A DNA stretch of 64,000 nucleotides from Hymenobacter psychrophilus (GTDB taxonomy: Bacteria; Bacteroidota; Bacteroidia; Cytophagales; Hymenobacteraceae): contig NZ_FNOV01000001.1 of NCBI RefSeq assembly GCF_900107135.1, forward strand, positions 62,001 to 126,000, in the 5' to 3' direction. The translations under genes and the position numbers were made by a program. Under the pieces are notes generated by a model. It was not told where the DNA came from, did not search any database, and worked only from the letters and a program-made list of their open reading frames with translations. Position 1 is the stretch's first letter, and the number at the start of each line of letters is the position of its first letter. Of this stretch, positions 1 to 64,000 are shown piece after piece.

Positions 1-242
1 AGAACCTTGATGGTAGCGGATTAGTCGATGTATCGTCTGGTTCGGGTGGTAGTACTGCTAACTCTACCAAACCTGCTGGCTTCAACGACGTCCTCCCACA
101 CTACTCGCCCGATGGGGCCCGGATAATTTTCGTGCAGGTAAACAACGTAGCACAGTCAGTGCCTGAAATTTTTACGGTCGACTTGAGTGGCCGTAGCCGG
201 GTCCGGTTATTTGAAAATGCTACCATGCCCGACTGGAAGTAG
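1..242 (+). CDS. C-terminal end of a PD40 / TolB-like beta-propeller protein (5' truncated)
   Basis: The frame is open from the left window edge and ends at TAG (240-242), so only about 79 C-terminal residues are visible. They contain HYSPDGARIIFV, then EIFTVDLSGRSRVRLF and a terminal MPDWK. The SPDG..I.F and 'I(F/Y)..DL.G....RLT' signatures are typical of PD40/WD40-like propeller blades, as in TolB and related Bacteroidota surface or periplasmic proteins. The start, any signal peptide and the other blades lie outside the window, so the exact function cannot be named. A strong hairpin follows 17 bases after the stop. Confidence 0.7.
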   Translation, partial: NLDGSGLVDVSSGSGGSTANSTKPAGFNDVLPHYSPDGARIIFVQVNNVAQSVPEIFTVDLSGRSRVRLFENATMPDWK

Positions 243-258
243 CAGCCGGCAAAAAAAC

Positions 259-306
259 AACGCAATAGGGGCAGTCAGCAGCAATGCTGACTGCCCCTAT
301 TGCGTT
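259..306 (+). terminator. 22-bp perfect hairpin downstream of the PD40 gene
   Basis: Bases 259-280 are exactly complementary to 285-306 around a 4-base loop (GCAA). An A-rich stretch precedes the stem, but only a few T follow it. It is probably the transcription end of the PD40 gene. Confidence 0.65.
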
Positions 307-833
307 ATTGGCTCAGCTACGGGCCTGAACTCCTGAGCCTACATTATAGACTCAGGAGTGTCTGCTGTGGAGAGATATATGAATTGTTATATAATCAGTT
401 ATTTGCTTTTACGCAATTATATGGAAAATGCTACCTAGCTTTGCCTCGGACTACAGTGATGAAGGACAAATTGGGGTGCTTGCTATCGTGGTGATAAAAA
501 ATATTGCTGCGTGTAAATAGTTGACTGATAGTAAATTGTTATATAATCATACGTAATTGTATTATGTATGTAATATGTGTGAGCAAGTGGATTAAGTGTG
601 TGAATGTTGGGTTGAGTTTGTAGATAAGAGGTATGCCAATATAAAAAATGTATGACAAGAAAGAAGATAAATCATAATCCAAGCTAAATGTAGGCACGTA
701 TAATACGCTGTCCACTATTCACTAACAAAAAGTTCTGTTCAAAACTGGCACACTCGTTGCTGTTAGAGCCTCTAACACTGCAACTTGCCTTGAAAACATC
801 TTCCATTTCGTAAACAATCCGCGCACTAGAAAA
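307..833. other. AT-rich gene-free spacer upstream of the first T9SS cargo gene
   Basis: About 530 bases clearly richer in A+T than the surrounding coding DNA. I see no credible gene: the 64-codon frame at 300-494 has no recognisable family and runs through a hairpin. A 9-bp inverted repeat (329-337 with 351-359) is visible. The stretch presumably carries the promoter and leader of the gene at 834, but I could not place a convincing TTG-N20-TAnnTTTG pair. Confidence 0.5.
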
Positions 834-3800
834 ATGAAAAAGAACTACTTAAGCAGTATTAACCCTAGCCTAGCCGGTCGCTTATGGGCCTTATTGGCTC
901 TGCTCTTGTTTGTCCCATTGCTGGGACAAGCGCAAAACTTGGTAATTACGCCTTCCACTACTTTCTCAGCACCTGATAACTACGGTTCTGTAGCTGTCGG
1001 CATGGTGTCATCTCCTGCTAAACAGTACACTATTACAGGTAACAGCCTAGTTGGAAACATCTCTGTTAGCTTTTCTAATGCTCCTTCCTTCGAAGGGTCA
1101 GCTGATAATGTGACGTTTGGTCAATTAGTAACACTGCCCACTACAGGCGGTGCTTTGTATGTTCGATTCCGACCTACAGCAGTAGGCACCACAGCCGTGG
1201 GCTTTTCTGATGGTCGAATTGTTGTGACAGGTACAAATAGTTCTTTCCAGTCGATTTCGGAAAATATTTTTGTACAAGGTACCGGCACAGTAGGCACTCC
1301 TACTATTACCATCAGCACAACATCACTCTCTTTCGGTAGTCAGCAGGTAAATTCGACATCGACGCCGATGAGTGTAACGGTTAACGCTACTTCGTTGACG
1401 GCTCCTATTACTGTTACTGCCCCCGCTGGTTTTCAGGTCAGCTACAATGGTGGTGCTTACGCTACTCAAACTAGTATTCCGGCCAGTCCTAATGGAGGGG
1501 TCAGCAATGCTATTGTAGATGTGGTTTTTGTTCCGACCGCGGCGCTGAATTATGTGGGCGACATTACATTTACCAGTGAAGACGCCACTACCCGTAATAC
1601 AGGTGTTTCGGGCGTAGGCACCTTACCGCCTGCTACACTGTCAGCAGCCCCAACGCCGCTGAATTTTGCTACGCTACAGGCAGGCCAGGTGTCTGCTCCA
1701 CAAGAATTTGTGGTTACAGGGCGAAATACTACCTCTAATGTTATAGTAACTGCTCCAAATGGCTTTGTTATCCGTTTGGGTACAAGTGGTAATTTTGTGC
1801 AGAGCGTTACGCTTACCCCCACCAACAACCAAGTTGACGCCACTCTACAGGCACGTTTCGCTCCGGCTTCTGCAGGTAATTATAACTCTACTATTACGGT
1901 TGTTACTACTGGCAACGGTGGAGCAAGCACAGGTGTTGCTGTTACGGGTCAGGCTACGGCAGCCCCCAACGGCCCATTCATCGTAGTTAGCCCTACTACC
2001 CTGGACTTCCAGACGGTTACAGGAAGCGGCTCGGCCCAGGTTTTGGCCTTCTCGATTAATGCCGGCAACTTGGCGGCTCCGCTGGTTCTAACTGGCTCCA
2101 ACAACAATATCGTCTTCCGCGACGCTTCGGCAGGTGGTGATTTTGTGAACGGACCTATTATTATTAATCCGGTCGATGGAACCGTGTCGTTGCGAGAAAT
2201 CCAGGTGAAGCTGGTAGCTCCTGTTGCCAGTGGTAGTTTCGCTGGTACTATTACGGCTTCCAGCTTAGGCGCTGCAGATAAGGTTGTTACCATTACAGCT
2301 AACAGCCTCGGCGGTAACTCCACCATCAATGTCGATGGCGTATTGGCACAGTTCTCTACTGTACCTGGTGTGGCTTCTGATGTGCAATCGTACTTTGTAA
2401 CCGGCACTAATCTGTTGCAGGGACTTCTGATTGCTGCTCCACAGTACTTCCAGGTTTCGCTCGATCCCAACTTTGCGGGTGTCACCGGTACCGGCAACTC
2501 ATTTACCATACCGCTAACCAGCGGCGGTGATGTGGCCAGAACAGCGGTTTACGTGCGTTTCCTGCCTCCATCGGCTCTTAGCACCACGTCGGTTATCATC
2601 AATTCCAGCAATCCTGCTACCTCTCAGGCAGTGCAGGCCAACGGCACCAGTGAACCCAGCATCCAGATTGAGAATCCCTTTGTGGAGGTTCGTAACGTGG
2701 TACTCAATACCAAATCTGGTTCGCAGGCGCTAACAATTAATGCTAAGCGGGTATTGCAGCCTATCACTATCACGAAACTGCTGTCGTCTAATCCACTCAA
2801 CGTTAGCAACTCCCAGCAGTTTGAGCTGTCGTTGGACAATGTGTTGTTTGGTAGCAGTGTAACGCTGACGCCTAATTCGTCGACCTATTTGGTTAACCAG
2901 CCGATTTACGTGCGTTATGCCCCAACCTACTTGGGCACTGGCCAATCGACGCTGCAATTCCAAAGCAACGACTTCGCTAACACGACAACCCAAGCCATCG
3001 GGGTGAATGACCTGCTTTCAGGCCGCTCGATTGATACTGAGCCTACGCTGCGTAGCACTGCCAACGTGGTAAGAGACAACGATAAGGTGACAGTTACATT
3101 CAACCTGCCTCCTAACTATGCGGCTTTGGGTTACGGAGAAGGCCGGCTGATTGTAGCCAGCGAAGCGCCGACCCTGCCGCCCACCATCCGACCTGTGGAT
3201 GGTACACCCTACACGACGGGTAACCAAAAGTACGGAGAAGGTCCGACGATTGCCCCTGGCTTCTTCGTAGTGTATTCGGGTGCTAATAGCACAGTTGTTA
3301 TTGATGGGTTTAACCCAGCGGTTACGTATTACTTCTACACGTTTGAATACAACAACATTCAGAACGACCTGAACATTGCGGTTCCTGGTGCCGAGAATTA
3401 CCTTTCGCCGCCAGTACCAAGCGAGATTCCCGGCATCATAGCCCCTGGTAACCCACCACTGCCTGTAACGCTGGTTTCGTTCTCGGCCAAGGTGAGTGGT
3501 TCGCAGGTAGCTATCCGTTGGGAAACTGCTTCAGAACTCAACAATAAGCAGTTTACGGTAGAGCGTAGCCGCGACAGCCGTACGTTCGAAACCATCCTCA
3601 CGCGTGCTGGTCAGGGTACTACCAACGCTACCACCGTGTACAACGAAGTAGACCGCCAGCCGCTGAATGGCGTGTCATACTACCGCCTCAAGCAGGTGGA
3701 TCTGGATGGCAAAACTAGCTACAGCAACATTGTTTCGGTAAGCTTGCTTAAAGCTGGTGAGGTAGTTATGTACCCTAACCCGGTCGCTAATGTGCTCACT

Positions 3801-3986
3801 ATCACAATGAATGGTGGTACAGAAGGCGTATCGGCAACTATCACCGACCTGTCGGGTCGTACGGTACAGACTCAGCAGTTGCGCGCTGACGGCAAGCTGG
3901 ATATGGGCAACCTGAAGGTTGGTACCTACTTGGTAACAGTTGGCAAAGGCAACACGAAGGTGACTCGCCGCGTTGTGAAGCTATAA
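834..3986 (+). CDS. Large secreted multi-domain protein with Ig-like repeats and T9SS type A sorting domain
   Basis: 1050 residues. An N-terminal signal peptide (MKKN, then a Leu-rich core ending GQAQ near residue 34) sends it to the periplasm. Residues of about 50 to 720 are Ser/Thr/Val-rich, with repeated beta-sandwich-like units of roughly 100-120 residues. Each has a 'SP.TL.F....G..S' opening and a 'Y.G.IT..S' end, resembling choice-of-anchor or Ig-like domains. About residues 880-960 (LPVTLVSFSAKV..., IRWETASELNNKQFTVERS) form the FN3-like module that commonly precedes the Bacteroidota sorting domain. The last ~75 residues (VVMYPNPVANVLTI ... YLVTVGKGNTKVTRRVVKL) are a T9SS type A C-terminal domain. 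Inference: surface-exposed or released adhesin-like protein; no enzymatic motif seen. Confidence 0.85.
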   Translation: MKKNYLSSINPSLAGRLWALLALLLFVPLLGQAQNLVITPSTTFSAPDNYGSVAVGMVSSPAKQYTITGNSLVGNISVSFSNAPSFEGSADNVTFGQLVTLPTTGGALYVRFRPTAVGTTAVGFSDGRIVVTGTNSSFQSISENIFVQGTGTVGTPTITISTTSLSFGSQQVNSTSTPMSVTVNATSLTAPITVTAPAGFQVSYNGGAYATQTSIPASPNGGVSNAIVDVVFVPTAALNYVGDITFTSEDATTRNTGVSGVGTLPPATLSAAPTPLNFATLQAGQVSAPQEFVVTGRNTTSNVIVTAPNGFVIRLGTSGNFVQSVTLTPTNNQVDATLQARFAPASAGNYNSTITVVTTGNGGASTGVAVTGQATAAPNGPFIVVSPTTLDFQTVTGSGSAQVLAFSINAGNLAAPLVLTGSNNNIVFRDASAGGDFVNGPIIINPVDGTVSLREIQVKLVAPVASGSFAGTITASSLGAADKVVTITANSLGGNSTINVDGVLAQFSTVPGVASDVQSYFVTGTNLLQGLLIAAPQYFQVSLDPNFAGVTGTGNSFTIPLTSGGDVARTAVYVRFLPPSALSTTSVIINSSNPATSQAVQANGTSEPSIQIENPFVEVRNVVLNTKSGSQALTINAKRVLQPITITKLLSSNPLNVSNSQQFELSLDNVLFGSSVTLTPNSSTYLVNQPIYVRYAPTYLGTGQSTLQFQSNDFANTTTQAIGVNDLLSGRSIDTEPTLRSTANVVRDNDKVTVTFNLPPNYAALGYGEGRLIVASEAPTLPPTIRPVDGTPYTTGNQKYGEGPTIAPGFFVVYSGANSTVVIDGFNPAVTYYFYTFEYNNIQNDLNIAVPGAENYLSPPVPSEIPGIIAPGNPPLPVTLVSFSAKVSGSQVAIRWETASELNNKQFTVERSRDSRTFETILTRAGQGTTNATTVYNEVDRQPLNGVSYYRLKQVDLDGKTSYSNIVSVSLLKAGEVVMYPNPVANVLTITMNGGTEGVSATITDLSGRTVQTQQLRADGKLDMGNLKVGTYLVTVGKGNTKVTRRVVKL

Positions 3987-4011
3987 ACCCAGGGTTAGCT
4001 GTTAAGTAAAT

Positions 4012-4050
4012 CAAAAAGAGCGCCTCCCATTGTGGGAGGCGCTCTTTTTG
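4012..4050 (+). terminator. Intrinsic terminator after the first T9SS cargo gene
   Basis: An 18-bp stem (4012-4029 with 4033-4050) with a 3-base loop. The distal arm ends in a T5 run, and the matching A5 precedes the stem. Confidence 0.85.
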
Positions 4051-4154
4051 GTTTAAAACACAAATATTTTGCAATTTATATAATAATAAGATTAAAAATT
4101 AGTATAATTAACAAACGAGTATGGTAGTTGGCGTCACGTGTTTATCCCATCGCT

Positions 4155-6995
4155 ATGAAACAGATTACTACTTTTTGCCCTAATCAGGTGGCGCCGATGA
4201 GGCTGTTAGTTGTATTACTGGTCGCGTTGCTTTTGTGCCCGGGAGTGGGGTGGGCACTGCTGGTAGATACTGAAGGTAGGAATCTGCCAATAGGCAACAG
4301 CTTGCCGCCCGGTTGCGCCAGAGTTGCCGCAGCGGTTAATACAGTTAGTAAAAGTGAGGCAGTACGGGCGACTTCAGAAACCTCCCGTATAGCTGTAGTA
4401 CCACTCGCGGACCTAACGGAAGGTTTCGAAACCGGCTCAAAGCAAGGCTACACGAGTGCAAACGTGAGTCTTGCCAGTGGCGAATGGACCCTAACCGATG
4501 CGCTTATTGCTAACGTAAATGAAAGTGACTTTGGTAACGGAGGCAAGACCTCACGCATACGCGAAAAAGGGTCTTTGGCGATGAACTTCGACAAGCCGAA
4601 TGGAGCCGGCACAATTACGCTCAAAGCAGCCGCATACGCCAGTACCGCAACTGCCGAAAACCTCGCCACTTTCGTCGTACAGGTTTTTGATAACGGAGCC
4701 ACAACGGGTACGGCGGCCTACACGAGTGCCCCGGTTACCGTAACCACCAGTTTACAGACATACACCTTCGCTGCCAACGTAAACGGGAACATTCGAGTAG
4801 TAATCACCAGCCAGGATACCGATACCAACACCCGGTTCAATGTCGATGATATAACCATTTCGTCTACCAGTAATCAGGCGGCCAACACGTATGTCTGGAC
4901 GGGGCAGGATACCAACGGCAGTTGGAGTAGCGCTGCCAACTGGTCGCCTGCCCGCATTGCGCCCGCGGCCACCGATATTCTGGTCTTTGATGCAAACATT
5001 GCCCGTCCGGTAGCCATAGCACTGGATTTCGCTGCTCCCACCCAGCTTATTGGGCAATTGCAGCTACGCAATCTGGTCAGCGTAGTGTTCCTGAATTCCG
5101 GTACTCCCCGCACTCTCAGTATCGATGGCGGTTTGCCGGGCGACGACCTGATCATCGGAGCCGGTTCGGTACTCACATTGCGTGGGGCGGGCGGAGCGGA
5201 GATTGTACTCAACATAACCGCAGGCGAAACAGCCTTCATCAACGGCCGAGTAGCCTCGGAAACAACCGGGGGCGGGGCGGCCAACAGGCTGACGGGCCAA
5301 ACGCCGGGCGCCATTGTATTTGGAAGTAACTCATTGTTTGAAGCCGAAGCGGGAGTTCTCGGCAGTCCCTTCGGAGACGTAGCCGCTAATCGCCAATCGG
5401 TATTGTTCAAAGCCGGCGCTACGTTCCGGCAGGAGGGAGGAGGAAGTGCTTTTGGCGCGAGTCAGCCTAATGCGTCCGCTGTTTTCGAGAGCGGAAGTAT
5501 ATATCAGTTTGCTTTGGCCAGCAATACTCTTTCTGTTTCTGGCCGAACATTCGGAACCTTGGAGTTAACGAATGGGAGTGCCGGTTTAGCAAACTTAACC
5601 GGCAATGCAACCCTAGTAATTCAAAACGACCTGAGAGTTGGTGCTAACCTGAAAGTAGGCTTGAATCTGACCGGTGGTATTCGCATTGGCGGCAACGTGG
5701 TAGTAGAAGCGGGTGGGAGTTTGCAATTCAGTCCTATCACGGCTAGCACCATCACGCTCAACGGTACCCAGGAACAACTGCTTAACGGGCCTAGCACTAT
5801 TCTCTTCGACGCGCAGGCTACACTTAGCCTCAACAACACTGCTGGTATCCGGCTTCAGACCCCGATTCGGGTGAATGGAATGCTTAACCTGCAAAGTGGA
5901 GTATTAACCTCTTCGGCTACAAACCTGCCTACGCTTGGGGCCACGGCTACTGTAACTGGTGGTAGTGCCAGCAGCTACGTGAGTGGTCCGGTGGCCCGGC
6001 ATTTGCCCGTTGGTACTACTACAATGCAATTCTTTCCGGTAGGAAAAGCTGGCAACTATCGGCCCATCACGCTTCAGCCCGCTCAACTTGATCGTGAAAC
6101 GCTGGTGATGGTGGAGCAACAGGAGGGACGCCCAGCGCCCTTGGCTTTCAACGACGCGATTAAGCGTGTTTCACAGGTTCGCCGATTCGATATTAGCGCC
6201 TCACCGGCCTTAACCGCTGCGCAGTTCGCAGGTACTGTTATGCTCAGTTTCGACTCCGATGACCAAGTAACTGATCCAATGGCGGCTTCGTTGGTAGTGG
6301 CCCGCACTGATGGTACTGGTTGGAATAGTTTGGGGCGCTCGGCCAATACCAGCGGGCCTAGTACGTCAGCCAATATATTCGTAGCCGGTACGCTCACTTC
6401 GGCACCATTTGCAGGGCTAGGCGATTTTCAAACGTACACCCTAGCCAGCACCGACCCCGACATTTCTGTCAACCCCCTGCCTGTGCAGTTGCTTCGCTTC
6501 GGGGCCGAGCGCCGGGCGGGAAACGTGCAAATCCGATGGGCTACAGCCACCGAGCTAAATAGTGCCCGTTTTGAGGTGCAGCGTTCAGCTACGGGCCAGG
6601 ATTTCCGCACTATAGCTACCGTAGCTGCACAGGGTAACAGCAACGCCCGCCACGATTACACTATTTTCGATTACCAACCGCTCCCCAGCACTGGCTACTA
6701 TCGTCTGCACCAGCTCGACCTCGATGGCAAGGAGGCCTATTCGGAAGTGGTAAGTGTGGCCGCCCCAGGCGAAGTGCGCGTGTACCCGAACCCGGTGCAA
6801 ACAGAGTTGAGGGTCGAAGTGTCCGTGGCCGGAGCCCATTACCGCGTTATTAATAGCACAGGAAGTGTGTTGCTCGTTGGAGAACTGCCCACCAGCACAA
6901 CGGTGCTTGATGTGGCCATGCTACCCGCCGGGCTGTATCAGGTGGAAATAACGACCCCAACAGGGCACGATATGCGCAAAATCGTCAAACAGTAA
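4155..6995 (+). CDS. Second large T9SS-secreted protein, probable beta-helix surface protein
   Basis: About 946 residues from ATG 4155. An in-frame ATG at 4128 adds nine residues, and a later Met begins the hydrophobic signal core MRLLVVLLVALLL. After the signal comes a jelly-roll-like segment (ETGSKQGYTSANVSLASGEW ... FNVDDITIS). A 'YVWTGQDTNGSWSSAANWSP' segment follows, a motif that opens beta-helical repeat regions in autotransporter-like surface proteins. Next come Gly/Asn-rich strands (about 300-600), a 'GPVARHLPVG' linker, the FN3-like LPVQLLRFGAE module, and a T9SS type A sorting domain (VRVYPNPVQTELRVEV ... DMRKIVKQ). It has the same C-terminal layout as the gene at 834, but the bodies differ, so this is a neighbouring cargo gene rather than an obvious recent duplicate. 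Confidence 0.83.
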   Translation: MKQITTFCPNQVAPMRLLVVLLVALLLCPGVGWALLVDTEGRNLPIGNSLPPGCARVAAAVNTVSKSEAVRATSETSRIAVVPLADLTEGFETGSKQGYTSANVSLASGEWTLTDALIANVNESDFGNGGKTSRIREKGSLAMNFDKPNGAGTITLKAAAYASTATAENLATFVVQVFDNGATTGTAAYTSAPVTVTTSLQTYTFAANVNGNIRVVITSQDTDTNTRFNVDDITISSTSNQAANTYVWTGQDTNGSWSSAANWSPARIAPAATDILVFDANIARPVAIALDFAAPTQLIGQLQLRNLVSVVFLNSGTPRTLSIDGGLPGDDLIIGAGSVLTLRGAGGAEIVLNITAGETAFINGRVASETTGGGAANRLTGQTPGAIVFGSNSLFEAEAGVLGSPFGDVAANRQSVLFKAGATFRQEGGGSAFGASQPNASAVFESGSIYQFALASNTLSVSGRTFGTLELTNGSAGLANLTGNATLVIQNDLRVGANLKVGLNLTGGIRIGGNVVVEAGGSLQFSPITASTITLNGTQEQLLNGPSTILFDAQATLSLNNTAGIRLQTPIRVNGMLNLQSGVLTSSATNLPTLGATATVTGGSASSYVSGPVARHLPVGTTTMQFFPVGKAGNYRPITLQPAQLDRETLVMVEQQEGRPAPLAFNDAIKRVSQVRRFDISASPALTAAQFAGTVMLSFDSDDQVTDPMAASLVVARTDGTGWNSLGRSANTSGPSTSANIFVAGTLTSAPFAGLGDFQTYTLASTDPDISVNPLPVQLLRFGAERRAGNVQIRWATATELNSARFEVQRSATGQDFRTIATVAAQGNSNARHDYTIFDYQPLPSTGYYRLHQLDLDGKEAYSEVVSVAAPGEVRVYPNPVQTELRVEVSVAGAHYRVINSTGSVLLVGELPTSTTVLDVAMLPAGLYQVEITTPTGHDMRKIVKQ

Positions 6996-7020
6996 ATCTA
7001 AAGTCATGGCCGTACTGCTC

Positions 7021-7064
7021 ACACAAAAAAGGGTTCTACTATTTAGTAGAACCCTTTTTTGTGT
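7021..7064. terminator. Bidirectional terminator between T9SS cargo gene and iscA
   Basis: A 20-bp perfect stem (7021-7040 with 7045-7064) with a 4-base loop. The arms carry A6 and T6, so it works in either direction between the convergent gene ends at 6995 (+) and 7084 (-). Confidence 0.85.
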
Positions 7065-7083
7065 ACAATTAGCAAAGCGGGTG

Positions 7084-7410
7084 CTATACCGAAAAACTCT
7101 CGCCGCAGCCGCAGGTGCGGGAGGCATTGGGGTTGTCGAAATAGAACCCCTTTCCGTTGAGGCCGTCGGAGAAGTCGAGTTCGGTGCCAGCCAGGTAGAG
7201 GAAGCTTTTCATATCGACTACCACCTTCACGCCCTTGTCTTCAAATTCCTGATCCATGGGCTTTACTTCGTTGTCGAAATCAAGCTTATAGCTCAGGCCC
7301 GAGCAGCCACCACCGGCCACCGAGGCCCGCAGGCGGTAGGTGGCATCCAACTCTGCATCGTGCATGAGCCTCTCTACTTTCTCCTTTGCTTTATCCGAAA
7401 CGGTAATCAT
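7084..7410 (-). CDS. iscA: IscA/HesB-family iron-sulfur cluster assembly protein
   Basis: 108 residues, the usual A-type carrier length. The three conserved cysteines are at C36 (GGGCSGLSY) and C100/C102 (TCGCGESF). They bind iron or a 2Fe-2S cluster for delivery to apoproteins. It is the last gene of an iscS-iscU-iscA set on the minus strand and starts about 115 bases after iscU. A-type carriers are hard to separate by sequence alone (IscA, ErpA, SufA); the linkage to iscS and iscU favours iscA. A bidirectional terminator lies just beyond the stop. Confidence 0.92.
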   Translation of the reverse strand: MITVSDKAKEKVERLMHDAELDATYRLRASVAGGGCSGLSYKLDFDNEVKPMDQEFEDKGVKVVVDMKSFLYLAGTELDFSDGLNGKGFYFDNPNASRTCGCGESFSV

Positions 7411-7524
7411 GGCAATTGGGGGCTTAAGATTCTTAAAGGCTTACTGCCTGAATATTATACCAGGATAACAACATCAACCGAACAAAAAATTCAGGATACA
7501 GGCCTTCAGTAGCTCAACAACCAG

Positions 7525-7941
7525 TTAGTGGTGCGACTTGGCCATTTCCAACTCGGGCATACCGTTCTTCACGCGGTAGTCGTTGATGGCCGACTTAATA
7601 GCATCTTCGGCAAGTACCGAGCAATGGATTTTAACGGGCGGTAACGCCAGTTCCTCCACAATCTCCATGTTGTCGATGGCCAAAGCCTCATCTACAGTTT
7701 TACCTTTCAGCCACTCCGTGGCGAGCGACGAAGAAGCAATGGCCGATCCGCAACCGAAGGTTTTGAACTTGGCATCGGTGATGGTGTTGGTTGCCTCGTC
7801 CACCTCGATTTGCAGGCGCATGACGTCGCCGCACTCGGGGGCTCCTACGAGGCCCGTACCCACGCTTTTCTTGCTTTTGTCCAGCGTGCCCACGTTGCGG
7901 GGGTTGCTGTAATGGTCAATTACTTTATCTGAGTAAGCCAT
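7525..7941 (-). CDS. iscU: Iron-sulfur cluster scaffold protein IscU
   Basis: 138 residues from ATG 7941 (MAYSDKVIDHYSNPRNVG), which matches known IscU N-termini; longer in-frame starts only add low-complexity leader. Scaffold ligands are visible at C37 and D39 (PECGDV), C64 (FGCGSA), and H106 and C107 (IHCSV). The LPPVK motif, the Hsp70 HscA recognition site in proteobacteria, is intact at residues 100-104, although no hscB or hscA is seen nearby. IscU receives persulfide sulfur from IscS and assembles a 2Fe-2S cluster in the cytoplasm. The upstream gap to iscS holds an imperfect inverted repeat. Confidence 0.95.
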   Translation of the reverse strand: MAYSDKVIDHYSNPRNVGTLDKSKKSVGTGLVGAPECGDVMRLQIEVDEATNTITDAKFKTFGCGSAIASSSLATEWLKGKTVDEALAIDNMEIVEELALPPVKIHCSVLAEDAIKSAINDYRVKNGMPELEMAKSHH

Positions 7942-7952
7942 GGCTTTGTTGT

Positions 7953-8041
7953 TTTTAGTGCTTGGTTGATGGTGCTTAGTGTTTAGGGAAGTGGCTGATT
8001 GTCGATGGTTAGAATTAACTAAGCACCGACAACTGAGCTCC
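7953..8041. repeat. Imperfect inverted repeat in the iscS-iscU gap
   Basis: The arm near 7960-7981 resembles the reverse complement of 8019-8040 (about 18 of 22 positions by eye). Read on the minus strand, the iscU-proximal part (7954-7979) matches the 26 bases at 53006-53031 in front of selO at 24 positions. It could be an intergenic palindromic element that now serves as the iscU leader. Confidence 0.5.
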
Positions 8042-8049
8042 AAGGACTA

Positions 8050-9264
8050 TTAATGTTCCGCCCACTCAATTTTGTCGAGGTCGATGCCGTCCTGGAACAT
8101 CTCCCAAAGAGGCGACATCTCGCGCAGCTTCGTCACGGCTTCTTTTACGTGGTTGATGGCATAGTCGATTTGCTCATCGGTAGTAAAACGGCTCAGGCCA
8201 AAGCGCAATGAACTGTGGGCCAAGTCGTCGCTCAGGCCAAGGGCCTTGAGCACGTAGGACGGCTCCAGCGAGGCCGAGGTGCAGGCCGAACCCGACGATA
8301 CCGCCAAATCCTTCACGCCCATCATCAGGCCTTCGCCCTCCACATACTTGAAGGAGATGTTGGCCACGTGTGGCAGGCGGCGCTCTATCGAGCCGTTCAC
8401 GTAGCTTTCTTCCAGCGTCAGCAGCGCTTTTTCGAGCCGGTCGCGCATGGCACCGAGGCGCTCAGCATCGGCGGCCATTTCCTGCTTAGCCAGTTCACAA
8501 GCCTTGCCCAAGCCTACAATGCCGGGTACGTTAAGGGTACCCGAGCGCATGCCACGCTCGTGGCCGCCACCGTCCATCTGGGCGGTAACTTTTACCCGGG
8601 GATTCTTGCGGCGCACATACATAGCACCCACACCCTTAGGGCCGTACATCTTATGGGCCGTGAAAGCCATCAGGTCGATGCCATCAGCCTGCACGTCTAC
8701 CGGAATCTTGCCTACGGCCTGGGTGCCATCGGTCATGAACAGGGCACCGTGCTTGTGGGCAATGGCGGCAATTTCGCGGATGGGCTGGATAGTGCCCGTC
8801 TCATTGTTGCCGTACATGATGGTCACCAGAATCGTCTCCGGCGTCATGGCAGCCTCCAGATCAGCCAAGCTGATGAGGCCTTCCGAATTCACGGGCAAGT
8901 AGGTAACCTTGCCACCGATTTTCTCGATGTGCTTGCAAGTGTCGAGTACTGCTTTATGCTCGGTGGTAGTCGTGATGATGTGGTTGCCCTTCTGGGCGTA
9001 CATCTCGAAGATGCCCTTAATGGCGAGGTTATCGGATTCAGTAGCCCCCGAGGTAAAGATAATTTCCTTGGGGTCGCAGCTGATAAGGCCGGCAATCTGC
9101 TCGCGGGCATAGTCTACGGCTTCCTCGGCGGCCCATCCGAAGGGGTGGTTACGCGAGGCGGCGTTGCCGAATACCTCGGTCAGGTACGGCATCATGGCCT
9201 CCAGAACCCGCGGGTCGAGGGGCGTTGTGGCGTTGTTATCGAGGTAAATGGGTAATTTGAGCAT
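8050..9264 (-). CDS. iscS: Cysteine desulfurase IscS
   Basis: 404 residues, the same length as E. coli IscS. It is a fold-type I PLP enzyme that converts cysteine to alanine and passes a persulfide to IscU. Visible features: the N-terminal [14 protein letters not shown], the PLP lysine K205 in [11 protein letters not shown], and the mobile catalytic C328 in [10 protein letters not shown]. The long catalytic loop marks it as group I (IscS/NifS) rather than SufS. It is the first gene of the iscSUA cluster. No iscR-like regulator lies upstream; the next gene (at 9422) is divergent and metabolic. Confidence 0.97.
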
Positions 9265-9357
9265 AGCCCGGAGTTCTGGTTTGTCAGCGGAGAATCATTC
9301 GTAGGTAGAACACAAAACCCGGCAAACAGGTTTAGTTTCGCCCTACATTCGTACCTG

Positions 9358-9365
9358 CAAAAGTA
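9358..9365 (-). promoter_or_regulatory. Probable -7 element of the iscS promoter
   Basis: Minus-strand TACTTTTG is an exact match to the Bacteroidota TAnnTTTG element, about 95 bases before the iscS start. No TTG lies at the usual 20-base distance, so this is moderate evidence only. Confidence 0.45.
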
Positions 9366-9421
9366 GAACAAATCCAAAGAAGCCGCGCTATCCGGCAGCG
9401 GCTGCCTGCTATTCCCTCCGC

Positions 9422-9832
9422 ATGTTTACCAATTTTGAGCACCTCGGCCTGGCCGTTAACGACCTTGAAGCGGCTACGGCCCTCTATACCACGCTGCTCG
9501 GCCAGCCGCCCTACAAGCGCGAGCACGTGTCCTCCGAAGCCGTAGACACGGTTTTCTTCCAGGTCGGCGGTTCTAAAATAGAGCTGCTGGCCGGCACCTC
9601 ACCCGACAGCGCCATCACCAAGTTTCTGGCTAAGAAGTCCGAAGGTATTCATCACGTTGCCTTCGAGGTAGATGACATCCGGGCTGAAATGGTGCGGCTG
9701 CGGGCCGCCGGCTTCACGCTGCTCAACGAGGAGCCTAAACGCGGTGCCGATAACAAGCTCGTCTGCTTTGTCCATCCCAAATCGGCCGCTGGCGTACTGG
9801 TTGAATTGTGCCAGTCGGTGGAGGATTTGTGA
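9422..9832 (+). CDS. mce: Methylmalonyl-CoA epimerase (VOC family)
   Basis: 136 residues, full length for this family. It interconverts (R)- and (S)-methylmalonyl-CoA between methylmalonyl-CoA mutase and propionyl-CoA metabolism. The vicinal-oxygen-chelate pattern is clear: an N-terminal FEHLGLAVNDL strand with H7, SKIELLAG, a second-half SEGIHHVAFEVDD with H77/H78, and the terminal GVLVELCQ with E128. These give the expected metal-ligand set. It is monocistronic and convergent with the barrel gene at 9911. The mutase genes are not in this window. Confidence 0.9.
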   Translation: MFTNFEHLGLAVNDLEAATALYTTLLGQPPYKREHVSSEAVDTVFFQVGGSKIELLAGTSPDSAITKFLAKKSEGIHHVAFEVDDIRAEMVRLRAAGFTLLNEEPKRGADNKLVCFVHPKSAAGVLVELCQSVEDL

Positions 9833-9910
9833 AAGTGGGCATAGTAATGACCACGACCTCCTTTAGTAGCCTGATACTATAAAGTGTAGCGCCAGGCACT
9901 TCTGCTGTTC

Positions 9911-10618
9911 TTATTTTCCCGGAAGGGATGAGGTAGCGGAGGCATTTTGGGTGGCCAACTTGCCGAAGCAGTAGCGAAGACTAATCTCCAGATTTGGGTC
10001 GATGGCACCGCTGTACCCGAAATAGAACACATTCGCGCGCAATTCGCTCGCGGCCTCCAATCGCGGAGCTATGGCATACCGAAGTCCGGCGCCCAGCAAG
10101 AGACTGGCATAGGTGCCAGTGCGCGAATAGTCGTACCGGTCCGTGATTCGGTTCTGGGTATCGGAGAGAGTCGTAGTGGACTGTTCGCGGCTATGATAGA
10201 TGCTGGCACCTGCCAGGGCATCGAAGCGTGCTCGTTGGGAGTTGTTTTTAAACGTGTAACGGGCCAGCAGCGGCAGAACATAGTAGCGACGCTTGGTTGT
10301 GCCACTTACATAGCCAACAATGGGGTTGTTTGGGTCCTGCGCATAGTTGTTGATTGGGGCCGTGTACTGCCGCCGGTAGTCGTAGGTGGTAGCGCTAAGC
10401 TGCAGGGCGAGGCTCGGTAGCAGCCGTATGCCAGCTATTATCGAAGGCGAGTAGATCAGGTCAGAACTGAGAGGATAGCCAACACGCTTATCGTAATAGC
10501 GGCCGGCATTTACGCCCAGGCCAACATACACTTTAGGGGTGAATGAGGCAGTGCCGGAAGTCTGGGCGCTGGCCGCCAAAGGCAGTGCCAGCAGGCTGCA
10601 GCATAAAAGTTTAAACAT
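9911..10618 (-). CDS. Predicted outer-membrane beta-barrel protein
   Basis: 235 residues from ATG 10618, chosen because MFKLLCCSLLALPLAASAQ is a clean signal peptide; the longer frame only adds unlikely upstream residues. The mature part has alternating aromatic/polar strands (YVGLGVNAGRYYDK, SLALQLSATTYDYRRQY, RYYVLPLLARYTF, LLLGAGLRYAIAPRLEAASELRANVFY) and a near-terminal LEISLRYCFGKL. This resembles small porin-like barrels (OmpA/'outer membrane beta-barrel' families) of Bacteroidota. No substrate can be deduced. It stands alone, with a gene-free stretch upstream. Confidence 0.65.
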   Translation of the reverse strand: MFKLLCCSLLALPLAASAQTSGTASFTPKVYVGLGVNAGRYYDKRVGYPLSSDLIYSPSIIAGIRLLPSLALQLSATTYDYRRQYTAPINNYAQDPNNPIVGYVSGTTKRRYYVLPLLARYTFKNNSQRARFDALAGASIYHSREQSTTTLSDTQNRITDRYDYSRTGTYASLLLGAGLRYAIAPRLEAASELRANVFYFGYSGAIDPNLEISLRYCFGKLATQNASATSSLPGK

Positions 10619-11060
10619 GGAGTGAAGAGTAGGACTAAAAGTGCCGCTAATGTAGGGAGAAACTTCATGCCCTGTGCAGAAGCTACAGTACCTTTCCTCC
10701 GGCAATGAAACGCTGGCTCACTGGCCGGGTGTGGACTCCGTATTACGGTTATGTATCAAGTAATTGCGCTTTTAATTGTCGGGCCTTGGGTCTTGCCCGC
10801 CCGTAGTTGAGGCTGACGGCTTTGAGCGTGGGTATTGTCTGAAAGCTGACAAAACCGTACAAGGGTTACCGTACAAAGCAGGCCGCAACAGGCCCTGTAC
10901 TACGACACGAAATAATGAAGCTGTTTAGGAAGCGCCCGGAATCAAGTTAGCGCATCATGCTTCGACCAGCGGACGCCAGCTAAGGCATGGCGTTCTTTGG
11001 GCTTTCTAGACAGCTTTGACTAAGTTCAGATAACCCCGAACTCCCCAAACTTCCAAGCCT
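10619..11060. other. Gene-free spacer between divergent genes, with a REP-like palindrome
   Basis: About 440 bases with no plausible coding frame. It contains a short direct repeat (CCGTACAA twice near 10855-10880) and the palindromic element at 10950-10996. It must also hold the promoters of the barrel gene (-) and the tsaC-like gene (+). Confidence 0.5.
10950..10996. repeat. REP-like palindrome, class 2, copy 1
   Basis: The core CATGCTTCGAC..GCGGACGCCAG is shared with 36467-36509. The flanks (GCATCATGC and GGCATGGCG) form an imperfect inverted repeat. The shared core in two unrelated spacers suggests a dispersed element. Confidence 0.45.
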
Positions 11061-11642
11061 ATGATTCCCAAATTCCTGCGTTCTGAGGCCGATTCGGCCG
11101 TAGACGCGCTGCTGCTGCAACAGGTGATACTTTACCCGACCGACACGATATGGGGGCTGGGCTGCGACGCCGAACTGTCTCGGGGCGTGGAACAGATATA
11201 TAAGCTCAAGAACCGGCCGGCTGAAAAGGCCTGTATTGTGCTGGTGGCCGACGAGTCTATGTTTGCCCGCTACGCCGCCGTGGTGCCCGATAATCTGCCC
11301 GAGCTGCTGGCTGCTCAAACCCGGCCAACCACGTACATCGTGCCCGGTAGCCGCCACCTGGCTTCCAACCTGCTGGCCCCCGATGGCACTATTGGGTTGC
11401 GTGTGGTGCTCGATGATGAATTCTGCCGGCTGGTGTTGCGGCGGCTGGGCCACGGGCTGGTGTCTACCTCGGCCAATCTCAGCGGCGAAGCCTCCCCGGC
11501 CATGTTCAGTGAAATAGCGCCCGAGCTGGTCCGGAAAGTCGATTATGTAGTGAGCTGGCGCCAGGACGACCCGACCCGCGCCGTGCCTTCGCGGGTAGTG
11601 CGGGTACTGCCCAACGGTACGCTGGAAACGGTGCGGGAGTAG
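11061..11642 (+). CDS. tsaC: L-threonylcarbamoyladenylate synthase (TsaC/YrdC/Sua5 family)
   Basis: 193 residues, close to single-domain TsaC and lacking the extra Sua5 C-terminal domain. It makes threonylcarbamoyl-AMP from threonine, bicarbonate and ATP, the first step of the tRNA t6A37 modification. Motifs visible: YPTDTIWGLGCDA (about 25-37), YKLKNRPAEKACIVLVAD (about 47-64) and STSANLSGEASP (about 135-146), all part of the nucleotide/threonine-binding YrdC core. The later tsa genes are not nearby. A YciO-type paralogue is the main alternative. Confidence 0.88.
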   Translation: MIPKFLRSEADSAVDALLLQQVILYPTDTIWGLGCDAELSRGVEQIYKLKNRPAEKACIVLVADESMFARYAAVVPDNLPELLAAQTRPTTYIVPGSRHLASNLLAPDGTIGLRVVLDDEFCRLVLRRLGHGLVSTSANLSGEASPAMFSEIAPELVRKVDYVVSWRQDDPTRAVPSRVVRVLPNGTLETVRE

Positions 11643-11735
11643 CTACCCAAAAAAAACAAGCTCGACAGGAGGTTACGTTTGGGGGATGCAGGGTATGAAA
11701 GCCCAAATCAAACACCAACCTCTACTTTACTGACC

Positions 11736-12002
11736 ATGAAATTCTCGTTCAAAAACCTGCTCGTATTGGCCGCTTTCGCTCCTTTCGCCCTGGCTTCGTG
11801 CTCGGAGGCTACCCAGGAAAACGCTGAGGCTACCGCCGAAAGCGCCGCTAACGATGCTGCCACCGCCACCGACGCCGCCGGTAACGCCATCGAAAACACC
11901 GCCGACAACGCGGCTGCCGAAATGGCTCCCGAGCCCGGCGACACGGCCGTAGTAAAGAACGTACCCGCCGACAAGCTGGTGGAAGAAGTTCCGGCCCAGT
12001 AA
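11736..12002 (+). CDS. Small alanine-rich lipoprotein
   Basis: 88 residues from ATG 11736; the longer in-frame start at 11679 adds unlikely residues. The N-terminus MKFSFKNLLVLAAFAPFALASC is a lipoprotein signal with the lipobox Cys after ALAS. The mature part is low-complexity, rich in Ala, Asp, Asn, Glu and Thr (ATESAANDAATATDAAGNA), acidic and predicted disordered. There is no recognised domain; it resembles the many small entericidin-like or spacer lipoproteins of Bacteroidota. A strong terminator follows. Confidence 0.75.
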   Translation: MKFSFKNLLVLAAFAPFALASCSEATQENAEATAESAANDAATATDAAGNAIENTADNAAAEMAPEPGDTAVVKNVPADKLVEEVPAQ

Positions 12003-12025
12003 GTACATGGCCGGCAACGGCTGGT

Positions 12026-12062
12026 AAAAAGCGCCTCTGGAAAACTCCGGAGGCGCTTTTTT
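12026..12062 (+). terminator. Intrinsic terminator after the small lipoprotein gene
   Basis: A stem at 12026-12040 with 12047-12061 (one T:G pair) closes a 6-base loop and ends in a T6 run. Confidence 0.85.
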
Positions 12063-12127
12063 GTGCTCATTGCCCATGCTGCCACCGGCCAGTCACTCCC
12101 TGAATCCGGTCATACTAGGGGCCTTGC

Positions 12128-12135
12128 TACCTTTG
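12128..12135 (+). promoter_or_regulatory. Promoter -7 element immediately before the nucleotidyltransferase start
   Basis: TACCTTTG is an exact TAnnTTTG match, ending only 4 bases before ATG 12140. If used, the transcript would be leaderless or nearly so. No good TTG is seen 20 bases upstream. Confidence 0.4.
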
Positions 12136-12139
12136 TGCC

Positions 12140-13558
12140 ATGCACACGCCGCAACTCCCCGACCTGCCCCTGTTCCAGACTATTGCCGCCGCCGCCGCCG
12201 CCCAAGGCTCGCCGGCCTACGTAATTGGCGGCTACGTGCGCGACCTTGCCCTGGCCCGCCCCAGTAAAGATGTGGACGTGGTGTGCGTGGGCGACGGTAT
12301 TGCGCTGGCCCAGGAGGTAAGCCGCCGCCTGCCCGGCCGGCCCCGCGTGACGGTGTTCAAGAACTTCGGCACCGCCATGCTGCCCACGCCCGATATTGAG
12401 GTGGAGTTTGTGGGTGCCCGCCGCGAAAGCTACCGGGCCGAGAGCCGCAAGCCCGAGGTAGAGGCCGGTACGCTCGAAGAAGACCTGGCCCGCCGCGACT
12501 TTACCATCAACGCTTTGGGCCTGAGTTTGAATGAGGCCGACTTCGGGACGCTGGTGGACCGCTACGACGGCATGGGCGACCTGGCCCGCAAGCTCATCCG
12601 CACGCCCCTCGACCCCGACATCACGTTCTCCGATGACCCATTGCGCATGTTGCGCGCCGTGCGGTTTGCCGCCCAGCTTAACTTCGATATCGAGCCCGAT
12701 ACGTTTGATGCGCTGGCCCGCAATAAGGAGCGGATCAGTATTGTGTCGCAGGAGCGGATTACGACCGAAATTAATAAGATGCTGCTGGTGCCCAAGCCGA
12801 GCTACGGCTTCAAGCTGCTGTTCAGTAGCGGGCTGCTGGCACTCATCTTCCCGAAGATGGCCGGACTGCACGGCGTAGAAAAAGTGGGCCAGCATGCCCA
12901 CAAAGACAACTTTTACCACACGCTGCAGGTACTCGACAACGTGGCCGCGGCCGACGGCGACCTGTGGCTGCGCTGGGCCGCGGTGCTGCACGACATTGCC
13001 AAGCCTGCCACCAAGCGCTACGACAAGCGCGTGGGCTGGACGTTTCATGGGCACGAGGACAAGGGCGCGCGCTGGGTGCCGGGCATTTTCACCGACTTCA
13101 AGCTGCCGCTGGGCGAGGAGATGCGCCAGGTGCAGAAGCTGGTAAAGCTGCACCTGCGGCCTATTTCGCTGGTAAAGGAGGTGGTAACCGACTCGGCTGT
13201 GCGCCGGCTGCTGTTCGAGGCCGGCGACGACATCGACCGGCTGATGCTGCTGTGCCGGGCCGACATTACGAGCAAGGACCATAACCGCGTGGCCCGCTAC
13301 CTGCGCAACTTCGATGTGGTGGAACAGAAGCTGAAGGAAGTGGAGGAAAAGGATAGCCTGCGCAATTTCAAGCCCGTCATCACCGGCGAAATCATCATGG
13401 AAACCTTCGGCCTAAAGCCCAGCCGCGCCGTGGGCGAATTGAAAGAAGCGCTGCTCGAAGCAATTCTGGAGGGCCGGGTGCGCAACGAGTACGACGAGGC
13501 TTTCGCGCTCCTGTTGGAACTGGGCCGCCAGCAGCGCCTGACGCCGGTGGCGAGGTAA
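12140..13558 (+). CDS. cca: tRNA CCA-adding / poly(A) polymerase-type nucleotidyltransferase with HD domain
   Basis: 472 residues. The class II nucleotidyltransferase head has AYVIGGYVRDLALARPSKDVDVVCVGDG (about 26-53), with the GG..VRD turn and the DVD metal-binding acidic pair. RRDFTINAL follows, then the RNA-binding neck (DPLRMLRAVRFAAQLNF). A C-terminal HD domain shows H..NFYHTLQVLDNV and VLHDIAKPATKRYD (about 255-300), with a further H in FHGHED. The family adds or repairs the 3' CCA of tRNA, or polyadenylates RNA; the HD part often has phosphatase/phosphodiesterase activity. The tRNA at 35606 encodes its own CCA, so a repair role is plausible. A very long palindrome follows the stop. 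Confidence 0.88.
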   Translation: MHTPQLPDLPLFQTIAAAAAAQGSPAYVIGGYVRDLALARPSKDVDVVCVGDGIALAQEVSRRLPGRPRVTVFKNFGTAMLPTPDIEVEFVGARRESYRAESRKPEVEAGTLEEDLARRDFTINALGLSLNEADFGTLVDRYDGMGDLARKLIRTPLDPDITFSDDPLRMLRAVRFAAQLNFDIEPDTFDALARNKERISIVSQERITTEINKMLLVPKPSYGFKLLFSSGLLALIFPKMAGLHGVEKVGQHAHKDNFYHTLQVLDNVAAADGDLWLRWAAVLHDIAKPATKRYDKRVGWTFHGHEDKGARWVPGIFTDFKLPLGEEMRQVQKLVKLHLRPISLVKEVVTDSAVRRLLFEAGDDIDRLMLLCRADITSKDHNRVARYLRNFDVVEQKLKEVEEKDSLRNFKPVITGEIIMETFGLKPSRAVGELKEALLEAILEGRVRNEYDEAFALLLELGRQQRLTPVAR

Positions 13559-13561
13559 CAG

Positions 13562-13655
13562 TACTACAGTTGGTATAGAGGCCGGCGAGTCGGGCCCACG
13601 CGAAAAATTTGTTTCGCGTGGGCCCGACTCGCCGGCCTCTATACCAACTGTAGTA
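13562..13655. repeat. 44-bp perfect palindrome with 6-base loop
   Basis: Bases 13562-13605 are exactly complementary to 13612-13655. The stem is far longer than intrinsic terminators need and lacks a following T tract (TATAATTTATTT follows instead). It may terminate transcription, but it looks more like a repetitive palindromic element. Confidence 0.8.
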
Positions 13656-13864
13656 TAATTTATTTATTGGTTGTCAGTTTCTTGTAGATATTGCGCTGGA
13701 ATTTCGGGGCTGCTCAACGAGAATGGCTGCAAAATTGTTTCTGCTTCCAAAAGTGCTGCAACCTTTTTTGTCGGTTGCAACTCCCGGAGTTGGCGCGGCA
13801 GCTTTGCCCGACGAGTACTGCTTATCGATTTCTTCCTTAATCTTTCTGCTATAACAAAACCTTT

Positions 13865-16279
13865 ATGCATTCTTTAGTTCGCCCGTTGCTGCTGGCCGGC
13901 GCGGTGCTGGTGGCCGCTGGGGCCGCCCAGGCCCAATCGGGCGCCAAAATTACCGTTAGTGGCTATGTGCGCGACGCGGCCACCGGCGAAAACCTGATTG
14001 GCGTGGCGGTCGTCAGTCCGGCTACCGGCGAGGGTACTGCCACCAACACCTACGGCTTCTATTCGCTCACGCTGCCCGCTCCGGCTGCCCCCTCCGACTC
14101 GGTGCGGCTGCTGGCCAGCTACCTGGGCTACGAGCGCAGCCGCTGGGCCACGGTAGCCACGGCCAATGCCAGCCATAACTTTCGGCTGCGCAGCATCAGC
14201 AGCGAGCTGGGCGGGGTGGAAATTGTGGGCAACCGGGGTACGGAGGAGCGCATCGAGCGGAGCACCCGCATGGGCACCATCAACGTGCCCATCGCCCAGA
14301 TCAAGAACCTGCCCAAGCTGTTTGGCGAAACCGATGTGCTGAAGGTGCTGCAGCTGCTGCCCGGCGTGCAGAGCGGCGGTGAGGGCCAGAGCGGCTTATA
14401 TGTGCGCGGCGGCTCGCCCGACCAAAACCTGATTCTGCTCGACGGTACGCCGGTATACAACGCGGCGCACCTGTTCGGCTTCTTCTCGGTTTTCAACGCC
14501 GACGCGCTTAATAACGTGGAGCTGATTAAGGGTGGCTTCCCGGCCCGCTACGGTGGCCGGCTTTCGTCGGTGCTCGATATTTCGATGAAGGAGGGCAACA
14601 TGCAGGAGTTCCACGGCGAGGGAGCCGTGGGCATCGTGGCCGCCAAGCTCACGCTCGAAGGCCCTATCAAGAAAGACACGGCGTCGTTCCTGATTTCGGC
14701 CCGCCGCACTTACCTCGATATTCTGGCCCAGCCCTTCATCAAGTCGCAGCTGTCGGCAGAGGGCACCGGGGGCTCGATTGGCTACTTCTTCCACGACCTC
14801 AACGCCAAGCTCAACTGGAAGCTCAGTGGCCGCGACCGGCTGTACTTGAGCGGCTATACCGGCTACGACAAGTTCTATGCCCGCCTGCGCGACAAAGACA
14901 AAAATTCGAGCGACTACAGCCGTGCGGAGGCCAACCTGGGCTGGGGCAACATCACAGCCGGTCTGCGCTGGAACCGCGTGGTGAACGATAAGCTGTTCAT
15001 GAACACCCATTTCAGCTACAGCAAGTACCAGTTTGAAGTGGGCCAGGAGGATGAGCAGCGCTACACCGATAACAACGGCCAGGCCAAAACGAGCAAGTAC
15101 TCGCTGCGCTACTTCTCCAACATTCGCGACCTGAGCCTTAAAACCGACTTCGATTACGCTCCTTCGCCCGACCACTACATCCGCTTCGGTGGGCAGTACA
15201 TTCTGCACTCGTTCCGGCCCGGCGCGCTGCAGGAGAAGGGCAACTTCGGCGACGTTAATGCCCAGACGAAGCTGGGCACGCAGACGCTGGCCAGCGAGGT
15301 CGGCCTCTACGCCGAAGACGATTATCGGCTGACCGAACGGCTGAAAGTAAACGGCGGCCTGCGCCTGAACGGGTTTCTGGTGCGGGGCACGTTTTATCCC
15401 AGCATCGAGCCGCGGCTGGCGGCCCGCTTCCTGCTTACCGAGCAGTGGGCCCTAAAAGCCTCCTACGCCCGTACTTCGCAGTTTGTGCACCTGCTCGTGA
15501 ACAGCGGCATTGGCCTGCCCACCGATTTGTGGGTGCCCTCGACGCCCGTTATCCGGCCGCAGCGGGCCCAACAGGTTAGCCTGGGGGCAGCCCGCACGCT
15601 CAACTTCAAAGAGGAAGCGTACGAGCTGAGCTTCGAGAGCTACTACAAGCCCATGCGCAACCTCATCGAGTACCGCGAGGGGGCCAGCTTCCTGGGTACC
15701 GTGGATAGCCAGTGGGAGGATAAGGTGACCAGCGGCAAGGGCTGGGCCTACGGCGGCGAGCTGTTTCTGCAGAAGAAAACTGGTCGCACCACCGGCTGGA
15801 TCGGCTATTCGCTGGCCTGGAGCAAGCGCCGCTTCCCCGACCTCAACCAGGGCCGCATCTTCCCCTACAAGTACGACCGGCGCCACGATGTGTCGGTGGT
15901 TGTCTCGCACCACTTCAGTCCCACCTTCACGCTGTCGGCTACCTGGGTATATGGCACCGGCAACGCCACCACGCTTTCGCAGGGCCGGTTTTTGCTCGGC
16001 GGCGGCCAAGAGTACGACGACTACGGCGACCGGAACTCGTTCCGGATGCGGGCCTACCACCGCTTCGACCTGGACCTGAGCAAGACCAAGAAGAAGAAGT
16101 GGGGCGAAGTTGTCAATAGCTTCAGCATCTACAACGTGTACAGCCGCCGCAACCCCTACTACCTCTACTACCAGCGCGGCTACACCGACTTCCAGGGCAA
16201 CGTGCAGGAAAAGCCCACTTACCGCCAAGTGTCATTGTTTCCCATCATTCCCTCATTCAGCAAGGCGTTTAAATTCTGA
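13865..16279 (+). CDS. TonB-dependent outer-membrane receptor with carboxypeptidase-like N-domain
   Basis: 804 residues. A signal peptide ends at AQAQ (about 23). Residues ~29-115 (ITVSGYVRDAATGENLIGVAVV ... GFYSL) form a CarboxypepD_reg-like beta-sandwich. The plug domain spans about 120-245 (ETDVLKVLQLLPGVQSGGEG, YVRGGSPDQNLILLDGTPVY, VELIKGGFPARYGGRLSSVLDI). The rest is a 22-strand-type barrel ending in a terminal Phe (FSKAFKF). It imports a ligand using TonB energy. The next gene is a DUF4249 lipoprotein, the standard partner of this receptor subtype, which is distinct from SusC/SusD. The ligand is unknown. Confidence 0.92.
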   Translation: MHSLVRPLLLAGAVLVAAGAAQAQSGAKITVSGYVRDAATGENLIGVAVVSPATGEGTATNTYGFYSLTLPAPAAPSDSVRLLASYLGYERSRWATVATANASHNFRLRSISSELGGVEIVGNRGTEERIERSTRMGTINVPIAQIKNLPKLFGETDVLKVLQLLPGVQSGGEGQSGLYVRGGSPDQNLILLDGTPVYNAAHLFGFFSVFNADALNNVELIKGGFPARYGGRLSSVLDISMKEGNMQEFHGEGAVGIVAAKLTLEGPIKKDTASFLISARRTYLDILAQPFIKSQLSAEGTGGSIGYFFHDLNAKLNWKLSGRDRLYLSGYTGYDKFYARLRDKDKNSSDYSRAEANLGWGNITAGLRWNRVVNDKLFMNTHFSYSKYQFEVGQEDEQRYTDNNGQAKTSKYSLRYFSNIRDLSLKTDFDYAPSPDHYIRFGGQYILHSFRPGALQEKGNFGDVNAQTKLGTQTLASEVGLYAEDDYRLTERLKVNGGLRLNGFLVRGTFYPSIEPRLAARFLLTEQWALKASYARTSQFVHLLVNSGIGLPTDLWVPSTPVIRPQRAQQVSLGAARTLNFKEEAYELSFESYYKPMRNLIEYREGASFLGTVDSQWEDKVTSGKGWAYGGELFLQKKTGRTTGWIGYSLAWSKRRFPDLNQGRIFPYKYDRRHDVSVVVSHHFSPTFTLSATWVYGTGNATTLSQGRFLLGGGQEYDDYGDRNSFRMRAYHRFDLDLSKTKKKKWGEVVNSFSIYNVYSRRNPYYLYYQRGYTDFQGNVQEKPTYRQVSLFPIIPSFSKAFKF

Positions 16280-16398
16280 TCAGGGAGTTGCGCTGATTCT
16301 TCGATGATTACGCTGATTTGCTGTTCGTTGGTTGCTGCGCGCACTGCGTGGGGTTTGCTGAATTTTGTTGATTACCTGGGGTTTTAGTTCTTCTTAAT

Positions 16399-17427
16399 AT
16401 GGATAAGCTGCGTTTGTTATTGGTAGTAAGCCTGAGCCTGGGGCTGGCGGGTTGCGAAACGGTTGTGGACGTGGACACGCCGCCGCACACGCCCCGGCTG
16501 GCGCTGAGCTACACGCTGAGCAACACGCCCCCCGAACTGCCCTCCAACACCAGTAACCGCAGCTTTTTTGGGCAGCGCCAGCTGTACGTGAGCAGTAGCC
16601 AGGGAGTGCTCGAAACCAAGGAGCTGGCCGGCCGCGGCGACGCCACCGTGCAGCTCTTCGACGAGAGCGGCCGGCTGGTGGAGCAGTTCCGCTCCAAGGC
16701 CCAGCAAGGGTACTTCGGCAGTGGCGGCGGCCCGCGCGACAGTATCTATGGCGACTACGTGCCTACCCGCGGCTTTGTGGGCGTGCCCGGCCGCCGCTAT
16801 ACGCTCCGGGCGTCGGCCCCGGGTGTAGCGGCCGTCGAGGCCACCATCGCGCTGCCCGCCGTACCCACCGTTGAGTCGGCCGGCTACGCGGCCAAGCCCC
16901 GCGACCCCAACAACGGGGGCTATGGCTACGACTACAGTGGCCGCCTCACGGTGGCCGTGGCCGATAACCCCGCCACCACCGATTATTACCTGGCCTACGC
17001 CCGCGTACTCGATAAGCAGGGCAACTATTGGGGGGCCGTTTCGCGCGACTACAGTGCCCCCGGCGCCGATGGGCCAGATATCAACCTGAGCCGCTTCCAG
17101 CTTTCTGACCCCAGCAGCTTTTACAGCCAGTACCCCTACAGCGACGTGGGCAGTAATGGGCCGCTGCTGAGCTTTGGGACCGATGTGCGGCTGTACTTCC
17201 AGGGCGGTTACGGCAGCGGGGGGAGCGTTCCGGAGCCCGGCTACATCGAAGTTGTCGTTAGCAGCATTACGCCCGATACGTACCAGTTTTATCAGTCGGT
17301 GCTGCGCTTCTATGACACCGACGGCAACCCTTTTGCCGAACCCGCCCCGTTACATTCCAACCTACGCGGCGGCTACGGCCTGTTTGGCGGCGCCACCGAC
17401 GCGGTGTACCGCATTCCGCTTCTCTAG
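16399..17427 (+). CDS. DUF4249 family lipoprotein, partner of the TonB receptor
   Basis: 342 residues with a lipoprotein signal MDKLRLLLVVSLSLGLAGC (Cys at about 19). The mature N-terminus (ETVVDVD) and the following beta-rich body (ATVQLFDESGRLVEQF, GRRYTLRASAPGVAAVEATIALP, TPDTYQFYQSVLRFYDTDGNPFAEPA) fit DUF4249, a family found directly after TonB receptors in Cytophagia. It starts 120 bases after the receptor and is presumably co-transcribed. The role is inferred as a surface-exposed accessory lipoprotein for receptor uptake; no enzymatic motif is visible. Confidence 0.82.
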   Translation: MDKLRLLLVVSLSLGLAGCETVVDVDTPPHTPRLALSYTLSNTPPELPSNTSNRSFFGQRQLYVSSSQGVLETKELAGRGDATVQLFDESGRLVEQFRSKAQQGYFGSGGGPRDSIYGDYVPTRGFVGVPGRRYTLRASAPGVAAVEATIALPAVPTVESAGYAAKPRDPNNGGYGYDYSGRLTVAVADNPATTDYYLAYARVLDKQGNYWGAVSRDYSAPGADGPDINLSRFQLSDPSSFYSQYPYSDVGSNGPLLSFGTDVRLYFQGGYGSGGSVPEPGYIEVVVSSITPDTYQFYQSVLRFYDTDGNPFAEPAPLHSNLRGGYGLFGGATDAVYRIPLL

Positions 17428-17816
17428 CCGCCGGTTTTTCGGCAACTGGTCTTCAACCAACAAGCGGCCGGCCCCAGTGTGGGGCCGGCCGCTTGTGGCG
17501 TTGTGCCAGGTAGGCTACAGGTTGATTAAGAAAGCCCCAGACCTCCTGTTGCAGCAGGGAAACAGGCCGGGGCTCTCTCGGGTCGCATCTTTTTCACTCA
17601 CATACGGACCCTTGCCTAAGGCACCTTGCAGGTGCTGTGCTATACGGATGTAAAAACCGGGCCAACAGTTGCCAGCCCGGATACAAATTTGATCGTTGAG
17701 GTATAGAACGGTTGAAATGCCAGTGGGTTACGGTAAAATTGCGTCGTTGTTGGTAAGTTGCCTTTTAGTGTCTCTGGGAGGCATTTGGCAAGGCTTACTA
17801 CTGCGGCTACGCCAGC
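17428..17816. other. Convergent spacer with several GC-rich hairpins
   Basis: No gene is seen. There is a perfect 15-bp stem at 17461-17475 with 17481-17495 and a two-part imperfect hairpin at 17533-17574. Two smaller stem-loops lie near 17621-17637 and 17656-17680. They lie between convergent gene ends and probably end transcription from both sides, though none has a strong T tract. Confidence 0.55.
17461..17495. terminator. GC-rich 15-bp hairpin after the DUF4249 gene
   Basis: CAAGCGGCCGGCCCC (17461-17475) pairs exactly with 17481-17495 around a 5-base loop. There is no T run, so intrinsic termination is only possible, not certain. Confidence 0.5.
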
Positions 17817-20459
17817 TTACTCGGTAACCGCCCGCACGCTGGAGGCGCCTACGGCGCTGCGGCGTACGTCGGCGGGCGAGCCGCTGTACTCGACTACGCT
17901 GGCGCCAGTGGCATCGGCCTCCAGCTCCTCGGTAACGCGCAGACGTACTTTGCTGGCGCCTACCACATCAATGTTGGCGCGGCGGGCCGTGAAGCCCGGG
18001 GCAATTACCTCGCAGGCGCCGGCCCCGTCGATGCTGAGCTGATCGGCCGAGCCTCGTAGTGCTGCCCGGCAGCCGCCGGCCAGGTCCATGTTCAGTTCGT
18101 TGAACTTGCCGTCGAGGGTCAGTTGCGAACCGCCGGCCTGCTCTACCTGCAGGTCGCCGGTGCTAAAGCCGCTTACCCGGGCGCGGGCCCCGCCCACCAG
18201 CTCCAGCTGGTTAAGTACGGGCAGCTCCATTGTAATCAGTACCCGGCTGGCTTCCGAAGAAAAGCTGCCCAGCCGAAACACGCTGCGGTTGCGGGGCTTG
18301 ATAACCAGCTCGTTGCCGTCGCGCTTCACCACCAGTTGGCGCAGGGCCTCATCGGAGCCGGCGGCCTTGATGGAGTAGCTGCTGCCGGGGCGCACCACCA
18401 GCCGGTAGGGGCCGGCCACGGATACGTGGTCGAAATCGGAATCGGAGTAGCTGCGCCGGCCCGAGCCATAGCCGCTTTCGGCTGTGTCGAAGCTGTCTAC
18501 CCCACCCAAATCGAGGTTGATGTTGGCGTCGGAGCGGCCTTCGTCGTAGTCGCTGCTGTTGTCGTCGTCATTGTCGGCGTTGCTGCCGCGCAGGTCGGCA
18601 TCGGTGCAGTTGAGGCACTCCAGTTTGCTGCCCTGCATGCGGTACACGGCGTTTTCCGGCTTGTAGGGCTGGCGGCCGCCTACGTAGTCCTCGGCATCGA
18701 GCCAGTTGGCGAAGTCCTCCGTCATGCGGAAGGTGCGGCCGCGGGGCATGAGCAGGCGCAGGCGCATGTGCTGGTCGCGCAGGCGGGCGTTGGGCTGGTA
18801 GGTGAAGTGGTCGTCAATGCGCAGGGTCGAGTCGTTGAGGACGCGCAGGTTGTGGGCGGTGGAAGTGGCGGCCATGCGGCGGGCCAGCGAATCGGAGGAG
18901 CCTTTGGCCGAGATGATGCGCTCCAGCCGCGGGGCCTGGGCACTGTCGATGCCAATCATATCCAAATCAACCCACTGGTCGTTGTCGAGCTGGCGGCGCT
19001 CCAGCAGCAGCCGCGGGCTCGTCAGGCCGGCGAGGGCCACGGTTTGGGTAACTTCCGACTCGCGTCGAAACTCGCGGCCCACCTGCGTAGCGGCTATTGC
19101 GCTGCCTACAATGCCCAACAGCCACAAGCCCAGCAGCGTGAGGTTGCCGGCCCGCGACATAACCGAGCGGCGCAGCAGCAGGCCGAGGCCCGTGAGCAGC
19201 AGCGCCAGTGCCGGAATTCCAATCAGCAGAAAGAACGCCAGCACGGCCCAGACTGAAATATCGTTGAAGAGCAGGTAGGGCTGCAGCGGGCCAAAGTCGC
19301 CCCAGTTGGGGGCCGAAGTCAGGCCCAGGCCCACGCCCAGCCCAATTATAATCGGGAGCAGCATGCTAAAACCCGTGAGCACCAGAATACCCCCCACTAC
19401 GGCCCGGATGACGCCGCCCAGCCCGTTGAGCACCGGCCGGATGTTGCTGAACGAGTCCTCTAGAAACGTGCCCACGGGGCGGTTGTTGGGCGCACTGCCC
19501 TCCGAGCCAGCCGCATAGGGGTTGTTGCGCAGGTCGCTGTCGAGGGCCGAAAGCGTGACGGCCGAGCCACGCATGCGCAGCTTGTCGGACGCCGTTTTGG
19601 CCTCGGGCAGCAAAATCCATAGCACAATGTAGAGCGGGAAGGCAAAGCCGCCGGCGAACAAACCCACCAGGAACAGAATCCGCACCAACACGACGTCAAC
19701 CTTGAAATATGCCGCTAGGCCGGCCGATACACCGCCTACTTTGCCGTTGTCGGTGTCGCGGTAAAGCTTTTTGAATGTCGGGTCCTCGTCGGCCGGCGTA
19801 GCGTCGTAGCGCTTGGGCAGGGCAATCCAGAGTACTACGTAAACCAAGAACGCAAAGCCGCCGAAGTCAAACCCTCGCACGTGAAAGGCGTCTCCATCGA
19901 AATCAAAGGCACCCCGCACCAGCGGCTTAATGAGTAGCAGCGCCACAAAACCCAGCCGAATCCAGAGTGGATTAACGGCGAAATAGCGGGCAATACCGGC
20001 GGCTACGCCCGCAATTTTGCGGTTGGCCATGTCGCGGTACAGGCGCTTGGGGCCGGTTTCGGCCTCGGCCTCGTCGGCCACGGGGGGGAAGTCGGCGGTG
20101 GTGCTGCCGCCGCCGGTGGGGCCGGCGTAGGTGCCCCGGGCCGAGCCGTTGGCAACGGCCTCGGCCAGTAGCTGCTCATCTTCGTCGGCCTCGTCGGCGG
20201 GCTGGAAGTCGCTCACGCGGCCCATCTTGGCGGTCATGCTCTCCACGTCGTCCAGGGTGATGACCTGCTTGAGGGGGGAGAGGCGGGCGGCAAAGAGCTC
20301 GGCAATGCGGCCCTCAATGTCGGCCACAATTTCTTCGTGCCCGCGGTAGCCGCTGAAGTGCGCTTTTACCTCGGCCAGGTAGCGGCTGAGCACGTCGTAG
20401 CCATCTTCCTCAATGTGGAAGATCATGCCCTGGAGATTGATGCTGATGTTCTTTTTCAT
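17817..20459 (-). CDS. PspC-domain membrane protein fused to a GIN/DUF2807 adhesin-like domain
   Basis: 880 residues. The N-terminus (MKKNISINLQGMIFHIEEDGYDVLSRYL) is the head segment usual in Bacteroidota PspC proteins. Two PspC units follow: KRLYRDMANRKIAGVAAGIARYF (about 140-200) and KKLYRDTDNGKVGGVSAGLAAYF (about 230-290). Each is followed by hydrophobic helices. More membrane segments lie at about 345-470. The distal ~230 residues after an Asp/Ser-rich linker (DNDDDNSSDYDEG) have regular strands (LELVGGARARVSGFSTGDL, LTLDGKFNELNMDLAGG, ASKVRLRVTEELEADATGASVVEY) typical of the head-GIN/DUF2807 beta-helix. Inference: an envelope-stress sensor or organiser, co-regulated with the PadR gene 50 bases upstream. 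Confidence 0.88.
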   Translation of the reverse strand: MKKNISINLQGMIFHIEEDGYDVLSRYLAEVKAHFSGYRGHEEIVADIEGRIAELFAARLSPLKQVITLDDVESMTAKMGRVSDFQPADEADEDEQLLAEAVANGSARGTYAGPTGGGSTTADFPPVADEAEAETGPKRLYRDMANRKIAGVAAGIARYFAVNPLWIRLGFVALLLIKPLVRGAFDFDGDAFHVRGFDFGGFAFLVYVVLWIALPKRYDATPADEDPTFKKLYRDTDNGKVGGVSAGLAAYFKVDVVLVRILFLVGLFAGGFAFPLYIVLWILLPEAKTASDKLRMRGSAVTLSALDSDLRNNPYAAGSEGSAPNNRPVGTFLEDSFSNIRPVLNGLGGVIRAVVGGILVLTGFSMLLPIIIGLGVGLGLTSAPNWGDFGPLQPYLLFNDISVWAVLAFFLLIGIPALALLLTGLGLLLRRSVMSRAGNLTLLGLWLLGIVGSAIAATQVGREFRRESEVTQTVALAGLTSPRLLLERRQLDNDQWVDLDMIGIDSAQAPRLERIISAKGSSDSLARRMAATSTAHNLRVLNDSTLRIDDHFTYQPNARLRDQHMRLRLLMPRGRTFRMTEDFANWLDAEDYVGGRQPYKPENAVYRMQGSKLECLNCTDADLRGSNADNDDDNSSDYDEGRSDANINLDLGGVDSFDTAESGYGSGRRSYSDSDFDHVSVAGPYRLVVRPGSSYSIKAAGSDEALRQLVVKRDGNELVIKPRNRSVFRLGSFSSEASRVLITMELPVLNQLELVGGARARVSGFSTGDLQVEQAGGSQLTLDGKFNELNMDLAGGCRAALRGSADQLSIDGAGACEVIAPGFTARRANIDVVGASKVRLRVTEELEADATGASVVEYSGSPADVRRSAVGASSVRAVTE

Positions 20460-20509
20460 GGTCGTGGTTGCTGCAACAAGTCAACAATAGGAGAGGGGCG
20501 GGCGGGCGC

Positions 20510-20881
20510 TCAGAGCGCGAACTCCGGCGGCGCAGTTGGTTCGGGTGCGGCGCCGGGTTTCTGGCGGATGATGCGGACCGAGTCCTGGACTTCTTCCCAA
20601 GTCAGGCGCAGCTGGTGCAGAAAATCCTGGCCGGCCTCGGTGAGCGTGTAGTACTTGCGGGGCGGGCCACTCATAGATTCTTTCCAGGTATAGTCCAGCA
20701 GGCCCGCGTTTTTGAGGCGCGTAAGTAGCGGATAGAGCGTGCCTTCCACGACCAGCATGCGGGCCGCCGTCAGCTCTTCGAGCATGTCGGAGGCATATAC
20801 CTCGCCGCGGGCAATGATTTCCAGAATGCAATATTCCAGAATGCCCTTCCGCATCTGCACTTGGGTGTTCTCGACTTTCAT
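20510..20881 (-). CDS. PadR-family transcriptional regulator
   Basis: 123 residues. A winged-helix domain (MRKGILEYCILEIIARGEVYASDMLEEL ... VVEGTLYPLLTRLKNAGLLDYTW) is followed by the PadR signature GPPRKYYTLTEAGQDFL and a short C-terminal helix. It lies directly upstream of, and in the same direction as, the PspC gene, a conserved pair in Bacteroidota, so autoregulation and control of pspC are expected. A near-perfect dyad at 20928-20948, 47 bases before the start, fits as its operator. Confidence 0.92.
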   Translation of the reverse strand: MKVENTQVQMRKGILEYCILEIIARGEVYASDMLEELTAARMLVVEGTLYPLLTRLKNAGLLDYTWKESMSGPPRKYYTLTEAGQDFLHQLRLTWEEVQDSVRIIRQKPGAAPEPTAPPEFAL

Positions 20882-20927
20882 GGGCGTGGGCAGATTGGGT
20901 GGATGAATGAATCAAAGGTAGCAAAAG

Positions 20928-20948
20928 GTACTATGTAACACAAGGTAC
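20928..20948. promoter_or_regulatory. Probable PadR operator upstream of padR-pspC
   Basis: The dyad reads GTAC-N2-TGT-N3-ACA-N2-GTAC: every specified base is matched in the opposite half. TGT/ACA half-sites are typical of PadR operators. Flanking AAGGTA repeats occur at 20914-20920, 20924-20930 and 20942-20947. The ligand or signal is unknown. Confidence 0.6.
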
Positions 20949-21003
20949 TGTTGAAATATATTTTTGGTTGCATAATGTTCCTTCCTGCCAGTGCCCGGCC
21001 AGG

Positions 21004-21034
21004 TCTGGCAGCTAAGCCCGGCGGCGTATCTTTG
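21004..21034 (+). promoter_or_regulatory. Promoter of the PorV/PorQ-like gene
   Basis: TATCTTTG (21027-21034) matches TAnnTTTG exactly. A weak TCTG (21004-21007) occupies the expected upstream position. It lies about 120 bases before the start codon. Confidence 0.5.
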
Positions 21035-21156
21035 CACTGCCGCATTAGGTTTTTGGCGAGGCAGGCAATCCGAGACGCACTATTAATAAGTATCTTGCGT
21101 TGCTGCCGAACAGTGCTTTTCTTCCTCTATCGGATTCGTATTTGGCTTACTTCTCC

Positions 21157-22254
21157 ATGCTCCACCTCTCCTCCTATAAGGCCCTGCTACTAGGCGCGGG
21201 CCTGAGCTTTTCGGCGCTGGCGCCGGCCCTGGCCCAGACCAAAACGCCCAAGTACAGCAACGAATTTTTGAATGTGGGCGTGGGCGGCCGGGCCCTGGGC
21301 ATGGGCAAAGTGCAGGTCAGCCTGGCCAACGACGCCACCGCCGGCTACTGGAACCCGGCCGGCCTGGTGAACCAGAAAACCAAGTTCGATGGCGTGCTGA
21401 TGCACTCTGAGCTGTTTTCGGGCATCGTGAAAAACGACTACGCCGGCTTCGGGATGAAGCTCGACGATAAAAGCGCGCTGGGTGTGAGCCTCATTCGGCT
21501 GGGCGTTGATGACATTGCCGACACCCGCAACCTAGTGAACGAGTACGGCTACATCGATTACAACAACATCCGCTACTTCTCGGTGGCCGACTACGCGCTG
21601 CTGCTTTCCTACGCCCGCCAGATAAGCTCCATTAAGGGCCTGCAGGTGGGCGCCAATGCCAAGGTCATCTACCGCAACATCGGCTCATTTGCTGATGCCA
21701 TCGGCTTTGGCATTGATGCCGGCGTGCAGTACCGCCGCAACGGCTGGCAGCTGGGCCTGATGGCCCGCGATATTACCACCACCTACAACGCCTGGACCAT
21801 TCACCGCGACCAGTTCGAAGGACCGGCCAACGCCCTGGATCAGATTCCGGAAAACAGCACTGAGATAACGCTGCCCCTCTTCGTGTTCGGCGGTAGTCGC
21901 CTCATCAGGCTGCCCGGCGAATTCACGGCCCTGGCGGCCCTCGATATGGAACTGAGCACCGACGGCCAGCGCAACACGCTGGTGTCGAGCAAGGCTGTCA
22001 ACATCGACCCGCGCGCGGGGCTGGAGCTGGGCTACAAAAACCTGGTGTACCTGCGCGGTGGCGTGGGCAACGCGCAGCAGGTGCAGTCGTTTACAGGCTC
22101 CGAAACCTGGAAAGTGCAGCCCAGCCTGGGCTTGGGCGTGGCCCTGAGCGGCCTGCGCCTCGATATGGCCCTGACCCGACTGGCTGTGGAAAAGCTCGGC
22201 CAACGTTCGCAGCCCACCTCCATCATCGTGTCGCTGGGCTACGGCCTTAAATAA
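21157..22254 (+). CDS. PorV/PorQ-family outer-membrane protein of the type IX secretion system
   Basis: 365 residues from ATG 21157, where MLHLSSYKALLLGAGLSFSALAPALAQ gives a proper signal peptide; the longer frame starts 57 bases earlier. The family signature follows the signal: NEFLNVGVGGRALGMGKVQVSLANDATAGYWNPAGL. The rest alternates barrel-like strands and ends in IIVSLGYGLK. PorV-type proteins (FadL fold) shuttle T9SS cargo from the translocon to the C25 sortase PorU. The next gene is a PorU-like peptidase, which supports a paired role. Whether it is the primary PorV or a paralogue for the PorU2 branch cannot be settled here. Confidence 0.82.
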   Translation: MLHLSSYKALLLGAGLSFSALAPALAQTKTPKYSNEFLNVGVGGRALGMGKVQVSLANDATAGYWNPAGLVNQKTKFDGVLMHSELFSGIVKNDYAGFGMKLDDKSALGVSLIRLGVDDIADTRNLVNEYGYIDYNNIRYFSVADYALLLSYARQISSIKGLQVGANAKVIYRNIGSFADAIGFGIDAGVQYRRNGWQLGLMARDITTTYNAWTIHRDQFEGPANALDQIPENSTEITLPLFVFGGSRLIRLPGEFTALAALDMELSTDGQRNTLVSSKAVNIDPRAGLELGYKNLVYLRGGVGNAQQVQSFTGSETWKVQPSLGLGVALSGLRLDMALTRLAVEKLGQRSQPTSIIVSLGYGLK

Positions 22255-22416
22255 GCTTTTAGCTGAAAGCTGCTAGCTGTTAGCTTTTTGGGCTGATGGA
22301 CAATGGTATTCAGTTGGAACAGTGCACAAGTATCAGCCGACCAGATAAGGTACATGTGGTCGGCTATTCTCCAGAACGAAAGCTAACAGCTCTCAGCTCT
22401 TAGCTAACAGCTTAGA
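22252..22416. repeat. About 165-bp element with imperfect terminal inverted repeats
   Basis: The left end (22252-22290, built of TTAGCTG/AAGCTG units) resembles the reverse complement of the right end (22377-22415). Between them is a perfect 9-bp stem (AGCCGACCA near 22335 with TGGTCGGCT near 22357). It fills the space between two probably co-functional genes and looks MITE-like. Confidence 0.5.
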
Positions 22417-22419
22417 ATT

Positions 22420-25400
22420 ATGAAACAGAATTACCTGAAGACTATGTGGCTGGTGCTACTGCTGAGCCTGCTGGGCATGGCGGCCGCCCGGGCGCAGTCG
22501 GGCCCCTACGGCAACGAGTGGCTGGTACCGGGCCAGCAGTACTATAAGATAAAAGTGGCCCGCGACGGTATCTACCGTCTCAACTATGCCTACCTGCAAC
22601 AGGCGGGCCTGACCAGCGCCGACCCGCGCCGGTTGCAGCTGTGGCGCCGGGGCCGCGAGGTGGCCATCCATGTGGGCGGCAACGCTACGGCGTTGGATGC
22701 CAGTTCGTTCGTGGAATTATTCGGCCAGCGCAACGACGGCCAGCTCGACCGGGGCATGTATAAGAACGCCGCCGATCAGGCCCACAAGCTCTACAGCTTG
22801 TTCACCGATACAGCGGCTTATTTCCTCACGGTTTCGCCCACCACGCTGGGCAAGCGCATGACCCAGCCCCAGCTAGCCGCCGCTGCGCCGCACGCGAATT
22901 GGCTGGGCTACCGGACCGAAGTGCTGGCCACCAGCTGGGCCAGCATCAGCGAGGAGTCATTCGTGTACCTGCCGTGGATGGAAGCGGGGGAGGGTTTCTT
23001 TTCGGACTTGTATGGCGTTCGGGCTAAGCCGGATGGTACCAGTGATGTGTACGATGGCAGCTTTACTGTCGACTCGCTGACGGCAATAGTCGGCGACCCC
23101 AGGCTGGAGATGCTAGTGGTCGGCTTCCGGAACACGATCCGCACCGTAACCATAGCGGTAACCTCGGGTACGAGCCCGCGTCAGTTGGGGTCGTTCACGC
23201 TGGCCGGATTCAACTCCACCCGGTTCCGCACGGCCTTGCGCGCTACTGATATAGGTGCCGATGGCAAATTGCAGCTCAAGCTGAGTACCCCGCCAACACC
23301 CGGTTTCGTGGGCGACAACTTTGTGCGGGTGGGCTACGTGCGCGTTACGTATCCGCAAACGCCCCGCTGGGCTACCGGCCAGACGGGCCTAACGGTGCTG
23401 TCCGATTCGACGCTGACCGGCGCGCTGGCTTACCAGCCCACCAACCTGCCCGCCACCGTGCTGGGCTACGACGTAACCGACCCCTACAGCGTGGTGCGCG
23501 TATCGCAGGCGGCTAATGCGGCCGGGCAACTCGTGTTTCCGGCGGCTACAGACGGGAGGGCCCGCGTGCTGCGCCTGCACGATGGCGCCCGCACCCTGGT
23601 GCCCCCGCTGCCGGCGCAGCAAGTCCGCTTTCGGGCGTTGCCCACCACGGCCAACTTTTTGGTGGTGAGTGCCCGCGGACTGATGCAGCCCACGGCCGAT
23701 GGCACCACGGCCAACGCCGTGCGCAGCTATGCCGCCTACCGGGCTTCGGCCACCGGCGGCAAGTACGATACGCTCACCGTCAGCACCGAGCAGCTCTACG
23801 ACCAGTTTCACTACGGCGAGAAATCGGCGCTGGCTATCCGGCAGTTTGCGCAGTGGATGCTGGACGTGGGCGGTCCGCGGCAGCGCTACCTGCTGCTGCT
23901 GGGCAAGGGCTACGAAACGGGCACGGCCATTAACGGCCGCCTGCACCGCCGGTTTACGCCGGCGCAGTACGGCGGCACGCCCGATTACGTGCCAACCAGC
24001 TCGCGGGGTGCTTCCGACATTTTCTTCACGGCCGACTGGCAGAAGGGCGACTACGTGAGCCGCATGGCCACCGGCCGCATTGCGGCCAACAACCCGGCCC
24101 AGATAATGATTTACCTGAGCAAGCTGCGCGAGCATGAGGCCCTGGGCCTGGAGCCCTGGCGGCGCAACGTGCTGCTGATGGCGGGCGGCCAGGAACCCGG
24201 CGAGCCGGAAGAGTTCAAGGGCTACTTGGAAGAATACGGCCGCATCATGAAGAAGCCCTTTTTCGGGGGCCGCGTCGTGCGCTTTATCGACCGGATAGGG
24301 CGGCTGGGCTACGAGCCGATAATTGTGGACATTGCGCCCCAGGTGAACGAGGGCGTGTCCATTATCAGCTACTTCGGCCACGGCAGCCTGCGCGACTTCA
24401 ACCTGACGCCCACCAATATTCTGGCCCCGGCCAGCGGCTACGCCAACAAGGGCCGCTACCCGGTGATGTTCATGAGTGGCTGCGTGGCGGGCAATGCCTT
24501 TACGGGCCTGGGCTCCATGGGCGAAGACTGGATGCTGGTGGCCGACAAGGGCTGCATCGGCTTCATGGGCAACTCCTCGCTCGATGTGGCGGCTAACATC
24601 GACAAAGTAGACAAGCTGACGTACACGCTGCTGCTCAACGATCCGCAGTGGTATGGCAAGCCCGTGGTAGAAGCGCAGGCCGAAGCCTTCCGGCGGTTGC
24701 AGCCCGTGCTGGTGCCGGGGCAATTCGGCATTCCCTCGCTGATGAGTACCATCTGGCAGGGCGACCCAGCCCTGCGGCTGTTCTCGCCCGAGCGTCCCGA
24801 TTTCCAAACCGCCGACAACCGCCTGCAGCTGGCGCCAACGGTGGTACCAGCCACACCTAATGCCGCGTTTGAACTGAAGCTGGGCGTGAGCAATCCGGGT
24901 AAAATTACCACTGGCGCACTGCCGATTCGCGTTACCCGCATGGTAGGCAGCAACACCAGCGTCACCAACTTCGTGGTACCCCAGGCCCGCCAGGATACCA
25001 CCTACACGCTGGCCCTGACCAACCCGACCACCGGCAGCGTGGCTGGCCAGAATACGTTTCAGGTGGATATTGACCCCGACAACCTCATCCCCGAACTCGA
25101 CGAAACCAACAACCGCGCAACGCTCAGCTACACCTTCCTGACGGGCGGTGTGACGCCACTCAGCCCACCCGAGTTTGCCATTGTGGGCTCGAATGATGTG
25201 CGGCTGGTGGCCCAGAGCAACGTGCCCACCACCAGTAGCCGCGAGTACGACCTGGAGCTTGACACTACGCAAACCTTTGCCAAACCGCTCCGGCAAGCGA
25301 AGCTGAGCGCGGTGATGGTACCCGAATGGACGCCCGCGTTGCCTGTTTTGCCCGGCCAGCCCGACAGCGTAGTATGGTACTGGCGCGTGCGCCTGCACAC

Positions 25401-26949
25401 GCCGCAGGGCGACGAAAGCCCCGACTGGGCCGTTAGCTCGTTCCGCGTGATTAAGGGCCGTACGCAGGGCGGTTGGTCGCAGAGCCACCCCGGCCAGTTC
25501 CGCCGCGACGAGCGGAGCGGGGTGGAAGTAGCCGTGCCCGGTGGGCAGTGGAGCTTTGACGAGAACACCCGGCAGGCCACCGTTACGTCTACCCGCATTG
25601 GGCCGGCCCGGCAGTGGGAAACGCTTTACCACACCATCCGCACCGGCTCGGAAACGGGCTATACGCTGAAGCTGCTGGGCATCGACAGCCTGGGTACGAC
25701 CACCGTGCTCAACCCCAACGTTACGAGCCGGACGCTGGCGCTGAGCAGCGTATCGGCCAAGTTGTACCGCTACCTGCAGCTGCAGGCCACGCTCACGACC
25801 GATAACCCCGGCCAGACTCCGCAGCTGGAGCAATGGCTGGTAACTTATCAGGGCGTGCCCGAAGGCGTAGTGCGGCCCAGCGCCACGCCCCTAACGGCCG
25901 CTCAACTAACCGATCAGGCGCAGAAAACCGGTTTGGTTACGGTGCCGGTGTCTTTCCAGAACGTGTCGGATTTCGACTTTAAAGCGCCACTGGTGGGCTA
26001 CATTGTGCTGCGCTCGGGCACGGCCGGCGCCCCGCGCGAACGGTATTATCCGCTGCAGGGGCCGGCGCTGCTGGCCCACACCCAGCAGACGTACAGCGTC
26101 GCGCTCGATGCCCGCGGCCTCTACGGCACGCTCTCGGGCCAGGTAGTGCTTAACCCGCGCCGCCAGCCCGAGCAGAACTACTTCAACAACGAGCTAACAT
26201 TGGCACCCTTCGAGGTGGTAAACAACGATACGCCGCCAGTGCTCGACGTGGCCTTCGACGGCCGCCACCTGCTCAACGGCGAAATCGTGTCGCCGCGGCC
26301 CAGCATCAGCGTGCAGCTGCGCGATTTGGATAAATTGCGGCCGGTTACCGGCCGTGGTAACTTCCTGCTCGTGCTCACTCCGCGCGGCAAACCCAGCCAG
26401 GCTATTGACCTGAACGGGGGCAGTATCACCTCCTTCAAGGTAGATTCGGCTCAGGGCCTGGCCCGTATGGTGTTCGAGCCAGGTAAGAGCCAGCCCCTCG
26501 CCGATAACGTTTACACGCTGGAAGTGCAGGGCAAGGACGGTAGCGGTAACCCGGCCGGTACTGAGCCCTACCGCATCACATTCGAGGTCGTGTCGGGCTC
26601 GTCCATTACCAACGTTTTCCCCTACCCGAACCCGGTAACCAGTAAAACCCGCTTCGTCTTCACGCTCACCGGCGAGGTGATGCCGCGCAACATGAAAATT
26701 CAGATTGTGAGTCTGACTGGCCGGGTTGTGAAGGAAATTATGATGGAGGAAATGGGCCCGTTGCGCATCGGTAACAACATTACGGAGCAGTACTGGGACG
26801 GCACCGACACCTACGGCGACCGGCTGGCCAATGGCACCTACCTCTACCGCGTGGTACTCGACGACCCCACCGGCGCGTTCAAGCAGCGCACCACCGCCGC
26901 CGACAAGGCCTTCAAGAAGGACTGGGGTAAGCTGGTGCTGTTACGGTAA
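22420..26949 (+). CDS. porU2: C25-family cysteine peptidase, PorU2-like T9SS sortase
   Basis: 1509 residues. A signal peptide ends at ARAQ (about 26). The N-terminal beta-rich part (YYKIKVARDGIYRLNYAYL) matches PorU-like proteins. The gingipain-type C25 domain spans roughly 420-790 (YLLLLGKGYETG, DYVPTSSRGASDIFFTADW). Catalytic His654 lies in SYFGHGS and Cys688 in FMSGCVAGNAF; both are intact. A CARDB-like domain follows (DPDNLIPELDETNNRATL), then further Ig-like modules and a C-terminal FlgD-like domain (FPYPNPVTSKTRFVF ... DTYGDRLANGTYLYRV). PorU cleaves T9SS sorting domains and attaches cargo to the surface. This long form resembles proteins called PorU2; that name is from memory. Confidence 0.82.
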   Translation: MKQNYLKTMWLVLLLSLLGMAAARAQSGPYGNEWLVPGQQYYKIKVARDGIYRLNYAYLQQAGLTSADPRRLQLWRRGREVAIHVGGNATALDASSFVELFGQRNDGQLDRGMYKNAADQAHKLYSLFTDTAAYFLTVSPTTLGKRMTQPQLAAAAPHANWLGYRTEVLATSWASISEESFVYLPWMEAGEGFFSDLYGVRAKPDGTSDVYDGSFTVDSLTAIVGDPRLEMLVVGFRNTIRTVTIAVTSGTSPRQLGSFTLAGFNSTRFRTALRATDIGADGKLQLKLSTPPTPGFVGDNFVRVGYVRVTYPQTPRWATGQTGLTVLSDSTLTGALAYQPTNLPATVLGYDVTDPYSVVRVSQAANAAGQLVFPAATDGRARVLRLHDGARTLVPPLPAQQVRFRALPTTANFLVVSARGLMQPTADGTTANAVRSYAAYRASATGGKYDTLTVSTEQLYDQFHYGEKSALAIRQFAQWMLDVGGPRQRYLLLLGKGYETGTAINGRLHRRFTPAQYGGTPDYVPTSSRGASDIFFTADWQKGDYVSRMATGRIAANNPAQIMIYLSKLREHEALGLEPWRRNVLLMAGGQEPGEPEEFKGYLEEYGRIMKKPFFGGRVVRFIDRIGRLGYEPIIVDIAPQVNEGVSIISYFGHGSLRDFNLTPTNILAPASGYANKGRYPVMFMSGCVAGNAFTGLGSMGEDWMLVADKGCIGFMGNSSLDVAANIDKVDKLTYTLLLNDPQWYGKPVVEAQAEAFRRLQPVLVPGQFGIPSLMSTIWQGDPALRLFSPERPDFQTADNRLQLAPTVVPATPNAAFELKLGVSNPGKITTGALPIRVTRMVGSNTSVTNFVVPQARQDTTYTLALTNPTTGSVAGQNTFQVDIDPDNLIPELDETNNRATLSYTFLTGGVTPLSPPEFAIVGSNDVRLVAQSNVPTTSSREYDLELDTTQTFAKPLRQAKLSAVMVPEWTPALPVLPGQPDSVVWYWRVRLHTPQGDESPDWAVSSFRVIKGRTQGGWSQSHPGQFRRDERSGVEVAVPGGQWSFDENTRQATVTSTRIGPARQWETLYHTIRTGSETGYTLKLLGIDSLGTTTVLNPNVTSRTLALSSVSAKLYRYLQLQATLTTDNPGQTPQLEQWLVTYQGVPEGVVRPSATPLTAAQLTDQAQKTGLVTVPVSFQNVSDFDFKAPLVGYIVLRSGTAGAPRERYYPLQGPALLAHTQQTYSVALDARGLYGTLSGQVVLNPRRQPEQNYFNNELTLAPFEVVNNDTPPVLDVAFDGRHLLNGEIVSPRPSISVQLRDLDKLRPVTGRGNFLLVLTPRGKPSQAIDLNGGSITSFKVDSAQGLARMVFEPGKSQPLADNVYTLEVQGKDGSGNPAGTEPYRITFEVVSGSSITNVFPYPNPVTSKTRFVFTLTGEVMPRNMKIQIVSLTGRVVKEIMMEEMGPLRIGNNITEQYWDGTDTYGDRLANGTYLYRVVLDDPTGAFKQRTTAADKAFKKDWGKLVLLR

Positions 26950-26950
26950 T

Positions 26951-27031
26951 TGAGCGGTGCCAGCAAGTGCAGAGGCCGGGCAGCAATACCACTAGGTATG
27001 CTGCCCGGCCTCTGCACTTGCTGGCCGCTCA
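26951..27031. terminator. Long bidirectional hairpin between porU2 and folA
   Basis: A perfect 24-bp core (26961-26984 with 27000-27023) is extended by imperfect flanks to about 26951-27031. It separates convergent gene ends at 26949 (+) and 27034 (-). Confidence 0.75.
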
Positions 27032-27033
27032 GT

Positions 27034-27519
27034 TTATCTTCTCCGCAGCGTAATGAAGCTGAAAGCGTGCGCGTGTTGCTCATCGGGTTCGTGTCGCTCA
27101 CGGCTTTCTTCGCGCCATTCGCCGGGGTGCAACTCGGGAAAGGTTACGTCGCCCTCGAAGGCGTGATGTACCTCGGTTAGGTACACCGTATCGGCGGCAG
27201 ACAGGGCCTGCTGGTAAATCTCGCCGCCGCCGATAACGAAGATATCTTCATCAGTGGTGCGCGCCATTTCCAAGGCCTGAAGCACTGAGGCAGCCGTTTC
27301 GCAGCCCTCTGCCAGCCAGCCGGCCTGGCGCGTAACCACAATGTTGCGCCGCTTCGGTAGGGCACGGCCGATGCTTTCATAAGTGCGCCGGCCCATAACT
27401 ATGGGGTGACCCAGCGTGAGCTGCTTGAAGTGCTTCAAATCCAGCGGCAAGTGCCAGAGCAGACGGTTTTCGCCCCCAATAATGCCGTTATCGGCCACGG
27501 CTACAACGAGTGCGGTCAT
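27034..27519 (-). CDS. folA: Dihydrofolate reductase
   Basis: 161 residues, the usual bacterial length. It reduces dihydrofolate to tetrahydrofolate with NADPH. Visible are the N-terminal ALVVAVADNGIIGGENRLLWHLPLD with W22 and catalytic D27, GHPIVMGRRTYESIG for substrate and NADPH, and FVIGGGEIYQQAL with the conserved GG pair. It lies downstream of fmt in the same direction. Formyl-tetrahydrofolate links the two genes functionally, although a palindromic element separates them. Confidence 0.96.
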   Translation of the reverse strand: MTALVVAVADNGIIGGENRLLWHLPLDLKHFKQLTLGHPIVMGRRTYESIGRALPKRRNIVVTRQAGWLAEGCETAASVLQALEMARTTDEDIFVIGGGEIYQQALSAADTVYLTEVHHAFEGDVTFPELHPGEWREESRERHEPDEQHAHAFSFITLRRR

Positions 27520-27575
27520 ACTTTGGAATTAAAAATTAAAAGTGAAAAAGTGAAAAATTGGACCAGCGGGTACAC

Positions 27576-27691
27576 AGAACGTCATGCGGAGCGGAGTCGA
27601 AGCATCGCTACTGCAGTGCTAACCCTGTCGATTGAGTCAGCAATACAACGAAGCAGTAACGATGCTTCAACTCCGCTCCGCATGACGTTCT
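27576..27691. repeat. AACGTCAT-type palindromic element, copy 1
   Basis: Arms 27576-27614 and 27653-27691 pair with about two mismatches. The outer 32 bases differ at one position. The ends read AGAACGTCATGC and GCATGACGTTCT, as in the element at 33539-33645. It lies between fmt and folA. Confidence 0.75.
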
Positions 27692-27695
27692 TCTA

Positions 27696-28643
27696 CTAAC
27701 CAAGCAGCTTCACGTCAAAACCACGCAGGAAATCCTGAACGGGCATGCGCTTTTTCCCTTCTAGCTGCACATCGAGCAAATCGAGCAGACCGTCGGCGGT
27801 TTGCAGGCGCAGGTAACTGCGGCCGTCGGTGTACCAACTGCCGGCGCCGCCCATGTCGGGGCCGCTGGCTTCTTCGTCGCTGAAGGGCTGCGCCTGGAAC
27901 ACTTTGAGCGTGCGGCCGTCGGGCAGCTGGGTGAAGGCCGTGGGGATGGGGGAGAGGCCGCGCACCAGGTTAGCCAGGGCCGGCGCCGACTGCCGCACGG
28001 GGTCGAAGCGGCCGGTTTCCTTCGTGAGCTTGGGGGCCGGCCGCAGCTCCGGTAGCGCGGGCTGCGGGATGCTGGGCGCCTCGCCGGCGGCAATGGCCTG
28101 CACCGAGCGCAGGGCCAGTTTCGCCCCGGCGCCCTTCAGCTTTTCGTAAAGGGAGCCAAAATCATCTTCCGGCGCAATGTCCACGGCATCCTGGTAAATA
28201 AGATTGCCAGTGTCGATTTCGTGGCGTAGAAAGAAGCTCGTGACGCCCGTTTGGGTGTCGCCGTGGATGAGGGCCCAGTTGATGGGGGCCGCGCCCCGGT
28301 ACTGGGGCAGCAGCGAGGCATGCACATTGATGGAGCCGCGCGGTGGCATATTCCAGACGACCTCAGGCAGCATCCGGAAGGCTACCACCACCTGTAAATC
28401 GGCCCCGTAGCTTTTCAACTCCGCCTGAAACTCGGGGGCCTTGAGGTTGGTGGGCTGGAGCACCGGCAGGCCGTGGGACTCGGCTGCTGCCTTCACAGCC
28501 GAGCCCTGCAGCTGCCGGCCGCGGCCCGCGGGTTTGTCGGGTGCCGTAACCACGGCCACGACCTGGCAACCTTCCCAGCCTAGCAGGGCTTCAAGTGTGG
28601 GCACCGCAAATTCGGGGGTGCCCATGAAGATGATGTTCAGCAT
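27696..28643 (-). CDS. fmt: Methionyl-tRNA formyltransferase
   Basis: 315 residues from ATG 28643 (MLNIIFMGTPEFAVPTLEALL), matching family starts; the longer frame runs into a palindromic repeat. It formylates initiator Met-tRNA using 10-formyl-tetrahydrofolate. The core has the catalytic INVHASLLPQYRGAAPINWALIHG stretch and TGVTSFFLRHEIDTGNLI with the catalytic Asp. A C-terminal OB-like tRNA-binding domain follows (ETGRFDPVRQSAPALANLVRGLSP). No peptide deformylase gene is adjacent. folA follows downstream. Confidence 0.96.
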   Translation of the reverse strand: MLNIIFMGTPEFAVPTLEALLGWEGCQVVAVVTAPDKPAGRGRQLQGSAVKAAAESHGLPVLQPTNLKAPEFQAELKSYGADLQVVVAFRMLPEVVWNMPPRGSINVHASLLPQYRGAAPINWALIHGDTQTGVTSFFLRHEIDTGNLIYQDAVDIAPEDDFGSLYEKLKGAGAKLALRSVQAIAAGEAPSIPQPALPELRPAPKLTKETGRFDPVRQSAPALANLVRGLSPIPTAFTQLPDGRTLKVFQAQPFSDEEASGPDMGGAGSWYTDGRSYLRLQTADGLLDLLDVQLEGKKRMPVQDFLRGFDVKLLG

Positions 28644-28647
28644 ATTT

Positions 28648-28745
28648 TTCACGCAGTGTCTCGGGGTGGATGGCGCAGTGTCTCGGGGTGGTCGTCGAAC
28701 GACACTGCGAGACACCGCGTCGTCCACCCCGAGACACTGCGTGAA
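28648..28745. repeat. Nested palindrome with internal direct repeats
   Basis: The outer arms 28648-28670 and 28723-28745 are a perfect 23-bp inverted repeat. Inside, CGCAGTGTCTCGGGGTGG occurs twice in direct orientation (28652-28669 and 28674-28691), with partial inverted copies between 28700 and 28722. It fills the whole namZ-fmt gap. Confidence 0.75.
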
Positions 28746-28747
28746 CT

Positions 28748-29992
28748 TTAGTTCTCCGGATACAGCAAATACTTCTGGCGCATCAGTTTATACGCGCCCA
28801 GCTTCGGCTCCCATGAGGCCCGGATTTCGGCTTCTGACTTATCGGCAATAATCTGCTGGCGGGTTTCAGCCGTGCCCATCAGTCGCTCGAAGCCAGCGGT
28901 AAAGAACTTGTCTTTGGCCGTGCTCTGGTTGTAATAGTCAATCAGATACGAAAGCGTGAAACCGACTTCGCCGATGCCTTCCAAATCCTGGCCGTAGCAG
29001 CGCTTGCCGTTTTGGGGCGGGGCCGTGGAGCCGGGGTTGGGCGTGGGCACGAAGCTGAACGGCCGGCTGGCGGGCTGGGTGGGGGCCCCAATCACCTCGA
29101 AGGGCCGGTCGGTGCCCCGGCCCACGCTCACGTCGGTGCCCTCGAACAAACACAGGCTGGGGTATAGGTCGACCGAGTGGGCGGTGGGCAGGTTGGGGGA
29201 GGGGCGCACTGGCAGCTCGTAGCGGGTGGCGTGGGTGTAGCCCGCTACCGGCACCACCGTGAGGCGGCACCGCTTGCCGCCGGCCAGCCACTTTTCGCCG
29301 TTAATCATCTGAGCCAGCTCGCCCACCGTCAGGCCGTGCACTATCGGAATGGGGTGCATGCCGACGAAGGTTTTGTACTTGGGCTCCAGCACCGGCCCGT
29401 CCACGTACCAGCCGTTGGGGTTGGGCCGGTCGAGGATGATGACCTCCTTGCCCTGCTCGGCGGCGGCCTCCATCACGTAGTGCATCGTGCTGATAAAGGT
29501 GTAGAAGCGCGCCCCCACGTCCTGGATGTCGAACACCAGCACATCGATGTCGCGCAGCATTTCGGGCGTGGGCTTTTTGGTGGCTCCGTACAAACTCAGC
29601 GCCGGCAGGCCACTGCGGGCATCTTTGCCATCCTTTATAGTAGCCCCGTCGGCAGCCTCGCCCCGGAAACCGTGCTCGGGCCCGAATATCACCTTCACGT
29701 TTACGCCTTTGCTCAGCAGTGTATCCACCAGAAACGCCTGGCCCACGCGGGCCGTCTGGTTCACAACCAGCCCCACACGCTTGCCTTTCAATAGCGGCAG
29801 ATACTTGTTGAACTGCGCGGCGGCCACCTGTAACGGCGCGGCGGCGGGCTGCTCCAGCACCACCTGGGGCGGGGCCGCTACAGTTTGGACCGGGGCCATG
29901 GGGGCTGTGGTTGAAGCCGTCTGGGTTGGGCTGGTACAATCGGTGAGCAGTAGCGTGAGGCTAAGCAGACCCTGGGGTAGGAAGGAAGGCAT
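28748..29992 (-). CDS. namZ: DUF1343 / NamZ-like exo-beta-N-acetylmuramidase, lipoprotein
   Basis: About 414 residues from ATG 29992, where MPSFLPQGLLSLTLLLTDC is a plausible lipoprotein signal (the Asp before the Cys is unusual). The family hallmarks are KGKRVGLVVNQTARVG, VIFGPEHGFRGEAADG, DVLVFDIQDVGARFYTFISTM, VIILDRPNPNGWYVDGPVL and SLCLFEGTDVSVGRGTDRPFE. DUF1343 includes NamZ, which removes N-acetylmuramic acid from the non-reducing end of peptidoglycan fragments, and it is common in Bacteroidota. The gene is divergent from the permease at 30038 with a gap under 50 bases, so the promoters overlap. Confidence 0.85.
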   Translation of the reverse strand: MPSFLPQGLLSLTLLLTDCTSPTQTASTTAPMAPVQTVAAPPQVVLEQPAAAPLQVAAAQFNKYLPLLKGKRVGLVVNQTARVGQAFLVDTLLSKGVNVKVIFGPEHGFRGEAADGATIKDGKDARSGLPALSLYGATKKPTPEMLRDIDVLVFDIQDVGARFYTFISTMHYVMEAAAEQGKEVIILDRPNPNGWYVDGPVLEPKYKTFVGMHPIPIVHGLTVGELAQMINGEKWLAGGKRCRLTVVPVAGYTHATRYELPVRPSPNLPTAHSVDLYPSLCLFEGTDVSVGRGTDRPFEVIGAPTQPASRPFSFVPTPNPGSTAPPQNGKRCYGQDLEGIGEVGFTLSYLIDYYNQSTAKDKFFTAGFERLMGTAETRQQIIADKSEAEIRASWEPKLGAYKLMRQKYLLYPEN

Positions 29993-30037
29993 GGCGGAGG
30001 AGTGGAAAACTACGCGGATTCGTCTAGCTTTACGCCG

Positions 30038-31252
30038 GTGAACGTTTCGCAGTACATATCTCATAAGATTGACGGGGCCGATGCGGGCTCGTTCACCTCG
30101 TCGGTGACAAAGATAGCCATCATCAGCATTGCCATGGGATTGGCCGTGATGGTGGTGTCGTTTGCCATTCTGGAAGGGTTTCGCAATGAAATCCAGAACA
30201 AAATCTTCTCCTTTGGCTCGCACCTGCAAATCAGCAAGTACGACACCAATAACTCGCTTGAAGCCGAGCCCATCGGCCAGCCGCAGCTGATGCGCGAGTT
30301 GCGTGCCGACCCGCAGGTGGCTACCATTCAGCCTTTTGCGCGCAAAACGGCCATCATTAAAACCAAGGATGAGGTGCTGGGCGTGGTGATTAAGGGCATC
30401 GATGAGAAAACCAGCCCCTCCTCGATGCGCCAGAATCTGGCCGCCGGCAAGTTCATCACCTTCTCCGATTCGGCCGCTAGCAACGACGTGCTCGTGTCGC
30501 GCAAGGTGGCCGACAAGCTGCGGCTTAAAGTCGGCGACAAGGCCCTGTTCTACTTCATTCAGAGCCCACCGCGGGTGCGCCAGTTCGTGGTCAGCGGCAT
30601 CTACCAGACCGGCCTCGACGAATTCGATGAGGCCTTCGTTATCGGCGACATCCGGCAGATCCGCGACCTGAACGCCTGGCCCGACACGCTGGTGGGCGGG
30701 CTCGAAGTAACGCTCAATGACTTCAACCGCCTCGACCCGGTAGCCGACAACCTCTACGAAAACCTGCGCTACGACCTCAAGCTCGACAAGATTACCGAGC
30801 AGTACGTGCAGCTGTTTGAGTGGCTGAAGCTGCTCAACCGCAACGTGGTTATCTTCCTGGTGCTCATTATTTTCGTGGCGACTTTCAACATGGTAGCCAC
30901 CATTTTTATCATGATTCTGGAGCGCACCAACATGATTGGGGTGCTCAAGGCCATTGGGGCCACCGACAACCAGATTCGGAGTATGTTCTTCTTCAGGGGC
31001 CTGAGCCTGACGGTGCGCGGGATTCTCTGGGGCAACCTGATTGGACTAGGCTTCTGCGCCATCCAGTACTACCTGCACGTCATCCCGCTCGACCCCGAAA
31101 ACTACTACATGGACCGCGTGCCGATTCACTGGGACTGGACTATCATCCTGCTGCTCAACGCGGCCACGTTCTTCACCTCCCTGCTGGCCGTTCTGATTCC
31201 GACCTACCTGATTTCCCGCATCAAGCCAGTGGCCGCCATCAAATTCGACTGA
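30038..31252 (+). CDS. ABC transporter permease of the LolC/LolE (FtsX/MacB) type
   Basis: 404 residues from GTG 30038 (VNVSQYISHKI), the normal family N-terminus; an in-frame GTG at 30002 would add twelve residues. One N-terminal membrane helix (IAIISIAMGLAVMVVSFAILEGF) is followed by a large periplasmic MacB_PCD domain. Three C-terminal helices form the FtsX domain (VVIFLVLIIFVATFNMVATIFIMI, then LSLTVRGILWGNLIGLGFCAI, and TIILLLNAATFFTSLLAVLIPTYL). It likely helps release lipoproteins from the inner membrane for export to the outer membrane. No ATPase gene is adjacent, as is usual in Bacteroidota. Confidence 0.85.
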   Translation: MNVSQYISHKIDGADAGSFTSSVTKIAIISIAMGLAVMVVSFAILEGFRNEIQNKIFSFGSHLQISKYDTNNSLEAEPIGQPQLMRELRADPQVATIQPFARKTAIIKTKDEVLGVVIKGIDEKTSPSSMRQNLAAGKFITFSDSAASNDVLVSRKVADKLRLKVGDKALFYFIQSPPRVRQFVVSGIYQTGLDEFDEAFVIGDIRQIRDLNAWPDTLVGGLEVTLNDFNRLDPVADNLYENLRYDLKLDKITEQYVQLFEWLKLLNRNVVIFLVLIIFVATFNMVATIFIMILERTNMIGVLKAIGATDNQIRSMFFFRGLSLTVRGILWGNLIGLGFCAIQYYLHVIPLDPENYYMDRVPIHWDWTIILLLNAATFFTSLLAVLIPTYLISRIKPVAAIKFD

Positions 31253-31295
31253 TCACGCATTAGCACGGATTTTTTCGGATTTCACGGATTTTGTA

Positions 31296-31356
31296 GCTGT
31301 TTCTAAAAAGCAAACGCCACCTCCGATAGAGGTGGCGTTTGCTTTTTAGAAACAGC
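31296..31356. terminator. 28-bp perfect bidirectional terminator
   Basis: Bases 31296-31323 pair exactly with 31329-31356 around a 5-base loop. A5 and T5 lie inside the arms. It is located between convergent gene ends at 31252 (+) and 31423 (-). Confidence 0.8.
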
Positions 31357-31422
31357 ATATGTTGGAGGGCCGCCGGCACGGGAGGCCCGACCACAAAATG
31401 CATAAATTCGAAAAAAACCTTG

Positions 31423-32121
31423 CTAATCCGTATTCAGGTGGCGGCTTTGTAGAATCAGGTTGGGGTTGGGGCACAGGGCGGCCCAGGTGGCGTGCTCGGC
31501 CACCAGGGCCACGCCGGGGAAGTCGCCCGTCCGGCCCTGCAAATCGGCTATTACCTGAAAATGCAGGTGTGGTGGCCAGTCGCCGTTTTCGGGTGCGGGG
31601 CCGACCTCGGCAAACGTGTCGCCCTGCGCTATTGCCAGGCCGGGGCGCAACAGGGCCGTTTCGCGGCGCGTGAGGTGGCCGTAGAGCGTGTAGAAAACGG
31701 TTCCCTCCAGCTCGTGTTCCAGGATGACGGTGGGGCCGTAGTTGCCGTGGCCTTCGTTGTCGGCGAGGCTGTGCACGGTGGCCGGCAACGGGGCCAATAC
31801 CGGCGTGCCCGCCCGCAGCCACACATCAACGCCCAAGTGCAGCGAGCGAGCCGGGGCCGTGGGGTCGGCGTCGAACAGGCCGGGGCTGCGGCGGTAAATC
31901 ACCCGGTCTTCGAGGTAGCCACCCACCCCAATCAGCGCGTTTTTATCGGCTAATAATCGAGCTACCAACTGGTCGAAGGTGGCCGTGTCGTGCAGGTTGG
32001 CGGCGGTTAGCAGCGGGTTGGCGGCCGTAAAATCGAGGCGCGCCACCTCGGGCGAGTTGAGGTCGACGGGCAGTACGGGCCCAAAATCGGCTTGGTGGCG
32101 GCGGAGTAAGTCGGAAAGCAT
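31423..32121 (-). CDS. M23-family metallopeptidase (LytM-like)
   Basis: 232 residues. The zinc site is complete: H95 and D99 in SLHLGVDVWLRAGTPVLAP, H149 in YTLYGHL, and H185/H187 in PHLHFQ. M23 enzymes are usually Gly-Gly or peptidoglycan cross-bridge endopeptidases. No signal peptide is obvious, so the location is uncertain; related Bacteroidota proteins without signals are known, but their substrates are not. The gene is divergent from the ferredoxin reductase gene at 32408 across a 286-base spacer. Confidence 0.87.
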   Translation of the reverse strand: MLSDLLRRHQADFGPVLPVDLNSPEVARLDFTAANPLLTAANLHDTATFDQLVARLLADKNALIGVGGYLEDRVIYRRSPGLFDADPTAPARSLHLGVDVWLRAGTPVLAPLPATVHSLADNEGHGNYGPTVILEHELEGTVFYTLYGHLTRRETALLRPGLAIAQGDTFAEVGPAPENGDWPPHLHFQVIADLQGRTGDFPGVALVAEHATWAALCPNPNLILQSRHLNTD

Positions 32122-32407
32122 GGGGGTGGGGGAGAGGAAAAGGAACTGGTAGGTAGAGTGAGCAGAACATCAACCAGCACGACCACGAACGGTCATGCTG
32201 CGCGCAGTGGAGCGCAACCGAAGCGTAACCGAAGCGTAACCGAAGCGTAACCGCTCTGTTTGCACGTCTGTGCCGCTTCTGCCGTCTGTGCATCCGGACT
32301 GCCTGCACCGTTCTGTTTGCCAAGTCTGACGTTGTATGTGGGAAACAAATATCGAATAACGAACTTTGTGTTCAAACCCACCCACCCCGTAAGATCTACC
32401 TGCCTTT
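32122..32407. other. Divergent spacer with an 11-bp triple repeat and a degenerate palindrome arm
   Basis: AACCGAAGCGT is repeated three times in tandem (32216-32248). Just before it, 32188-32215 resembles a left arm of the AACGTCATGC-type element, but no matching right arm is seen. No gene is seen. Confidence 0.5.
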
Positions 32408-33514
32408 ATGAGTAGCCCCTACCTGACGCTGACTGTTGTTGAGCTGACCCAGGAAACCCCCGACGCCGTTACCATCCATTTCGAACGGCCCGACCGCCAG
32501 CCCGTGGCCTGCCAGCCGGGCCAGTTCCTAACCCTGATTCTGCCTTGCGGGCCGGGCGGCAAGAAAGAGCGCCGGGCCTACTCGCTCAGCAGTACGCCGG
32601 GCGAGGCCCCGCGCCTAGCCGTTACGGTGAAGCGCGTATCGGGCGGCCTGGTGAGTAACTACCTGCTCGATACCGTGCAGGTAGGCCAGCAGCTGGAGGT
32701 AATGGCTCCGCTGGGCAATTTTGTGCTGGCGCCCCAGCCCCAGGCGGCGCGCTCTATTGTGCTGGTGGGCGCCGGCTCGGGCATTACCCCGCTCATGAGC
32801 ATGCTCAAGGCCATTCTCAGCGACGAGCCCAAAAGCCATGTGCTACTCATTTACGGTAACCGCAACGAGGATTCGGTGATTTTTGCCGATCAGTTGCGGC
32901 AGCTGGAGCAGCAGTACGCCGGCCGTTTCCAGATCGAGCACGTCTTCAGCCAGCCCCTGCGCCCCTCCACCGAGCACAAGCACACCGGCCGTCTCAACCG
33001 CACCACCCTGCTCCGGATTCTGGAGCAGCGCCACCAGTTTCCGGCTGCCCAAGCCGAATACTTCCTCTGCGGCCCCGACGGGCTAATGCTGGAAGCTCAG
33101 TCGGCCCTGGAATTGCTGGGCGTACCGGCGGCCCGCGTGCGCCGCGAGAGTTTTGTGGCTGCCGCCGATTCGGCCGAGGCCGTTGCCCAATCGGGCGGGC
33201 ACGGCGACGTATCGGCTGCTGCTGCTGATGAGCAGAGCAACTCCCGCAACGTCACCATTCACTACGAGGGCGCCGAGTACCAGTTCGAGGTGAGCCCCGA
33301 CCAAACCATTCTCGAAGCGGCCCTTGATCAGGACATCGACCTGCCCTACAGCTGCCAGGCCGGCCTGTGCACCGCCTGCCGCGGCAAGTGCCTCTCAGGC
33401 AAAGTCCACCTCGACGAGCGCGAGGGTCTTTCGGATTCTGAAATGAACCAGGGCTACGTGCTTACCTGCGTTGGCCACCCGCTCACGAGCGACGTGGTGA
33501 TTGAGATTGGGTAG
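32408..33514 (+). CDS. Ferredoxin-NADP reductase-like oxidoreductase with C-terminal 2Fe-2S domain (PaaE-like)
   Basis: 368 residues in three parts. The FAD-binding barrel contains RAYSLSSTPGE (the RxYS flavin motif). The NAD(P) domain has IVLVGAGSGITPLMSMLKAIL and EYFLCGPDGLM. The C-terminal plant-type ferredoxin domain has Cys spacing C-x4-C-x2-C (YSCQAGLCTACRGKC) and a fourth Cys in LTCVGHP. The order matches PaaE, the reductase of phenylacetyl-CoA epoxidase, and similar reductases of acyl-lipid desaturases. No paaABC genes are nearby, so a desaturase or other oxygenase partner elsewhere is equally likely. A Ser/Ala/Gly-rich linker joins parts two and three. Confidence 0.88.
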   Translation: MSSPYLTLTVVELTQETPDAVTIHFERPDRQPVACQPGQFLTLILPCGPGGKKERRAYSLSSTPGEAPRLAVTVKRVSGGLVSNYLLDTVQVGQQLEVMAPLGNFVLAPQPQAARSIVLVGAGSGITPLMSMLKAILSDEPKSHVLLIYGNRNEDSVIFADQLRQLEQQYAGRFQIEHVFSQPLRPSTEHKHTGRLNRTTLLRILEQRHQFPAAQAEYFLCGPDGLMLEAQSALELLGVPAARVRRESFVAAADSAEAVAQSGGHGDVSAAAADEQSNSRNVTIHYEGAEYQFEVSPDQTILEAALDQDIDLPYSCQAGLCTACRGKCLSGKVHLDEREGLSDSEMNQGYVLTCVGHPLTSDVVIEIG

Positions 33515-33538
33515 GGATATTTGAGAATTCAGGAACTT

Positions 33539-33645
33539 AGAACGTCATGCTGAGCGCAGCCGAAGCATCTCTACTGCAACAGTAACTGAACGTCAGAACT
33601 ACTGTTGCACTAGAGATGCTTTGGCTGCGCTCAGCATGACGTTCT
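33539..33645. repeat. AACGTCAT-type palindromic element, copy 2
   Basis: Arms 33539-33585 and 33599-33645 pair at about 44 of 47 positions around a 13-base loop. The ends AGAACGTCATGC and GCATGACGTTCT are identical to copy 1 (27576-27691), and the next ~20 bases are very similar. Confidence 0.78.
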
Positions 33646-33697
33646 ATTTTGCCTCTAGTACTTACTCCCTGCCTTCCAGCTTCTAGCTTCCAAGAAA

Positions 33698-35428
33698 ATG
33701 ACCCCTTCCGCCACCCTCGCCACCGACACCCAGCGGCCCCCGCGCCAGTACCTGCCCGAGGCCTTTACCGTAACCGATTGGGCCGCCATTGAGCCTTATT
33801 TTATCGAGCTGCGCGACCGGCAAGTAACCTCAGCGGCCGAGTTGGAGCGCTGGCTGCTGAACCGCTCGGAGCTGGAAGCGGCCCTGAGCGAAGACCTGGC
33901 CTGGCGCTACATCCGCATGACCTGCGACACCCAGGACGGCGTCCGCACCGAGGCCTTCCAGTTCTTCGTGAACGAAGTGGAGCCCCACGTGGCACCCTAC
34001 GACCACGCGCTCAACGAAAAAATGCTGGCTTCGGAATTTCTGTCCGGGCTTGATGAAAACCGCTACCGAGTTTTCATCCGCTCGGTGCGGCAGGCCCTGG
34101 CCATCTACCGGCCCGAGAACGTGCCGCTCAAAACCGAAATCAGCACCCAACAGCAGCAGTACGCCGCGCTGGCCGGGGCCATGACCGTAACGCTCGACGG
34201 GGAGGAACTGACGCTGCCCCGTGCCGCCGACCGCCTCAAAAGCCCCGACCGGCAGGTGCGCGAAACCGCCTGGCGGGCCGTGCAGGAACGCCGCTTGCAG
34301 GATGCCAAAGCCCTCGACGAGCTCTACACCCGCCTCATCGGTCTGCGACACCAAGTGGCCCTGAACGCCGGATTCGCCAACTTCCGCGACTACATGTTCG
34401 CCGCCTTGGGCCGCTTCGACTATACGCCCCAGGATACGCTGGACTTCCACCGCGCCATCCGCGAAACCGTGGTGCCGCTCACCGACAACCTCGACCTGGA
34501 GCGCCGCCAGGACCTGGCGCTGGCTGAGCTGCGCCCCTGGGACCTCGACGTGGATGTATCGGGCCAGGCGCCGTTGCGGCCGTTTGAAACGGGGGAAGAG
34601 CTGCTGGCCAAAACTACCACTGTCTTCGACCGCCTCGACCCGTTTTTGGGCCAGTGCCTGCGCACCATGGGCCAGATGGGCAACCTCGACCTGGAAAGCC
34701 GCAAGGGCAAGGCCCCCGGCGGCTACAACTACCCGCTCGACGAAACGGGGGTGCCTTTCATCTTCATGAATGCCACCAGTTCGCTGCGCGACGTGGTGAC
34801 GATGCTGCACGAAGGTGGCCACGCGGTGCACAGTTTCCTCACGCGCCGCCTCCCGTTGAGCGCCGACAAACACCCACCCTCCGAAGTAGCCGAATTGGCT
34901 TCCATGAGCATGGAGCTGCTCAGTATCGACCATTGGGACGTGTTCTTCGGCGACCCCGAGGAACTGCGGCGGGCCAAGCGCACTCACCTCGAAAGCGTGC
35001 TCGAAACCTTCCCCTGGGTGGCCACCATCGACAAGTTTCAGCACTGGGTGTACGAGCATCCCACGCACACCGAGGAGCAGCGCCACGCCCGTTGGGTCGA
35101 GCTGTTCGACGAGTTCAACCAGCGCACCGTGAGCTGGAAGGGCTTGGAGCACATCAAGCCCTTCCTGTGGCAGAAGCAGCTGCACCTGTATGAGGTGCCG
35201 TTCTATTACATCGAGTACGCTATGGCCCAACTCGGTGCTATTGCCGTGTGGCGCAACTACCGCCAGAATCCGCAACAGGCGCTGGCCGGCTACCAGCGTG
35301 CCCTGGCCCTGGGCTACACGGCCCCCATCGGCGAAATCTACGCGGCGGCCGGCATCCGTTTCGACTTCAGCACCGAGTACCTGCGCACGCTGGCCGACTT
35401 CGTGCAGGACGAAATGGCGAAAATATAG
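33698..35428 (+). CDS. M3-family oligoendopeptidase (PepF-like)
   Basis: 576 residues, typical for oligoendopeptidase F-type enzymes that cut short peptides in the cytoplasm. The zinc motif HEGGH (H371-H375 in VTMLHEGGHAVHSF) and the third ligand region EVAELASMSMELL are present. YEVPFYYIEYAMAQLGAIAVWRNY and GEIYAAAGIRFDFS are conserved C-terminal family segments. It has no signal peptide and is preceded by a palindromic element, so it is probably transcribed alone. Confidence 0.92.
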   Translation: MTPSATLATDTQRPPRQYLPEAFTVTDWAAIEPYFIELRDRQVTSAAELERWLLNRSELEAALSEDLAWRYIRMTCDTQDGVRTEAFQFFVNEVEPHVAPYDHALNEKMLASEFLSGLDENRYRVFIRSVRQALAIYRPENVPLKTEISTQQQQYAALAGAMTVTLDGEELTLPRAADRLKSPDRQVRETAWRAVQERRLQDAKALDELYTRLIGLRHQVALNAGFANFRDYMFAALGRFDYTPQDTLDFHRAIRETVVPLTDNLDLERRQDLALAELRPWDLDVDVSGQAPLRPFETGEELLAKTTTVFDRLDPFLGQCLRTMGQMGNLDLESRKGKAPGGYNYPLDETGVPFIFMNATSSLRDVVTMLHEGGHAVHSFLTRRLPLSADKHPPSEVAELASMSMELLSIDHWDVFFGDPEELRRAKRTHLESVLETFPWVATIDKFQHWVYEHPTHTEEQRHARWVELFDEFNQRTVSWKGLEHIKPFLWQKQLHLYEVPFYYIEYAMAQLGAIAVWRNYRQNPQQALAGYQRALALGYTAPIGEIYAAAGIRFDFSTEYLRTLADFVQDEMAKI

Positions 35429-35534
35429 GGAACCTGCGTGTAAAGTATAGCCATGCAGTTGCAAATAATACGCTTGAAATTCAGGTTGTTGACGGCTGAA
35501 AAGGGTGTTGTGGCCGGAAAAAGAAGCTGTTCGC

Positions 35535-35565
35535 TTGCACCGCACCAATAAGACGCCTACTTTTG
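35535..35565 (+). promoter_or_regulatory. Promoter of the tRNA-Lys gene
   Basis: TTG (35535-35537), exactly 20 bases, then TACTTTTG (35558-35565): a complete match to the Bacteroidota -33/-7 pattern. The transcript would start around 35572, about 34 bases before the mature tRNA. Confidence 0.7.
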
Positions 35566-35605
35566 CACTCCCTTCTGAAAAGGCTCTGGCCCTGCGAAGT
35601 GGAAT

Positions 35606-35681
35606 GATTCTGTAGCTCAGCTGGTAGAGCAATACACTTTTAATGTATGGGTCCTGGGTTCGAATCCCAGCGGGATCACCA
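35606..35681 (+). tRNA. tRNA-Lys (anticodon TTT)
   Basis: A full cloverleaf can be drawn. Acceptor GATTCTG pairs with CGGGATC (two G-T pairs). The D-arm has AGCTCAGCTGGTAGAGC. The anticodon stem ATACA/TGTAT encloses the loop CTTTTAA, giving anticodon TTT. The T-arm is CTGGG-TTCGAAT-CCCAG. The discriminator A (35678) is followed by an encoded CCA (35679-35681). Confidence 0.96.
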
Positions 35682-35717
35682 AAACCCCTCACTACGCTGC
35701 GTAGTGAGGGGTTTTTT
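35681..35717 (+). terminator. Intrinsic terminator of the tRNA-Lys gene
   Basis: A 16-bp stem (35681-35696 with 35700-35715) with a 3-base loop and T6. It begins on the final base of the encoded CCA. Confidence 0.85.
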
Positions 35718-35758
35718 GTTGGTGGGGCAGAAGCCGGCCGGCCGCGTATCTTGCAGGC

Positions 35759-36436
35759 ATGAAAATTCTGTTGGTTGAAGACGAGCCCAAGGTTGCCGCA
35801 TTTCTGCATCAGGGTCTGAGCGAACAGCAACACCAGGTAGATTTAGCCGCCGATGGCCTCTTGGGCCTACGCCTGGCCCAGCAGGGTGGCTACGACCTGC
35901 TGATTCTTGATACGCTGCTGCCGGGCTTAAGTGGGCTGGATGTGTGCCGGCAGGTGCGGGCCCAGAATACCGGCGTGCCCATTCTGATGCTTACCGCTTT
36001 AGGCGAAACGGACGACAAAATCCGGGGCCTCGACGCCGGGGCCGACGATTATCTGGTGAAGCCCTTCGCGTTTCAGGAGCTGCTGGCCCGCATCCGGGCG
36101 CTCACGCGCCGCCGCCACGACGCGCCCCCGGCCGGCGGTGCGCTGCAGCTGGCCGACCTCACGCTCGACCCGAGTAGCAAAATGGTGCACCGCGCCGGCC
36201 AGCCCATCCAGCTTACGGCCCGCGAGTTTGCCTTGCTCGAATACCTGCTACGCAACCAGAACCGGGTGGTGTCGCGGGTCGATATTCTGGAGCAGGTCTG
36301 GGATACAAGCTTCGACACCGGCTCCAACGTCATCGATGTGTACATTAACTTTTTGCGCAAAAAGCTCGACAAGGACTTCACTCCCAAACTCATCCACACG
36401 CTGGTAGGCATGGGCTACGTGATGAAGGAGGAATAA
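35759..36436 (+). CDS. OmpR/PhoB-family response regulator
   Basis: 225 residues. The receiver domain has the acidic pair E7/D8, phosphoacceptor D51 (LLILDTLLPGLSG), T79 and K101 (DYLVKPFAF). The winged-helix DNA-binding domain (about 130-222) contains LTAREFALLEYLLRNQNRVVSR and the terminal HTLVGMGYVMK. It is followed by its likely cognate kinase at 36578. OmpR-family proteins bind direct repeats about 11 bp apart, and such an array is found at 38128-38199 downstream of the kinase gene. A TATCTTGC sequence resembling the -7 element ends a few bases before the ATG. Confidence 0.95.
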   Translation: MKILLVEDEPKVAAFLHQGLSEQQHQVDLAADGLLGLRLAQQGGYDLLILDTLLPGLSGLDVCRQVRAQNTGVPILMLTALGETDDKIRGLDAGADDYLVKPFAFQELLARIRALTRRRHDAPPAGGALQLADLTLDPSSKMVHRAGQPIQLTAREFALLEYLLRNQNRVVSRVDILEQVWDTSFDTGSNVIDVYINFLRKKLDKDFTPKLIHTLVGMGYVMKEE

Positions 36437-36466
36437 ATTTCTAGTGGTTGGTGGTTAATTAAGAAA

Positions 36467-36509
36467 ACGTCATGCTTCGACTGCGCGGACGCCAGATGAA
36501 GCACGACGT
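36467..36509. repeat. REP-like palindrome, class 2, copy 2
   Basis: ACGTCATGCTTC (36467-36478) pairs with GAAGCACGACGT (36498-36509) with one mismatch. The core is shared with 10950-10996. Confidence 0.5.
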
Positions 36510-36520
36510 CCGTATTTTCC

Positions 36521-36576
36521 ACTAACCACTAACCACTAACCACTAACCACTAACCACTAACCACTAACCACTAACC
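36521..36576 (+). repeat. Eight tandem copies of ACTAACC ending one base before the kinase ATG
   Basis: Exactly 56 bases of perfect heptamer repeat (36521-36576), then A and the start codon at 36578. The same words appear in opposite sense near 36441-36458 (AGTGGTTGGTGGTTAA), so a leader hairpin is possible. A perfect array like this is prone to copy-number change by slippage. Confidence 0.9.
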
Positions 36577-36577
36577 A

Positions 36578-37981
36578 ATGACGATTCGGGCGCGACTTAC
36601 AGTGCAGTTTGCGGCCATTCTGGTGGTTACGCTGCTGCTGTTTGCGGCCGTAATTTACTTTTTCACCTACCAGTCGAGGCACGAGGCATTTACCGAAAGC
36701 CTGTTCTCGCGGGCGCGGGTGGTAGCGCACGTGTACCTCGATGGTACCCGCCGCGGCGACGAGAGTAGCCGGGCTTCGTACCGGCGCTATCTGCGGCAGT
36801 TTTACCGCACGCTGCCGGCCGAGGAAGTACATGTGTTCGATGCCCGCGACCGGGTTGTATTCCGCGAGGGGCGCGAAGGACGAGCGGTGTCGGAGGCACT
36901 GCTGCAGCAGGTGCGCCAGACCGGCCGGGAGGTGCGTTTCGAGGGCCGTTTCCGCCAAACCGTGGGCCTGCTCTACCAGGAACCCGGCCGGGGCGACTTT
37001 GTGGTAGTAGCCTCGTCGGTGGATGATGACAGCCGCGAGAAGCTGGATAACCTGCTGGCAGTAATGACCTTCGGCCTGTTGGGCTCGTTTGTGGTAGTAG
37101 GCATCGGGGGGCTGATTTTTGCTGGTCAGGCGCTCAAACCCATGAAGCGCATCATCCGGGAGGTTGACAGCATCACGGCCTCCGACCTGCACCAGCGCCT
37201 GAGCCAGGGCGAAGGCCGCGACGAAGTGTCGCTGCTGGCCCAGCGCTTCAACAGCCTGCTCGACCGCCTCGAAACGGCTTTTGTAGGCCAGCGCACCTTT
37301 GTGCGCGACGCCTCGCACGAGTTGCGCACGCCGCTGACCGCCATTATTGGGCAGCTCGAAGTGGCCCTGCTCCAGCAGGAGCGCACCCCCGAGGAATACC
37401 AGCGGGTGCTGCGCGCCACCCTCGACGCGGCCCGGCTGCTCAAGGACCTCACCAACGGTCTGCTGCAGATTGCGCGCGCTTCCGACGACCCCAGCCAGGT
37501 GCCGCGCACTCGCCTGCGCCTCGACGAGCTGCTGCTGATGGCCCATGAGGAGCTGCATCGGCGCCACCCTACCCGCCGCATCGACCTCGATTTCCGCGAA
37601 GCGCCCGGGGCTGCCAGCTCTGTGACGTTTGCCGTACTCGGCAACGAGGCGCTGGTGCTGGTTGCCTTCCTCAATATTCTGGAAAATGCGTGCAAGTTCA
37701 CAACTGCCAACCAGCAGGTGCCCATTGTAGCCACCCTCGCCGCTGTCCGCGGCCGGGTACAACTTCGCGTCGTCGATCAGGGGCCGGGCATGAGTGAGGC
37801 CGACCGGCAGCAGGTGTTCGTTCCCTTTTTCCGGGCTGAGGCTGTGCGGACTGTGCCCGGACATGGTATCGGGCTGCCGCTCACGGCCAAAATAATGGAG
37901 CTGCACGCGGGGCGCGTGGAGGTGGCCAGCACCTTGGGCCAGGGCACCCGCGTCCTGCTCGATTTCCCCGCCGCCGGCTAG
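36578..37981 (+). CDS. Sensor histidine kinase with HAMP domain
   Basis: 467 residues. Two membrane helices (about 10-29 and 160-183) flank a ~130-residue periplasmic sensor region. A HAMP domain follows (ALKPMKRIIREVDSITASDLHQRL). The HisKA phosphoacceptor is H247 in RDASHELRTPLTAIIG. The ATPase domain has the N-box NILENACKFT, the G1 box DQGPGMSEADRQQVF and the G2 box GHGIGLPLTAKIME. It is the likely partner of the response regulator 141 bases upstream. The gap carries a palindrome and a perfect heptamer array abutting the start codon, which may affect kinase translation relative to the regulator. The signal is unknown. Confidence 0.94.
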   Translation: MTIRARLTVQFAAILVVTLLLFAAVIYFFTYQSRHEAFTESLFSRARVVAHVYLDGTRRGDESSRASYRRYLRQFYRTLPAEEVHVFDARDRVVFREGREGRAVSEALLQQVRQTGREVRFEGRFRQTVGLLYQEPGRGDFVVVASSVDDDSREKLDNLLAVMTFGLLGSFVVVGIGGLIFAGQALKPMKRIIREVDSITASDLHQRLSQGEGRDEVSLLAQRFNSLLDRLETAFVGQRTFVRDASHELRTPLTAIIGQLEVALLQQERTPEEYQRVLRATLDAARLLKDLTNGLLQIARASDDPSQVPRTRLRLDELLLMAHEELHRRHPTRRIDLDFREAPGAASSVTFAVLGNEALVLVAFLNILENACKFTTANQQVPIVATLAAVRGRVQLRVVDQGPGMSEADRQQVFVPFFRAEAVRTVPGHGIGLPLTAKIMELHAGRVEVASTLGQGTRVLLDFPAAG

Positions 37982-38127
37982 GTTATGGCCGTGGGACAGT
38001 AGGCTACAGTGCGCGACTATATTTTGCGCGTTAATCCGCGGCCCATATGGGGCAGGGTTGTTTGAATCCTGAAAAATCGACGGACAGCCGAATCGTATAA
38101 AGTGGCAAATATCAGTAGGTACATGAT

Positions 38128-38199
38128 TTTAAGCAACTGTTAATAAGGGGTTTATGTGACTTTAATCGGGTTTTAACTTGCTTTTAATCAGAGTTTAAC
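38128..38199 (+). promoter_or_regulatory. Seven TTTAAY-like hexamers at exact 11-bp period (OmpR/PhoB-type operator array)
   Basis: Hexamers begin at 38128 (TTTAAG), 38139 (GTTAAT), 38150 (GTTTAT), 38161 (TTTAAT), 38172 (TTTAAC), 38183 (TTTAAT) and 38194 (TTTAAC). The last four match TTTAAY perfectly. One-turn direct repeats are the known binding mode of OmpR/PhoB-family regulators. The array sits 87 bases before the SulP start and is followed by a hairpin. Confidence 0.7.
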
Positions 38200-38200
38200 G

Positions 38201-38233
38201 AGCCGGCTATAACGTTGTGTGATATAGCCGGCT
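38201..38233 (+). repeat. 11-bp hairpin between the hexamer array and the sulP start
   Basis: AGCCGGCTATA (38201-38211) pairs exactly with 38223-38233, loop 11 bases. It lacks a T tract and may lie in the promoter or leader. TACTCTTTG (38233-38241) is one base longer than a -7 element. Confidence 0.5.
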
Positions 38234-38285
38234 ACTCTTTGTTGGGTGGCGGGCACTACCCGTTTTTACATTGCCTCCCGCCATT

Positions 38286-39899
38286 ATGATAAAAAATGCT
38301 CCGGACCCGAGAAAGACAGCCTCTTCGGTGGCTTCGGGCCGTTTTCCCTCATCATTTAGCTCTCTGAGCCAGGATTTACCCGCCGGGCTGGTGGTGTTTC
38401 TGGTGGCCCTGCCACTGTGCCTAGGTATTTCGCTGGCCTCGGGCGCACCATTGTTGTCGGGCGTTATTGCTGGCATTGTGGGCGGCGTGGTGGTGGCTTG
38501 GCTAAGTGGCTCGGCGCTGAGTGTGAGTGGGCCGGCGGCTGGCCTGACGGCCATTATCGTAGCCGCTATTGGCACGCTGGGCTCGTTCGAGGCTGTACTG
38601 GCCGCCACCGTTATTGCGGGCGTCATCCAGATTGGCCTGGGCGTGGCCCGGGCGGGTATTATTGGCCTGTACTTTCCCACTTCCGTTATTCGCGGGATGC
38701 TGGCCGCTATCGGCCTGATCCTGATTCTGAAGCAGATTCCGCACTTTTTAGGTATCGATACCGACTACTTTGAAGATCTGAGCTTCTTGCAATTTGATGG
38801 TCGCAATACGTTCAGTGAAATCAGTAATGCGCTCGAAAACTTCCAGCTCGGCCCGGCTCTGGTTGGGTTGGTCTGTCTGGCCATCCTGATCGGGTGGGAC
38901 AATGTGCTCAGCAAGCGTAGCAAAGTGGCTCAGCTAATTCCAGGCGCTCTGGTTGTTGTCGTGGTAGCCATTCTGCTCAACCTGGTTTTCGATTCGCTGA
39001 TACCAACGCTCAGCATCCGGCCCGAAAACATGGTGAGCCTACCGCGCATCACCTCATTGCAGGATGCTGCTCAACTCATTACCGTTCCCGACTGGGCTGC
39101 CTTTAGCCGGCCCGCTACCTATACCGTCGCTTTTACTATTGCCATTGTGGCCTCGCTCGAAACGCTGCTCAGTGTGGAAGCTGTTGATAAGCTCGACCCA
39201 TACAAGCGCACCACGCCCACTAACCGCGAAATGATGGCCCAGGGCGCCGGTAACATGATTAGCGGGTTGCTCGGTGGGTTACCCATGACGGCGGTTATTG
39301 TGCGTAGCTCGGCCAACATCAACTCCGGGGGACAAACCCGTATGTCTGCTTTCTTCCACGGACTGCTGCTGCTCGTGAGCCTGCTGTTTTTAGGGCGGGT
39401 GCTTAACCAGATTCCGCTCTCGGCCTTGGCCGCCATCCTGCTCGTTATCGGCTACAAGCTCACTAGGCCGGCCCTCTACCGCACCCAGTGGAAACTGGGC
39501 TGGCAGCAGTTTCTGCCCTTCATCATTACCATCGTGGCCATCCTGTTCACCGATTTGCTCAAGGGGGTAGTTTTGGGGTTGGTAGTGGGCATCTTCTACA
39601 TCCTGAAAGCCAACTACGATTCGGCGTACTACCTGAGTAAGCCTACCGAGAAGGGCACCGACGACGGGCCGATTATTCTGCGTCTCTCCTCGCAGGTGTC
39701 GTTCCTCAATAAAGCCAGCATCATCAAGGTGCTGGAGGAACTGCCGATGAATTCCAGGGTTGTAATCGATGGTTCCGACTCGGTATTTATAGACTACGAC
39801 GTGCTCGAAGCCATTGAGAACTTCCGGCAGGCAGCCCCCGAGCGCGGCATCAACCTGGAATTGCGCGACGTACCCCAGGTAGAAGTAATGGGACATTAA
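38286..39899 (+). CDS. SulP-family anion transporter with C-terminal STAS-like domain
   Basis: 537 residues from ATG 38286; an upstream in-frame TTG at 38271 is less likely. The N-terminal membrane part begins LSQDLPAGLVVFLVALPLCLGISLASGAPLLSGVIAG, the SulP signature. About 10-12 hydrophobic segments follow, with conserved SGPAAGLTAI and GAGNMISGLLGGLPMTAVIVRSSANI. A short STAS-like tail (ILRLSSQVSFLNKASIIKVLEEL ... VVIDGSDSVFIDYDVLEAIENF) is cytoplasmic. It lies 56 bases before a beta-carbonic anhydrase; SulP-carbonic anhydrase pairs suggest bicarbonate uptake (BicA-like) rather than sulfate transport. Its promoter region holds the 11-bp-periodic hexamer array. Confidence 0.9.
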   Translation: MIKNAPDPRKTASSVASGRFPSSFSSLSQDLPAGLVVFLVALPLCLGISLASGAPLLSGVIAGIVGGVVVAWLSGSALSVSGPAAGLTAIIVAAIGTLGSFEAVLAATVIAGVIQIGLGVARAGIIGLYFPTSVIRGMLAAIGLILILKQIPHFLGIDTDYFEDLSFLQFDGRNTFSEISNALENFQLGPALVGLVCLAILIGWDNVLSKRSKVAQLIPGALVVVVVAILLNLVFDSLIPTLSIRPENMVSLPRITSLQDAAQLITVPDWAAFSRPATYTVAFTIAIVASLETLLSVEAVDKLDPYKRTTPTNREMMAQGAGNMISGLLGGLPMTAVIVRSSANINSGGQTRMSAFFHGLLLLVSLLFLGRVLNQIPLSALAAILLVIGYKLTRPALYRTQWKLGWQQFLPFIITIVAILFTDLLKGVVLGLVVGIFYILKANYDSAYYLSKPTEKGTDDGPIILRLSSQVSFLNKASIIKVLEELPMNSRVVIDGSDSVFIDYDVLEAIENFRQAAPERGINLELRDVPQVEVMGH

Positions 39900-39955
39900 C
39901 AGATATGGGGCTTCACCTCATCACCTTCTCAATCATCTGATTTCCTCCCCTATAT

Positions 39956-40747
39956 ATGAATGGCATAGAATCGATTCTGGACAATAACCGCAAGTGGGTG
40001 AAAGAGCAGCGCGCTGCCGACCCGAATTTTTTTAACCGCCTGGCCGATGGTCAGCAGCCTAAGTACCTGTTCATCGGCTGCTCCGATTCGCGGGTGCCGG
40101 CCTCCGCCATTACCGGCACCGGTCCGGGCGAAATGTTCGTGCACCGCAACATTGCCAACATGGTAGTGCACACCGATTTCAACATGCTTTCGGTGTTGCA
40201 GTACGCCGTGGAAGTACTGGGCGTGCAGGATATTATCGTGTGCGGCCATTACGGCTGCGGGGGCGTGGCCGCCGCCGCCAGCAACAAGCAGTACGGCCTC
40301 ATCGACGGCTGGCTAACCAATATCCGCGACGTAATCAGGGTGCACGAAACCGAGTTTCTGCGCATCAGCGACGACGACTCACGCTTACGGCGTCTTGTAG
40401 AGCTGAACGTAATTGAGCAGGTGCGCAACTTGGCCAAAACCAGCATCATCCAGAACGCGCGCAAGGGCGCTACTCCGCCTCGTCTGCATGGCTTGGTTTA
40501 CGATATCAAGGAAGGGCTGCTGACCAACCTGGATGTTGAAGACAACATGATTTCTGAGTTCGACCACATCTATGGCACCAGCGCCCAGAAGTACGCGGCC
40601 AAGGTGCTGGAAGCAGAAACGGATAAGGCTGAACTGACCACTAACAAGCCCAAACTAACGGATGAGAAGCCACACGCCGCCTCGCCGATGAGCCAGAAAG
40701 CTGGTAAAAACGTAGCCGCAAGCAACGGTTCGCAAACCAAGGGATAG
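39956..40747 (+). CDS. can: Beta-class carbonic anhydrase
   Basis: 263 residues. The zinc ligands C42, H98 and C101 and the Asp-Arg dyad D44/R46 are all present (FIGCSDSRVPAS and VCGHYGCGGV). The enzyme interconverts CO2 and bicarbonate in the cytoplasm. The C-terminal ~45 residues (after AAKVLEAETDKAEL) are a Lys/Thr/Ser-rich, probably disordered extension absent from E. coli Can. It is co-oriented with the SulP gene at 38286 and is likely in the same operon. A strong terminator follows. Confidence 0.95.
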   Translation: MNGIESILDNNRKWVKEQRAADPNFFNRLADGQQPKYLFIGCSDSRVPASAITGTGPGEMFVHRNIANMVVHTDFNMLSVLQYAVEVLGVQDIIVCGHYGCGGVAAAASNKQYGLIDGWLTNIRDVIRVHETEFLRISDDDSRLRRLVELNVIEQVRNLAKTSIIQNARKGATPPRLHGLVYDIKEGLLTNLDVEDNMISEFDHIYGTSAQKYAAKVLEAETDKAELTTNKPKLTDEKPHAASPMSQKAGKNVAASNGSQTKG

Positions 40748-40853
40748 TTCCTGCGGCCGGCACAACAAGCCGCATAGGTCTGGTCCGGACTATCCGGCTA
40801 GCTGGCTGCTTACCATCCGGGCACGTTCTGAGGGGAAGGTGCCTTCGATGGCT

Positions 40854-40887
40854 AAAACCGCCGCATCCGTTGGGTGCGGCGGTTTTT
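40854..40887 (+). terminator. Intrinsic terminator of the sulP-can operon
   Basis: AAAACCGCCGCA (40854-40865) pairs with 40875-40886, the stem continues inward, and a T7 run follows. Confidence 0.85.
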
Positions 40888-40991
40888 TTGTGTCTGGCCG
40901 CAGGCAGCCCCGAATGTTTTCACAACGCAAGGCCAAGAGAAACCCGTAAGGTTATTATCAGCAGGTACCAGAACAATAAACTACAGAAGCA

Positions 40992-41957
40992 ATGAACGCC
41001 ATTTATTTCAACGAATACGGCCCGGCCGATGTGCTCCGTTACGGCGAGCAGCCTACGCCTACGCCCACGCCCACCCAGCTACTGGTGCGGGTGCGCGCCA
41101 GCAGCGTCAACCCCATCGACTGGAAGGTGCGCCGGGGCGATATCAAGCTGTTGACTGGTTTCGACTTTCCCATGATTCCGGGGCGCGACGTAGCCGGTGA
41201 AGTGGCGGCCGTGGGCAGCCAGGTGGTGCGCTTTGCGGTGGGCGACCGGGTGTATGGTATGGCCGACGGGGGTACCGGCGGCGCCAATGCCGAGTACGCG
41301 CTGCTGGCCGGGCCGGCCGCCGCTTTCATTCCCGAAAAGTTAAGCTTCGAGGAAGCGGGCTGCGTGCCGCTGGCCGCCCTCACGGCCTTGCAGGCGCTGC
41401 GCGACCAGGGCCGGCTGCTTTCCGGCGACCGGGTGCTAATCAATGGCGCTTCGGGCGGCGTAGGGGCTTTTGCCGTGCAACTGGCCAAGGCGCTGGGCGC
41501 GGGCGAGGTAACCGGAACCGCCAGCGCCGACAACCTGGAGCTGGTGCGTAGCCTGGGTGCCGACCACGCCTTGGATTACAAGGAACACGACTTCACAAAG
41601 GACCTGAGCCGCTACGACCTCATTTTTGACGCGGCTGGCAAATCGAGCTTCGTGGCCAGCCAGGCGGCTCTGCGCCGAAACGGCCGCTATGTAAGCACCG
41701 ATCCGCAGCCCATCACGGTGGTAGCCGGCAAGCTGGCGGCGCTACTGACCACCAAATCATCCCACGTGCTGCTGGCCGACCCTAGCGGCCCCGACCTTGC
41801 CCTGATTTCGGCCTGGCTGCAGGCCGGTACGCTGCGCGTGATTATCGATAAAACATTTCCACTGAGCGAAACGGCCGCCGCCCATCGCTACAACGAAGAG
41901 GGCAACTCGAGCGGAAAAGTAGTGCTGACGGTAAGTGAAGGAATTGTTGGGAGCTAA
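40992..41957 (+). CDS. NAD(P)-dependent zinc-free medium-chain dehydrogenase (quinone oxidoreductase-like)
   Basis: 321 residues. It has a GroES-like N-domain (LLVRVRASSVNPIDWKVRRGD, MIPGRDVAGEVAAVG) and a Rossmann domain (RVLINGASGGVGAFAVQLAKALGA). The AxGGVG cofactor loop is NADPH-type, and no structural or catalytic zinc cysteines are visible. This places it with quinone or enone reductases rather than alcohol dehydrogenases. A run of Thr-Pro repeats (PTPTPTPT) at residues 21-28 is a small oddity. It is monocistronic and convergent with the EamA gene. The substrate is unknown. Confidence 0.88.
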   Translation: MNAIYFNEYGPADVLRYGEQPTPTPTPTQLLVRVRASSVNPIDWKVRRGDIKLLTGFDFPMIPGRDVAGEVAAVGSQVVRFAVGDRVYGMADGGTGGANAEYALLAGPAAAFIPEKLSFEEAGCVPLAALTALQALRDQGRLLSGDRVLINGASGGVGAFAVQLAKALGAGEVTGTASADNLELVRSLGADHALDYKEHDFTKDLSRYDLIFDAAGKSSFVASQAALRRNGRYVSTDPQPITVVAGKLAALLTTKSSHVLLADPSGPDLALISAWLQAGTLRVIIDKTFPLSETAAAHRYNEEGNSSGKVVLTVSEGIVGS

Positions 41958-41991
41958 ACTAACTGGGCACTAGCGTCAGCGCGTTAGTCAC

Positions 41992-42435
41992 TTATTCGCC
42001 TCCGCTGCCTTCTTCGCCCCCAGAAAAGGCAATGAGGATGGCCCCGCCGGCCATAAGCACGGCTCCGGCCACAAGCTGCCAGGTTACTTTCTCCTTGAGG
42101 AAAAAAACGGCCAGCAGGATGGAGAAGACAAGCGAAATTTTATCGAATGATGCGGTACGCGAGGCCATGCCCAGCTTGAGGGCCTGAAACGAGAACAGCG
42201 ACGAAAGGCAGGTGATAACGCCGGCCGCAATCAAAAACAGCCAGGTGCGCCGGTCGATGGTCTGTACCTGACCCAGGTGTCCCTGCCAGGCCACCACGCC
42301 CCAGGCTACGCCCACAATCAGCACCGACTGCACGGCAAAAGCCAGGCTCGACTCAATATTCTTGACGCCAATCTTGGAGAGCGTGACGACGATGGCCGCT
42401 GACACGGCAGCCAGCAGAGAAAAAACTATCCACAT
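41992..42435 (-). CDS. Half-size EamA-family membrane transporter
   Basis: 147 residues from ATG 42435 (MWIVFSLLAAVSAAIVVTLSKIGVKN); a longer frame starts at 42495. Five hydrophobic helices form a single EamA unit, with the typical GVITCLSSLFSFQALKLGMASRTASFDKISLVFSILLAVFFLKEKVTWQ segment in the middle. Canonical drug/metabolite transporters have two such units and ten helices, so this one presumably dimerises, as EmrE-like half-transporters do. The substrate is unknown. It is not an obvious fragment: start, helices and end are intact. Confidence 0.82.
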   Translation of the reverse strand: MWIVFSLLAAVSAAIVVTLSKIGVKNIESSLAFAVQSVLIVGVAWGVVAWQGHLGQVQTIDRRTWLFLIAAGVITCLSSLFSFQALKLGMASRTASFDKISLVFSILLAVFFLKEKVTWQLVAGAVLMAGGAILIAFSGGEEGSGGE

Positions 42436-42659
42436 AAACGCGAGAATAAAAGATGTGACGGGTGTACGGGCACGCCGTTGCTTTGGGCTGACCAAGAGAC
42501 TGTAAAAGAGGAGAAGGATAATTATTTGAGGCTTAATATGCTGTTAGACAGTGCTTCATAAGATGTTCATGTAACTAAAGCGCTTGGAAAGGAGTCTATC
42601 CTTTAACTATTGCCCTGCTACCGTCCTGTTTCTTTCCAAATCCTTTATCCCCTTTTTCC

Positions 42660-43478
42660 ATGCCTGCGACCACTTCCGCCAACCGACTTCAAAACCAGAT
42701 TGCCCTGATTACGGGCGGCAGCTCCGGCATTGGGGCAGGTGTAGCCAAGGCCATGGCGGCCGAGGGCGCGTCGGTTATCGTCAACTTTGCTCACAGCACC
42801 GACGAAGCGGCGGCCGTGGTGAAGGAAATTGCCGATGCCGGTGGCCAGGCCGTATCGTTTCAGGCCGATGTGAGCAAGGAAGACGACGTGTTGCGCATGT
42901 TCAATTTCGTGCGCGAGAAATTCGGTACCCTACACATTCTGGTCAACAATTCGGGTATTCAGATCGATGCCAAATTCGTGGACATGACCCTGGAGCAGTG
43001 GCAGCGGGTGATTGACGTAAATCTGACGGGCCAGTTTCTGTGCGCCCGCGAGGCGGCCCGCGAGTTTCTGCGCCGCGGTCCGCAGCAGGAAATTTCCAGC
43101 GCCCTGGGCAAGATTATCTGCATGAGTTCGGTACACGAAGTCATTCCGTGGGCCGGCCACGTGAACTACGCCACCAGCAAAGGCGGCATTATGCTGCTCA
43201 TGAAGAGCATGGCCCAGGAGCTGGCGCCGCACAAAATCCGCATCAACAGCATCGCGCCCGGCGCCATTGCCACGCCCATCAACCTCTCGGCCCGCGACAC
43301 GCCCGAGGAGGAGAAATCCCTGCTCACGCTTATTCCCTACGGCCGCATCGGCCAGCCCCTCGATATCGGCAAAGTAGCCGTCTGGCTGGCCTCCGACGAG
43401 TCAGATTACGTAACCGGCACCAGCATTTTCGCCGACGGCGGCATGACGCTGTATCCGGGTTTTGCCGATAATGGCTGA
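42660..43478 (+). CDS. Short-chain dehydrogenase, glucose 1-dehydrogenase-like
   Basis: 272 residues. It has the classical SDR motifs TGGSSGIG (18-25), NNSG (96-99), S156/S157, and the catalytic Y170/K174 in NYATSK. The C-terminus DGGMTLYPGF closely resembles Bacillus glucose 1-dehydrogenases (GGMTLYPSF), which oxidise glucose to gluconolactone with NAD(P). That resemblance comes from memory of the family and is not proof of substrate. The next genes are a GH63-like glycosidase and, further on, a 6-phosphogluconate dehydrogenase, which supports a sugar-oxidation role. Confidence 0.85.
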   Translation: MPATTSANRLQNQIALITGGSSGIGAGVAKAMAAEGASVIVNFAHSTDEAAAVVKEIADAGGQAVSFQADVSKEDDVLRMFNFVREKFGTLHILVNNSGIQIDAKFVDMTLEQWQRVIDVNLTGQFLCAREAAREFLRRGPQQEISSALGKIICMSSVHEVIPWAGHVNYATSKGGIMLLMKSMAQELAPHKIRINSIAPGAIATPINLSARDTPEEEKSLLTLIPYGRIGQPLDIGKVAVWLASDESDYVTGTSIFADGGMTLYPGFADNG

Positions 43479-43502
43479 GTGATTTGGCGCTAATTGATTG
43501 CG

Positions 43503-43617
43503 AAACGGTGTAGGGGCGGGGCGTGTCCCCGCCCGCCGTTCGCACCGGTCCAACGATGCTGTGCAACGCGGACCGTTCAACGGTGGGCAGGGAAAAGCCC
43601 CGCCCCTACGACCGTTT
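43503..43617. repeat. Long imperfect palindrome with GTAGGGGCGGGG ends
   Basis: The left half (about 43503-43550) resembles the reverse complement of the right half (about 43570-43617). It includes GTAGGGGCGGGGC matching GCCCCGCCCCTAC. It separates the SDR gene from the glycosidase gene. Confidence 0.6.
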
Positions 43618-43633
43618 TCATAAACCCCAACGC

Positions 43634-46279
43634 ATGAACCAGGAGCAGCAACGGCAGCAGGAACTGCGCGACGGCAAGGCCGACTGGCACCGCTTTGGCC
43701 CCTACGTGTCGGACCGGCAGTGGGGTACCGTGCGCGAAGATTACTCGGCCGACGCACAGCCCTGGACCTACACCACCCACGACATGGCCCGCTCCTACGC
43801 CTACCGCTGGGGCGAAGACGCCATCGGCGGTATCTGCGACGACAAGCAGATGCTGTGCCTGGCGCCGGCTTTCTGGAACGGGCAGGATGCTATTCTGAAG
43901 GAGCGGCTGTTTGGGCTGGCGGGCCCCGAGGGCAACCACGGCGAGGATGTAAAGGAGTTGTACTACTACCTCGACAACACGCCCACGCACTCCTACATGC
44001 GGATGCTTTACAAGTATCCGCAGCACGCTTTTCCGTACGACTGGCTGGTGACCGAAAACGCCCGCCGCGGCCGCGACAAGCCCGAGTTCGAACTGATTGA
44101 CACGCTCATTTTCAAGGAGAATCGCTACTTCGATATCTTTCTGGAATACGCCAAAGCCGGCCCCGACGACCTGCTGCTGCAGATTACGGTGCACAACCGC
44201 GGCGACCAGCCGGCCCCGCTGCATGTACTGCCCCAGTTGTGGCTGCGCAACACCTGGGCCTGGGGGCCCGACCATTATAAGCCTGAGCTGCGGGCTCCCG
44301 AAACGGGCTCGGTAGCCATTGACCATGCCAGCCTGCCAGCCCTGGAGCTGTATTACGAGCAGGCCGAGGGCCAGCTGGCCGAGCTGTTATTCTGCGACAA
44401 CGAAACCAACGCCCGGCGGCTCTTCGATTCGGAAAACCCCAACAAGTATTGCAAGGACGGCATCAACGACTACCTGCTGCACGGCCGGAAGCAGGCCGTG
44501 AATCCGGCCCGGCGGGGCAGTAAGGCGGCCGTGCATTACCAGCTGCAGGTGCCCGCTGGCGGCAGCTGCACCGTGCGGCTGCGCCTGGCCGCCAGCGGCC
44601 TCGCTACGCCCTTCGCCGACTTTGCCCAAATACTCGAGCAGCGCCAGCAGGAGGCCGACGCCTACTACCACGACCTGCAGCAGGGTGTTGATAATGCCGA
44701 TGCCCGCAATGTGCAGCGCCAGGCGCTGGCCGGCATGCTCTGGAGCAAGCAGTTTTACTACTACGATGTAGCCGAATGGCTGCGCGGCGACCCGGCACTG
44801 CCCGCGCCGCCCGCCAGCCGCCTGCACGGCCGCAACTGCAACTGGAAACACCTCAACAACGCCGACATCATCTCGATGCCCGACAAGTGGGAGTATCCGT
44901 GGTACGCGGCCTGGGACCTGGCTTTTCATTGCCTGCCGCTGGCTATGGTAGATGCCGACTTCGCCAAAAACCAGCTCCGGCTGCTGTGCCGCGACTGGTA
45001 CATGGCCCCCAACGGCCAGCTGCCGGCCTACGAGTGGAAGCTCGACGACGTGAACCCGCCCGTGCACGCCTACGCCACCTGGCGGGTGTACAAAATCGAC
45101 CAGAAGCAGCGCGGCGGCCAGGGCGACACAGCCTTCCTGGAAAGCGTGTTCCACCGGCTGCTGCTCAATTTTACGTGGTGGGTGAACCGCAAAGACCGCA
45201 ACAACCGCAACGTGTTCGAGGGCGGCTTTCTGGGCCTCGACAACATTGGGGTGTTCGACCGCTCGGCCCCGCTGCCCACCGGTGGCTACATCGAGCAGGC
45301 CGACGGCACGGCCTGGATGGCCATGTTCGCGCTCAATATGATGCGCATTGCCCTCGAGTTGTCGCGCACCAACCCGGTGTATCAGGACCTGGCCAGCAAG
45401 TTCTTCGAGCACTTCCTCTACATCGCCTACGCCATGACCAATGTGGGCGAGCAGCCGATTGATATGTGGGACGACGAGGACGGCTTCTACTACGACGTGC
45501 TCAACACGCCCGAGCATGGCCGCTTTCCGCTGCGGGTGCGCTCGATGGTGGGGCTGATTCCGCTGTTTGCCGTGGAAGTGCTCGACCTCGGCACGCTGCA
45601 GGATGTGCCCCACTTTGTGAGCCGGCTGAACTGGTTTCTCGACAACCGCCCCGAGCTGGCCAAGCTCGTGAGCCGCTGGCAGGAGCCGGGCCAGGGCCAG
45701 CGCCACCTGCTGAGTTTGCTGCGCGGCCACCGCATGAAACTGCTGCTGCGCCGCATGCTCGACGAGGCCGAATTCCTGTCCGAGCACGGCATCCGCAGCC
45801 TCTCGCGCTACCACCGGCTGCACCCGTTCGTGTTCGAGCGCGAGGATGATGTGAGCGCGCAGGTCAGCTACGAGCCGGCCGAGTCGACGACCTCGCTGTT
45901 CGGGGGCAACAGCAACTGGCGCGGCCCCGTCTGGATGCCCACCAACTTCATGATTGTGGAGTCGTTACAACGGTTTTACCACTACTACGGCCCCGAGTTC
46001 AAGGTAGAATACCCCACTGGCTCGGGCAAGTACTGCACGATTATCGAAATTTCGCAGGCCCTGTCCGACCGGCTGATTCAGCTGTTTCTGCGCGATGAGA
46101 ATGGCCAGCGCGCCTGCTTCGGCCCCAACCAGCAACTGCAGACCGACCCGCACTTCCGCGACCACCTGCTTTTCCACGAATACTTCAACGGCGACAACGG
46201 CGCGGGCCTCGGCGCCACCCACCAAACCGGCTGGACCGGTCTCGTGGCCAAGCTCATCCAGCCGCGCGACAATTGTTAA
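43634..46279 (+). CDS. GH63/MGH1-like glycoside hydrolase (alpha-glucosidase-like)
   Basis: 881 residues from ATG 43634; a longer frame from 43523 runs through a palindrome and is unlikely. It begins WHRFGPYVSDRQWGTVREDYSADAQPWTYTTHDMARSYAYRWGEDAIGGICDD. Later segments include DKWEYPWYAAWDLAFHCLPLAMVD, LPAYEWKLDDVNPPVHAYATW, GLDNIGVFDRS and NSNWRGPVWMPTNFMIVESL. These Trp/Asp-rich stretches are those of the (alpha/alpha)6-barrel MGH1-like family related to GH63 glucosidases, which hydrolyse alpha-glucosides such as glucosylglycerate or trehalose-type compounds. No signal peptide is seen, so it is probably cytoplasmic. Its neighbours suggest that released glucose is oxidised. Confidence 0.88.
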   Translation: MNQEQQRQQELRDGKADWHRFGPYVSDRQWGTVREDYSADAQPWTYTTHDMARSYAYRWGEDAIGGICDDKQMLCLAPAFWNGQDAILKERLFGLAGPEGNHGEDVKELYYYLDNTPTHSYMRMLYKYPQHAFPYDWLVTENARRGRDKPEFELIDTLIFKENRYFDIFLEYAKAGPDDLLLQITVHNRGDQPAPLHVLPQLWLRNTWAWGPDHYKPELRAPETGSVAIDHASLPALELYYEQAEGQLAELLFCDNETNARRLFDSENPNKYCKDGINDYLLHGRKQAVNPARRGSKAAVHYQLQVPAGGSCTVRLRLAASGLATPFADFAQILEQRQQEADAYYHDLQQGVDNADARNVQRQALAGMLWSKQFYYYDVAEWLRGDPALPAPPASRLHGRNCNWKHLNNADIISMPDKWEYPWYAAWDLAFHCLPLAMVDADFAKNQLRLLCRDWYMAPNGQLPAYEWKLDDVNPPVHAYATWRVYKIDQKQRGGQGDTAFLESVFHRLLLNFTWWVNRKDRNNRNVFEGGFLGLDNIGVFDRSAPLPTGGYIEQADGTAWMAMFALNMMRIALELSRTNPVYQDLASKFFEHFLYIAYAMTNVGEQPIDMWDDEDGFYYDVLNTPEHGRFPLRVRSMVGLIPLFAVEVLDLGTLQDVPHFVSRLNWFLDNRPELAKLVSRWQEPGQGQRHLLSLLRGHRMKLLLRRMLDEAEFLSEHGIRSLSRYHRLHPFVFEREDDVSAQVSYEPAESTTSLFGGNSNWRGPVWMPTNFMIVESLQRFYHYYGPEFKVEYPTGSGKYCTIIEISQALSDRLIQLFLRDENGQRACFGPNQQLQTDPHFRDHLLFHEYFNGDNGAGLGATHQTGWTGLVAKLIQPRDNC

Positions 46280-46324
46280 GATGACAGAAGGAAGTTTTCC
46301 CCCTAATCCCTAATCTGTAACTAA

Positions 46325-46948
46325 ATGGACTGGCTCGACCTGACAACCTCCATCACCGACGGCATGGCCTACTGGCCCGACAATGCGCCGGTGCGCATCC
46401 GGCGCACCCTGAGCATGGCCGATGGGGCGGCGGCCAACGTGTCGGAAATCAGCATGAGCGTGCATACGGGCACCCACGTCGATGCGCCCCTGCACTTTCT
46501 GGCCGACGGTATGGATGCCGCCCAACTCAATCTGAGCCACCTGATGGGCCCGGCGCTGCTGGTGGCCGTGGATTCTGAGAGGTTTATCAGCCAGGCTGAT
46601 ATTGCGCATCTGCAGCTGGCACCGGGTAGTCGGGTGCTGTTCAAAACCCGCAACTCCGACCGTGAATGGTCGCTAGAGCCCTTCGACCCCAATTTTGTGC
46701 GCGTGGGGGCCGATGCCGCCGCCTGGCTGCGTGCGCAGGGCGTTGTGTGCGTGGGCGTCGATTACCTCTCGGTGGGCGCCGCCGATACCCACCACAATTT
46801 GCTGGGCGCGGGCATCAGCGTAATCGAGGGCCTGGCCCTGCAGCACGCCGCGCCCGGCGAGTACGAGCTGCTGTGCCTGCCGCTGAAAATAGCGGGCACC
46901 GACGGCGCCCCGGCCCGGGTGCTGGCCCGGCGCATCGACAGCCGTTGA
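46325..46948 (+). CDS. Cyclase / kynurenine formamidase-like metal hydrolase
   Basis: 207 residues, the usual length of the family. The metal-binding motif HTGTHVDAPLHF supplies H47, H51, D53 and H57. GVVCVGVDYLSVG, DTHHNLLGAGISVIEGLAL and YELLCLPLKIAGTDGAPARVLA match the rest of the cyclase fold. Members include KynB (N-formylkynurenine hydrolysis) and lactone or polyketide cyclases. No tryptophan-degradation genes are nearby. Placed between a glycosidase and 6-phosphogluconate dehydrogenase, a lactonase-like role on a sugar acid is possible but only inferred. Confidence 0.87.
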   Translation: MDWLDLTTSITDGMAYWPDNAPVRIRRTLSMADGAAANVSEISMSVHTGTHVDAPLHFLADGMDAAQLNLSHLMGPALLVAVDSERFISQADIAHLQLAPGSRVLFKTRNSDREWSLEPFDPNFVRVGADAAAWLRAQGVVCVGVDYLSVGAADTHHNLLGAGISVIEGLALQHAAPGEYELLCLPLKIAGTDGAPARVLARRIDSR

Positions 46949-47040
46949 CCCATTATTCCTTGCTCCGCTCGGAATGACAATCTTGCTTCATTACCCCAAT
47001 TACCACCCAGCTATCCGCTCATACCCTCATCCTTAAAATC

Positions 47041-48024
47041 ATGAAAAAGACGCAAATCGGAGTTATCGGCCTTGGTAAAATGGGCGCGGGGCTGGCCCAG
47101 CAGGCCGCTGAGAAGGGCTACCCCGTCGTGGGCATGGACATCCGGGCCCGGCCCGACCTCGAAACTGATAACCTGCGCGTGGTAATCACCGTGGCCGAGC
47201 TGGCGAAGCAATTGGAGCGCCCGCGTAAAGTATTCCTCTATATCCCGGCCGGCGCGGCCGTTGATGGCCTGATTGACCAACTGGAACCTCATTTCGAGGA
47301 GGGCGACATTATCGTGGATGGCGGCAACTCCTACTGGGGCGACTCCATCCGCCGGGCCGACCGACTCAAGCGCAAGGGCATTTACTTCATCGACTGCGGC
47401 ACTAGCGGCGGCCCCACTGGCGCCCGCAACGGCGCCTGCTACATGGTGGGCGGCGACGATAAAGCCGTAGCCCAGCTCCAGGAGTTCTTCGTGGAAACCT
47501 CGGTGCCCGAGGGCTTCCTGCACACCGGCCCGGCCGGCACGGGCCACTACGTGAAGCTGGTGCACAACGGCATCGAGTTTGGGATGCTGCAGGCCATCGG
47601 CGAGGGCATGGGCATGCTCACCCACTTTCGCGACAAGCTCGATATCAGCGCCATTCTGGGCCTGTGGAACAACGGCTCGGTGGTGCGCTCATGGCTGGTG
47701 CAGCTCATGAAGCAGATGTACGACCAGGAGGGCCAGAGCTTCGACGTGCCCAGCTATATTGAGGACACCGGCGAAGTAAACTGGCTGGTGGCCGATGCCC
47801 TGCGCATGGAAGTGCCCATTCCCGTTATCTCCCAATCCATCATGCAGCTCTTCACCTCCCGCGACCAGGACCCGACCTGGGCCAAGGCCATTGCCATGAT
47901 GCGCCACGGCTTCGGGGGCCACCCCTACGGCGAAGACGAAGGCCTCAAGCACGAGCGCCGCTTCGGCCGCGTGGGCGAGTACGAAATGCCGAAGTTTGCG
48001 GAAGGTGATGGGGAGAAGGGGTAA
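47041..48024 (+). CDS. gnd: 6-phosphogluconate dehydrogenase, decarboxylating, short form
   Basis: 327 residues, the short GndA/YqeC-type enzyme rather than the ~470-residue form. The Rossmann start IGVIGLGKMGAGLAQQAAEKGYPVVGMD lacks the usual NADP-specific basic residues, suggesting NAD use. DGGNSYWGDSIRRADRL, DCGTSGGPTGARNGACYMVGG and the catalytic-region GHYVKLVHNGIEFGMLQAIGEG are present. It converts 6-phosphogluconate to ribulose 5-phosphate and CO2. It follows the cyclase gene by 93 bases and completes the local sugar-oxidation set. A 40-bp perfect palindrome follows the stop. Confidence 0.93.
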   Translation: MKKTQIGVIGLGKMGAGLAQQAAEKGYPVVGMDIRARPDLETDNLRVVITVAELAKQLERPRKVFLYIPAGAAVDGLIDQLEPHFEEGDIIVDGGNSYWGDSIRRADRLKRKGIYFIDCGTSGGPTGARNGACYMVGGDDKAVAQLQEFFVETSVPEGFLHTGPAGTGHYVKLVHNGIEFGMLQAIGEGMGMLTHFRDKLDISAILGLWNNGSVVRSWLVQLMKQMYDQEGQSFDVPSYIEDTGEVNWLVADALRMEVPIPVISQSIMQLFTSRDQDPTWAKAIAMMRHGFGGHPYGEDEGLKHERRFGRVGEYEMPKFAEGDGEKG

Positions 48025-48028
48025 AAGC

Positions 48029-48131
48029 AACGTCATTCAGAGCGCAGCGAAGAATCTCGCGTGCAATGCTAACCCTAACGCAAGGAGTTGCCATTGCACG
48101 CGAGATTCTTCGCTGCGCTCTGAATGACGTT
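48029..48131. repeat. AACGTCAT-type palindromic element, copy 3 (40-bp perfect arms)
   Basis: Bases 48029-48068 pair without mismatch with 48092-48131 around a 23-base loop. The ends AACGTCAT/ATGACGTT and the following GAGCGCAGC/GCTGCGCTC are shared with copy 2; the inner part diverges. Confidence 0.85.
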
Positions 48132-48196
48132 CTTTTTCCCATCACCATCTCCCCAGTCAAACCCAACTATCCTTCCGATTCTGCTGTTCTCTCTCC

Positions 48197-48931
48197 GTGA
48201 CTGACTCAACCACTACTCCGCTGCCCACCCGTCCCGATTTACTGCGCATCGCCTACGATGACTACCGGGCCCTGCCTGCTATTGCCAACTCCGACCTCTC
48301 GCGCCTGCGCGACGCGCTTAACGGCCGTCCGCCGCGGCCCCACACCAGCGTCGGCGGCGCCCTGGGCCTGGGCACGGCCTTCCACACGGCCCTACTCGAA
48401 CCCGACCTTTACGAGGCTGGCCAGCCCGGCATCAACGACACGCTCATCTGGTGGATGGTGGAGGGCGTGCAGCTCGACCCCGAAGTGAAGGCGCTGCTCG
48501 ATGTGGGCACGCCCGAGCCGAGCTGCATTTTCACCGAACCCGTGACCGGCACGCTCTGCAAGCTGCGCGCCGATCTGGTCGTCGACCACCCCGGCCACCC
48601 CTATACCGTCGTGGATTTCAAGACCACCATGGCCCGCGACTACAACCACTTCGTGGAGCAGTGCACCTACTACGACTACGACCGGCAGGCCGCGTTTTAT
48701 GCCGATGCGCTGCAGGCCGACCGGTTTCTGCTGATTGGGGTGCAGAAAACGGAGCCCTTCAAGGTTTTCGTGTATGCCGTACCGCCGCTCATGCGCTCGG
48801 AAGGCCGGGCCAAGTACCTGCGCCTGCTGCACCTGCTGCACCCCGAGGCCCCCGTGCCGCTGTCGGTGCTGCCAGCCGTGCGCGATGTGCGCCACGCCCT
48901 GAGCGGTGGCGCCGACGAGGAACCCGCGTAG
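48197..48931 (+). CDS. RecE-like PD-(D/E)XK nuclease
   Basis: 244 residues from GTG 48197; no better in-frame ATG is seen. The layout matches the C-terminal nuclease of RecE/exonuclease VIII-type proteins. It has LSRLRDAL near the start, a conserved His in LGLGTAFHTALLEP, the active-site acidic residues in CKLRADLVVDH and VVDFKTT (D-x-K), then QCTYYDYDRQAAFYADAL with the family's Q..FY helix. Such enzymes degrade duplex DNA 5' to 3' and usually sit beside a RecT annealing protein in prophages. Here neither RecT nor any phage gene is nearby, and the base composition looks like its neighbours, so it may be domesticated. Its role is unknown. Confidence 0.82.
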   Translation: MTDSTTTPLPTRPDLLRIAYDDYRALPAIANSDLSRLRDALNGRPPRPHTSVGGALGLGTAFHTALLEPDLYEAGQPGINDTLIWWMVEGVQLDPEVKALLDVGTPEPSCIFTEPVTGTLCKLRADLVVDHPGHPYTVVDFKTTMARDYNHFVEQCTYYDYDRQAAFYADALQADRFLLIGVQKTEPFKVFVYAVPPLMRSEGRAKYLRLLHLLHPEAPVPLSVLPAVRDVRHALSGGADEEPA

Positions 48932-48973
48932 AAGCCGCTGCTGCGACTAAAATTAAAATAAATGGATAAAAAG

Positions 48974-49004
48974 TTGCGTATTTACCAGTAGCTTGTTATA
49001 CTTG
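48974..49004 (+). promoter_or_regulatory. Promoter of the asnA leader transcript
   Basis: TTG (48974-48976), 20 bases, then TATACTTG (48997-49004), seven of eight matches to TAnnTTTG. The spacing is the same as in the tRNA-Lys promoter. Transcription would start near 49011, about 23 bases before the leader peptide ATG. Confidence 0.6.
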
Positions 49005-49033
49005 TGAGCACTTCAATAAACGGTAAAATTCCG

Positions 49034-49123
49034 ATGCGTCATTTCCGCAATAACCGCCAGAATAATAACTCGAATAATAATATTATTCGGGACTGGAAGG
49101 CTATTGCACCCTGGGAAAAATAA
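49034..49123 (+). CDS. Asn-rich 29-residue leader peptide of asnA
   Basis: ATG 49034 to TAA 49121-49123. Eight of 29 residues are Asn: positions 6, 7, 10, 11, 12, 14, 15 and 16 (codons 49049-49081). The peptide begins MRHFRNNRQ and ends WKAIAPWEK. It lies between a promoter and an intrinsic terminator, 215 bases before the asparagine synthetase gene. This is the arrangement of amino-acid-biosynthesis leader peptides (trpL, hisL and so on), in which scarcity of the charged tRNA stalls the ribosome and prevents termination. Codons 22-24 and 27-30 overlap the RNA segments that can sequester the terminator arm. A role as a functional peptide product is less likely. Confidence 0.75.
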   Translation: MRHFRNNRQNNNSNNNIIRDWKAIAPWEK

Positions 49124-49154
49124 AGATCAATAATTGATTTTTTCCAAGCCTTCC
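49095..49154 (+). promoter_or_regulatory. Predicted antiterminator structure of the asnA attenuator
   Basis: Two helices stack on one continuous 3' strand. GGAAGGCT (49095-49102) pairs with 49147-49154 (8 bp). TGGGAAAAAT (49112-49121) pairs with ATTTTTTCCA (49137-49146; 10 bp, one G-U). Together they occupy the whole 5' arm of the terminator (49146-49154), so the two folds are mutually exclusive. A ribosome at the stop codon would cover 49112-49121; one stalled on the Asn codons would not. Confidence 0.65.
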
Positions 49155-49174
49155 TCTTCGGAAGGCTTTTTTTT
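49146..49174 (+). terminator. Attenuator terminator between leader peptide and asnA
   Basis: AAGCCTTCC (49146-49154) pairs with GGAAGGCTT (49160-49168), loop TCTTC, followed by an uninterrupted T8 tract (49167-49174). It lies 164 bases before asnA in the same direction, with no other gene end nearby except the leader peptide. Confidence 0.9.
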
Positions 49175-49260
49175 GTGCCTTTGCCGCCCATTTGGTCCCG
49201 TAGCGAGTGGTTGGTAAGCGGGGTAGTTTTAATTATTAGCGCTGAAAAAACAAAAAAAAA

Positions 49261-49274
49261 GCTCCGGTTGGAGC
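49261..49274. repeat. Small hairpin preceded by A9 in the asnA leader
   Basis: GCTCC-GGTT-GGAGC right after a run of nine A. It lies downstream of the attenuator and about 65 bases before the asnA start. On the minus strand it would read as a weak terminator. Its role is unknown. Confidence 0.4.
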
Positions 49275-49337
49275 AGGGGAACTCGTGTGCCCTTACGAAA
49301 ATAAAAACCTCTCAGAAACCATTTAAAAAACAGCCCC

Positions 49338-50360
49338 ATGATGACCGCCGAAATGATTACCACCGATTTACTCGAAACCGAAGAGGCAATTAGCCTGGTG
49401 AAGAGTGTATTTGCCCGCGAACTGGCCCGCCGCCTGCGCCTGAGCTGTGTTTCGGCCCCCATTGCCGTGCTCGACGGGACCGGCATCAACGACGACCTGA
49501 ACGGGGTGGAGCGGCCGGTGACCTTCCCGGTAAAAGCGCTGGCCGAGCAGCGGGCCGTGGTAGTACACTCGCTGGCCAAGTGGAAGCGGCTGCGGCTGCG
49601 CGAGCTGGGCATTGCCGCCGGCCGGGGCCTGCTCACCGATATGCGCGCCCTGCGCCCCGATGAGGACTACTCGCCCATCCATTCCATCTACGTCGATCAG
49701 TGGGACTGGGAGCAGCACATAGCGGCCGAGCAGCGCACACCGGAATTCCTGCGCGCCACCGTGGAGCAGATTTATGAGGCGCTGCGGGCCACTGAGGTCG
49801 AAGTAGCCGCCCGGTACCCCGATATCGTGCCGGTGCTGCCCGGCCGCATCACCTTTCTGCACGCCGAAGACCTGCTGCGCCAGTACCCCGATCTTACACC
49901 CAAAGAGCGCGAGCACGAGGCCACCCGGCAGTACGGCGCGGTGTTCCTGATGGGCATTGGCGGCGCCCTGAGCCACGGCGAGGCCCACGATGGCCGCGCC
50001 CCCGACTACGACGACTGGAGCACCGAAACTGCCCCCGGCTACCAGGGCCTCAACGGCGACCTGCTGGTTTGGCATCCGGTGCTGCAAACGGCCCTCGAAT
50101 TATCGTCGATGGGTATTCGGGTGGATAAGCTGGCGCTGCGGCGGCAGCTGGCGCTGCGCGGCTGCGAGCAGCGCCAGGCGCTGGAGTTTCATGGCCGGCT
50201 GCTGCGGGGCGAGCTGCCCGAGAGTATTGGTGGTGGTATCGGGCAGAGCCGCGTGTGCATGTTTATGCTCCGTAAGGCCCACATTGGGGAGGTGCAGGTG
50301 AGCATCTGGCCCGAGGAAACGCGCCGGGAACTGGCCGATAGGGGCATCATGCTGCTGTAG
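49338..50360 (+). CDS. asnA: Aspartate-ammonia ligase (asparagine synthetase A)
   Basis: 340 residues versus about 330 in E. coli. AsnA makes asparagine from aspartate, ammonia and ATP and is related to class II aminoacyl-tRNA synthetases. Strongly conserved stretches: VVHSLAKWKRLRL, MRALRPDEDYSPIHSIYVDQWDWE, RAPDYDDWSTETAPGYQGLNGDLLVWHPVL, ELSSMGIRVDK and ESIGGGIGQSRVCMFML (the ATP-binding motif 3 region). ATG 49338 is chosen; a second ATG follows immediately at 49341. Upstream is an apparent leader-peptide attenuator rich in Asn codons, so expression is probably controlled by charged tRNA-Asn. A terminator follows the gene. Confidence 0.97.
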   Translation: MMTAEMITTDLLETEEAISLVKSVFARELARRLRLSCVSAPIAVLDGTGINDDLNGVERPVTFPVKALAEQRAVVVHSLAKWKRLRLRELGIAAGRGLLTDMRALRPDEDYSPIHSIYVDQWDWEQHIAAEQRTPEFLRATVEQIYEALRATEVEVAARYPDIVPVLPGRITFLHAEDLLRQYPDLTPKEREHEATRQYGAVFLMGIGGALSHGEAHDGRAPDYDDWSTETAPGYQGLNGDLLVWHPVLQTALELSSMGIRVDKLALRRQLALRGCEQRQALEFHGRLLRGELPESIGGGIGQSRVCMFMLRKAHIGEVQVSIWPEETRRELADRGIMLL

Positions 50361-50393
50361 GCAGCCGTAACAGCAGGCCGCAGATTTGCGTTG

Positions 50394-50421
50394 AAAAACC
50401 CGGCCCCACGGCCGGGTTTTT
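50394..50421 (+). terminator. Intrinsic terminator after asnA
   Basis: AAAAACCCGGCC (50394-50405) pairs exactly with 50410-50421 around CCAC; T5 is inside the arm and more T follow. Confidence 0.9.
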
Positions 50422-50448
50422 CTTTTTCACCTGCAACGATACTTTTAC

Positions 50449-50799
50449 ATGGCAACCAAAGACCACGCCTCCGACGACATCTATACCGAATTCAAGAGCG
50501 ATGTGAACATGACGGCGGCCGAGCTGGAAAAGTGGCTGAAAACCGATGAGTCGAAGTCGGTGGGCCAGGACAGCGGCGACGGCAGCAGCATCGGCCACCA
50601 TTCGGGCGAGAAAATCGTGCAGATCCTGCACAAGAAGAAGGCCGACCTGACCGACGACGACCACGCCCACATGCACAAAGTCCACAGCTACATCAGCCGC
50701 CACCTTGCCCAGGGCGGCCCCGATGACAAAACCGAAACCAAGACCTCGCCCTGGCGCTACTCCCTCATGAACTGGGGCCACGATCCACTGAGAAAATAG
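50449..50799 (+). CDS. DUF3140 family protein
   Basis: 116 residues, charged and probably cytoplasmic. The segment YTEFKSDVNMTAAELEKWLKTDESKSVGQ ... SIGHHSGEKIVQILHKKKADLTDDDHAHMHKVHSYISRHLAQ matches the DUF3140 pattern I recall from bacteria. The function is unknown; its helical charged sequence resembles small stress or DNA-associated proteins, but I would not assign one. It follows the asnA terminator closely and is convergent with the universal stress gene, leaving only 14 bases between stops. Confidence 0.78.
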   Translation: MATKDHASDDIYTEFKSDVNMTAAELEKWLKTDESKSVGQDSGDGSSIGHHSGEKIVQILHKKKADLTDDDHAHMHKVHSYISRHLAQGGPDDKTETKTSPWRYSLMNWGHDPLRK

Positions 50800-50813
50800 C
50801 CCTCTGCCACCCT

Positions 50814-51659
50814 TTAAATAGGCACTGTGAGCACGGGCGGGGCAGCATGCAGGGCCACGGCCTCGGAAATGCTGCCCTGCAGCAGGTGGCTGAGGGCCGA
50901 GCGGCCGTGGGTAAGCATCACAACCAGATCGGCATGGGCCTGCTCAGCGAAGCGCGGGATGCCAGTGCTGGCCCGGGGCGCATCGAATACATCGGGCTCG
51001 TAATGGCTGAACTGGTGGCGCGCGGCAAACGCGTGGATGGCCTCTAGGGCGCGCGCATGGTGGCCGGCCGTGGGTACCACGTCGAGCAGGTGCAATGTGG
51101 CGGCCGGATAGAGGCCCAGCAACCGCTGTAGGCTGGGTGCGACCTGGTCGGCCTCAGCCGAAAAGTCAGAGGCAAATACTAAATGGCGCACCTCGAAATT
51201 CTTGACCGGATGCTTGACAGTGAGTACCGGGCAGGAGGCACCGCGCATAATATGCTCGGTGTGTGTGCTGAGGAAGAAGCGCGTCCAGGAAGTGTTTTCG
51301 TGCGCCCCCAGCACCACCAGATCAATGCCCCGATCCTGGATGATTTCGAGGATGGCCGTTTCGGGCTCGGTGGTAAGCACTAGTTCATGCACCGGCACAT
51401 CGGGGGCCAGCTCGTGGGCCTGGGCCATCAGCCCGTGCATGCGGCGCTTGATAGCCTGCAGGGTTTTGAGCACGTACACGTCGTCGAGCCCGTGGCCGCC
51501 CACCAGTCCGCCGGTGGTGGAAACGTGGGAGTCGGTGGGCGGTACAAAGCAGTGCAGCAGCAGCAGTTGCCCGCCACTGCGCTGTGCCAGCTGCACCGCT
51601 GCCTCAAAAGCGTACCGTGATTCGGGGGAGAAATCGGTGGGAACCAGGATGTTTTTCAT
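50814..51659 (-). CDS. Tandem-domain universal stress protein
   Basis: 281 residues, two Usp domains in series. The first (1 to about 148) begins MKNILVPTDFSPESRYAFEAAVQLAQRSGGQLLLLH and ends with GASCPVLTVKHP. The second (about 150-281) has HLVFASDFSAEADQVAPSLQRLLGLYPAATLHLLDV and VMLTHGRSALSHLLQGSISEAVALHAAPPVLTVP. The usual G-x2-G-x9-G(S/T) ATP loop is only partly recognisable, so nucleotide binding is uncertain. The likely role is stress or adhesion-related regulation; no partner is visible. Confidence 0.9.
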   Translation of the reverse strand: MKNILVPTDFSPESRYAFEAAVQLAQRSGGQLLLLHCFVPPTDSHVSTTGGLVGGHGLDDVYVLKTLQAIKRRMHGLMAQAHELAPDVPVHELVLTTEPETAILEIIQDRGIDLVVLGAHENTSWTRFFLSTHTEHIMRGASCPVLTVKHPVKNFEVRHLVFASDFSAEADQVAPSLQRLLGLYPAATLHLLDVVPTAGHHARALEAIHAFAARHQFSHYEPDVFDAPRASTGIPRFAEQAHADLVVMLTHGRSALSHLLQGSISEAVALHAAPPVLTVPI

Positions 51660-51853
51660 GGCGTGGCGGCAGAAGGTGGACGGATGCTGCTACTAAGTGA
51701 CAGCAGGAGAGTAGCTTAATATATAGATAAAAGAATCTATTTGCAACTATTCGCGGTCTGGCCGCCCAGTTGGTGTCAGCCAGTTGCCCACCCGAATCGG
51801 CCAATTGGCAGCGAGGCTCGTTACTTTGCAGCCCCTTGTCTGTTAGGGAGCCT

Positions 51854-52969
51854 ATGGCAGATTCATCTTTGATACTAATACTGGGGGCCGGGCTTTCGGG
51901 CCTGGTGGCGGCGCGGCGGCTGGTAGCGGCCGGCCGCACCGTGCGGGTGCTGGAGGCCCGCGACCGGGTGGGTGGCCGCACCCACGCCGTGCCCGCCCAT
52001 CCTGGCGGCGGCCACTCCAGCGGCGCCCTCGCTGACCTGGGGGCGACCTGGGGGTGGAGCCATCAGCCCCAGTTGCTGGCGCTGGCGCGCGAGCTGCACC
52101 TTGCGCCGTTCGAGCAGTATAGCACCGGGGCTACGGCCTACGAAACGGGTGGTACGGTGCACCGGCTGCCGCATCCCTCGGGCTCGGCGGGCTACCTGCG
52201 GTTTGCGGGTGGTGCGGCCGCGCTGGCTCAGGCCGTAGCGGCCGCCCTGCCGGCCGGTACTGTGCAGCTCGGTGCCCGCGCAACCGGGCTGCGGCAGCTG
52301 GCCGATGGGGTAGAGGTAACGACGAAAGAAAACGGGCAGCCGCGCACCTACCGGGCGGCGGCCGTAGTGGTGGCACTGCCGCCGCGCCTGGCCGGCTACA
52401 GTCTGCAGTTTGAGCCCGCGTTGTCCGCCGCCGTGCAGGCCGCCCAGCAGCAGACGCCTACCTGGATGAGCCACTCTATGAAAAGCCTGGTAACCTACGA
52501 AACGCCTTTCTGGCGCGAGCTGGGCTGGTCGGGCTTTGGGGTGAGCCAGCAGGGGCCTTTAACGGAAATCCACGACGCCACGCCGCCCGAAGGCCAGCCG
52601 GGCGTACTGTTCGGGTTTTTTGCCGCCCCCCATGCGCTACGCAACGCCCCAGTCGCCGCCCGCGAGGCAGCCGTAGTGGCCCAGCTGGTGCGGCTGTTCG
52701 GCCCCGCCGCCGCCCGGCCGCTGGCTTACCAGGAACTCGACTGGACCCGCGAACCGTTTACCAGCACTCCCGCCGACGAAGCCCCGCCGCTAGCCGTGCC
52801 GCTGCAGGGCCCGCCGGAGTTGCGGGTCCCGCTCTGGCAGGACCGCCTCATCTGGGCTGGGGCCGAAACCGCCACCGGCGAGTGGGGCCGCCTCGATGGC
52901 GCCGTAGAAGTCGGGGAACGGGCGGCCCGGCAGGTACTGGCGGGCGCCGCTGCCGCCCCCGGGTTGTAG
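51854..52969 (+). CDS. FAD-dependent amine oxidase family protein
   Basis: 371 residues from ATG 51854; the longer frame from 51770 lacks support. The N-terminal dinucleotide-binding fold ILILGAGLSGLVAARRLVAAGRTVRVLEARDRVGGRTHAV is the GxGxxG...GG-R-x motif of flavin monoamine oxidases. The C-terminal LIWAGAETATGEWGRLDGAVEVGERAARQVL completes FAD binding. It is somewhat shorter than typical monoamine oxidases (~450). The substrate is unknown. It lies 65 bases before selO and may be co-transcribed with selO and msrB, a redox-related grouping. Confidence 0.87.
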   Translation: MADSSLILILGAGLSGLVAARRLVAAGRTVRVLEARDRVGGRTHAVPAHPGGGHSSGALADLGATWGWSHQPQLLALARELHLAPFEQYSTGATAYETGGTVHRLPHPSGSAGYLRFAGGAAALAQAVAAALPAGTVQLGARATGLRQLADGVEVTTKENGQPRTYRAAAVVVALPPRLAGYSLQFEPALSAAVQAAQQQTPTWMSHSMKSLVTYETPFWRELGWSGFGVSQQGPLTEIHDATPPEGQPGVLFGFFAAPHALRNAPVAAREAAVVAQLVRLFGPAAARPLAYQELDWTREPFTSTPADEAPPLAVPLQGPPELRVPLWQDRLIWAGAETATGEWGRLDGAVEVGERAARQVLAGAAAAPGL

Positions 52970-53033
52970 CTCCGGGCTGCATAACACGCCAAAAAATACT
53001 TCGCTCTAAGCACTATCAACTAAGCACTAAATC

Positions 53034-54641
53034 ATGCCTCAGCTACTCGAAAGCGCCACATTTACCAATTCCTTCGTCGATGAACTGGCCGGTGACCCTT
53101 CGCACGAGAACGTGCCGCGGCAGGTGCCGGGCTACCACTACTCGCCCGTAGCGCCCACGCCGGTAGCCAAGCCGCGGCTGCTGGAGTGGTCGGCGGAAAT
53201 GGGGACGGAGTTGGGGCTGGCGCGGCCGCCGGAGCAGGGCGCGGCCACGGAGCTGCTGGCCGGCAACCGCGTGGCCGACTCGATGCGGCCCTACGCCGCC
53301 CGCTACGGCGGCCACCAGTTCGGCAACTGGGCCGGCCAGCTCGGCGACGGGCGGGCCATTTCGCTGGGCGAGCTGCCGGGCCAGCAGGGCCGCCGCTGGG
53401 AAGTCCAGCTGAAAGGGGCCGGGCCCACGCCCTACTCGCGCCGCGCCGACGGCCGGGCCGTGCTGCGCTCTTCGGTGCGCGAGTTTCTCTGTTCCGAAGC
53501 CATGCACCACCTGGGCGTGCCCACTACCCGGGCGCTGAGCCTGGTGAGCACCGGCGACCAAGTGCTGCGCGACATGTTTTACGACGGCAACGCCCGCCCC
53601 GAGCCGGGGGCCGTGGTGGCCCGGGTGGCCCCCTCATTTGTGCGCTTCGGCAACTTCCAGCTCCTGCTAGCCCACAACGAAACCGACAACCTGCGGGTGC
53701 TGGCCGACTACGTAATCCGCCACCACTTTCCCGAACTGGGCGAACCCTCCCCGGCGGTGTACGTGGCCTGGTTAACGGAAATCTGCCGGCGCACGGCCGA
53801 AACGGTGGCGCAATGGCAGACGGTCGGCTTCGTACATGGCGTGCTCAACACCGATAATATGAGCATCCTGGGCCTGACCATCGATTACGGCCCTTACGGC
53901 TGGCTGGAACCCTACGAGCCCGGCTGGACGCCCAACACCACCGACTTCACCAACTACCGTTACGCCTTCGGTCAGCAGCCGCAGGTGGTACTCTGGAACC
54001 TGACGCAGCTGGCCCAGGCCCTCACGCCCCTCGTGCCCGACCCCGAGCTATTGCGCCCCGCCCTCAACCAGTACGTGGCCACGTTCAACCGCAGCCACCA
54101 CGTGCGCCTGCTGGCCAAGCTCGGCCTCACGGCTTCTGGCAATGAAGCAGCAGACAAGCAGTTGGTAGGTAGCCTGCTGCCGGCCATGGAAGGTGCCCGG
54201 GTGGATATGACGCTGTTCTACCGCCATCTTTCCCACCTGGTGCCCCGCCTGCTGGCCGCCGAATCAGTAAATGAACCGGTGGAGAAACTGGCCACTGCGT
54301 TGCTGCAGGCCGTTTCGTACGCCGCACCCGATGCCACTGACTCCGCGGCGCTACGGGCGTGGCTGGGGCAGTACGCGGCCCGGCTGCGGCAGGAGCCGTC
54401 CACGCCCGAGGCCATCCGGGACGGTATGCTGACCGTGAACCCCAAGTACGTGCTGCGCAACTACCTGGCTCAGCAGGCTATTGAGGCCGCTGAGGCTGGC
54501 AACCTGGCTCCGCTGCATACCCTGCACGAGGTGCTGAAAAGGCCCTTCGATGAGCAGCCTGAGCACGAGGCCCTGGCTGCCCGCCGCCCCGAGTGGGCCG
54601 CTACCAAGCCCGGCAGCGCCACGCTCTCGTGCAGCTCGTAG
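53034..54641 (+). CDS. selO: SelO/YdiU family protein adenylyltransferase (pseudokinase fold)
   Basis: 535 residues. Conserved stretches: RPYAARYGGHQFGNWAGQLGDGRAISLGE, WEVQLKGAGPTPYSRRADGRAVLRSSVREFLCSEAMHHLGVPTTRAL, and GFVHGVLNTDNMSILGLTIDYGPYGWLE with the catalytic-loop Asn and the metal-binding Asp. SelO transfers AMP from ATP to Ser/Thr/Tyr of redox proteins. The antepenultimate residue is Cys533 (SCSS end), the position held by selenocysteine in vertebrate SelO and by Cys in bacteria. Its leader matches the iscU leader at 24 of 26 bases. The msrB frame begins at or within its end. Confidence 0.95.
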   Translation: MPQLLESATFTNSFVDELAGDPSHENVPRQVPGYHYSPVAPTPVAKPRLLEWSAEMGTELGLARPPEQGAATELLAGNRVADSMRPYAARYGGHQFGNWAGQLGDGRAISLGELPGQQGRRWEVQLKGAGPTPYSRRADGRAVLRSSVREFLCSEAMHHLGVPTTRALSLVSTGDQVLRDMFYDGNARPEPGAVVARVAPSFVRFGNFQLLLAHNETDNLRVLADYVIRHHFPELGEPSPAVYVAWLTEICRRTAETVAQWQTVGFVHGVLNTDNMSILGLTIDYGPYGWLEPYEPGWTPNTTDFTNYRYAFGQQPQVVLWNLTQLAQALTPLVPDPELLRPALNQYVATFNRSHHVRLLAKLGLTASGNEAADKQLVGSLLPAMEGARVDMTLFYRHLSHLVPRLLAAESVNEPVEKLATALLQAVSYAAPDATDSAALRAWLGQYAARLRQEPSTPEAIRDGMLTVNPKYVLRNYLAQQAIEAAEAGNLAPLHTLHEVLKRPFDEQPEHEALAARRPEWAATKPGSATLSCSS

Positions 54642-54679
54642 CACCACTGCAGTCCGCACCGTGTTTGCGCTGGCGCGAC

Positions 54680-55108
54680 GTGCTGACGTATGCCCGCTAT
54701 GGCAATCCTGAACCCGTGCGCCGCCTGGAGCTGCCGGAGGCTGCATGGGCTGACCGGCTAACGGCGCTGCAGTTTCGGGTGTTGCGCCTGGCCGAAACCG
54801 AGGCGGCTTACCGCAATGAATTCTGCCGCAGCTACGCGCCGGGCTGCTACTGCTGCGCCGGCTGCGGGCAGCTGCTGTTCGATTCGGCCACCAAGTACCA
54901 CGCCATTTCCGGCTGGCCCAGCTTCACCCAGCCCGCCAGCCGGGCCACCCTCAGCTTCCACTCCGACGACAGCCACCACATGCAGCGCATAGAAGTGCGC
55001 TGCAACGTCTGCGCCGGGCACCTGGGCCACGTATCGGCCGACGGGCCCGCGCCGGCCGGGCTGCGGTTTTGCATCAACTCGGCCAGCTTACTATTGAAAG
55101 CGGGGTGA
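54680..55108 (+). CDS. msrB: Peptide-methionine (R)-S-oxide reductase MsrB
   Basis: About 142 residues if GTG 54680 is used. The frame is open from ATG 54593, which would overlap the selO end by 49 bases and add an atypical N-terminus. MsrB features: zinc cysteines in CCAGCG and CNVCAGHLGH, the substrate region AISGWPSFTQP, and the catalytic Cys in RFCINSASL (about C131). It reduces methionine-R-sulfoxide in oxidised proteins. The usual second resolving Cys pattern is not obvious to me. The close coupling to selO fits a shared redox-defence role. Confidence 0.88.
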   Translation: MLTYARYGNPEPVRRLELPEAAWADRLTALQFRVLRLAETEAAYRNEFCRSYAPGCYCCAGCGQLLFDSATKYHAISGWPSFTQPASRATLSFHSDDSHHMQRIEVRCNVCAGHLGHVSADGPAPAGLRFCINSASLLLKAG

Positions 55109-55110
55109 CA

Positions 55111-55180
55111 ACGCGTATTCGCGTCTGGTCATCCGCTCCGTCAGCCCGGTTTCATCTAACGACCAGATGCAAATACGCGT
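55111..55180. repeat. Imperfect 20-bp inverted repeat between msrB and uvrA-like gene
   Basis: ACGCGTATTCGCGTCTGGTC (55111-55130) pairs with 55161-55180 with two mismatches and a 30-base spacer. It could act as the msrB terminator or be another intergenic palindrome. Confidence 0.55.
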
Positions 55181-55261
55181 CGCTACAACCTGTGAAGCTC
55201 GTTCTATTCGGCGGAAAAGGCCAATTCCGCGTATTGCTGGATTCTACTTTACGCAGTATGT

Positions 55262-57820
55262 ATGTCGGAATGGAAAGCTGAACAGTCAACTACTGGCTTC
55301 GTGCAAGTGCGCGGTGCCCGGGAACACAACCTGAAAAACGTGGACGTTGATGTACCCCGCGATGCGCTGGTGGTGTTTACCGGCGTGTCGGGCTCAGGCA
55401 AAAGTAGCCTGGCGTTTGGTACCTTATACGCTGAGGCCCAGCGGCGCTACCTCGAGTCGGTGTCGCCGTATGCGCGGCGGCTGTTTCATCAGATGGCCGT
55501 GCCCGAGGTGGATTCCATTGAGGGCCTGCCGCCGGCCGTGGCCCTGCAGCAGCAGCGCGGCACGCCCACTACGCGCTCGTCGGTGGGCTCGGTGACTACG
55601 CTTTCCAACCTGGTGCGCATGCTATATTCGCGGGCCGGCGACTATCCTAAGGGGCAAAGTATCATCTACGCCGAGGCGTTTTCGGCCAACACGCCCGAGG
55701 GTGCCTGCCCCACCTGCCACGGGCTGGGCCGCGTGTACGAAGTGACGGAGCAGAGCATGGTGCCCGACCCTACGCTGACGATTCGCGAGCGGGCCATTGC
55801 CGCCTGGCCCCAGGCCTGGGGCGGCCAGAACCAGCGCGACATCCTCGTGACGCTGGGCTACGACGTGGACACGCCCTGGCAGGACCTCCCGCAAAAGCAG
55901 CGCGACTGGATTCTGTTCACCGACGAGCAGCCGGTGGTGCCCGTGTACCCTGGCTACTCGCCCGAGCAAACCCAGCGGGCCGTGCAGCGGAAGCAGGAGC
56001 CCAACTATATGGGTACCTTCAGCAGCGCCCGGCGGCACGTGCTCTACACGTTTTCCAACACCCAGAGTGCCCAGATGAAAAAGCGGGTGCAGCAGTATAT
56101 GCTGAGCACCGCCTGCCCCACCTGCCACGGCAAGCGCCTGCGCCGCGAGTCGCTCAGCGTGACATTTGCGGGCCTCGATATTGCCGACTTCTCCGCCCTG
56201 CCACTCAAGCAAGTGGCGGCCCTACTGCAGCCCTACGAGGCCGGCACCGAAACCCGCCACGCCCAGCACGCCGCCCACGACCCGGCCCAGGTAGAAGCCG
56301 CCCGCCGCATTGCCGAAGACCTGCGGGCCCGGCTGGCAGTACTGCTCGATCTGGGCCTGGGCTATTTATCCCTGGAAAGAAGCACGCCCAGTCTTTCGCC
56401 GGGCGAATTACAGCGGCTGCGGCTGGCTACCCAGCTCTACTCCAATCTGTTCGGGGTAGTGTACGTGCTCGATGAGCCCTCGGCGGGCCTGCATCCGGCC
56501 GATACCGAGGCGCTGCTCACGGCCCTGGCCAGCCTGCGCAGCGCGGGCAACTCGCTGTTCGTAGTCGAACACAACCTCGACGTGGTGCGCCGGGCTGATT
56601 GGCTGGTGGATGTGGGCCCCCAGGCTGGTGAGCAGGGTGGCCAAATCCTGTACAGCGGCCCGCCCGAAGGGTTGAAGCAGGTGGAAGCCTCGCACACGCG
56701 CCGCTTCCTGTTCCCGCCGCAAGCAGGCCGCCCGGCCACCGCCGAACCCCGCGAGCCGGCCGGCTGGCTGGAGTTGGCCGGCATCACGCGCCACAACCTG
56801 CACGACCTCACCGTGCGCTTCCCACTGGGCGTCCTCACGACCGTAACGGGCGTTTCGGGCTCGGGCAAATCGAGTTTGGTAAGCCAGCTGCTGAAGCTGG
56901 AAGTGAGGAGCCCGCGCGAAAAGGCCCCAACGGAGGACGAGCCGGAAACGGCCGATGAGCTGCTGGCGGCCGAAGGCGACGACCGCGACCAAGGGAGCGG
57001 GGCGTTGGCGTTCAGCTTCTCGCCCGATGCGGCCCCGCTGACGCGGCTGGTACAGGTAGACCAGAAGCCCATCGGCCGCACGCCCCGCTCGAACATGGCC
57101 ACTTATACCGGCCTGTTCGACCATGTGCGGCGGCTGTTTGCGGCCACGCCCGAGGCCCGCAAGCGCCGCTACGATGCCGGCCAGTTCTCCTTCAACGTGA
57201 AGAAAGGCCGCTGCCCCAACTGCCAGGGCGAAGGCTTCGTGATGGTGGAGCTGCTGTTTCTGCCCAGCGTCTACGCGCCCTGCCCCGTCTGCCACGGCAC
57301 CCGCTACAACGATAAAACCCTCGAAATTGAGTACAACGGCCAGAATATTGCCCAGGTGCTGGGCACGACGGTGGACGCGGCCAGCGAATTTTTCGCCGAC
57401 GAGCCGCCCATCCATCGGGCCCTGACGGTGCTGCGTGAAGTGGGCCTGGGCTACCTGCGCTTGGGCCAGCCGGCCACCGAACTGAGCGGGGGCGAGGCCC
57501 AGCGCATCAAGCTGGCCACCGAGCTGCAGCGCCCCGCCCGCGGCCACACGCTCTACGTGCTCGATGAGCCCACCACTGGCCTGCACCCCGCCGATGTGGA
57601 GCGCCTGCTTGTGCAGCTGCAGGCGCTGGTAACGGCCGGCAACACCGTGGTGGTAGTGGAGCACGACATGCGCGTAGTAGCCGCCTCCGACTGGGTGATG
57701 GACATGGGCCCCGGTGCCGGCGACGAGGGCGGCCAGGTAGTAGCCGAAGGCCCGCCGGCTACGGTAGCCAAGGCGAAGGCCAGCAAAACGGCCCCTTACC
57801 TGCGGCGGTTTATGGGGTAG
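55262..57820 (+). CDS. Short UvrA-like ABC ATPase (UvrA2 type)
   Basis: 852 residues versus about 940 for canonical UvrA. Two ABC modules are present: Walker [13 protein letters not shown] (about 41-52) and [12 protein letters not shown] (about 533-544). Signature motifs are [16 protein letters not shown] and [16 protein letters not shown], with Walker [14 protein letters not shown] and [13 protein letters not shown]. Zinc modules are visible as CPTCHG...CPTCHG and CPNCQG...CPVCHG. It lacks part of the UvrB-interaction region, like UvrA2 proteins linked to tolerance of DNA-intercalating drugs. A housekeeping uvrA is presumably elsewhere. It is monocistronic. Confidence 0.9.
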
Positions 57821-57969
57821 TAAATTGCCGCTTCTGCTCCGGGTAATATTGACCGGAACTATTAGAACGTCAGCCGGACAAGCGTGACTCTCGGGCTGGC
57901 TGGCTGGCTTCCGGGAATGTTTCAGCGGCTCTGATGCACGAGCTTTTTAAGGAAGCTATGTGAAGTAGC

Positions 57970-58037
57970 AGGAGCCAAACGAGCGAGTATCCCGGAGCAT
58001 ATTTTCGGGGTACTCGCTCGTTTGGCTCCTGATCTTT
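57970..58037. terminator. 27-bp hairpin with T tract after the uvrA-like gene
   Basis: Bases 57970-57996 pair with 58004-58030 (two G-U type positions), followed by GATC and T6 on the plus strand. It also faces the convergent FG-GAP gene end at 58079. Confidence 0.75.
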
Positions 58038-58078
58038 TTTCAGGCCGTAAAATCACTTCGGCAGCGCATCTGCCAAAA

Positions 58079-61000
58079 TCAGTTCCTGATAAGCAAGCGG
58101 CTTTCGGAACCTTGCGGGGTAATTGACCGCAACAGGTAGGCCCCGGCCGGGAGCGTGCGGATATCCAGCAATATCTGGTTATCGGCGGACAGTACGGTGC
58201 GGGAAAGCAGGAGCTGGCCGGTCATATTATACAGATGAAGCATGGTGGGCTGTCCGCGCTTGTTCGGCAGTAATACGGTCAGGCGGCCATCGGGCGTGGG
58301 GTTAGGATACACCTGCAGGGCAGTAGGTGCCGATGAAGAACGGGTTGTGGTGATAACCAGCGGCAGTGAAGGCTGCGAAGCGCAACCCTGGTCCGAGGTT
58401 GTGATGACCGTGTAGCTACCCTGGGCCGCATTGGGGTCGGTGGCCAGGGTATTGGCCGTAGCACCGGGCAGCGCCGTTCCGTTCAGGTACCATTGGTTGC
58501 CAACTGGGGCGCTGCTGGTTAAAACCGGACCCGGTGCGTAGCTCACCGATACCGTTGGGCGGACCGGAACGGGGTTTATGCGCACGACTACCGCCTCCGA
58601 AACCGTGCTGCAGCCGGTGGAGTTGGTAACCCGAACCGTGTAGGAACCGCTGGCGGTAGCCGCGTAAATGGTGGCCGTAGCGCTGGCAATCGGCTGCCCG
58701 TCGCGCAGAAACTGGTAGGTGTAGCCCGGCGCATCGGTGGTGGTGGTAAGCCGAACCGAAGTGCCGGCGCAAACCGTAGCCGGACCCGCCGCCGCTAATG
58801 CCACCACGGGCAGCGGCAGCACCATAACGGTTACCGGCTCGGAATACACGATTTCGTTGGCCGGGTTGCGCAGCACGGCGCGGAAGGTAGTGGTGGCGGA
58901 GAGGTTGGCAAACGCAAAGGCCAGGTCGGTGCCGGCCAGGTTAGTGTAGCCGGAACCCGTGTTGGCCTGGTAGCCGAGCACCGTGCCCACGGCGTAGCGT
59001 AGCGTAAGCGTGCCTTGGTTGGAGCCCGCGCAAACCGTCGTTGCCGAGCTGCTTAGCACGCCGCCGCCATCGGTGTTGAGGCGGACACTGACCGCGCTGT
59101 TGCCCTGGCCCACGGTCAGCACATCCACGTCGCCGTCGCCATCCACGTCGCCCAGCGCCAGGCCCTGGGGCGAGATGCCGACTTCGTAGTTGCCTTCACC
59201 CGAAAAAACGCCGGTATTGGAGCCCGAATTATCGCCCCCGTTCAGCCGCACGCTCACCGAGGTGCTGATGCTGCCGTAGGTGATGGCCAGGTCCAGGTCG
59301 CCATCGGCATCGAGGTCGGCCAGGGCAATGCGGCGGGGCGTGCCGGCCACTGCCACGCCGGTAGCCGGCCCAAATAGGGGCGTGCCGCTGCCCGCAGTTG
59401 CGCCGGTGTTGCGGTACACCAGCACCTTGCTCACGCCGTCTTGCTCGTTGCCCACCAGCAAGTCCAGGTCGCCGTCGCCGTCGATGTCGGCCAGCAGCAG
59501 GTTGGCGGGGGTGTTGCCGGTCAGCAGCTCCTGCGCGGGTTGGGGGTTGAAGCGCCCCCCGTAGCCGCCCCTTTCGTTGCCTTCGTTGAGGCAGATGCGC
59601 ACGGTGCCGTCACCGCCGCTGGCGAATACAAGGTCCAGGTCGCCGTCGCCGTCCACGTCGCCCAGGGCCACGCCGCTGGGGTCGCGCCCGGCCGGAATCC
59701 GGTAGCTGACGCCAAAAAGACCCGTCCCCCCGTTGCCAGTTACGTGGATGTAGCCCAGGCTCCGGTCGGCCGTTACCATATCCAGGTCGCCGTCGCCGTC
59801 GATGTCGCCCAGCGCCAGGTTGTAGGGGCTGGAGAGGTCGCGGATATCGTTGCCGCCCGAGAACCGGCCGGTATTGGAGCCCGAGGCGTCGCCCCCGTTC
59901 AGGCGCACGCTCACCTGGCCGCCGGTGTAGCCCTCGCAGGCCAGCACCATATCCAGGTCGCCGTCGCCATCCACGTCGGCCATATGCACCTGACGCGGCC
60001 CTTTGGTCGTTTCAATATCTTGCCCACCCGAAAAATGGCCGGTGTTGGAGCCCGAGGCGTCGCCCCCGTTCAGGCGTACGCTCACCGTGGCGGCATATTG
60101 GTTGGTCGTAACCATATCCAGGTCGCCGTCGCCATCCACATCAGCCAAAGCCACGCTGCTGGGGTAGTAGCCCACGGCTACCTCGGAGCCGGGGCGCAGG
60201 TAGCTGCGGCCCGCGCCCGAAGTGGCCGCGTGGAACTGATACACGTAGGGCCGCCGAAACAACGTATCGGTTACGCTACGGGGACCGCGCAACACGGTAG
60301 CAAACAGCTTCTCGCCGGGCATGAACGCGTATTTTGGCTGCAAGCGGAGCGTGCTGCCACTCACGCTGGCTGTGCCCGTCAGCCAGCCCCCGCGCTGGGC
60401 ACTGCTCACCCGCAGGGCCTGGCGGGTGGCGGCAACATCCTGCATGGGCGACGAAAACGTAACGGCCACGCCACCGGTCCGGGGCGCGTTGGGCTGGTTG
60501 CGGGCCGGATTCAAGCCGGCCACGACCAATGTAGGCAGCGTGGGCGGGGCCAAAACGAAAAACGAAGTGGTACTTACGGCTTCGCCGTTGGGCGTGCGCA
60601 CTGTGATGGGGCCGGTGGTGGCCCCGGACGGCACAGTAGCCGTAAGCCGCGTGGCCGCCGCAACCGTTACTTGAGCCGCTACCACGCCATTGAACAGCAC
60701 GGTGGTGGCGCTGGTAAACGTGGTACCCAACACGGTTACCTCGGTGCCTACCAGCCCGCTGGTGGGGCTGAAGGCGGTAATGGTGGGCGCCGGTAACGCA
60801 TCGGTGGGCTGGTTGAACCGGACGCTGACCATACTGCCGGAGCTGGTGCTGACGATGTCCAGGTCACCGTCGCCATCCACGTCGCCCAGGGCTGCACCCG
60901 TTACAAATTCGCCGATGGCCACATTGGGGGTGGTTGGCGGGGCCTCGAAGGTACCGTTGCCCATATTAACGCGCACGTTAACCGAGTTGAGCGAGCCGGC

Positions 61001-62317
61001 CGACGCCACCACGTCCAGGTCGCCGTCAGCGTCCACGTCGCCCAGCAACAGGCTGTAGGCGTTGCCCACATAGGCGTTGGGGCCGTTACTGAAGCTGGCA
61101 TCACCGTTGTTGAGGCGCACGTTGAGCTGTCCGGGGCCGCCGTCGTTGGTGCCCACTACCAGGTCCAGGTCGCCGTCGGCGTCCACATCGCCCAGCGCCA
61201 GGCTGACTGGGTTCAGCCCCACCCGGATAGCGCCGTTGGTGGCGGGCAGCTGAAAATTAGCCGTTTGCTGCCCCGTATTGAGCAGCACGTTCACCAAAGA
61301 AGGCAACGCCCCGTAATTGGCGGCCACGATGTCCAGGTCGCCGTCGCCGTCCAGGTCGCCCAGCGCCACAAACTTGATGGTGTTGCCCAACTGGGGGTCG
61401 GGGTTGAGGGCCGGCGGAATGAAGCGCCCGCTGCCGTTGTTAAGCCGGATGCTTACCGAGCCGGTTTCGTTGGCCGTTACCAGGTCCAGGTCGCCGTCGC
61501 CGTCTACGTCGCCCAGGGACAGGTGCACGGGGTGGTTGCCTACTGCCACTTCGGCGTTGGCGGCCGGCGCGCTGAAAGAGCCGCGGCCATTGTTGAGGCG
61601 GACGCTGACGCTGCCCGGACCGTTGTAGTTGGCGTTGGCCGTGAGCAGGTCCAGGTCGCCGTCGCCGTCTACGTCGCCCAACGCTGCCCGCAGGCAGTAC
61701 TGGCCCACTGCCACTTCGGCATTGGTGGCGGGCGCTGCAAAAATGCCGCTGCCGTTGTTTAACCTTACACTAACTGTGCCCGGACCGGTGAAGTTGGGGC
61801 TGGGCGTAACCAAATCCAGGTCGCCGTCGCCGTCGATGTCGCCCAGCATTACATCGCGGGCCGAAGCGGCTACGGCCACATCGGGGACGGCGGCCGCGGG
61901 CAGGAAATTACTGCGGCCCGTACCGCCCGTGGCCGTTGTAAACTCGAACACCCGCGGCGTACTTAGCGCCTGGCCAGCCGGGTTGCGGAGGCCAGTTGTT
62001 AGGGTGGCCCGCACGGTTTCGCCGGGTTGCCAGGCGTAAGTGGGGGCAAAGACCACGGTGTTGCCGCTAACGGTGGTAGTGCCGCTGGAGCCGCTACGCA
62101 GCCCCCCGCGCCGGCTGCTGTGCACCAGTAACGCCCCCGTGCTTGCGGGGGCCAGCACCTCGCTAAGCGTGGCACTTACCGTGCTTTGCCGGGACGCACT
62201 AAGCGTGTTGGCCACGGGAGAAACTGCCAGCACAGTTGGTTGGGCGTGGCCACCGAAGGCCAGCAGATTCAGCCCCAAACCCCAGAGCAGCGCAAGTAGA
62301 CTTGTTTTCATTGACAT
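58079..62317 (-). CDS. Giant FG-GAP/VCBS repeat surface protein with T9SS sorting domain
   Basis: 1412 residues. A signal peptide (MSMKTSLLALLWGLGLNLLAFGGHAQ) is followed by a SbsA/Big_5-like Ig domain (VSPVANTLSASRQSTVSATLSEVL ... FEFTTATGG). About seven FG-GAP blades come next, each with a calcium-type DxDGDGDLD loop. An IPT/TIG domain follows (ITAFSPTSGLVGTEVTVLG). A second Big_5-like domain (LNPARNQPNAPRTGGVAVTFSSPM) then leads into another ~seven blades, so the [Ig + propeller] module is duplicated. Two Ig-like segments and a T9SS type A sorting domain (LQVYPNPTPDGRLTVLL ... SRLLIRN) close it. Inference: calcium-binding adhesin-like cell-surface protein. The blade codons are highly repetitive at DNA level, with GDVDGDGDLD encoded by nearly the same bases many times. 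Confidence 0.88.
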   Translation of the reverse strand: MSMKTSLLALLWGLGLNLLAFGGHAQPTVLAVSPVANTLSASRQSTVSATLSEVLAPASTGALLVHSSRRGGLRSGSSGTTTVSGNTVVFAPTYAWQPGETVRATLTTGLRNPAGQALSTPRVFEFTTATGGTGRSNFLPAAAVPDVAVAASARDVMLGDIDGDGDLDLVTPSPNFTGPGTVSVRLNNGSGIFAAPATNAEVAVGQYCLRAALGDVDGDGDLDLLTANANYNGPGSVSVRLNNGRGSFSAPAANAEVAVGNHPVHLSLGDVDGDGDLDLVTANETGSVSIRLNNGSGRFIPPALNPDPQLGNTIKFVALGDLDGDGDLDIVAANYGALPSLVNVLLNTGQQTANFQLPATNGAIRVGLNPVSLALGDVDADGDLDLVVGTNDGGPGQLNVRLNNGDASFSNGPNAYVGNAYSLLLGDVDADGDLDVVASAGSLNSVNVRVNMGNGTFEAPPTTPNVAIGEFVTGAALGDVDGDGDLDIVSTSSGSMVSVRFNQPTDALPAPTITAFSPTSGLVGTEVTVLGTTFTSATTVLFNGVVAAQVTVAAATRLTATVPSGATTGPITVRTPNGEAVSTTSFFVLAPPTLPTLVVAGLNPARNQPNAPRTGGVAVTFSSPMQDVAATRQALRVSSAQRGGWLTGTASVSGSTLRLQPKYAFMPGEKLFATVLRGPRSVTDTLFRRPYVYQFHAATSGAGRSYLRPGSEVAVGYYPSSVALADVDGDGDLDMVTTNQYAATVSVRLNGGDASGSNTGHFSGGQDIETTKGPRQVHMADVDGDGDLDMVLACEGYTGGQVSVRLNGGDASGSNTGRFSGGNDIRDLSSPYNLALGDIDGDGDLDMVTADRSLGYIHVTGNGGTGLFGVSYRIPAGRDPSGVALGDVDGDGDLDLVFASGGDGTVRICLNEGNERGGYGGRFNPQPAQELLTGNTPANLLLADIDGDGDLDLLVGNEQDGVSKVLVYRNTGATAGSGTPLFGPATGVAVAGTPRRIALADLDADGDLDLAITYGSISTSVSVRLNGGDNSGSNTGVFSGEGNYEVGISPQGLALGDVDGDGDVDVLTVGQGNSAVSVRLNTDGGGVLSSSATTVCAGSNQGTLTLRYAVGTVLGYQANTGSGYTNLAGTDLAFAFANLSATTTFRAVLRNPANEIVYSEPVTVMVLPLPVVALAAAGPATVCAGTSVRLTTTTDAPGYTYQFLRDGQPIASATATIYAATASGSYTVRVTNSTGCSTVSEAVVVRINPVPVRPTVSVSYAPGPVLTSSAPVGNQWYLNGTALPGATANTLATDPNAAQGSYTVITTSDQGCASQPSLPLVITTTRSSSAPTALQVYPNPTPDGRLTVLLPNKRGQPTMLHLYNMTGQLLLSRTVLSADNQILLDIRTLPAGAYLLRSITPQGSESRLLIRN

Positions 62318-62535
62318 AAGCGGAAATAGCGGAGGAATAGGGGGCTAAGCGGAGTGCCACGCTGCCGTAGCGAACGGAAAATAGTAGCGAATCCAAGCCG
62401 CATTAAGCTAAGCAGCTTGCTTGTTGAAACGGATGGTAGCCACCCGGGGTAAAACCAACTTGATCGTAAAAAAAGAGGGTGAGCTTTTGGGTCGGCATGG
62501 CGCACGGCCAAGAAAGAGATAAACCTCAGCCGGGC
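62318..62535. other. Spacer between the two FG-GAP genes
   Basis: 218 bases. I see no strong hairpin, promoter pair or small gene here. Both flanking genes are on the minus strand. Confidence 0.4.
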
Positions 62536-64000
62536 CTACTCAAGCACCACGCGCCGGCTGAAGCTTTGGCTGCCGATGGTGCCCTGGAGCAGGTACATGC
62601 CAGGCGCCAGGCCGGCTGCATCAAATTCCGCCGTGGCCTCGGTGGCGGGCAGGCGGAGCTGCTGGCTCCGTACTACCCGGCCCAGGTTGTCGCGCAGCGT
62701 GAGGCGGAGCGGGGCCGGCTGGGGCCGGGCCGGCAGCGTGAGGCTGAACCGCTGGCTGGCCGGGTTCGGGAAAAGGCGCACCGCGGCAGTGAAATCGGAC
62801 GCCGTGGTGGTCGTGATAACGCCGGGATTCAGGCTGATCCGCACATTGCTGTCAGTAGACTGGCACATAAGCAGGTCCAGGTCCAGGTCGCCGTCGAGGT
62901 CGGCCAAAACCACGCCGATAGGGTTTTGGTCCGTCGCAATGCTGGCAGTGCCACTGAACCGGCCGGTGCCATCGTTGAGGCGCACGGAAAGCGAGTAGCC
63001 GTCGGAGTTGCTGGTTACCAGGTCCAGGTCGCCGTCGCCGTCCACGTCGCCCGTGGCCATCGTGCGCGGAAAGTTGCCCACGCTCACGCTGGAACCGACC
63101 GTGAAAGTGCCCCGGCCGGTGCCCAGCAGGGTTTGTACCGTGCCGTTGGCGCCCACCAGCGCGTCGGGTACATTGTCCCCGTTCACATCGGCCACAGCTA
63201 GGCTGCTGTTGCCGTTGAGCGCCATGTAATGCGTGCCGCTGAACTGGCCGGTCCCATCGTTAAGGCGCACGGCCAGCCCGCTGGGGTTGCCATTCAGGCT
63301 GATGCAGTCCAGGTCACCATCGGCATCCACGTCGGCCAAAGCTAGTTGATAAGGCTGCGAAAAATACTGCTGGCCATTGCCCACCCCAAAAGTGCCGCGG
63401 TTGGTAAAGCCCCCCGCCCGGTTGTTGAGCAGCACCCATACTGCGCTGTTAATTCCATCGGGCAGCAGCAGGTCGGGGTAGCCATCGGCGTTTATGTCGC
63501 CGACTACCAGCGAATAAATCTGGTCGGTGATGGTGGTTTGAATCGGCCGGAAGCCGCCATCCACGAAAGTGCCCGTTCCGGAATTGAGCTTGAGGATCAG
63601 CAGTCGGCCGTCGGTCGTCAGCAGGTCCAGGTCGCCATCTTTATCCATGTCCAGTACCGCGAAGGCCAGCATATCCGAACCGACCGACAAGTTGGTGGTA
63701 CCGCTGAACTGGCCGCGGCCATCGTTGAAGCGCACCGAAAACGACCGCCCCCCCGGGTTGAGCGTAACCACATCGAGGGTGCCGTCGCCGTTCAGGTCGG
63801 CGGCGGCGGCGGCCAGGGGGTTCAGCCCCACACTGGCCACCTGCCTCAGGGCTGGAAACTGCCCCGAGGCTGCCCCGGCGGCCGTAGTAAACTGAAACAC
63901 GTGGCCCGCGCTCAGGGCCCGCCCGCCGGCACTCTGCACGGCCGCAGTCAGGCTCGCCGTAACGGTTTCGCCCGGCTTGAAGGGCATCGCTGGCACGAAG
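62536..64000 (-). CDS. Second FG-GAP repeat T9SS protein, N-terminus beyond the window
   Basis: About 488 C-terminal residues are visible; the frame continues past the right edge. The first visible residues (FVPAMPFKPGETVTASLTAAVQ) align with the interior of the Big_5-like Ig domain of the neighbouring gene, so this is not the true start. At least seven FG-GAP blades follow (LGDVDxDGDLD-type loops, here also DLNGDGTLDVV and DINADGYPDLL). The T9SS sorting domain is VRLFPNPASQRFSLTLPAR ... SFSRRVVLE. It is a tandem paralogue of the 58079 gene in the same orientation, with more diverged calcium loops. Confidence 0.85.
   Translation of the reverse strand, partial: FVPAMPFKPGETVTASLTAAVQSAGGRALSAGHVFQFTTAAGAASGQFPALRQVASVGLNPLAAAAADLNGDGTLDVVTLNPGGRSFSVRFNDGRGQFSGTTNLSVGSDMLAFAVLDMDKDGDLDLLTTDGRLLILKLNSGTGTFVDGGFRPIQTTITDQIYSLVVGDINADGYPDLLLPDGINSAVWVLLNNRAGGFTNRGTFGVGNGQQYFSQPYQLALADVDADGDLDCISLNGNPSGLAVRLNDGTGQFSGTHYMALNGNSSLAVADVNGDNVPDALVGANGTVQTLLGTGRGTFTVGSSVSVGNFPRTMATGDVDGDGDLDLVTSNSDGYSLSVRLNDGTGRFSGTASIATDQNPIGVVLADLDGDLDLDLLMCQSTDSNVRISLNPGVITTTTASDFTAAVRLFPNPASQRFSLTLPARPQPAPLRLTLRDNLGRVVRSQQLRLPATEATAEFDAAGLAPGMYLLQGTIGSQSFSRRVVLE

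What the first reader, a model, noticed from the sequence alone, without database searches (positions are those of the whole stretch)
48974..49340. Asparagine-codon leader peptide and attenuator in front of asnA
Seen directly: a TTG-N20-TATACTTG promoter; a 29-codon frame with eight Asn codons clustered at positions 6-16; a 9-bp terminator hairpin with T8; then asnA. The terminator 5' arm (49146-49154) can instead pair with 49095-49102 plus 49112-49121 to form an 18-bp antiterminator. The stop codon (49121) sits inside the antiterminator strand, so a ribosome finishing the peptide would favour termination and one stalled at Asn codons would favour read-through. Known: this logic operates in trp, his, leu and thr operons of Proteobacteria, and asnA is under a T-box in some Firmicutes. 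I do not know of an Asn leader-peptide attenuator in Bacteroidota, so it may be undescribed.
Basis: partly seen in the sequence, partly recalled or inferred. Interest (0 to 1): 0.93.

Follow-up and report, generated by a model that had tools for sequence, protein, structure and literature searches.

The report
Asparagine-sensing attenuator in front of asnA
Just before asnA, a gene for making asparagine, Hymenobacter and some other Bacteroidota carry a tiny reading frame packed with asparagine codons followed by a terminator-like hairpin, and this stretch is predicted to let the gene be transcribed only when a ribosome stalls for lack of asparagine.

Summary
In detail: promoter-like TTG-N20-TATACTTG, a 29-codon frame with eight Asn codons, a 9-bp terminator-like hairpin with T8, then asnA. 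It is no accident: all 58 asnA loci of two Hymenobacteraceae genera carry an Asn-rich leader; a strict script finds leader plus terminator in 56 of 58 and in 0 of 5608 control windows. The antiterminator strand is kept even where it lies in another reading frame (11 of 58). The last Asn codon lies 15-16 nt before it in 51 of 58. The claimed 10-bp extension is poorly conserved. Asn leaders also precede asnA in the family of Myroides (8 of 23 loci, four with two modules in series), in Vaginella, and in GC-rich letters in a distant order (3 of 3). Best reading: a trp-like, ribosome-mediated attenuator sensing Asn-tRNA; expression is untested. Ten paper searches showed no Asn leader. A new member of a known kind.

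The parts
48974..49004 (+). Bacteroidota-type promoter-like site: TTG (48974-48976), 20 nt, TATACTTG (48997-49004)
   Evidence: TATACTTG lies within 60 nt upstream of the leader ATG in 34 of 58 relatives, the other 24 lack that exact string; consensus recalled, function inferred
49034..49123 (+). leader ORF, MRHFRNNRQNNNSNNNIIRDWKAIAPWEK, ATG to TAA
   Evidence: Asn-rich leader ORF in 58 of 58 related loci
49049..49081 (+). Asn codon cluster: codons 6-7 (49049-49054), 10-12 (49061-49069), 14-16 (49073-49081)
   Evidence: 5-11 Asn per peptide, 345 AAT and 108 AAC over 58 leaders
49047..49060 (+). region 1, 5' strand of the protector helix (GCAATAACCGCCAG)
49071..49089 (+). small hairpin made largely of the Asn codons themselves (CGAATAATAATATTATTCG)
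   Evidence: the two outer pairs form in 50 and 58 of 58 in this alignment, inner pairs shift between clades
49093..49107 (+). region 2: pairs with region 1 (protector) or, by its core 49095-49102, with region 3 (antiterminator)
   Evidence: in another reading frame in 11 of 58
49126..49138 (+). local hairpin between regions 2 and 3 (ATCAATAATTGAT), variable
   Evidence: 206 of 275 cells pair
49146..49154 (+). region 3: terminator 5' arm, alternative partner of region 2
49160..49174 (+). region 4: terminator 3' arm (49160-49168) and T8 tract (49167-49174)
49338..50360 (+). asnA, aspartate-ammonia ligase (AsnA), the presumed target
   Evidence: PF03590 E 4.8e-97; only PF03590 match in its genome

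Best explanation
The stretch 48974-49174 in front of asnA holds a conserved Asn-rich leader ORF and mutually exclusive RNA pairings, and it likely works as a ribosome-mediated transcription attenuator that senses charged tRNA-Asn. Shown from sequence: leader ORF with clustered Asn codons; region 1 can pair with region 2 (protector), region 2 with region 3 (antiterminator), region 3 with region 4 (terminator-like hairpin plus T8); the last Asn codon lies 16 nt before the core of region 2. Inferred: transcription starts just after TATACTTG; when Asn-tRNA is plentiful the ribosome runs on into region 2, region 3 pairs with region 4 and RNA polymerase stops near 49174; when Asn-tRNA is short the ribosome waits at an Asn codon, keeps region 1 from region 2 but leaves region 2 free, 2:3 forms before region 4 is made, and asnA is transcribed. 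With no ribosome on the leader, 1:2 would form first and leave 3:4 free to terminate.
For: All 58 asnA loci of genera g1 (50) and g6 (8) have the leader; strict leader+terminator script 56 of 58 against 0 of 5608 control windows. Protector: 83.3% of cells paired, 40 cells with changes on both sides, covariation score reached by 0 of 500 shuffles and by none of six slid versions. Antiterminator core 98.9% paired; its duplex beats at least 190 of 200 dinucleotide shuffles of the spacer in 53 of 56. Region 2 is conserved in a second reading frame in 11 of 58. Last Asn codon to region 2 is 15-16 nt in 51 of 58; modelled stalling leaves 2:3 above 0.5 in 57 of 58, the exception being L047; 1:2 is above 0.5 before region 3 emerges in 54 of 58. 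The same logic with other letters occurs in the families of Myroides and Vaginella and in a GC-rich order. The genome has its own asnS, so free Asn would feed tRNA-Asn charging.
Against: No expression data. Two of five covariation measures of the protector are unexceptional: pairs with a change on both sides (46 of 500 shuffles reach it) and further pair types (245 of 500). Regions 2-4 are nearly invariant, so the 2:3 core shows almost no covariation (score reached by 30 of 500). At equilibrium a transcript ending at region 3 prefers 2:3 even without a ribosome in 39 of 58, and a full transcript prefers the terminator even with a stalled ribosome in 48 of 58, so the mechanism must rest on the order of folding. 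The leader is missing before asnA in 9 of 9 loci of two other genera of the family and in most asnA loci that I read elsewhere in the phylum. The stop codon's distance varies widely; in L023 the frame runs through the terminator. Two orphan leaders persist without asnA. An asnB-like gene exists in the genome without an Asn leader.
Confidence: 0.87

Rival explanations
1. The hairpin is a terminator governed by something other than a ribosome stalled at Asn codons (a metabolite-binding RNA, a T-box or an RNA-binding protein), and the Asn codons are a by-product of an AT-rich structural element.
For: The Asn codons can form a hairpin of their own, and the protector is conserved RNA structure.
Against: No Rfam family reaches its gathering score on the leaders given, so no known T-box or riboswitch. 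Asn codons vary between AAT and AAC (345 and 108) and stay in frame. The distant GC-rich design keeps Asn codons with different RNA letters.
Confidence: 0.06
2. The leader transcript is an independent small RNA or small protein ending at 49174, and asnA has its own promoter in the 163 nt between terminator and gene.
For: Two genomes keep the leader without asnA at the same syntenic place, with fewer Asn codons but the hairpins kept; the terminator ends 134-170 nt before asnA in the 58 relatives.
Against: On the + strand no TAnnTTTG, TAnnnTTG or TAnnTTG string lies between 49005 and 49337; the peptide tail changes frame, so a conserved protein is unlikely; in all 58 asnA-bearing genomes of g1/g6 the leader sits before asnA.
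Confidence: 0.05
3. Coincidence of a low-complexity AAT run with an unrelated terminator of the upstream gene.
For: AAT runs are common in AT-rich intergenic DNA (general knowledge); the upstream ORF ends at 48931, within 250 nt.
Against: 0 of 5608 control windows have both features, 7 have an Asn-rich ORF alone; conservation over 58 genomes and across families.
Confidence: 0.01

Closest known systems
Ribosome-mediated leader-peptide attenuators of trp, his, leu, thr, ilv, phe operons (classical set recalled; Actinobacterial trp, ilv, leuS and cys candidates in passages of PMC1262725)
   Same: Leader ORF with repeated codons for the product amino acid, protector 1:2, antiterminator 2:3, terminator 3:4, biosynthetic gene downstream
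   Different: Amino acid is asparagine and the target is asnA; I saw no Asn example in the papers searched
Bacteroid-trp RNA (RF01692)
   Same: Listed as a cis-regulatory motif of Bacteroidetes (PMC2864571, table passage)
   Different: 0 matches in 140 genomes of this family, G000 among them (strict filters), none at the window; the Asn leader is a separate element
Phe_leader (RF01859)
   Same: Weak hit 49115-49174, 25.3 bits, E 0.31, on the terminator part
   Different: Far below its gathering score of 55; codons are Asn, not Phe
T-box in front of asnA in Firmicutes
   Same: asnA controlled by charging of tRNA-Asn
   Different: A T-box binds tRNA directly; no T-box match here
Tandem attenuators of Salmonella mgtCBR (PMC3641672, abstract and outline seen)
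   Same: Two short ORFs with attenuators in one leader
   Different: There the two sense different signals (ATP, proline); in four loci here both ORFs are Asn-rich

Membership tests
ribosome-mediated transcription attenuator (trp/his type) | short ORF with a cluster of codons for the amino acid made by the downstream gene | tested here: met
   58 of 58 loci in g1/g6; translation itself not shown
ribosome-mediated transcription attenuator (trp/his type) | intrinsic terminator between leader ORF and first gene | tested here: met
   terminator stem in the alignment of 58; window 49146-49174; termination itself not shown
ribosome-mediated transcription attenuator (trp/his type) | antiterminator that excludes the terminator | tested here: met
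   2:3 core 98.9% of cells; 53 of 56 beat at least 190 of 200 shuffles, exceptions L010, L016, L047
ribosome-mediated transcription attenuator (trp/his type) | protector helix 1:2 overlapping the control codons | tested here: met
   covariation; above 0.5 in 54 of 58 before region 3 emerges
ribosome-mediated transcription attenuator (trp/his type) | stalled ribosome frees region 2 | tested here: met
   in silico only: last Asn codon 15-16 nt before region 2 in 51 of 58; 2:3 above 0.5 in 57 of 58 in a simple masking model
ribosome-mediated transcription attenuator (trp/his type) | ribosome at the stop codon blocks region 2 | tested here: inconclusive
   the masking model gives zero by construction; stop lies 15-107 nt after region 2 start
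ribosome-mediated transcription attenuator (trp/his type) | expression rises when the charged tRNA is limiting | not testable with these tools
   needs expression data
T-box leader | T-box covariance model match | tested here: not met
   no T-box
Bacteroid-trp (RF01692) | covariance model match | tested here: not met
   0 of 140 genomes, none at the window

The most novel reading that the evidence does not exclude
A phylum-wide family of asparagine-sensing leader-peptide attenuators controls asnA in Bacteroidota: at least one old Asn leader in the AsnA lineage shared by Hymenobacter and flavobacteria and a separately built GC-rich version in a distant order, with some flavobacteria running two Asn attenuators in series to read the same amino acid twice before the gene is allowed on.
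Probability: 0.58. Interest if true: 0.72.

Novelty: new member of a known kind. Interest (0 to 1): 0.62.

Why it matters
If true, it adds asparagine to the amino acids read by leader-peptide attenuation and puts this control in a phylum where I found little about it in print. The element is compact and easy to test. The natural comparisons are already laid out: two reading frames over one RNA strand, two letter designs with one geometry, single against tandem modules, and orphan leaders after loss of asnA.

Tried and rejected
RNAalifold on the whole alignment returned the terminator and two weak 3-bp helices that use region 2; it cannot show mutually exclusive folds and missed the protector, which I then tested as a named structure. 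The 2:3 core cannot be supported by covariation because it hardly varies.

Rfam 'evalue' hits over the leader (STnc100, TeloSII_ncR40, Phe_leader) are far under their gathering scores and were set aside. The covariance model R1 found no hit above 47 bits outside the family in 390 genomes of the order; of the weak hits five loci were read (L101-L105): one looks like an ilv leader (L101), the others seemed chance. Asn leaders were looked for before asnB and asnS of this genome: none. Five leader peptides match nothing in NCBIfam or Pfam at E up to 1.

Failed or flawed counts: one search placed asnA by tblastn and missed 23 loci, so one search used the coordinates. mis-set the last Asn codon in L010 and L016 (an Asn inside region 2's own codons), which lowers their score; L047 fails there on its own merits. 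mis-set it for L132 and printed for L200 a start that was only my search anchor, not a start codon; the in-frame ATG of L200 lies further upstream. One search misses L023, L046 and L278 by its threshold of six Asn in 14 codons, and took a wrong hairpin for L277. In the tree (a quick one on 97 of 181 AsnA proteins) the genome of L046 appears as L194 and is labelled 'none' although it has a weaker leader, and row L168 has an unsound long branch. Second modules of L235 and L239 have no supported antiterminator.

Full report
What is there. The window segment 48974-49340 was read directly. A TTG (48974) and TATACTTG (48997) are 20 nt apart. An ATG at 49034 opens a 29-codon frame, MRHFRNNRQNNNSNNNIIRDWKAIAPWEK, ending in TAA at 49121-49123; an in-frame GTG at 49004 would give 39 codons, but in the relatives I took the ATG as start. 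Eight of 29 codons are Asn. A 9-bp hairpin with a 5-nt loop and T8 follows at 49146-49174, then asnA at 49338-50360, Pfam PF03590 with E 4.8e-97, the only PF03590 match of its genome. The genome also has an asnB-like gene and asnS; neither has an Asn-rich short ORF in the stretch read in front of it. A sigma-70-type scan finds one promoter-like match at 49002-49029, no more than chance.

Conservation. A search of 204 genomes of the family gave 67 with AsnA. I took the upstream DNA of all 67. All 50 of genus g1 (G000 among them) and all 8 of genus g6 have a short Asn-rich ORF some 300 to 190 nt before asnA; the 9 of genera g2 and g5 have none. Names come from equal contig lengths: G063 is Hymenobacter pini BT728 and G035 Hymenobacter frigidus (g1), G200 Solirubrum puertoriconensis and G201 Hymenobacter sp. 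CRA2 (g6). A strict script (six or more Asn in 14 codons plus a terminator of at least seven pairs) finds both features in 56 of these 58 (misses L023 and L046) and in 0 of 5608 control windows, which overlap by half and include duplicated loci; 7 control windows have the Asn-rich ORF alone.

The folds. The 58 leaders were aligned. Terminator stem: nine pairs, at worst 55 of 58 paired. Antiterminator core, 49095-49102 with 49147-49154: 98.9% of 464 cells, but almost invariant, so hardly any covariation. Protector, 49047-49060 with 49093-49107: 83.3% of 748 cells paired, 40 cells with changes on both sides (0 of 500 shuffles), covariation score 0.283 against 0.192 for shuffles (0 of 500 reach it) and at most 0.127 for slid versions; two other measures are unexceptional (pairs with a double change 46 of 500, further pair types 245 of 500). 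The outermost pair is G-C, G-U, A-U or C-G in 57 of 58.

RNA, not peptide, is kept at region 2. In 47 leaders the GGAAGGCT-like strand sits in one frame, giving peptides such as RDWKAIAP; in 11 it sits in another frame, giving peptides such as FRDGRLLV. Asn codons, by contrast, stay in frame and vary between AAT and AAC (345 and 108). AAT makes 76% of leader Asn codons but 15 of 72 in eight ORFs of the window; whether this matters is unknown.

Geometry. The first base of the last Asn codon lies 15 or 16 nt before region 2 in 51 of 58 (range 12-19). A ribosome with that codon in its A site reaches about 13 nt further (recalled), so region 2 would be just free. In a simple model that hides everything up to the ribosome's leading edge, 2:3 stays above 0.5 at every Asn codon in 57 of 58 (exception L047). 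Without a ribosome, 1:2 is above 0.5 in 54 of 58 before region 3 is made. Against a simple reading: once region 3 is made, 2:3 is favoured at equilibrium without any ribosome in 39 of 58, the window's own leader included, and with region 4 made the terminator is favoured even with a stalled ribosome in 48 of 58. The mechanism therefore has to rest on the order of folding. My masking gives zero 2:3 for a ribosome at the stop codon by construction, so that step is not tested.

Beyond the family. One search kept the best 80 of at least 591 AsnA loci; of these, apart from Hymenobacteraceae (L106-L110), Myroides sp. N17-2 (L132) and Vaginella massiliensis (L156) have Asn leaders with terminators. 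In 299 genomes of the Myroides family, 23 have AsnA; 8 of these loci have an Asn leader with terminator (L209, the Myroides locus again, and L233-L239), two were too short to read. In 246 genomes of the Vaginella family 18 have AsnA and one, Vaginella itself, passes the script. In f23, 33 of 201 genomes have AsnA; 30 loci were read, with no strict hit; one (L112/L197) has a weak candidate, MSNIYNSLLNYPCNLAGS. In the order of G812, 3 of 114 genomes have AsnA, and all three have Asn-rich leaders with region 2 complementary to the terminator's 5' arm in GC-rich letters (the script alone passes two of three, one with a wrong hairpin); two of the three terminators have short T runs. In 15 modules outside Hymenobacteraceae set up by hand, region 2 starts 8-18 nt after the last Asn codon, and 2:3 beats at least 289 of 300 shuffles in 11 of 15. 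The four exceptions are the second modules of L235 and L239, L237, and L132, the last from a mis-set codon; L237 beat 192 and L132 193 of 200.

Tandem modules. L234, L235, L236 and L239 have two Asn-rich ORFs, each followed by a terminator-like hairpin, in series before asnA. In L234 and L236 both modules have a supported antiterminator; in L235 and L239 only the first.

Origin. A quick tree of 97 of 181 AsnA proteins puts 15 of the 19 leader-bearing rows in one 31-row group that also holds 16 rows labelled without a leader; the f55 pair lies apart, and L235 and L239 fall beside an unsound long-branch root. The label needs at least 7 changes (4 forced by well-supported branches) against 17.6 in shuffles. 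This suggests a shared leader in the lineage of Hymenobacter and flavobacteria and a separate one in f55, but does not prove it.

Orphans. A covariance model of the leader searched over 390 genomes of the order gave 25 genomes above 100 bits, all in this family. Two of them, G122 and G060, are not among the 67 genomes with AsnA: the leader stands alone at what looks like the same place, with fewer Asn codons (MRLFCNNIPSNNSTNNLVRARKAIAPSE and MRLFSNNISMNNSANNLAWAWKAVAPLEK) and the hairpins kept by eye.

Known work. Ten paper searches showed no Asn leader attenuator; the library lacks most subscription journals and all preprints. Passages seen: PMC2864571 (Bacteroid-trp in a table), PMC9723704 (leader-peptide attenuation clues in Flavobacterium psychrophilum), PMC7366714 (short ORFs in B. 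thetaiotaomicron leaders), PMC8632094 (a Cys example before cysS), PMC1262725 (trp, ilv, leuS, cys in Actinobacteria), PMC2965389 (premature terminators; asparagine not mentioned). PMC3641672 was seen as abstract and outline. Rfam shows no family at gathering score on the leaders of 13 loci (one tRNA elsewhere).

Verdict. The anatomy of a classical four-segment attenuator is shown by conservation; that it answers to asparagine is inferred.

Noticed in passing
L099 1501-1653 (G122:C47:93807-93959) and L100 1501-1657 (G060:C9:33211-33367): Asn leader and terminator kept without asnA in two genomes of the window's genus, with fewer Asn codons but paired hairpins; perhaps a relic, perhaps a small RNA with a new use.
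   Followed up: partly
L234, L235, L236, L239, upstream of asnA: Two Asn-rich leader ORFs, each with a terminator-like hairpin, in series before asnA.
   Followed up: partly
L101 1501-1628 (G460:C28:371675-371802): A leader MKQVINIQTIITIVIESQ with terminator GCCTTCC/GGAAGGC before an ORF that reads like ilvD: looks like an Ile/Val attenuator in the same order; gene name from reading the translation, not from a family search.
   Followed up: no
L023 1185-1339: Leader ORF without the usual stop codons that reads through the terminator, 56 codons long.
   Followed up: no
window 48197-48931: Gene before the leader encodes a PD-(D/E)XK-like protein (DUF3799, PF12684); by eye the same kind of gene precedes both orphan leaders.
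   Followed up: no
leaders L002-L059: Asn codons in leaders are 76% AAT while eight ORFs of the window use AAT for 15 of 72 Asn.
   Followed up: partly
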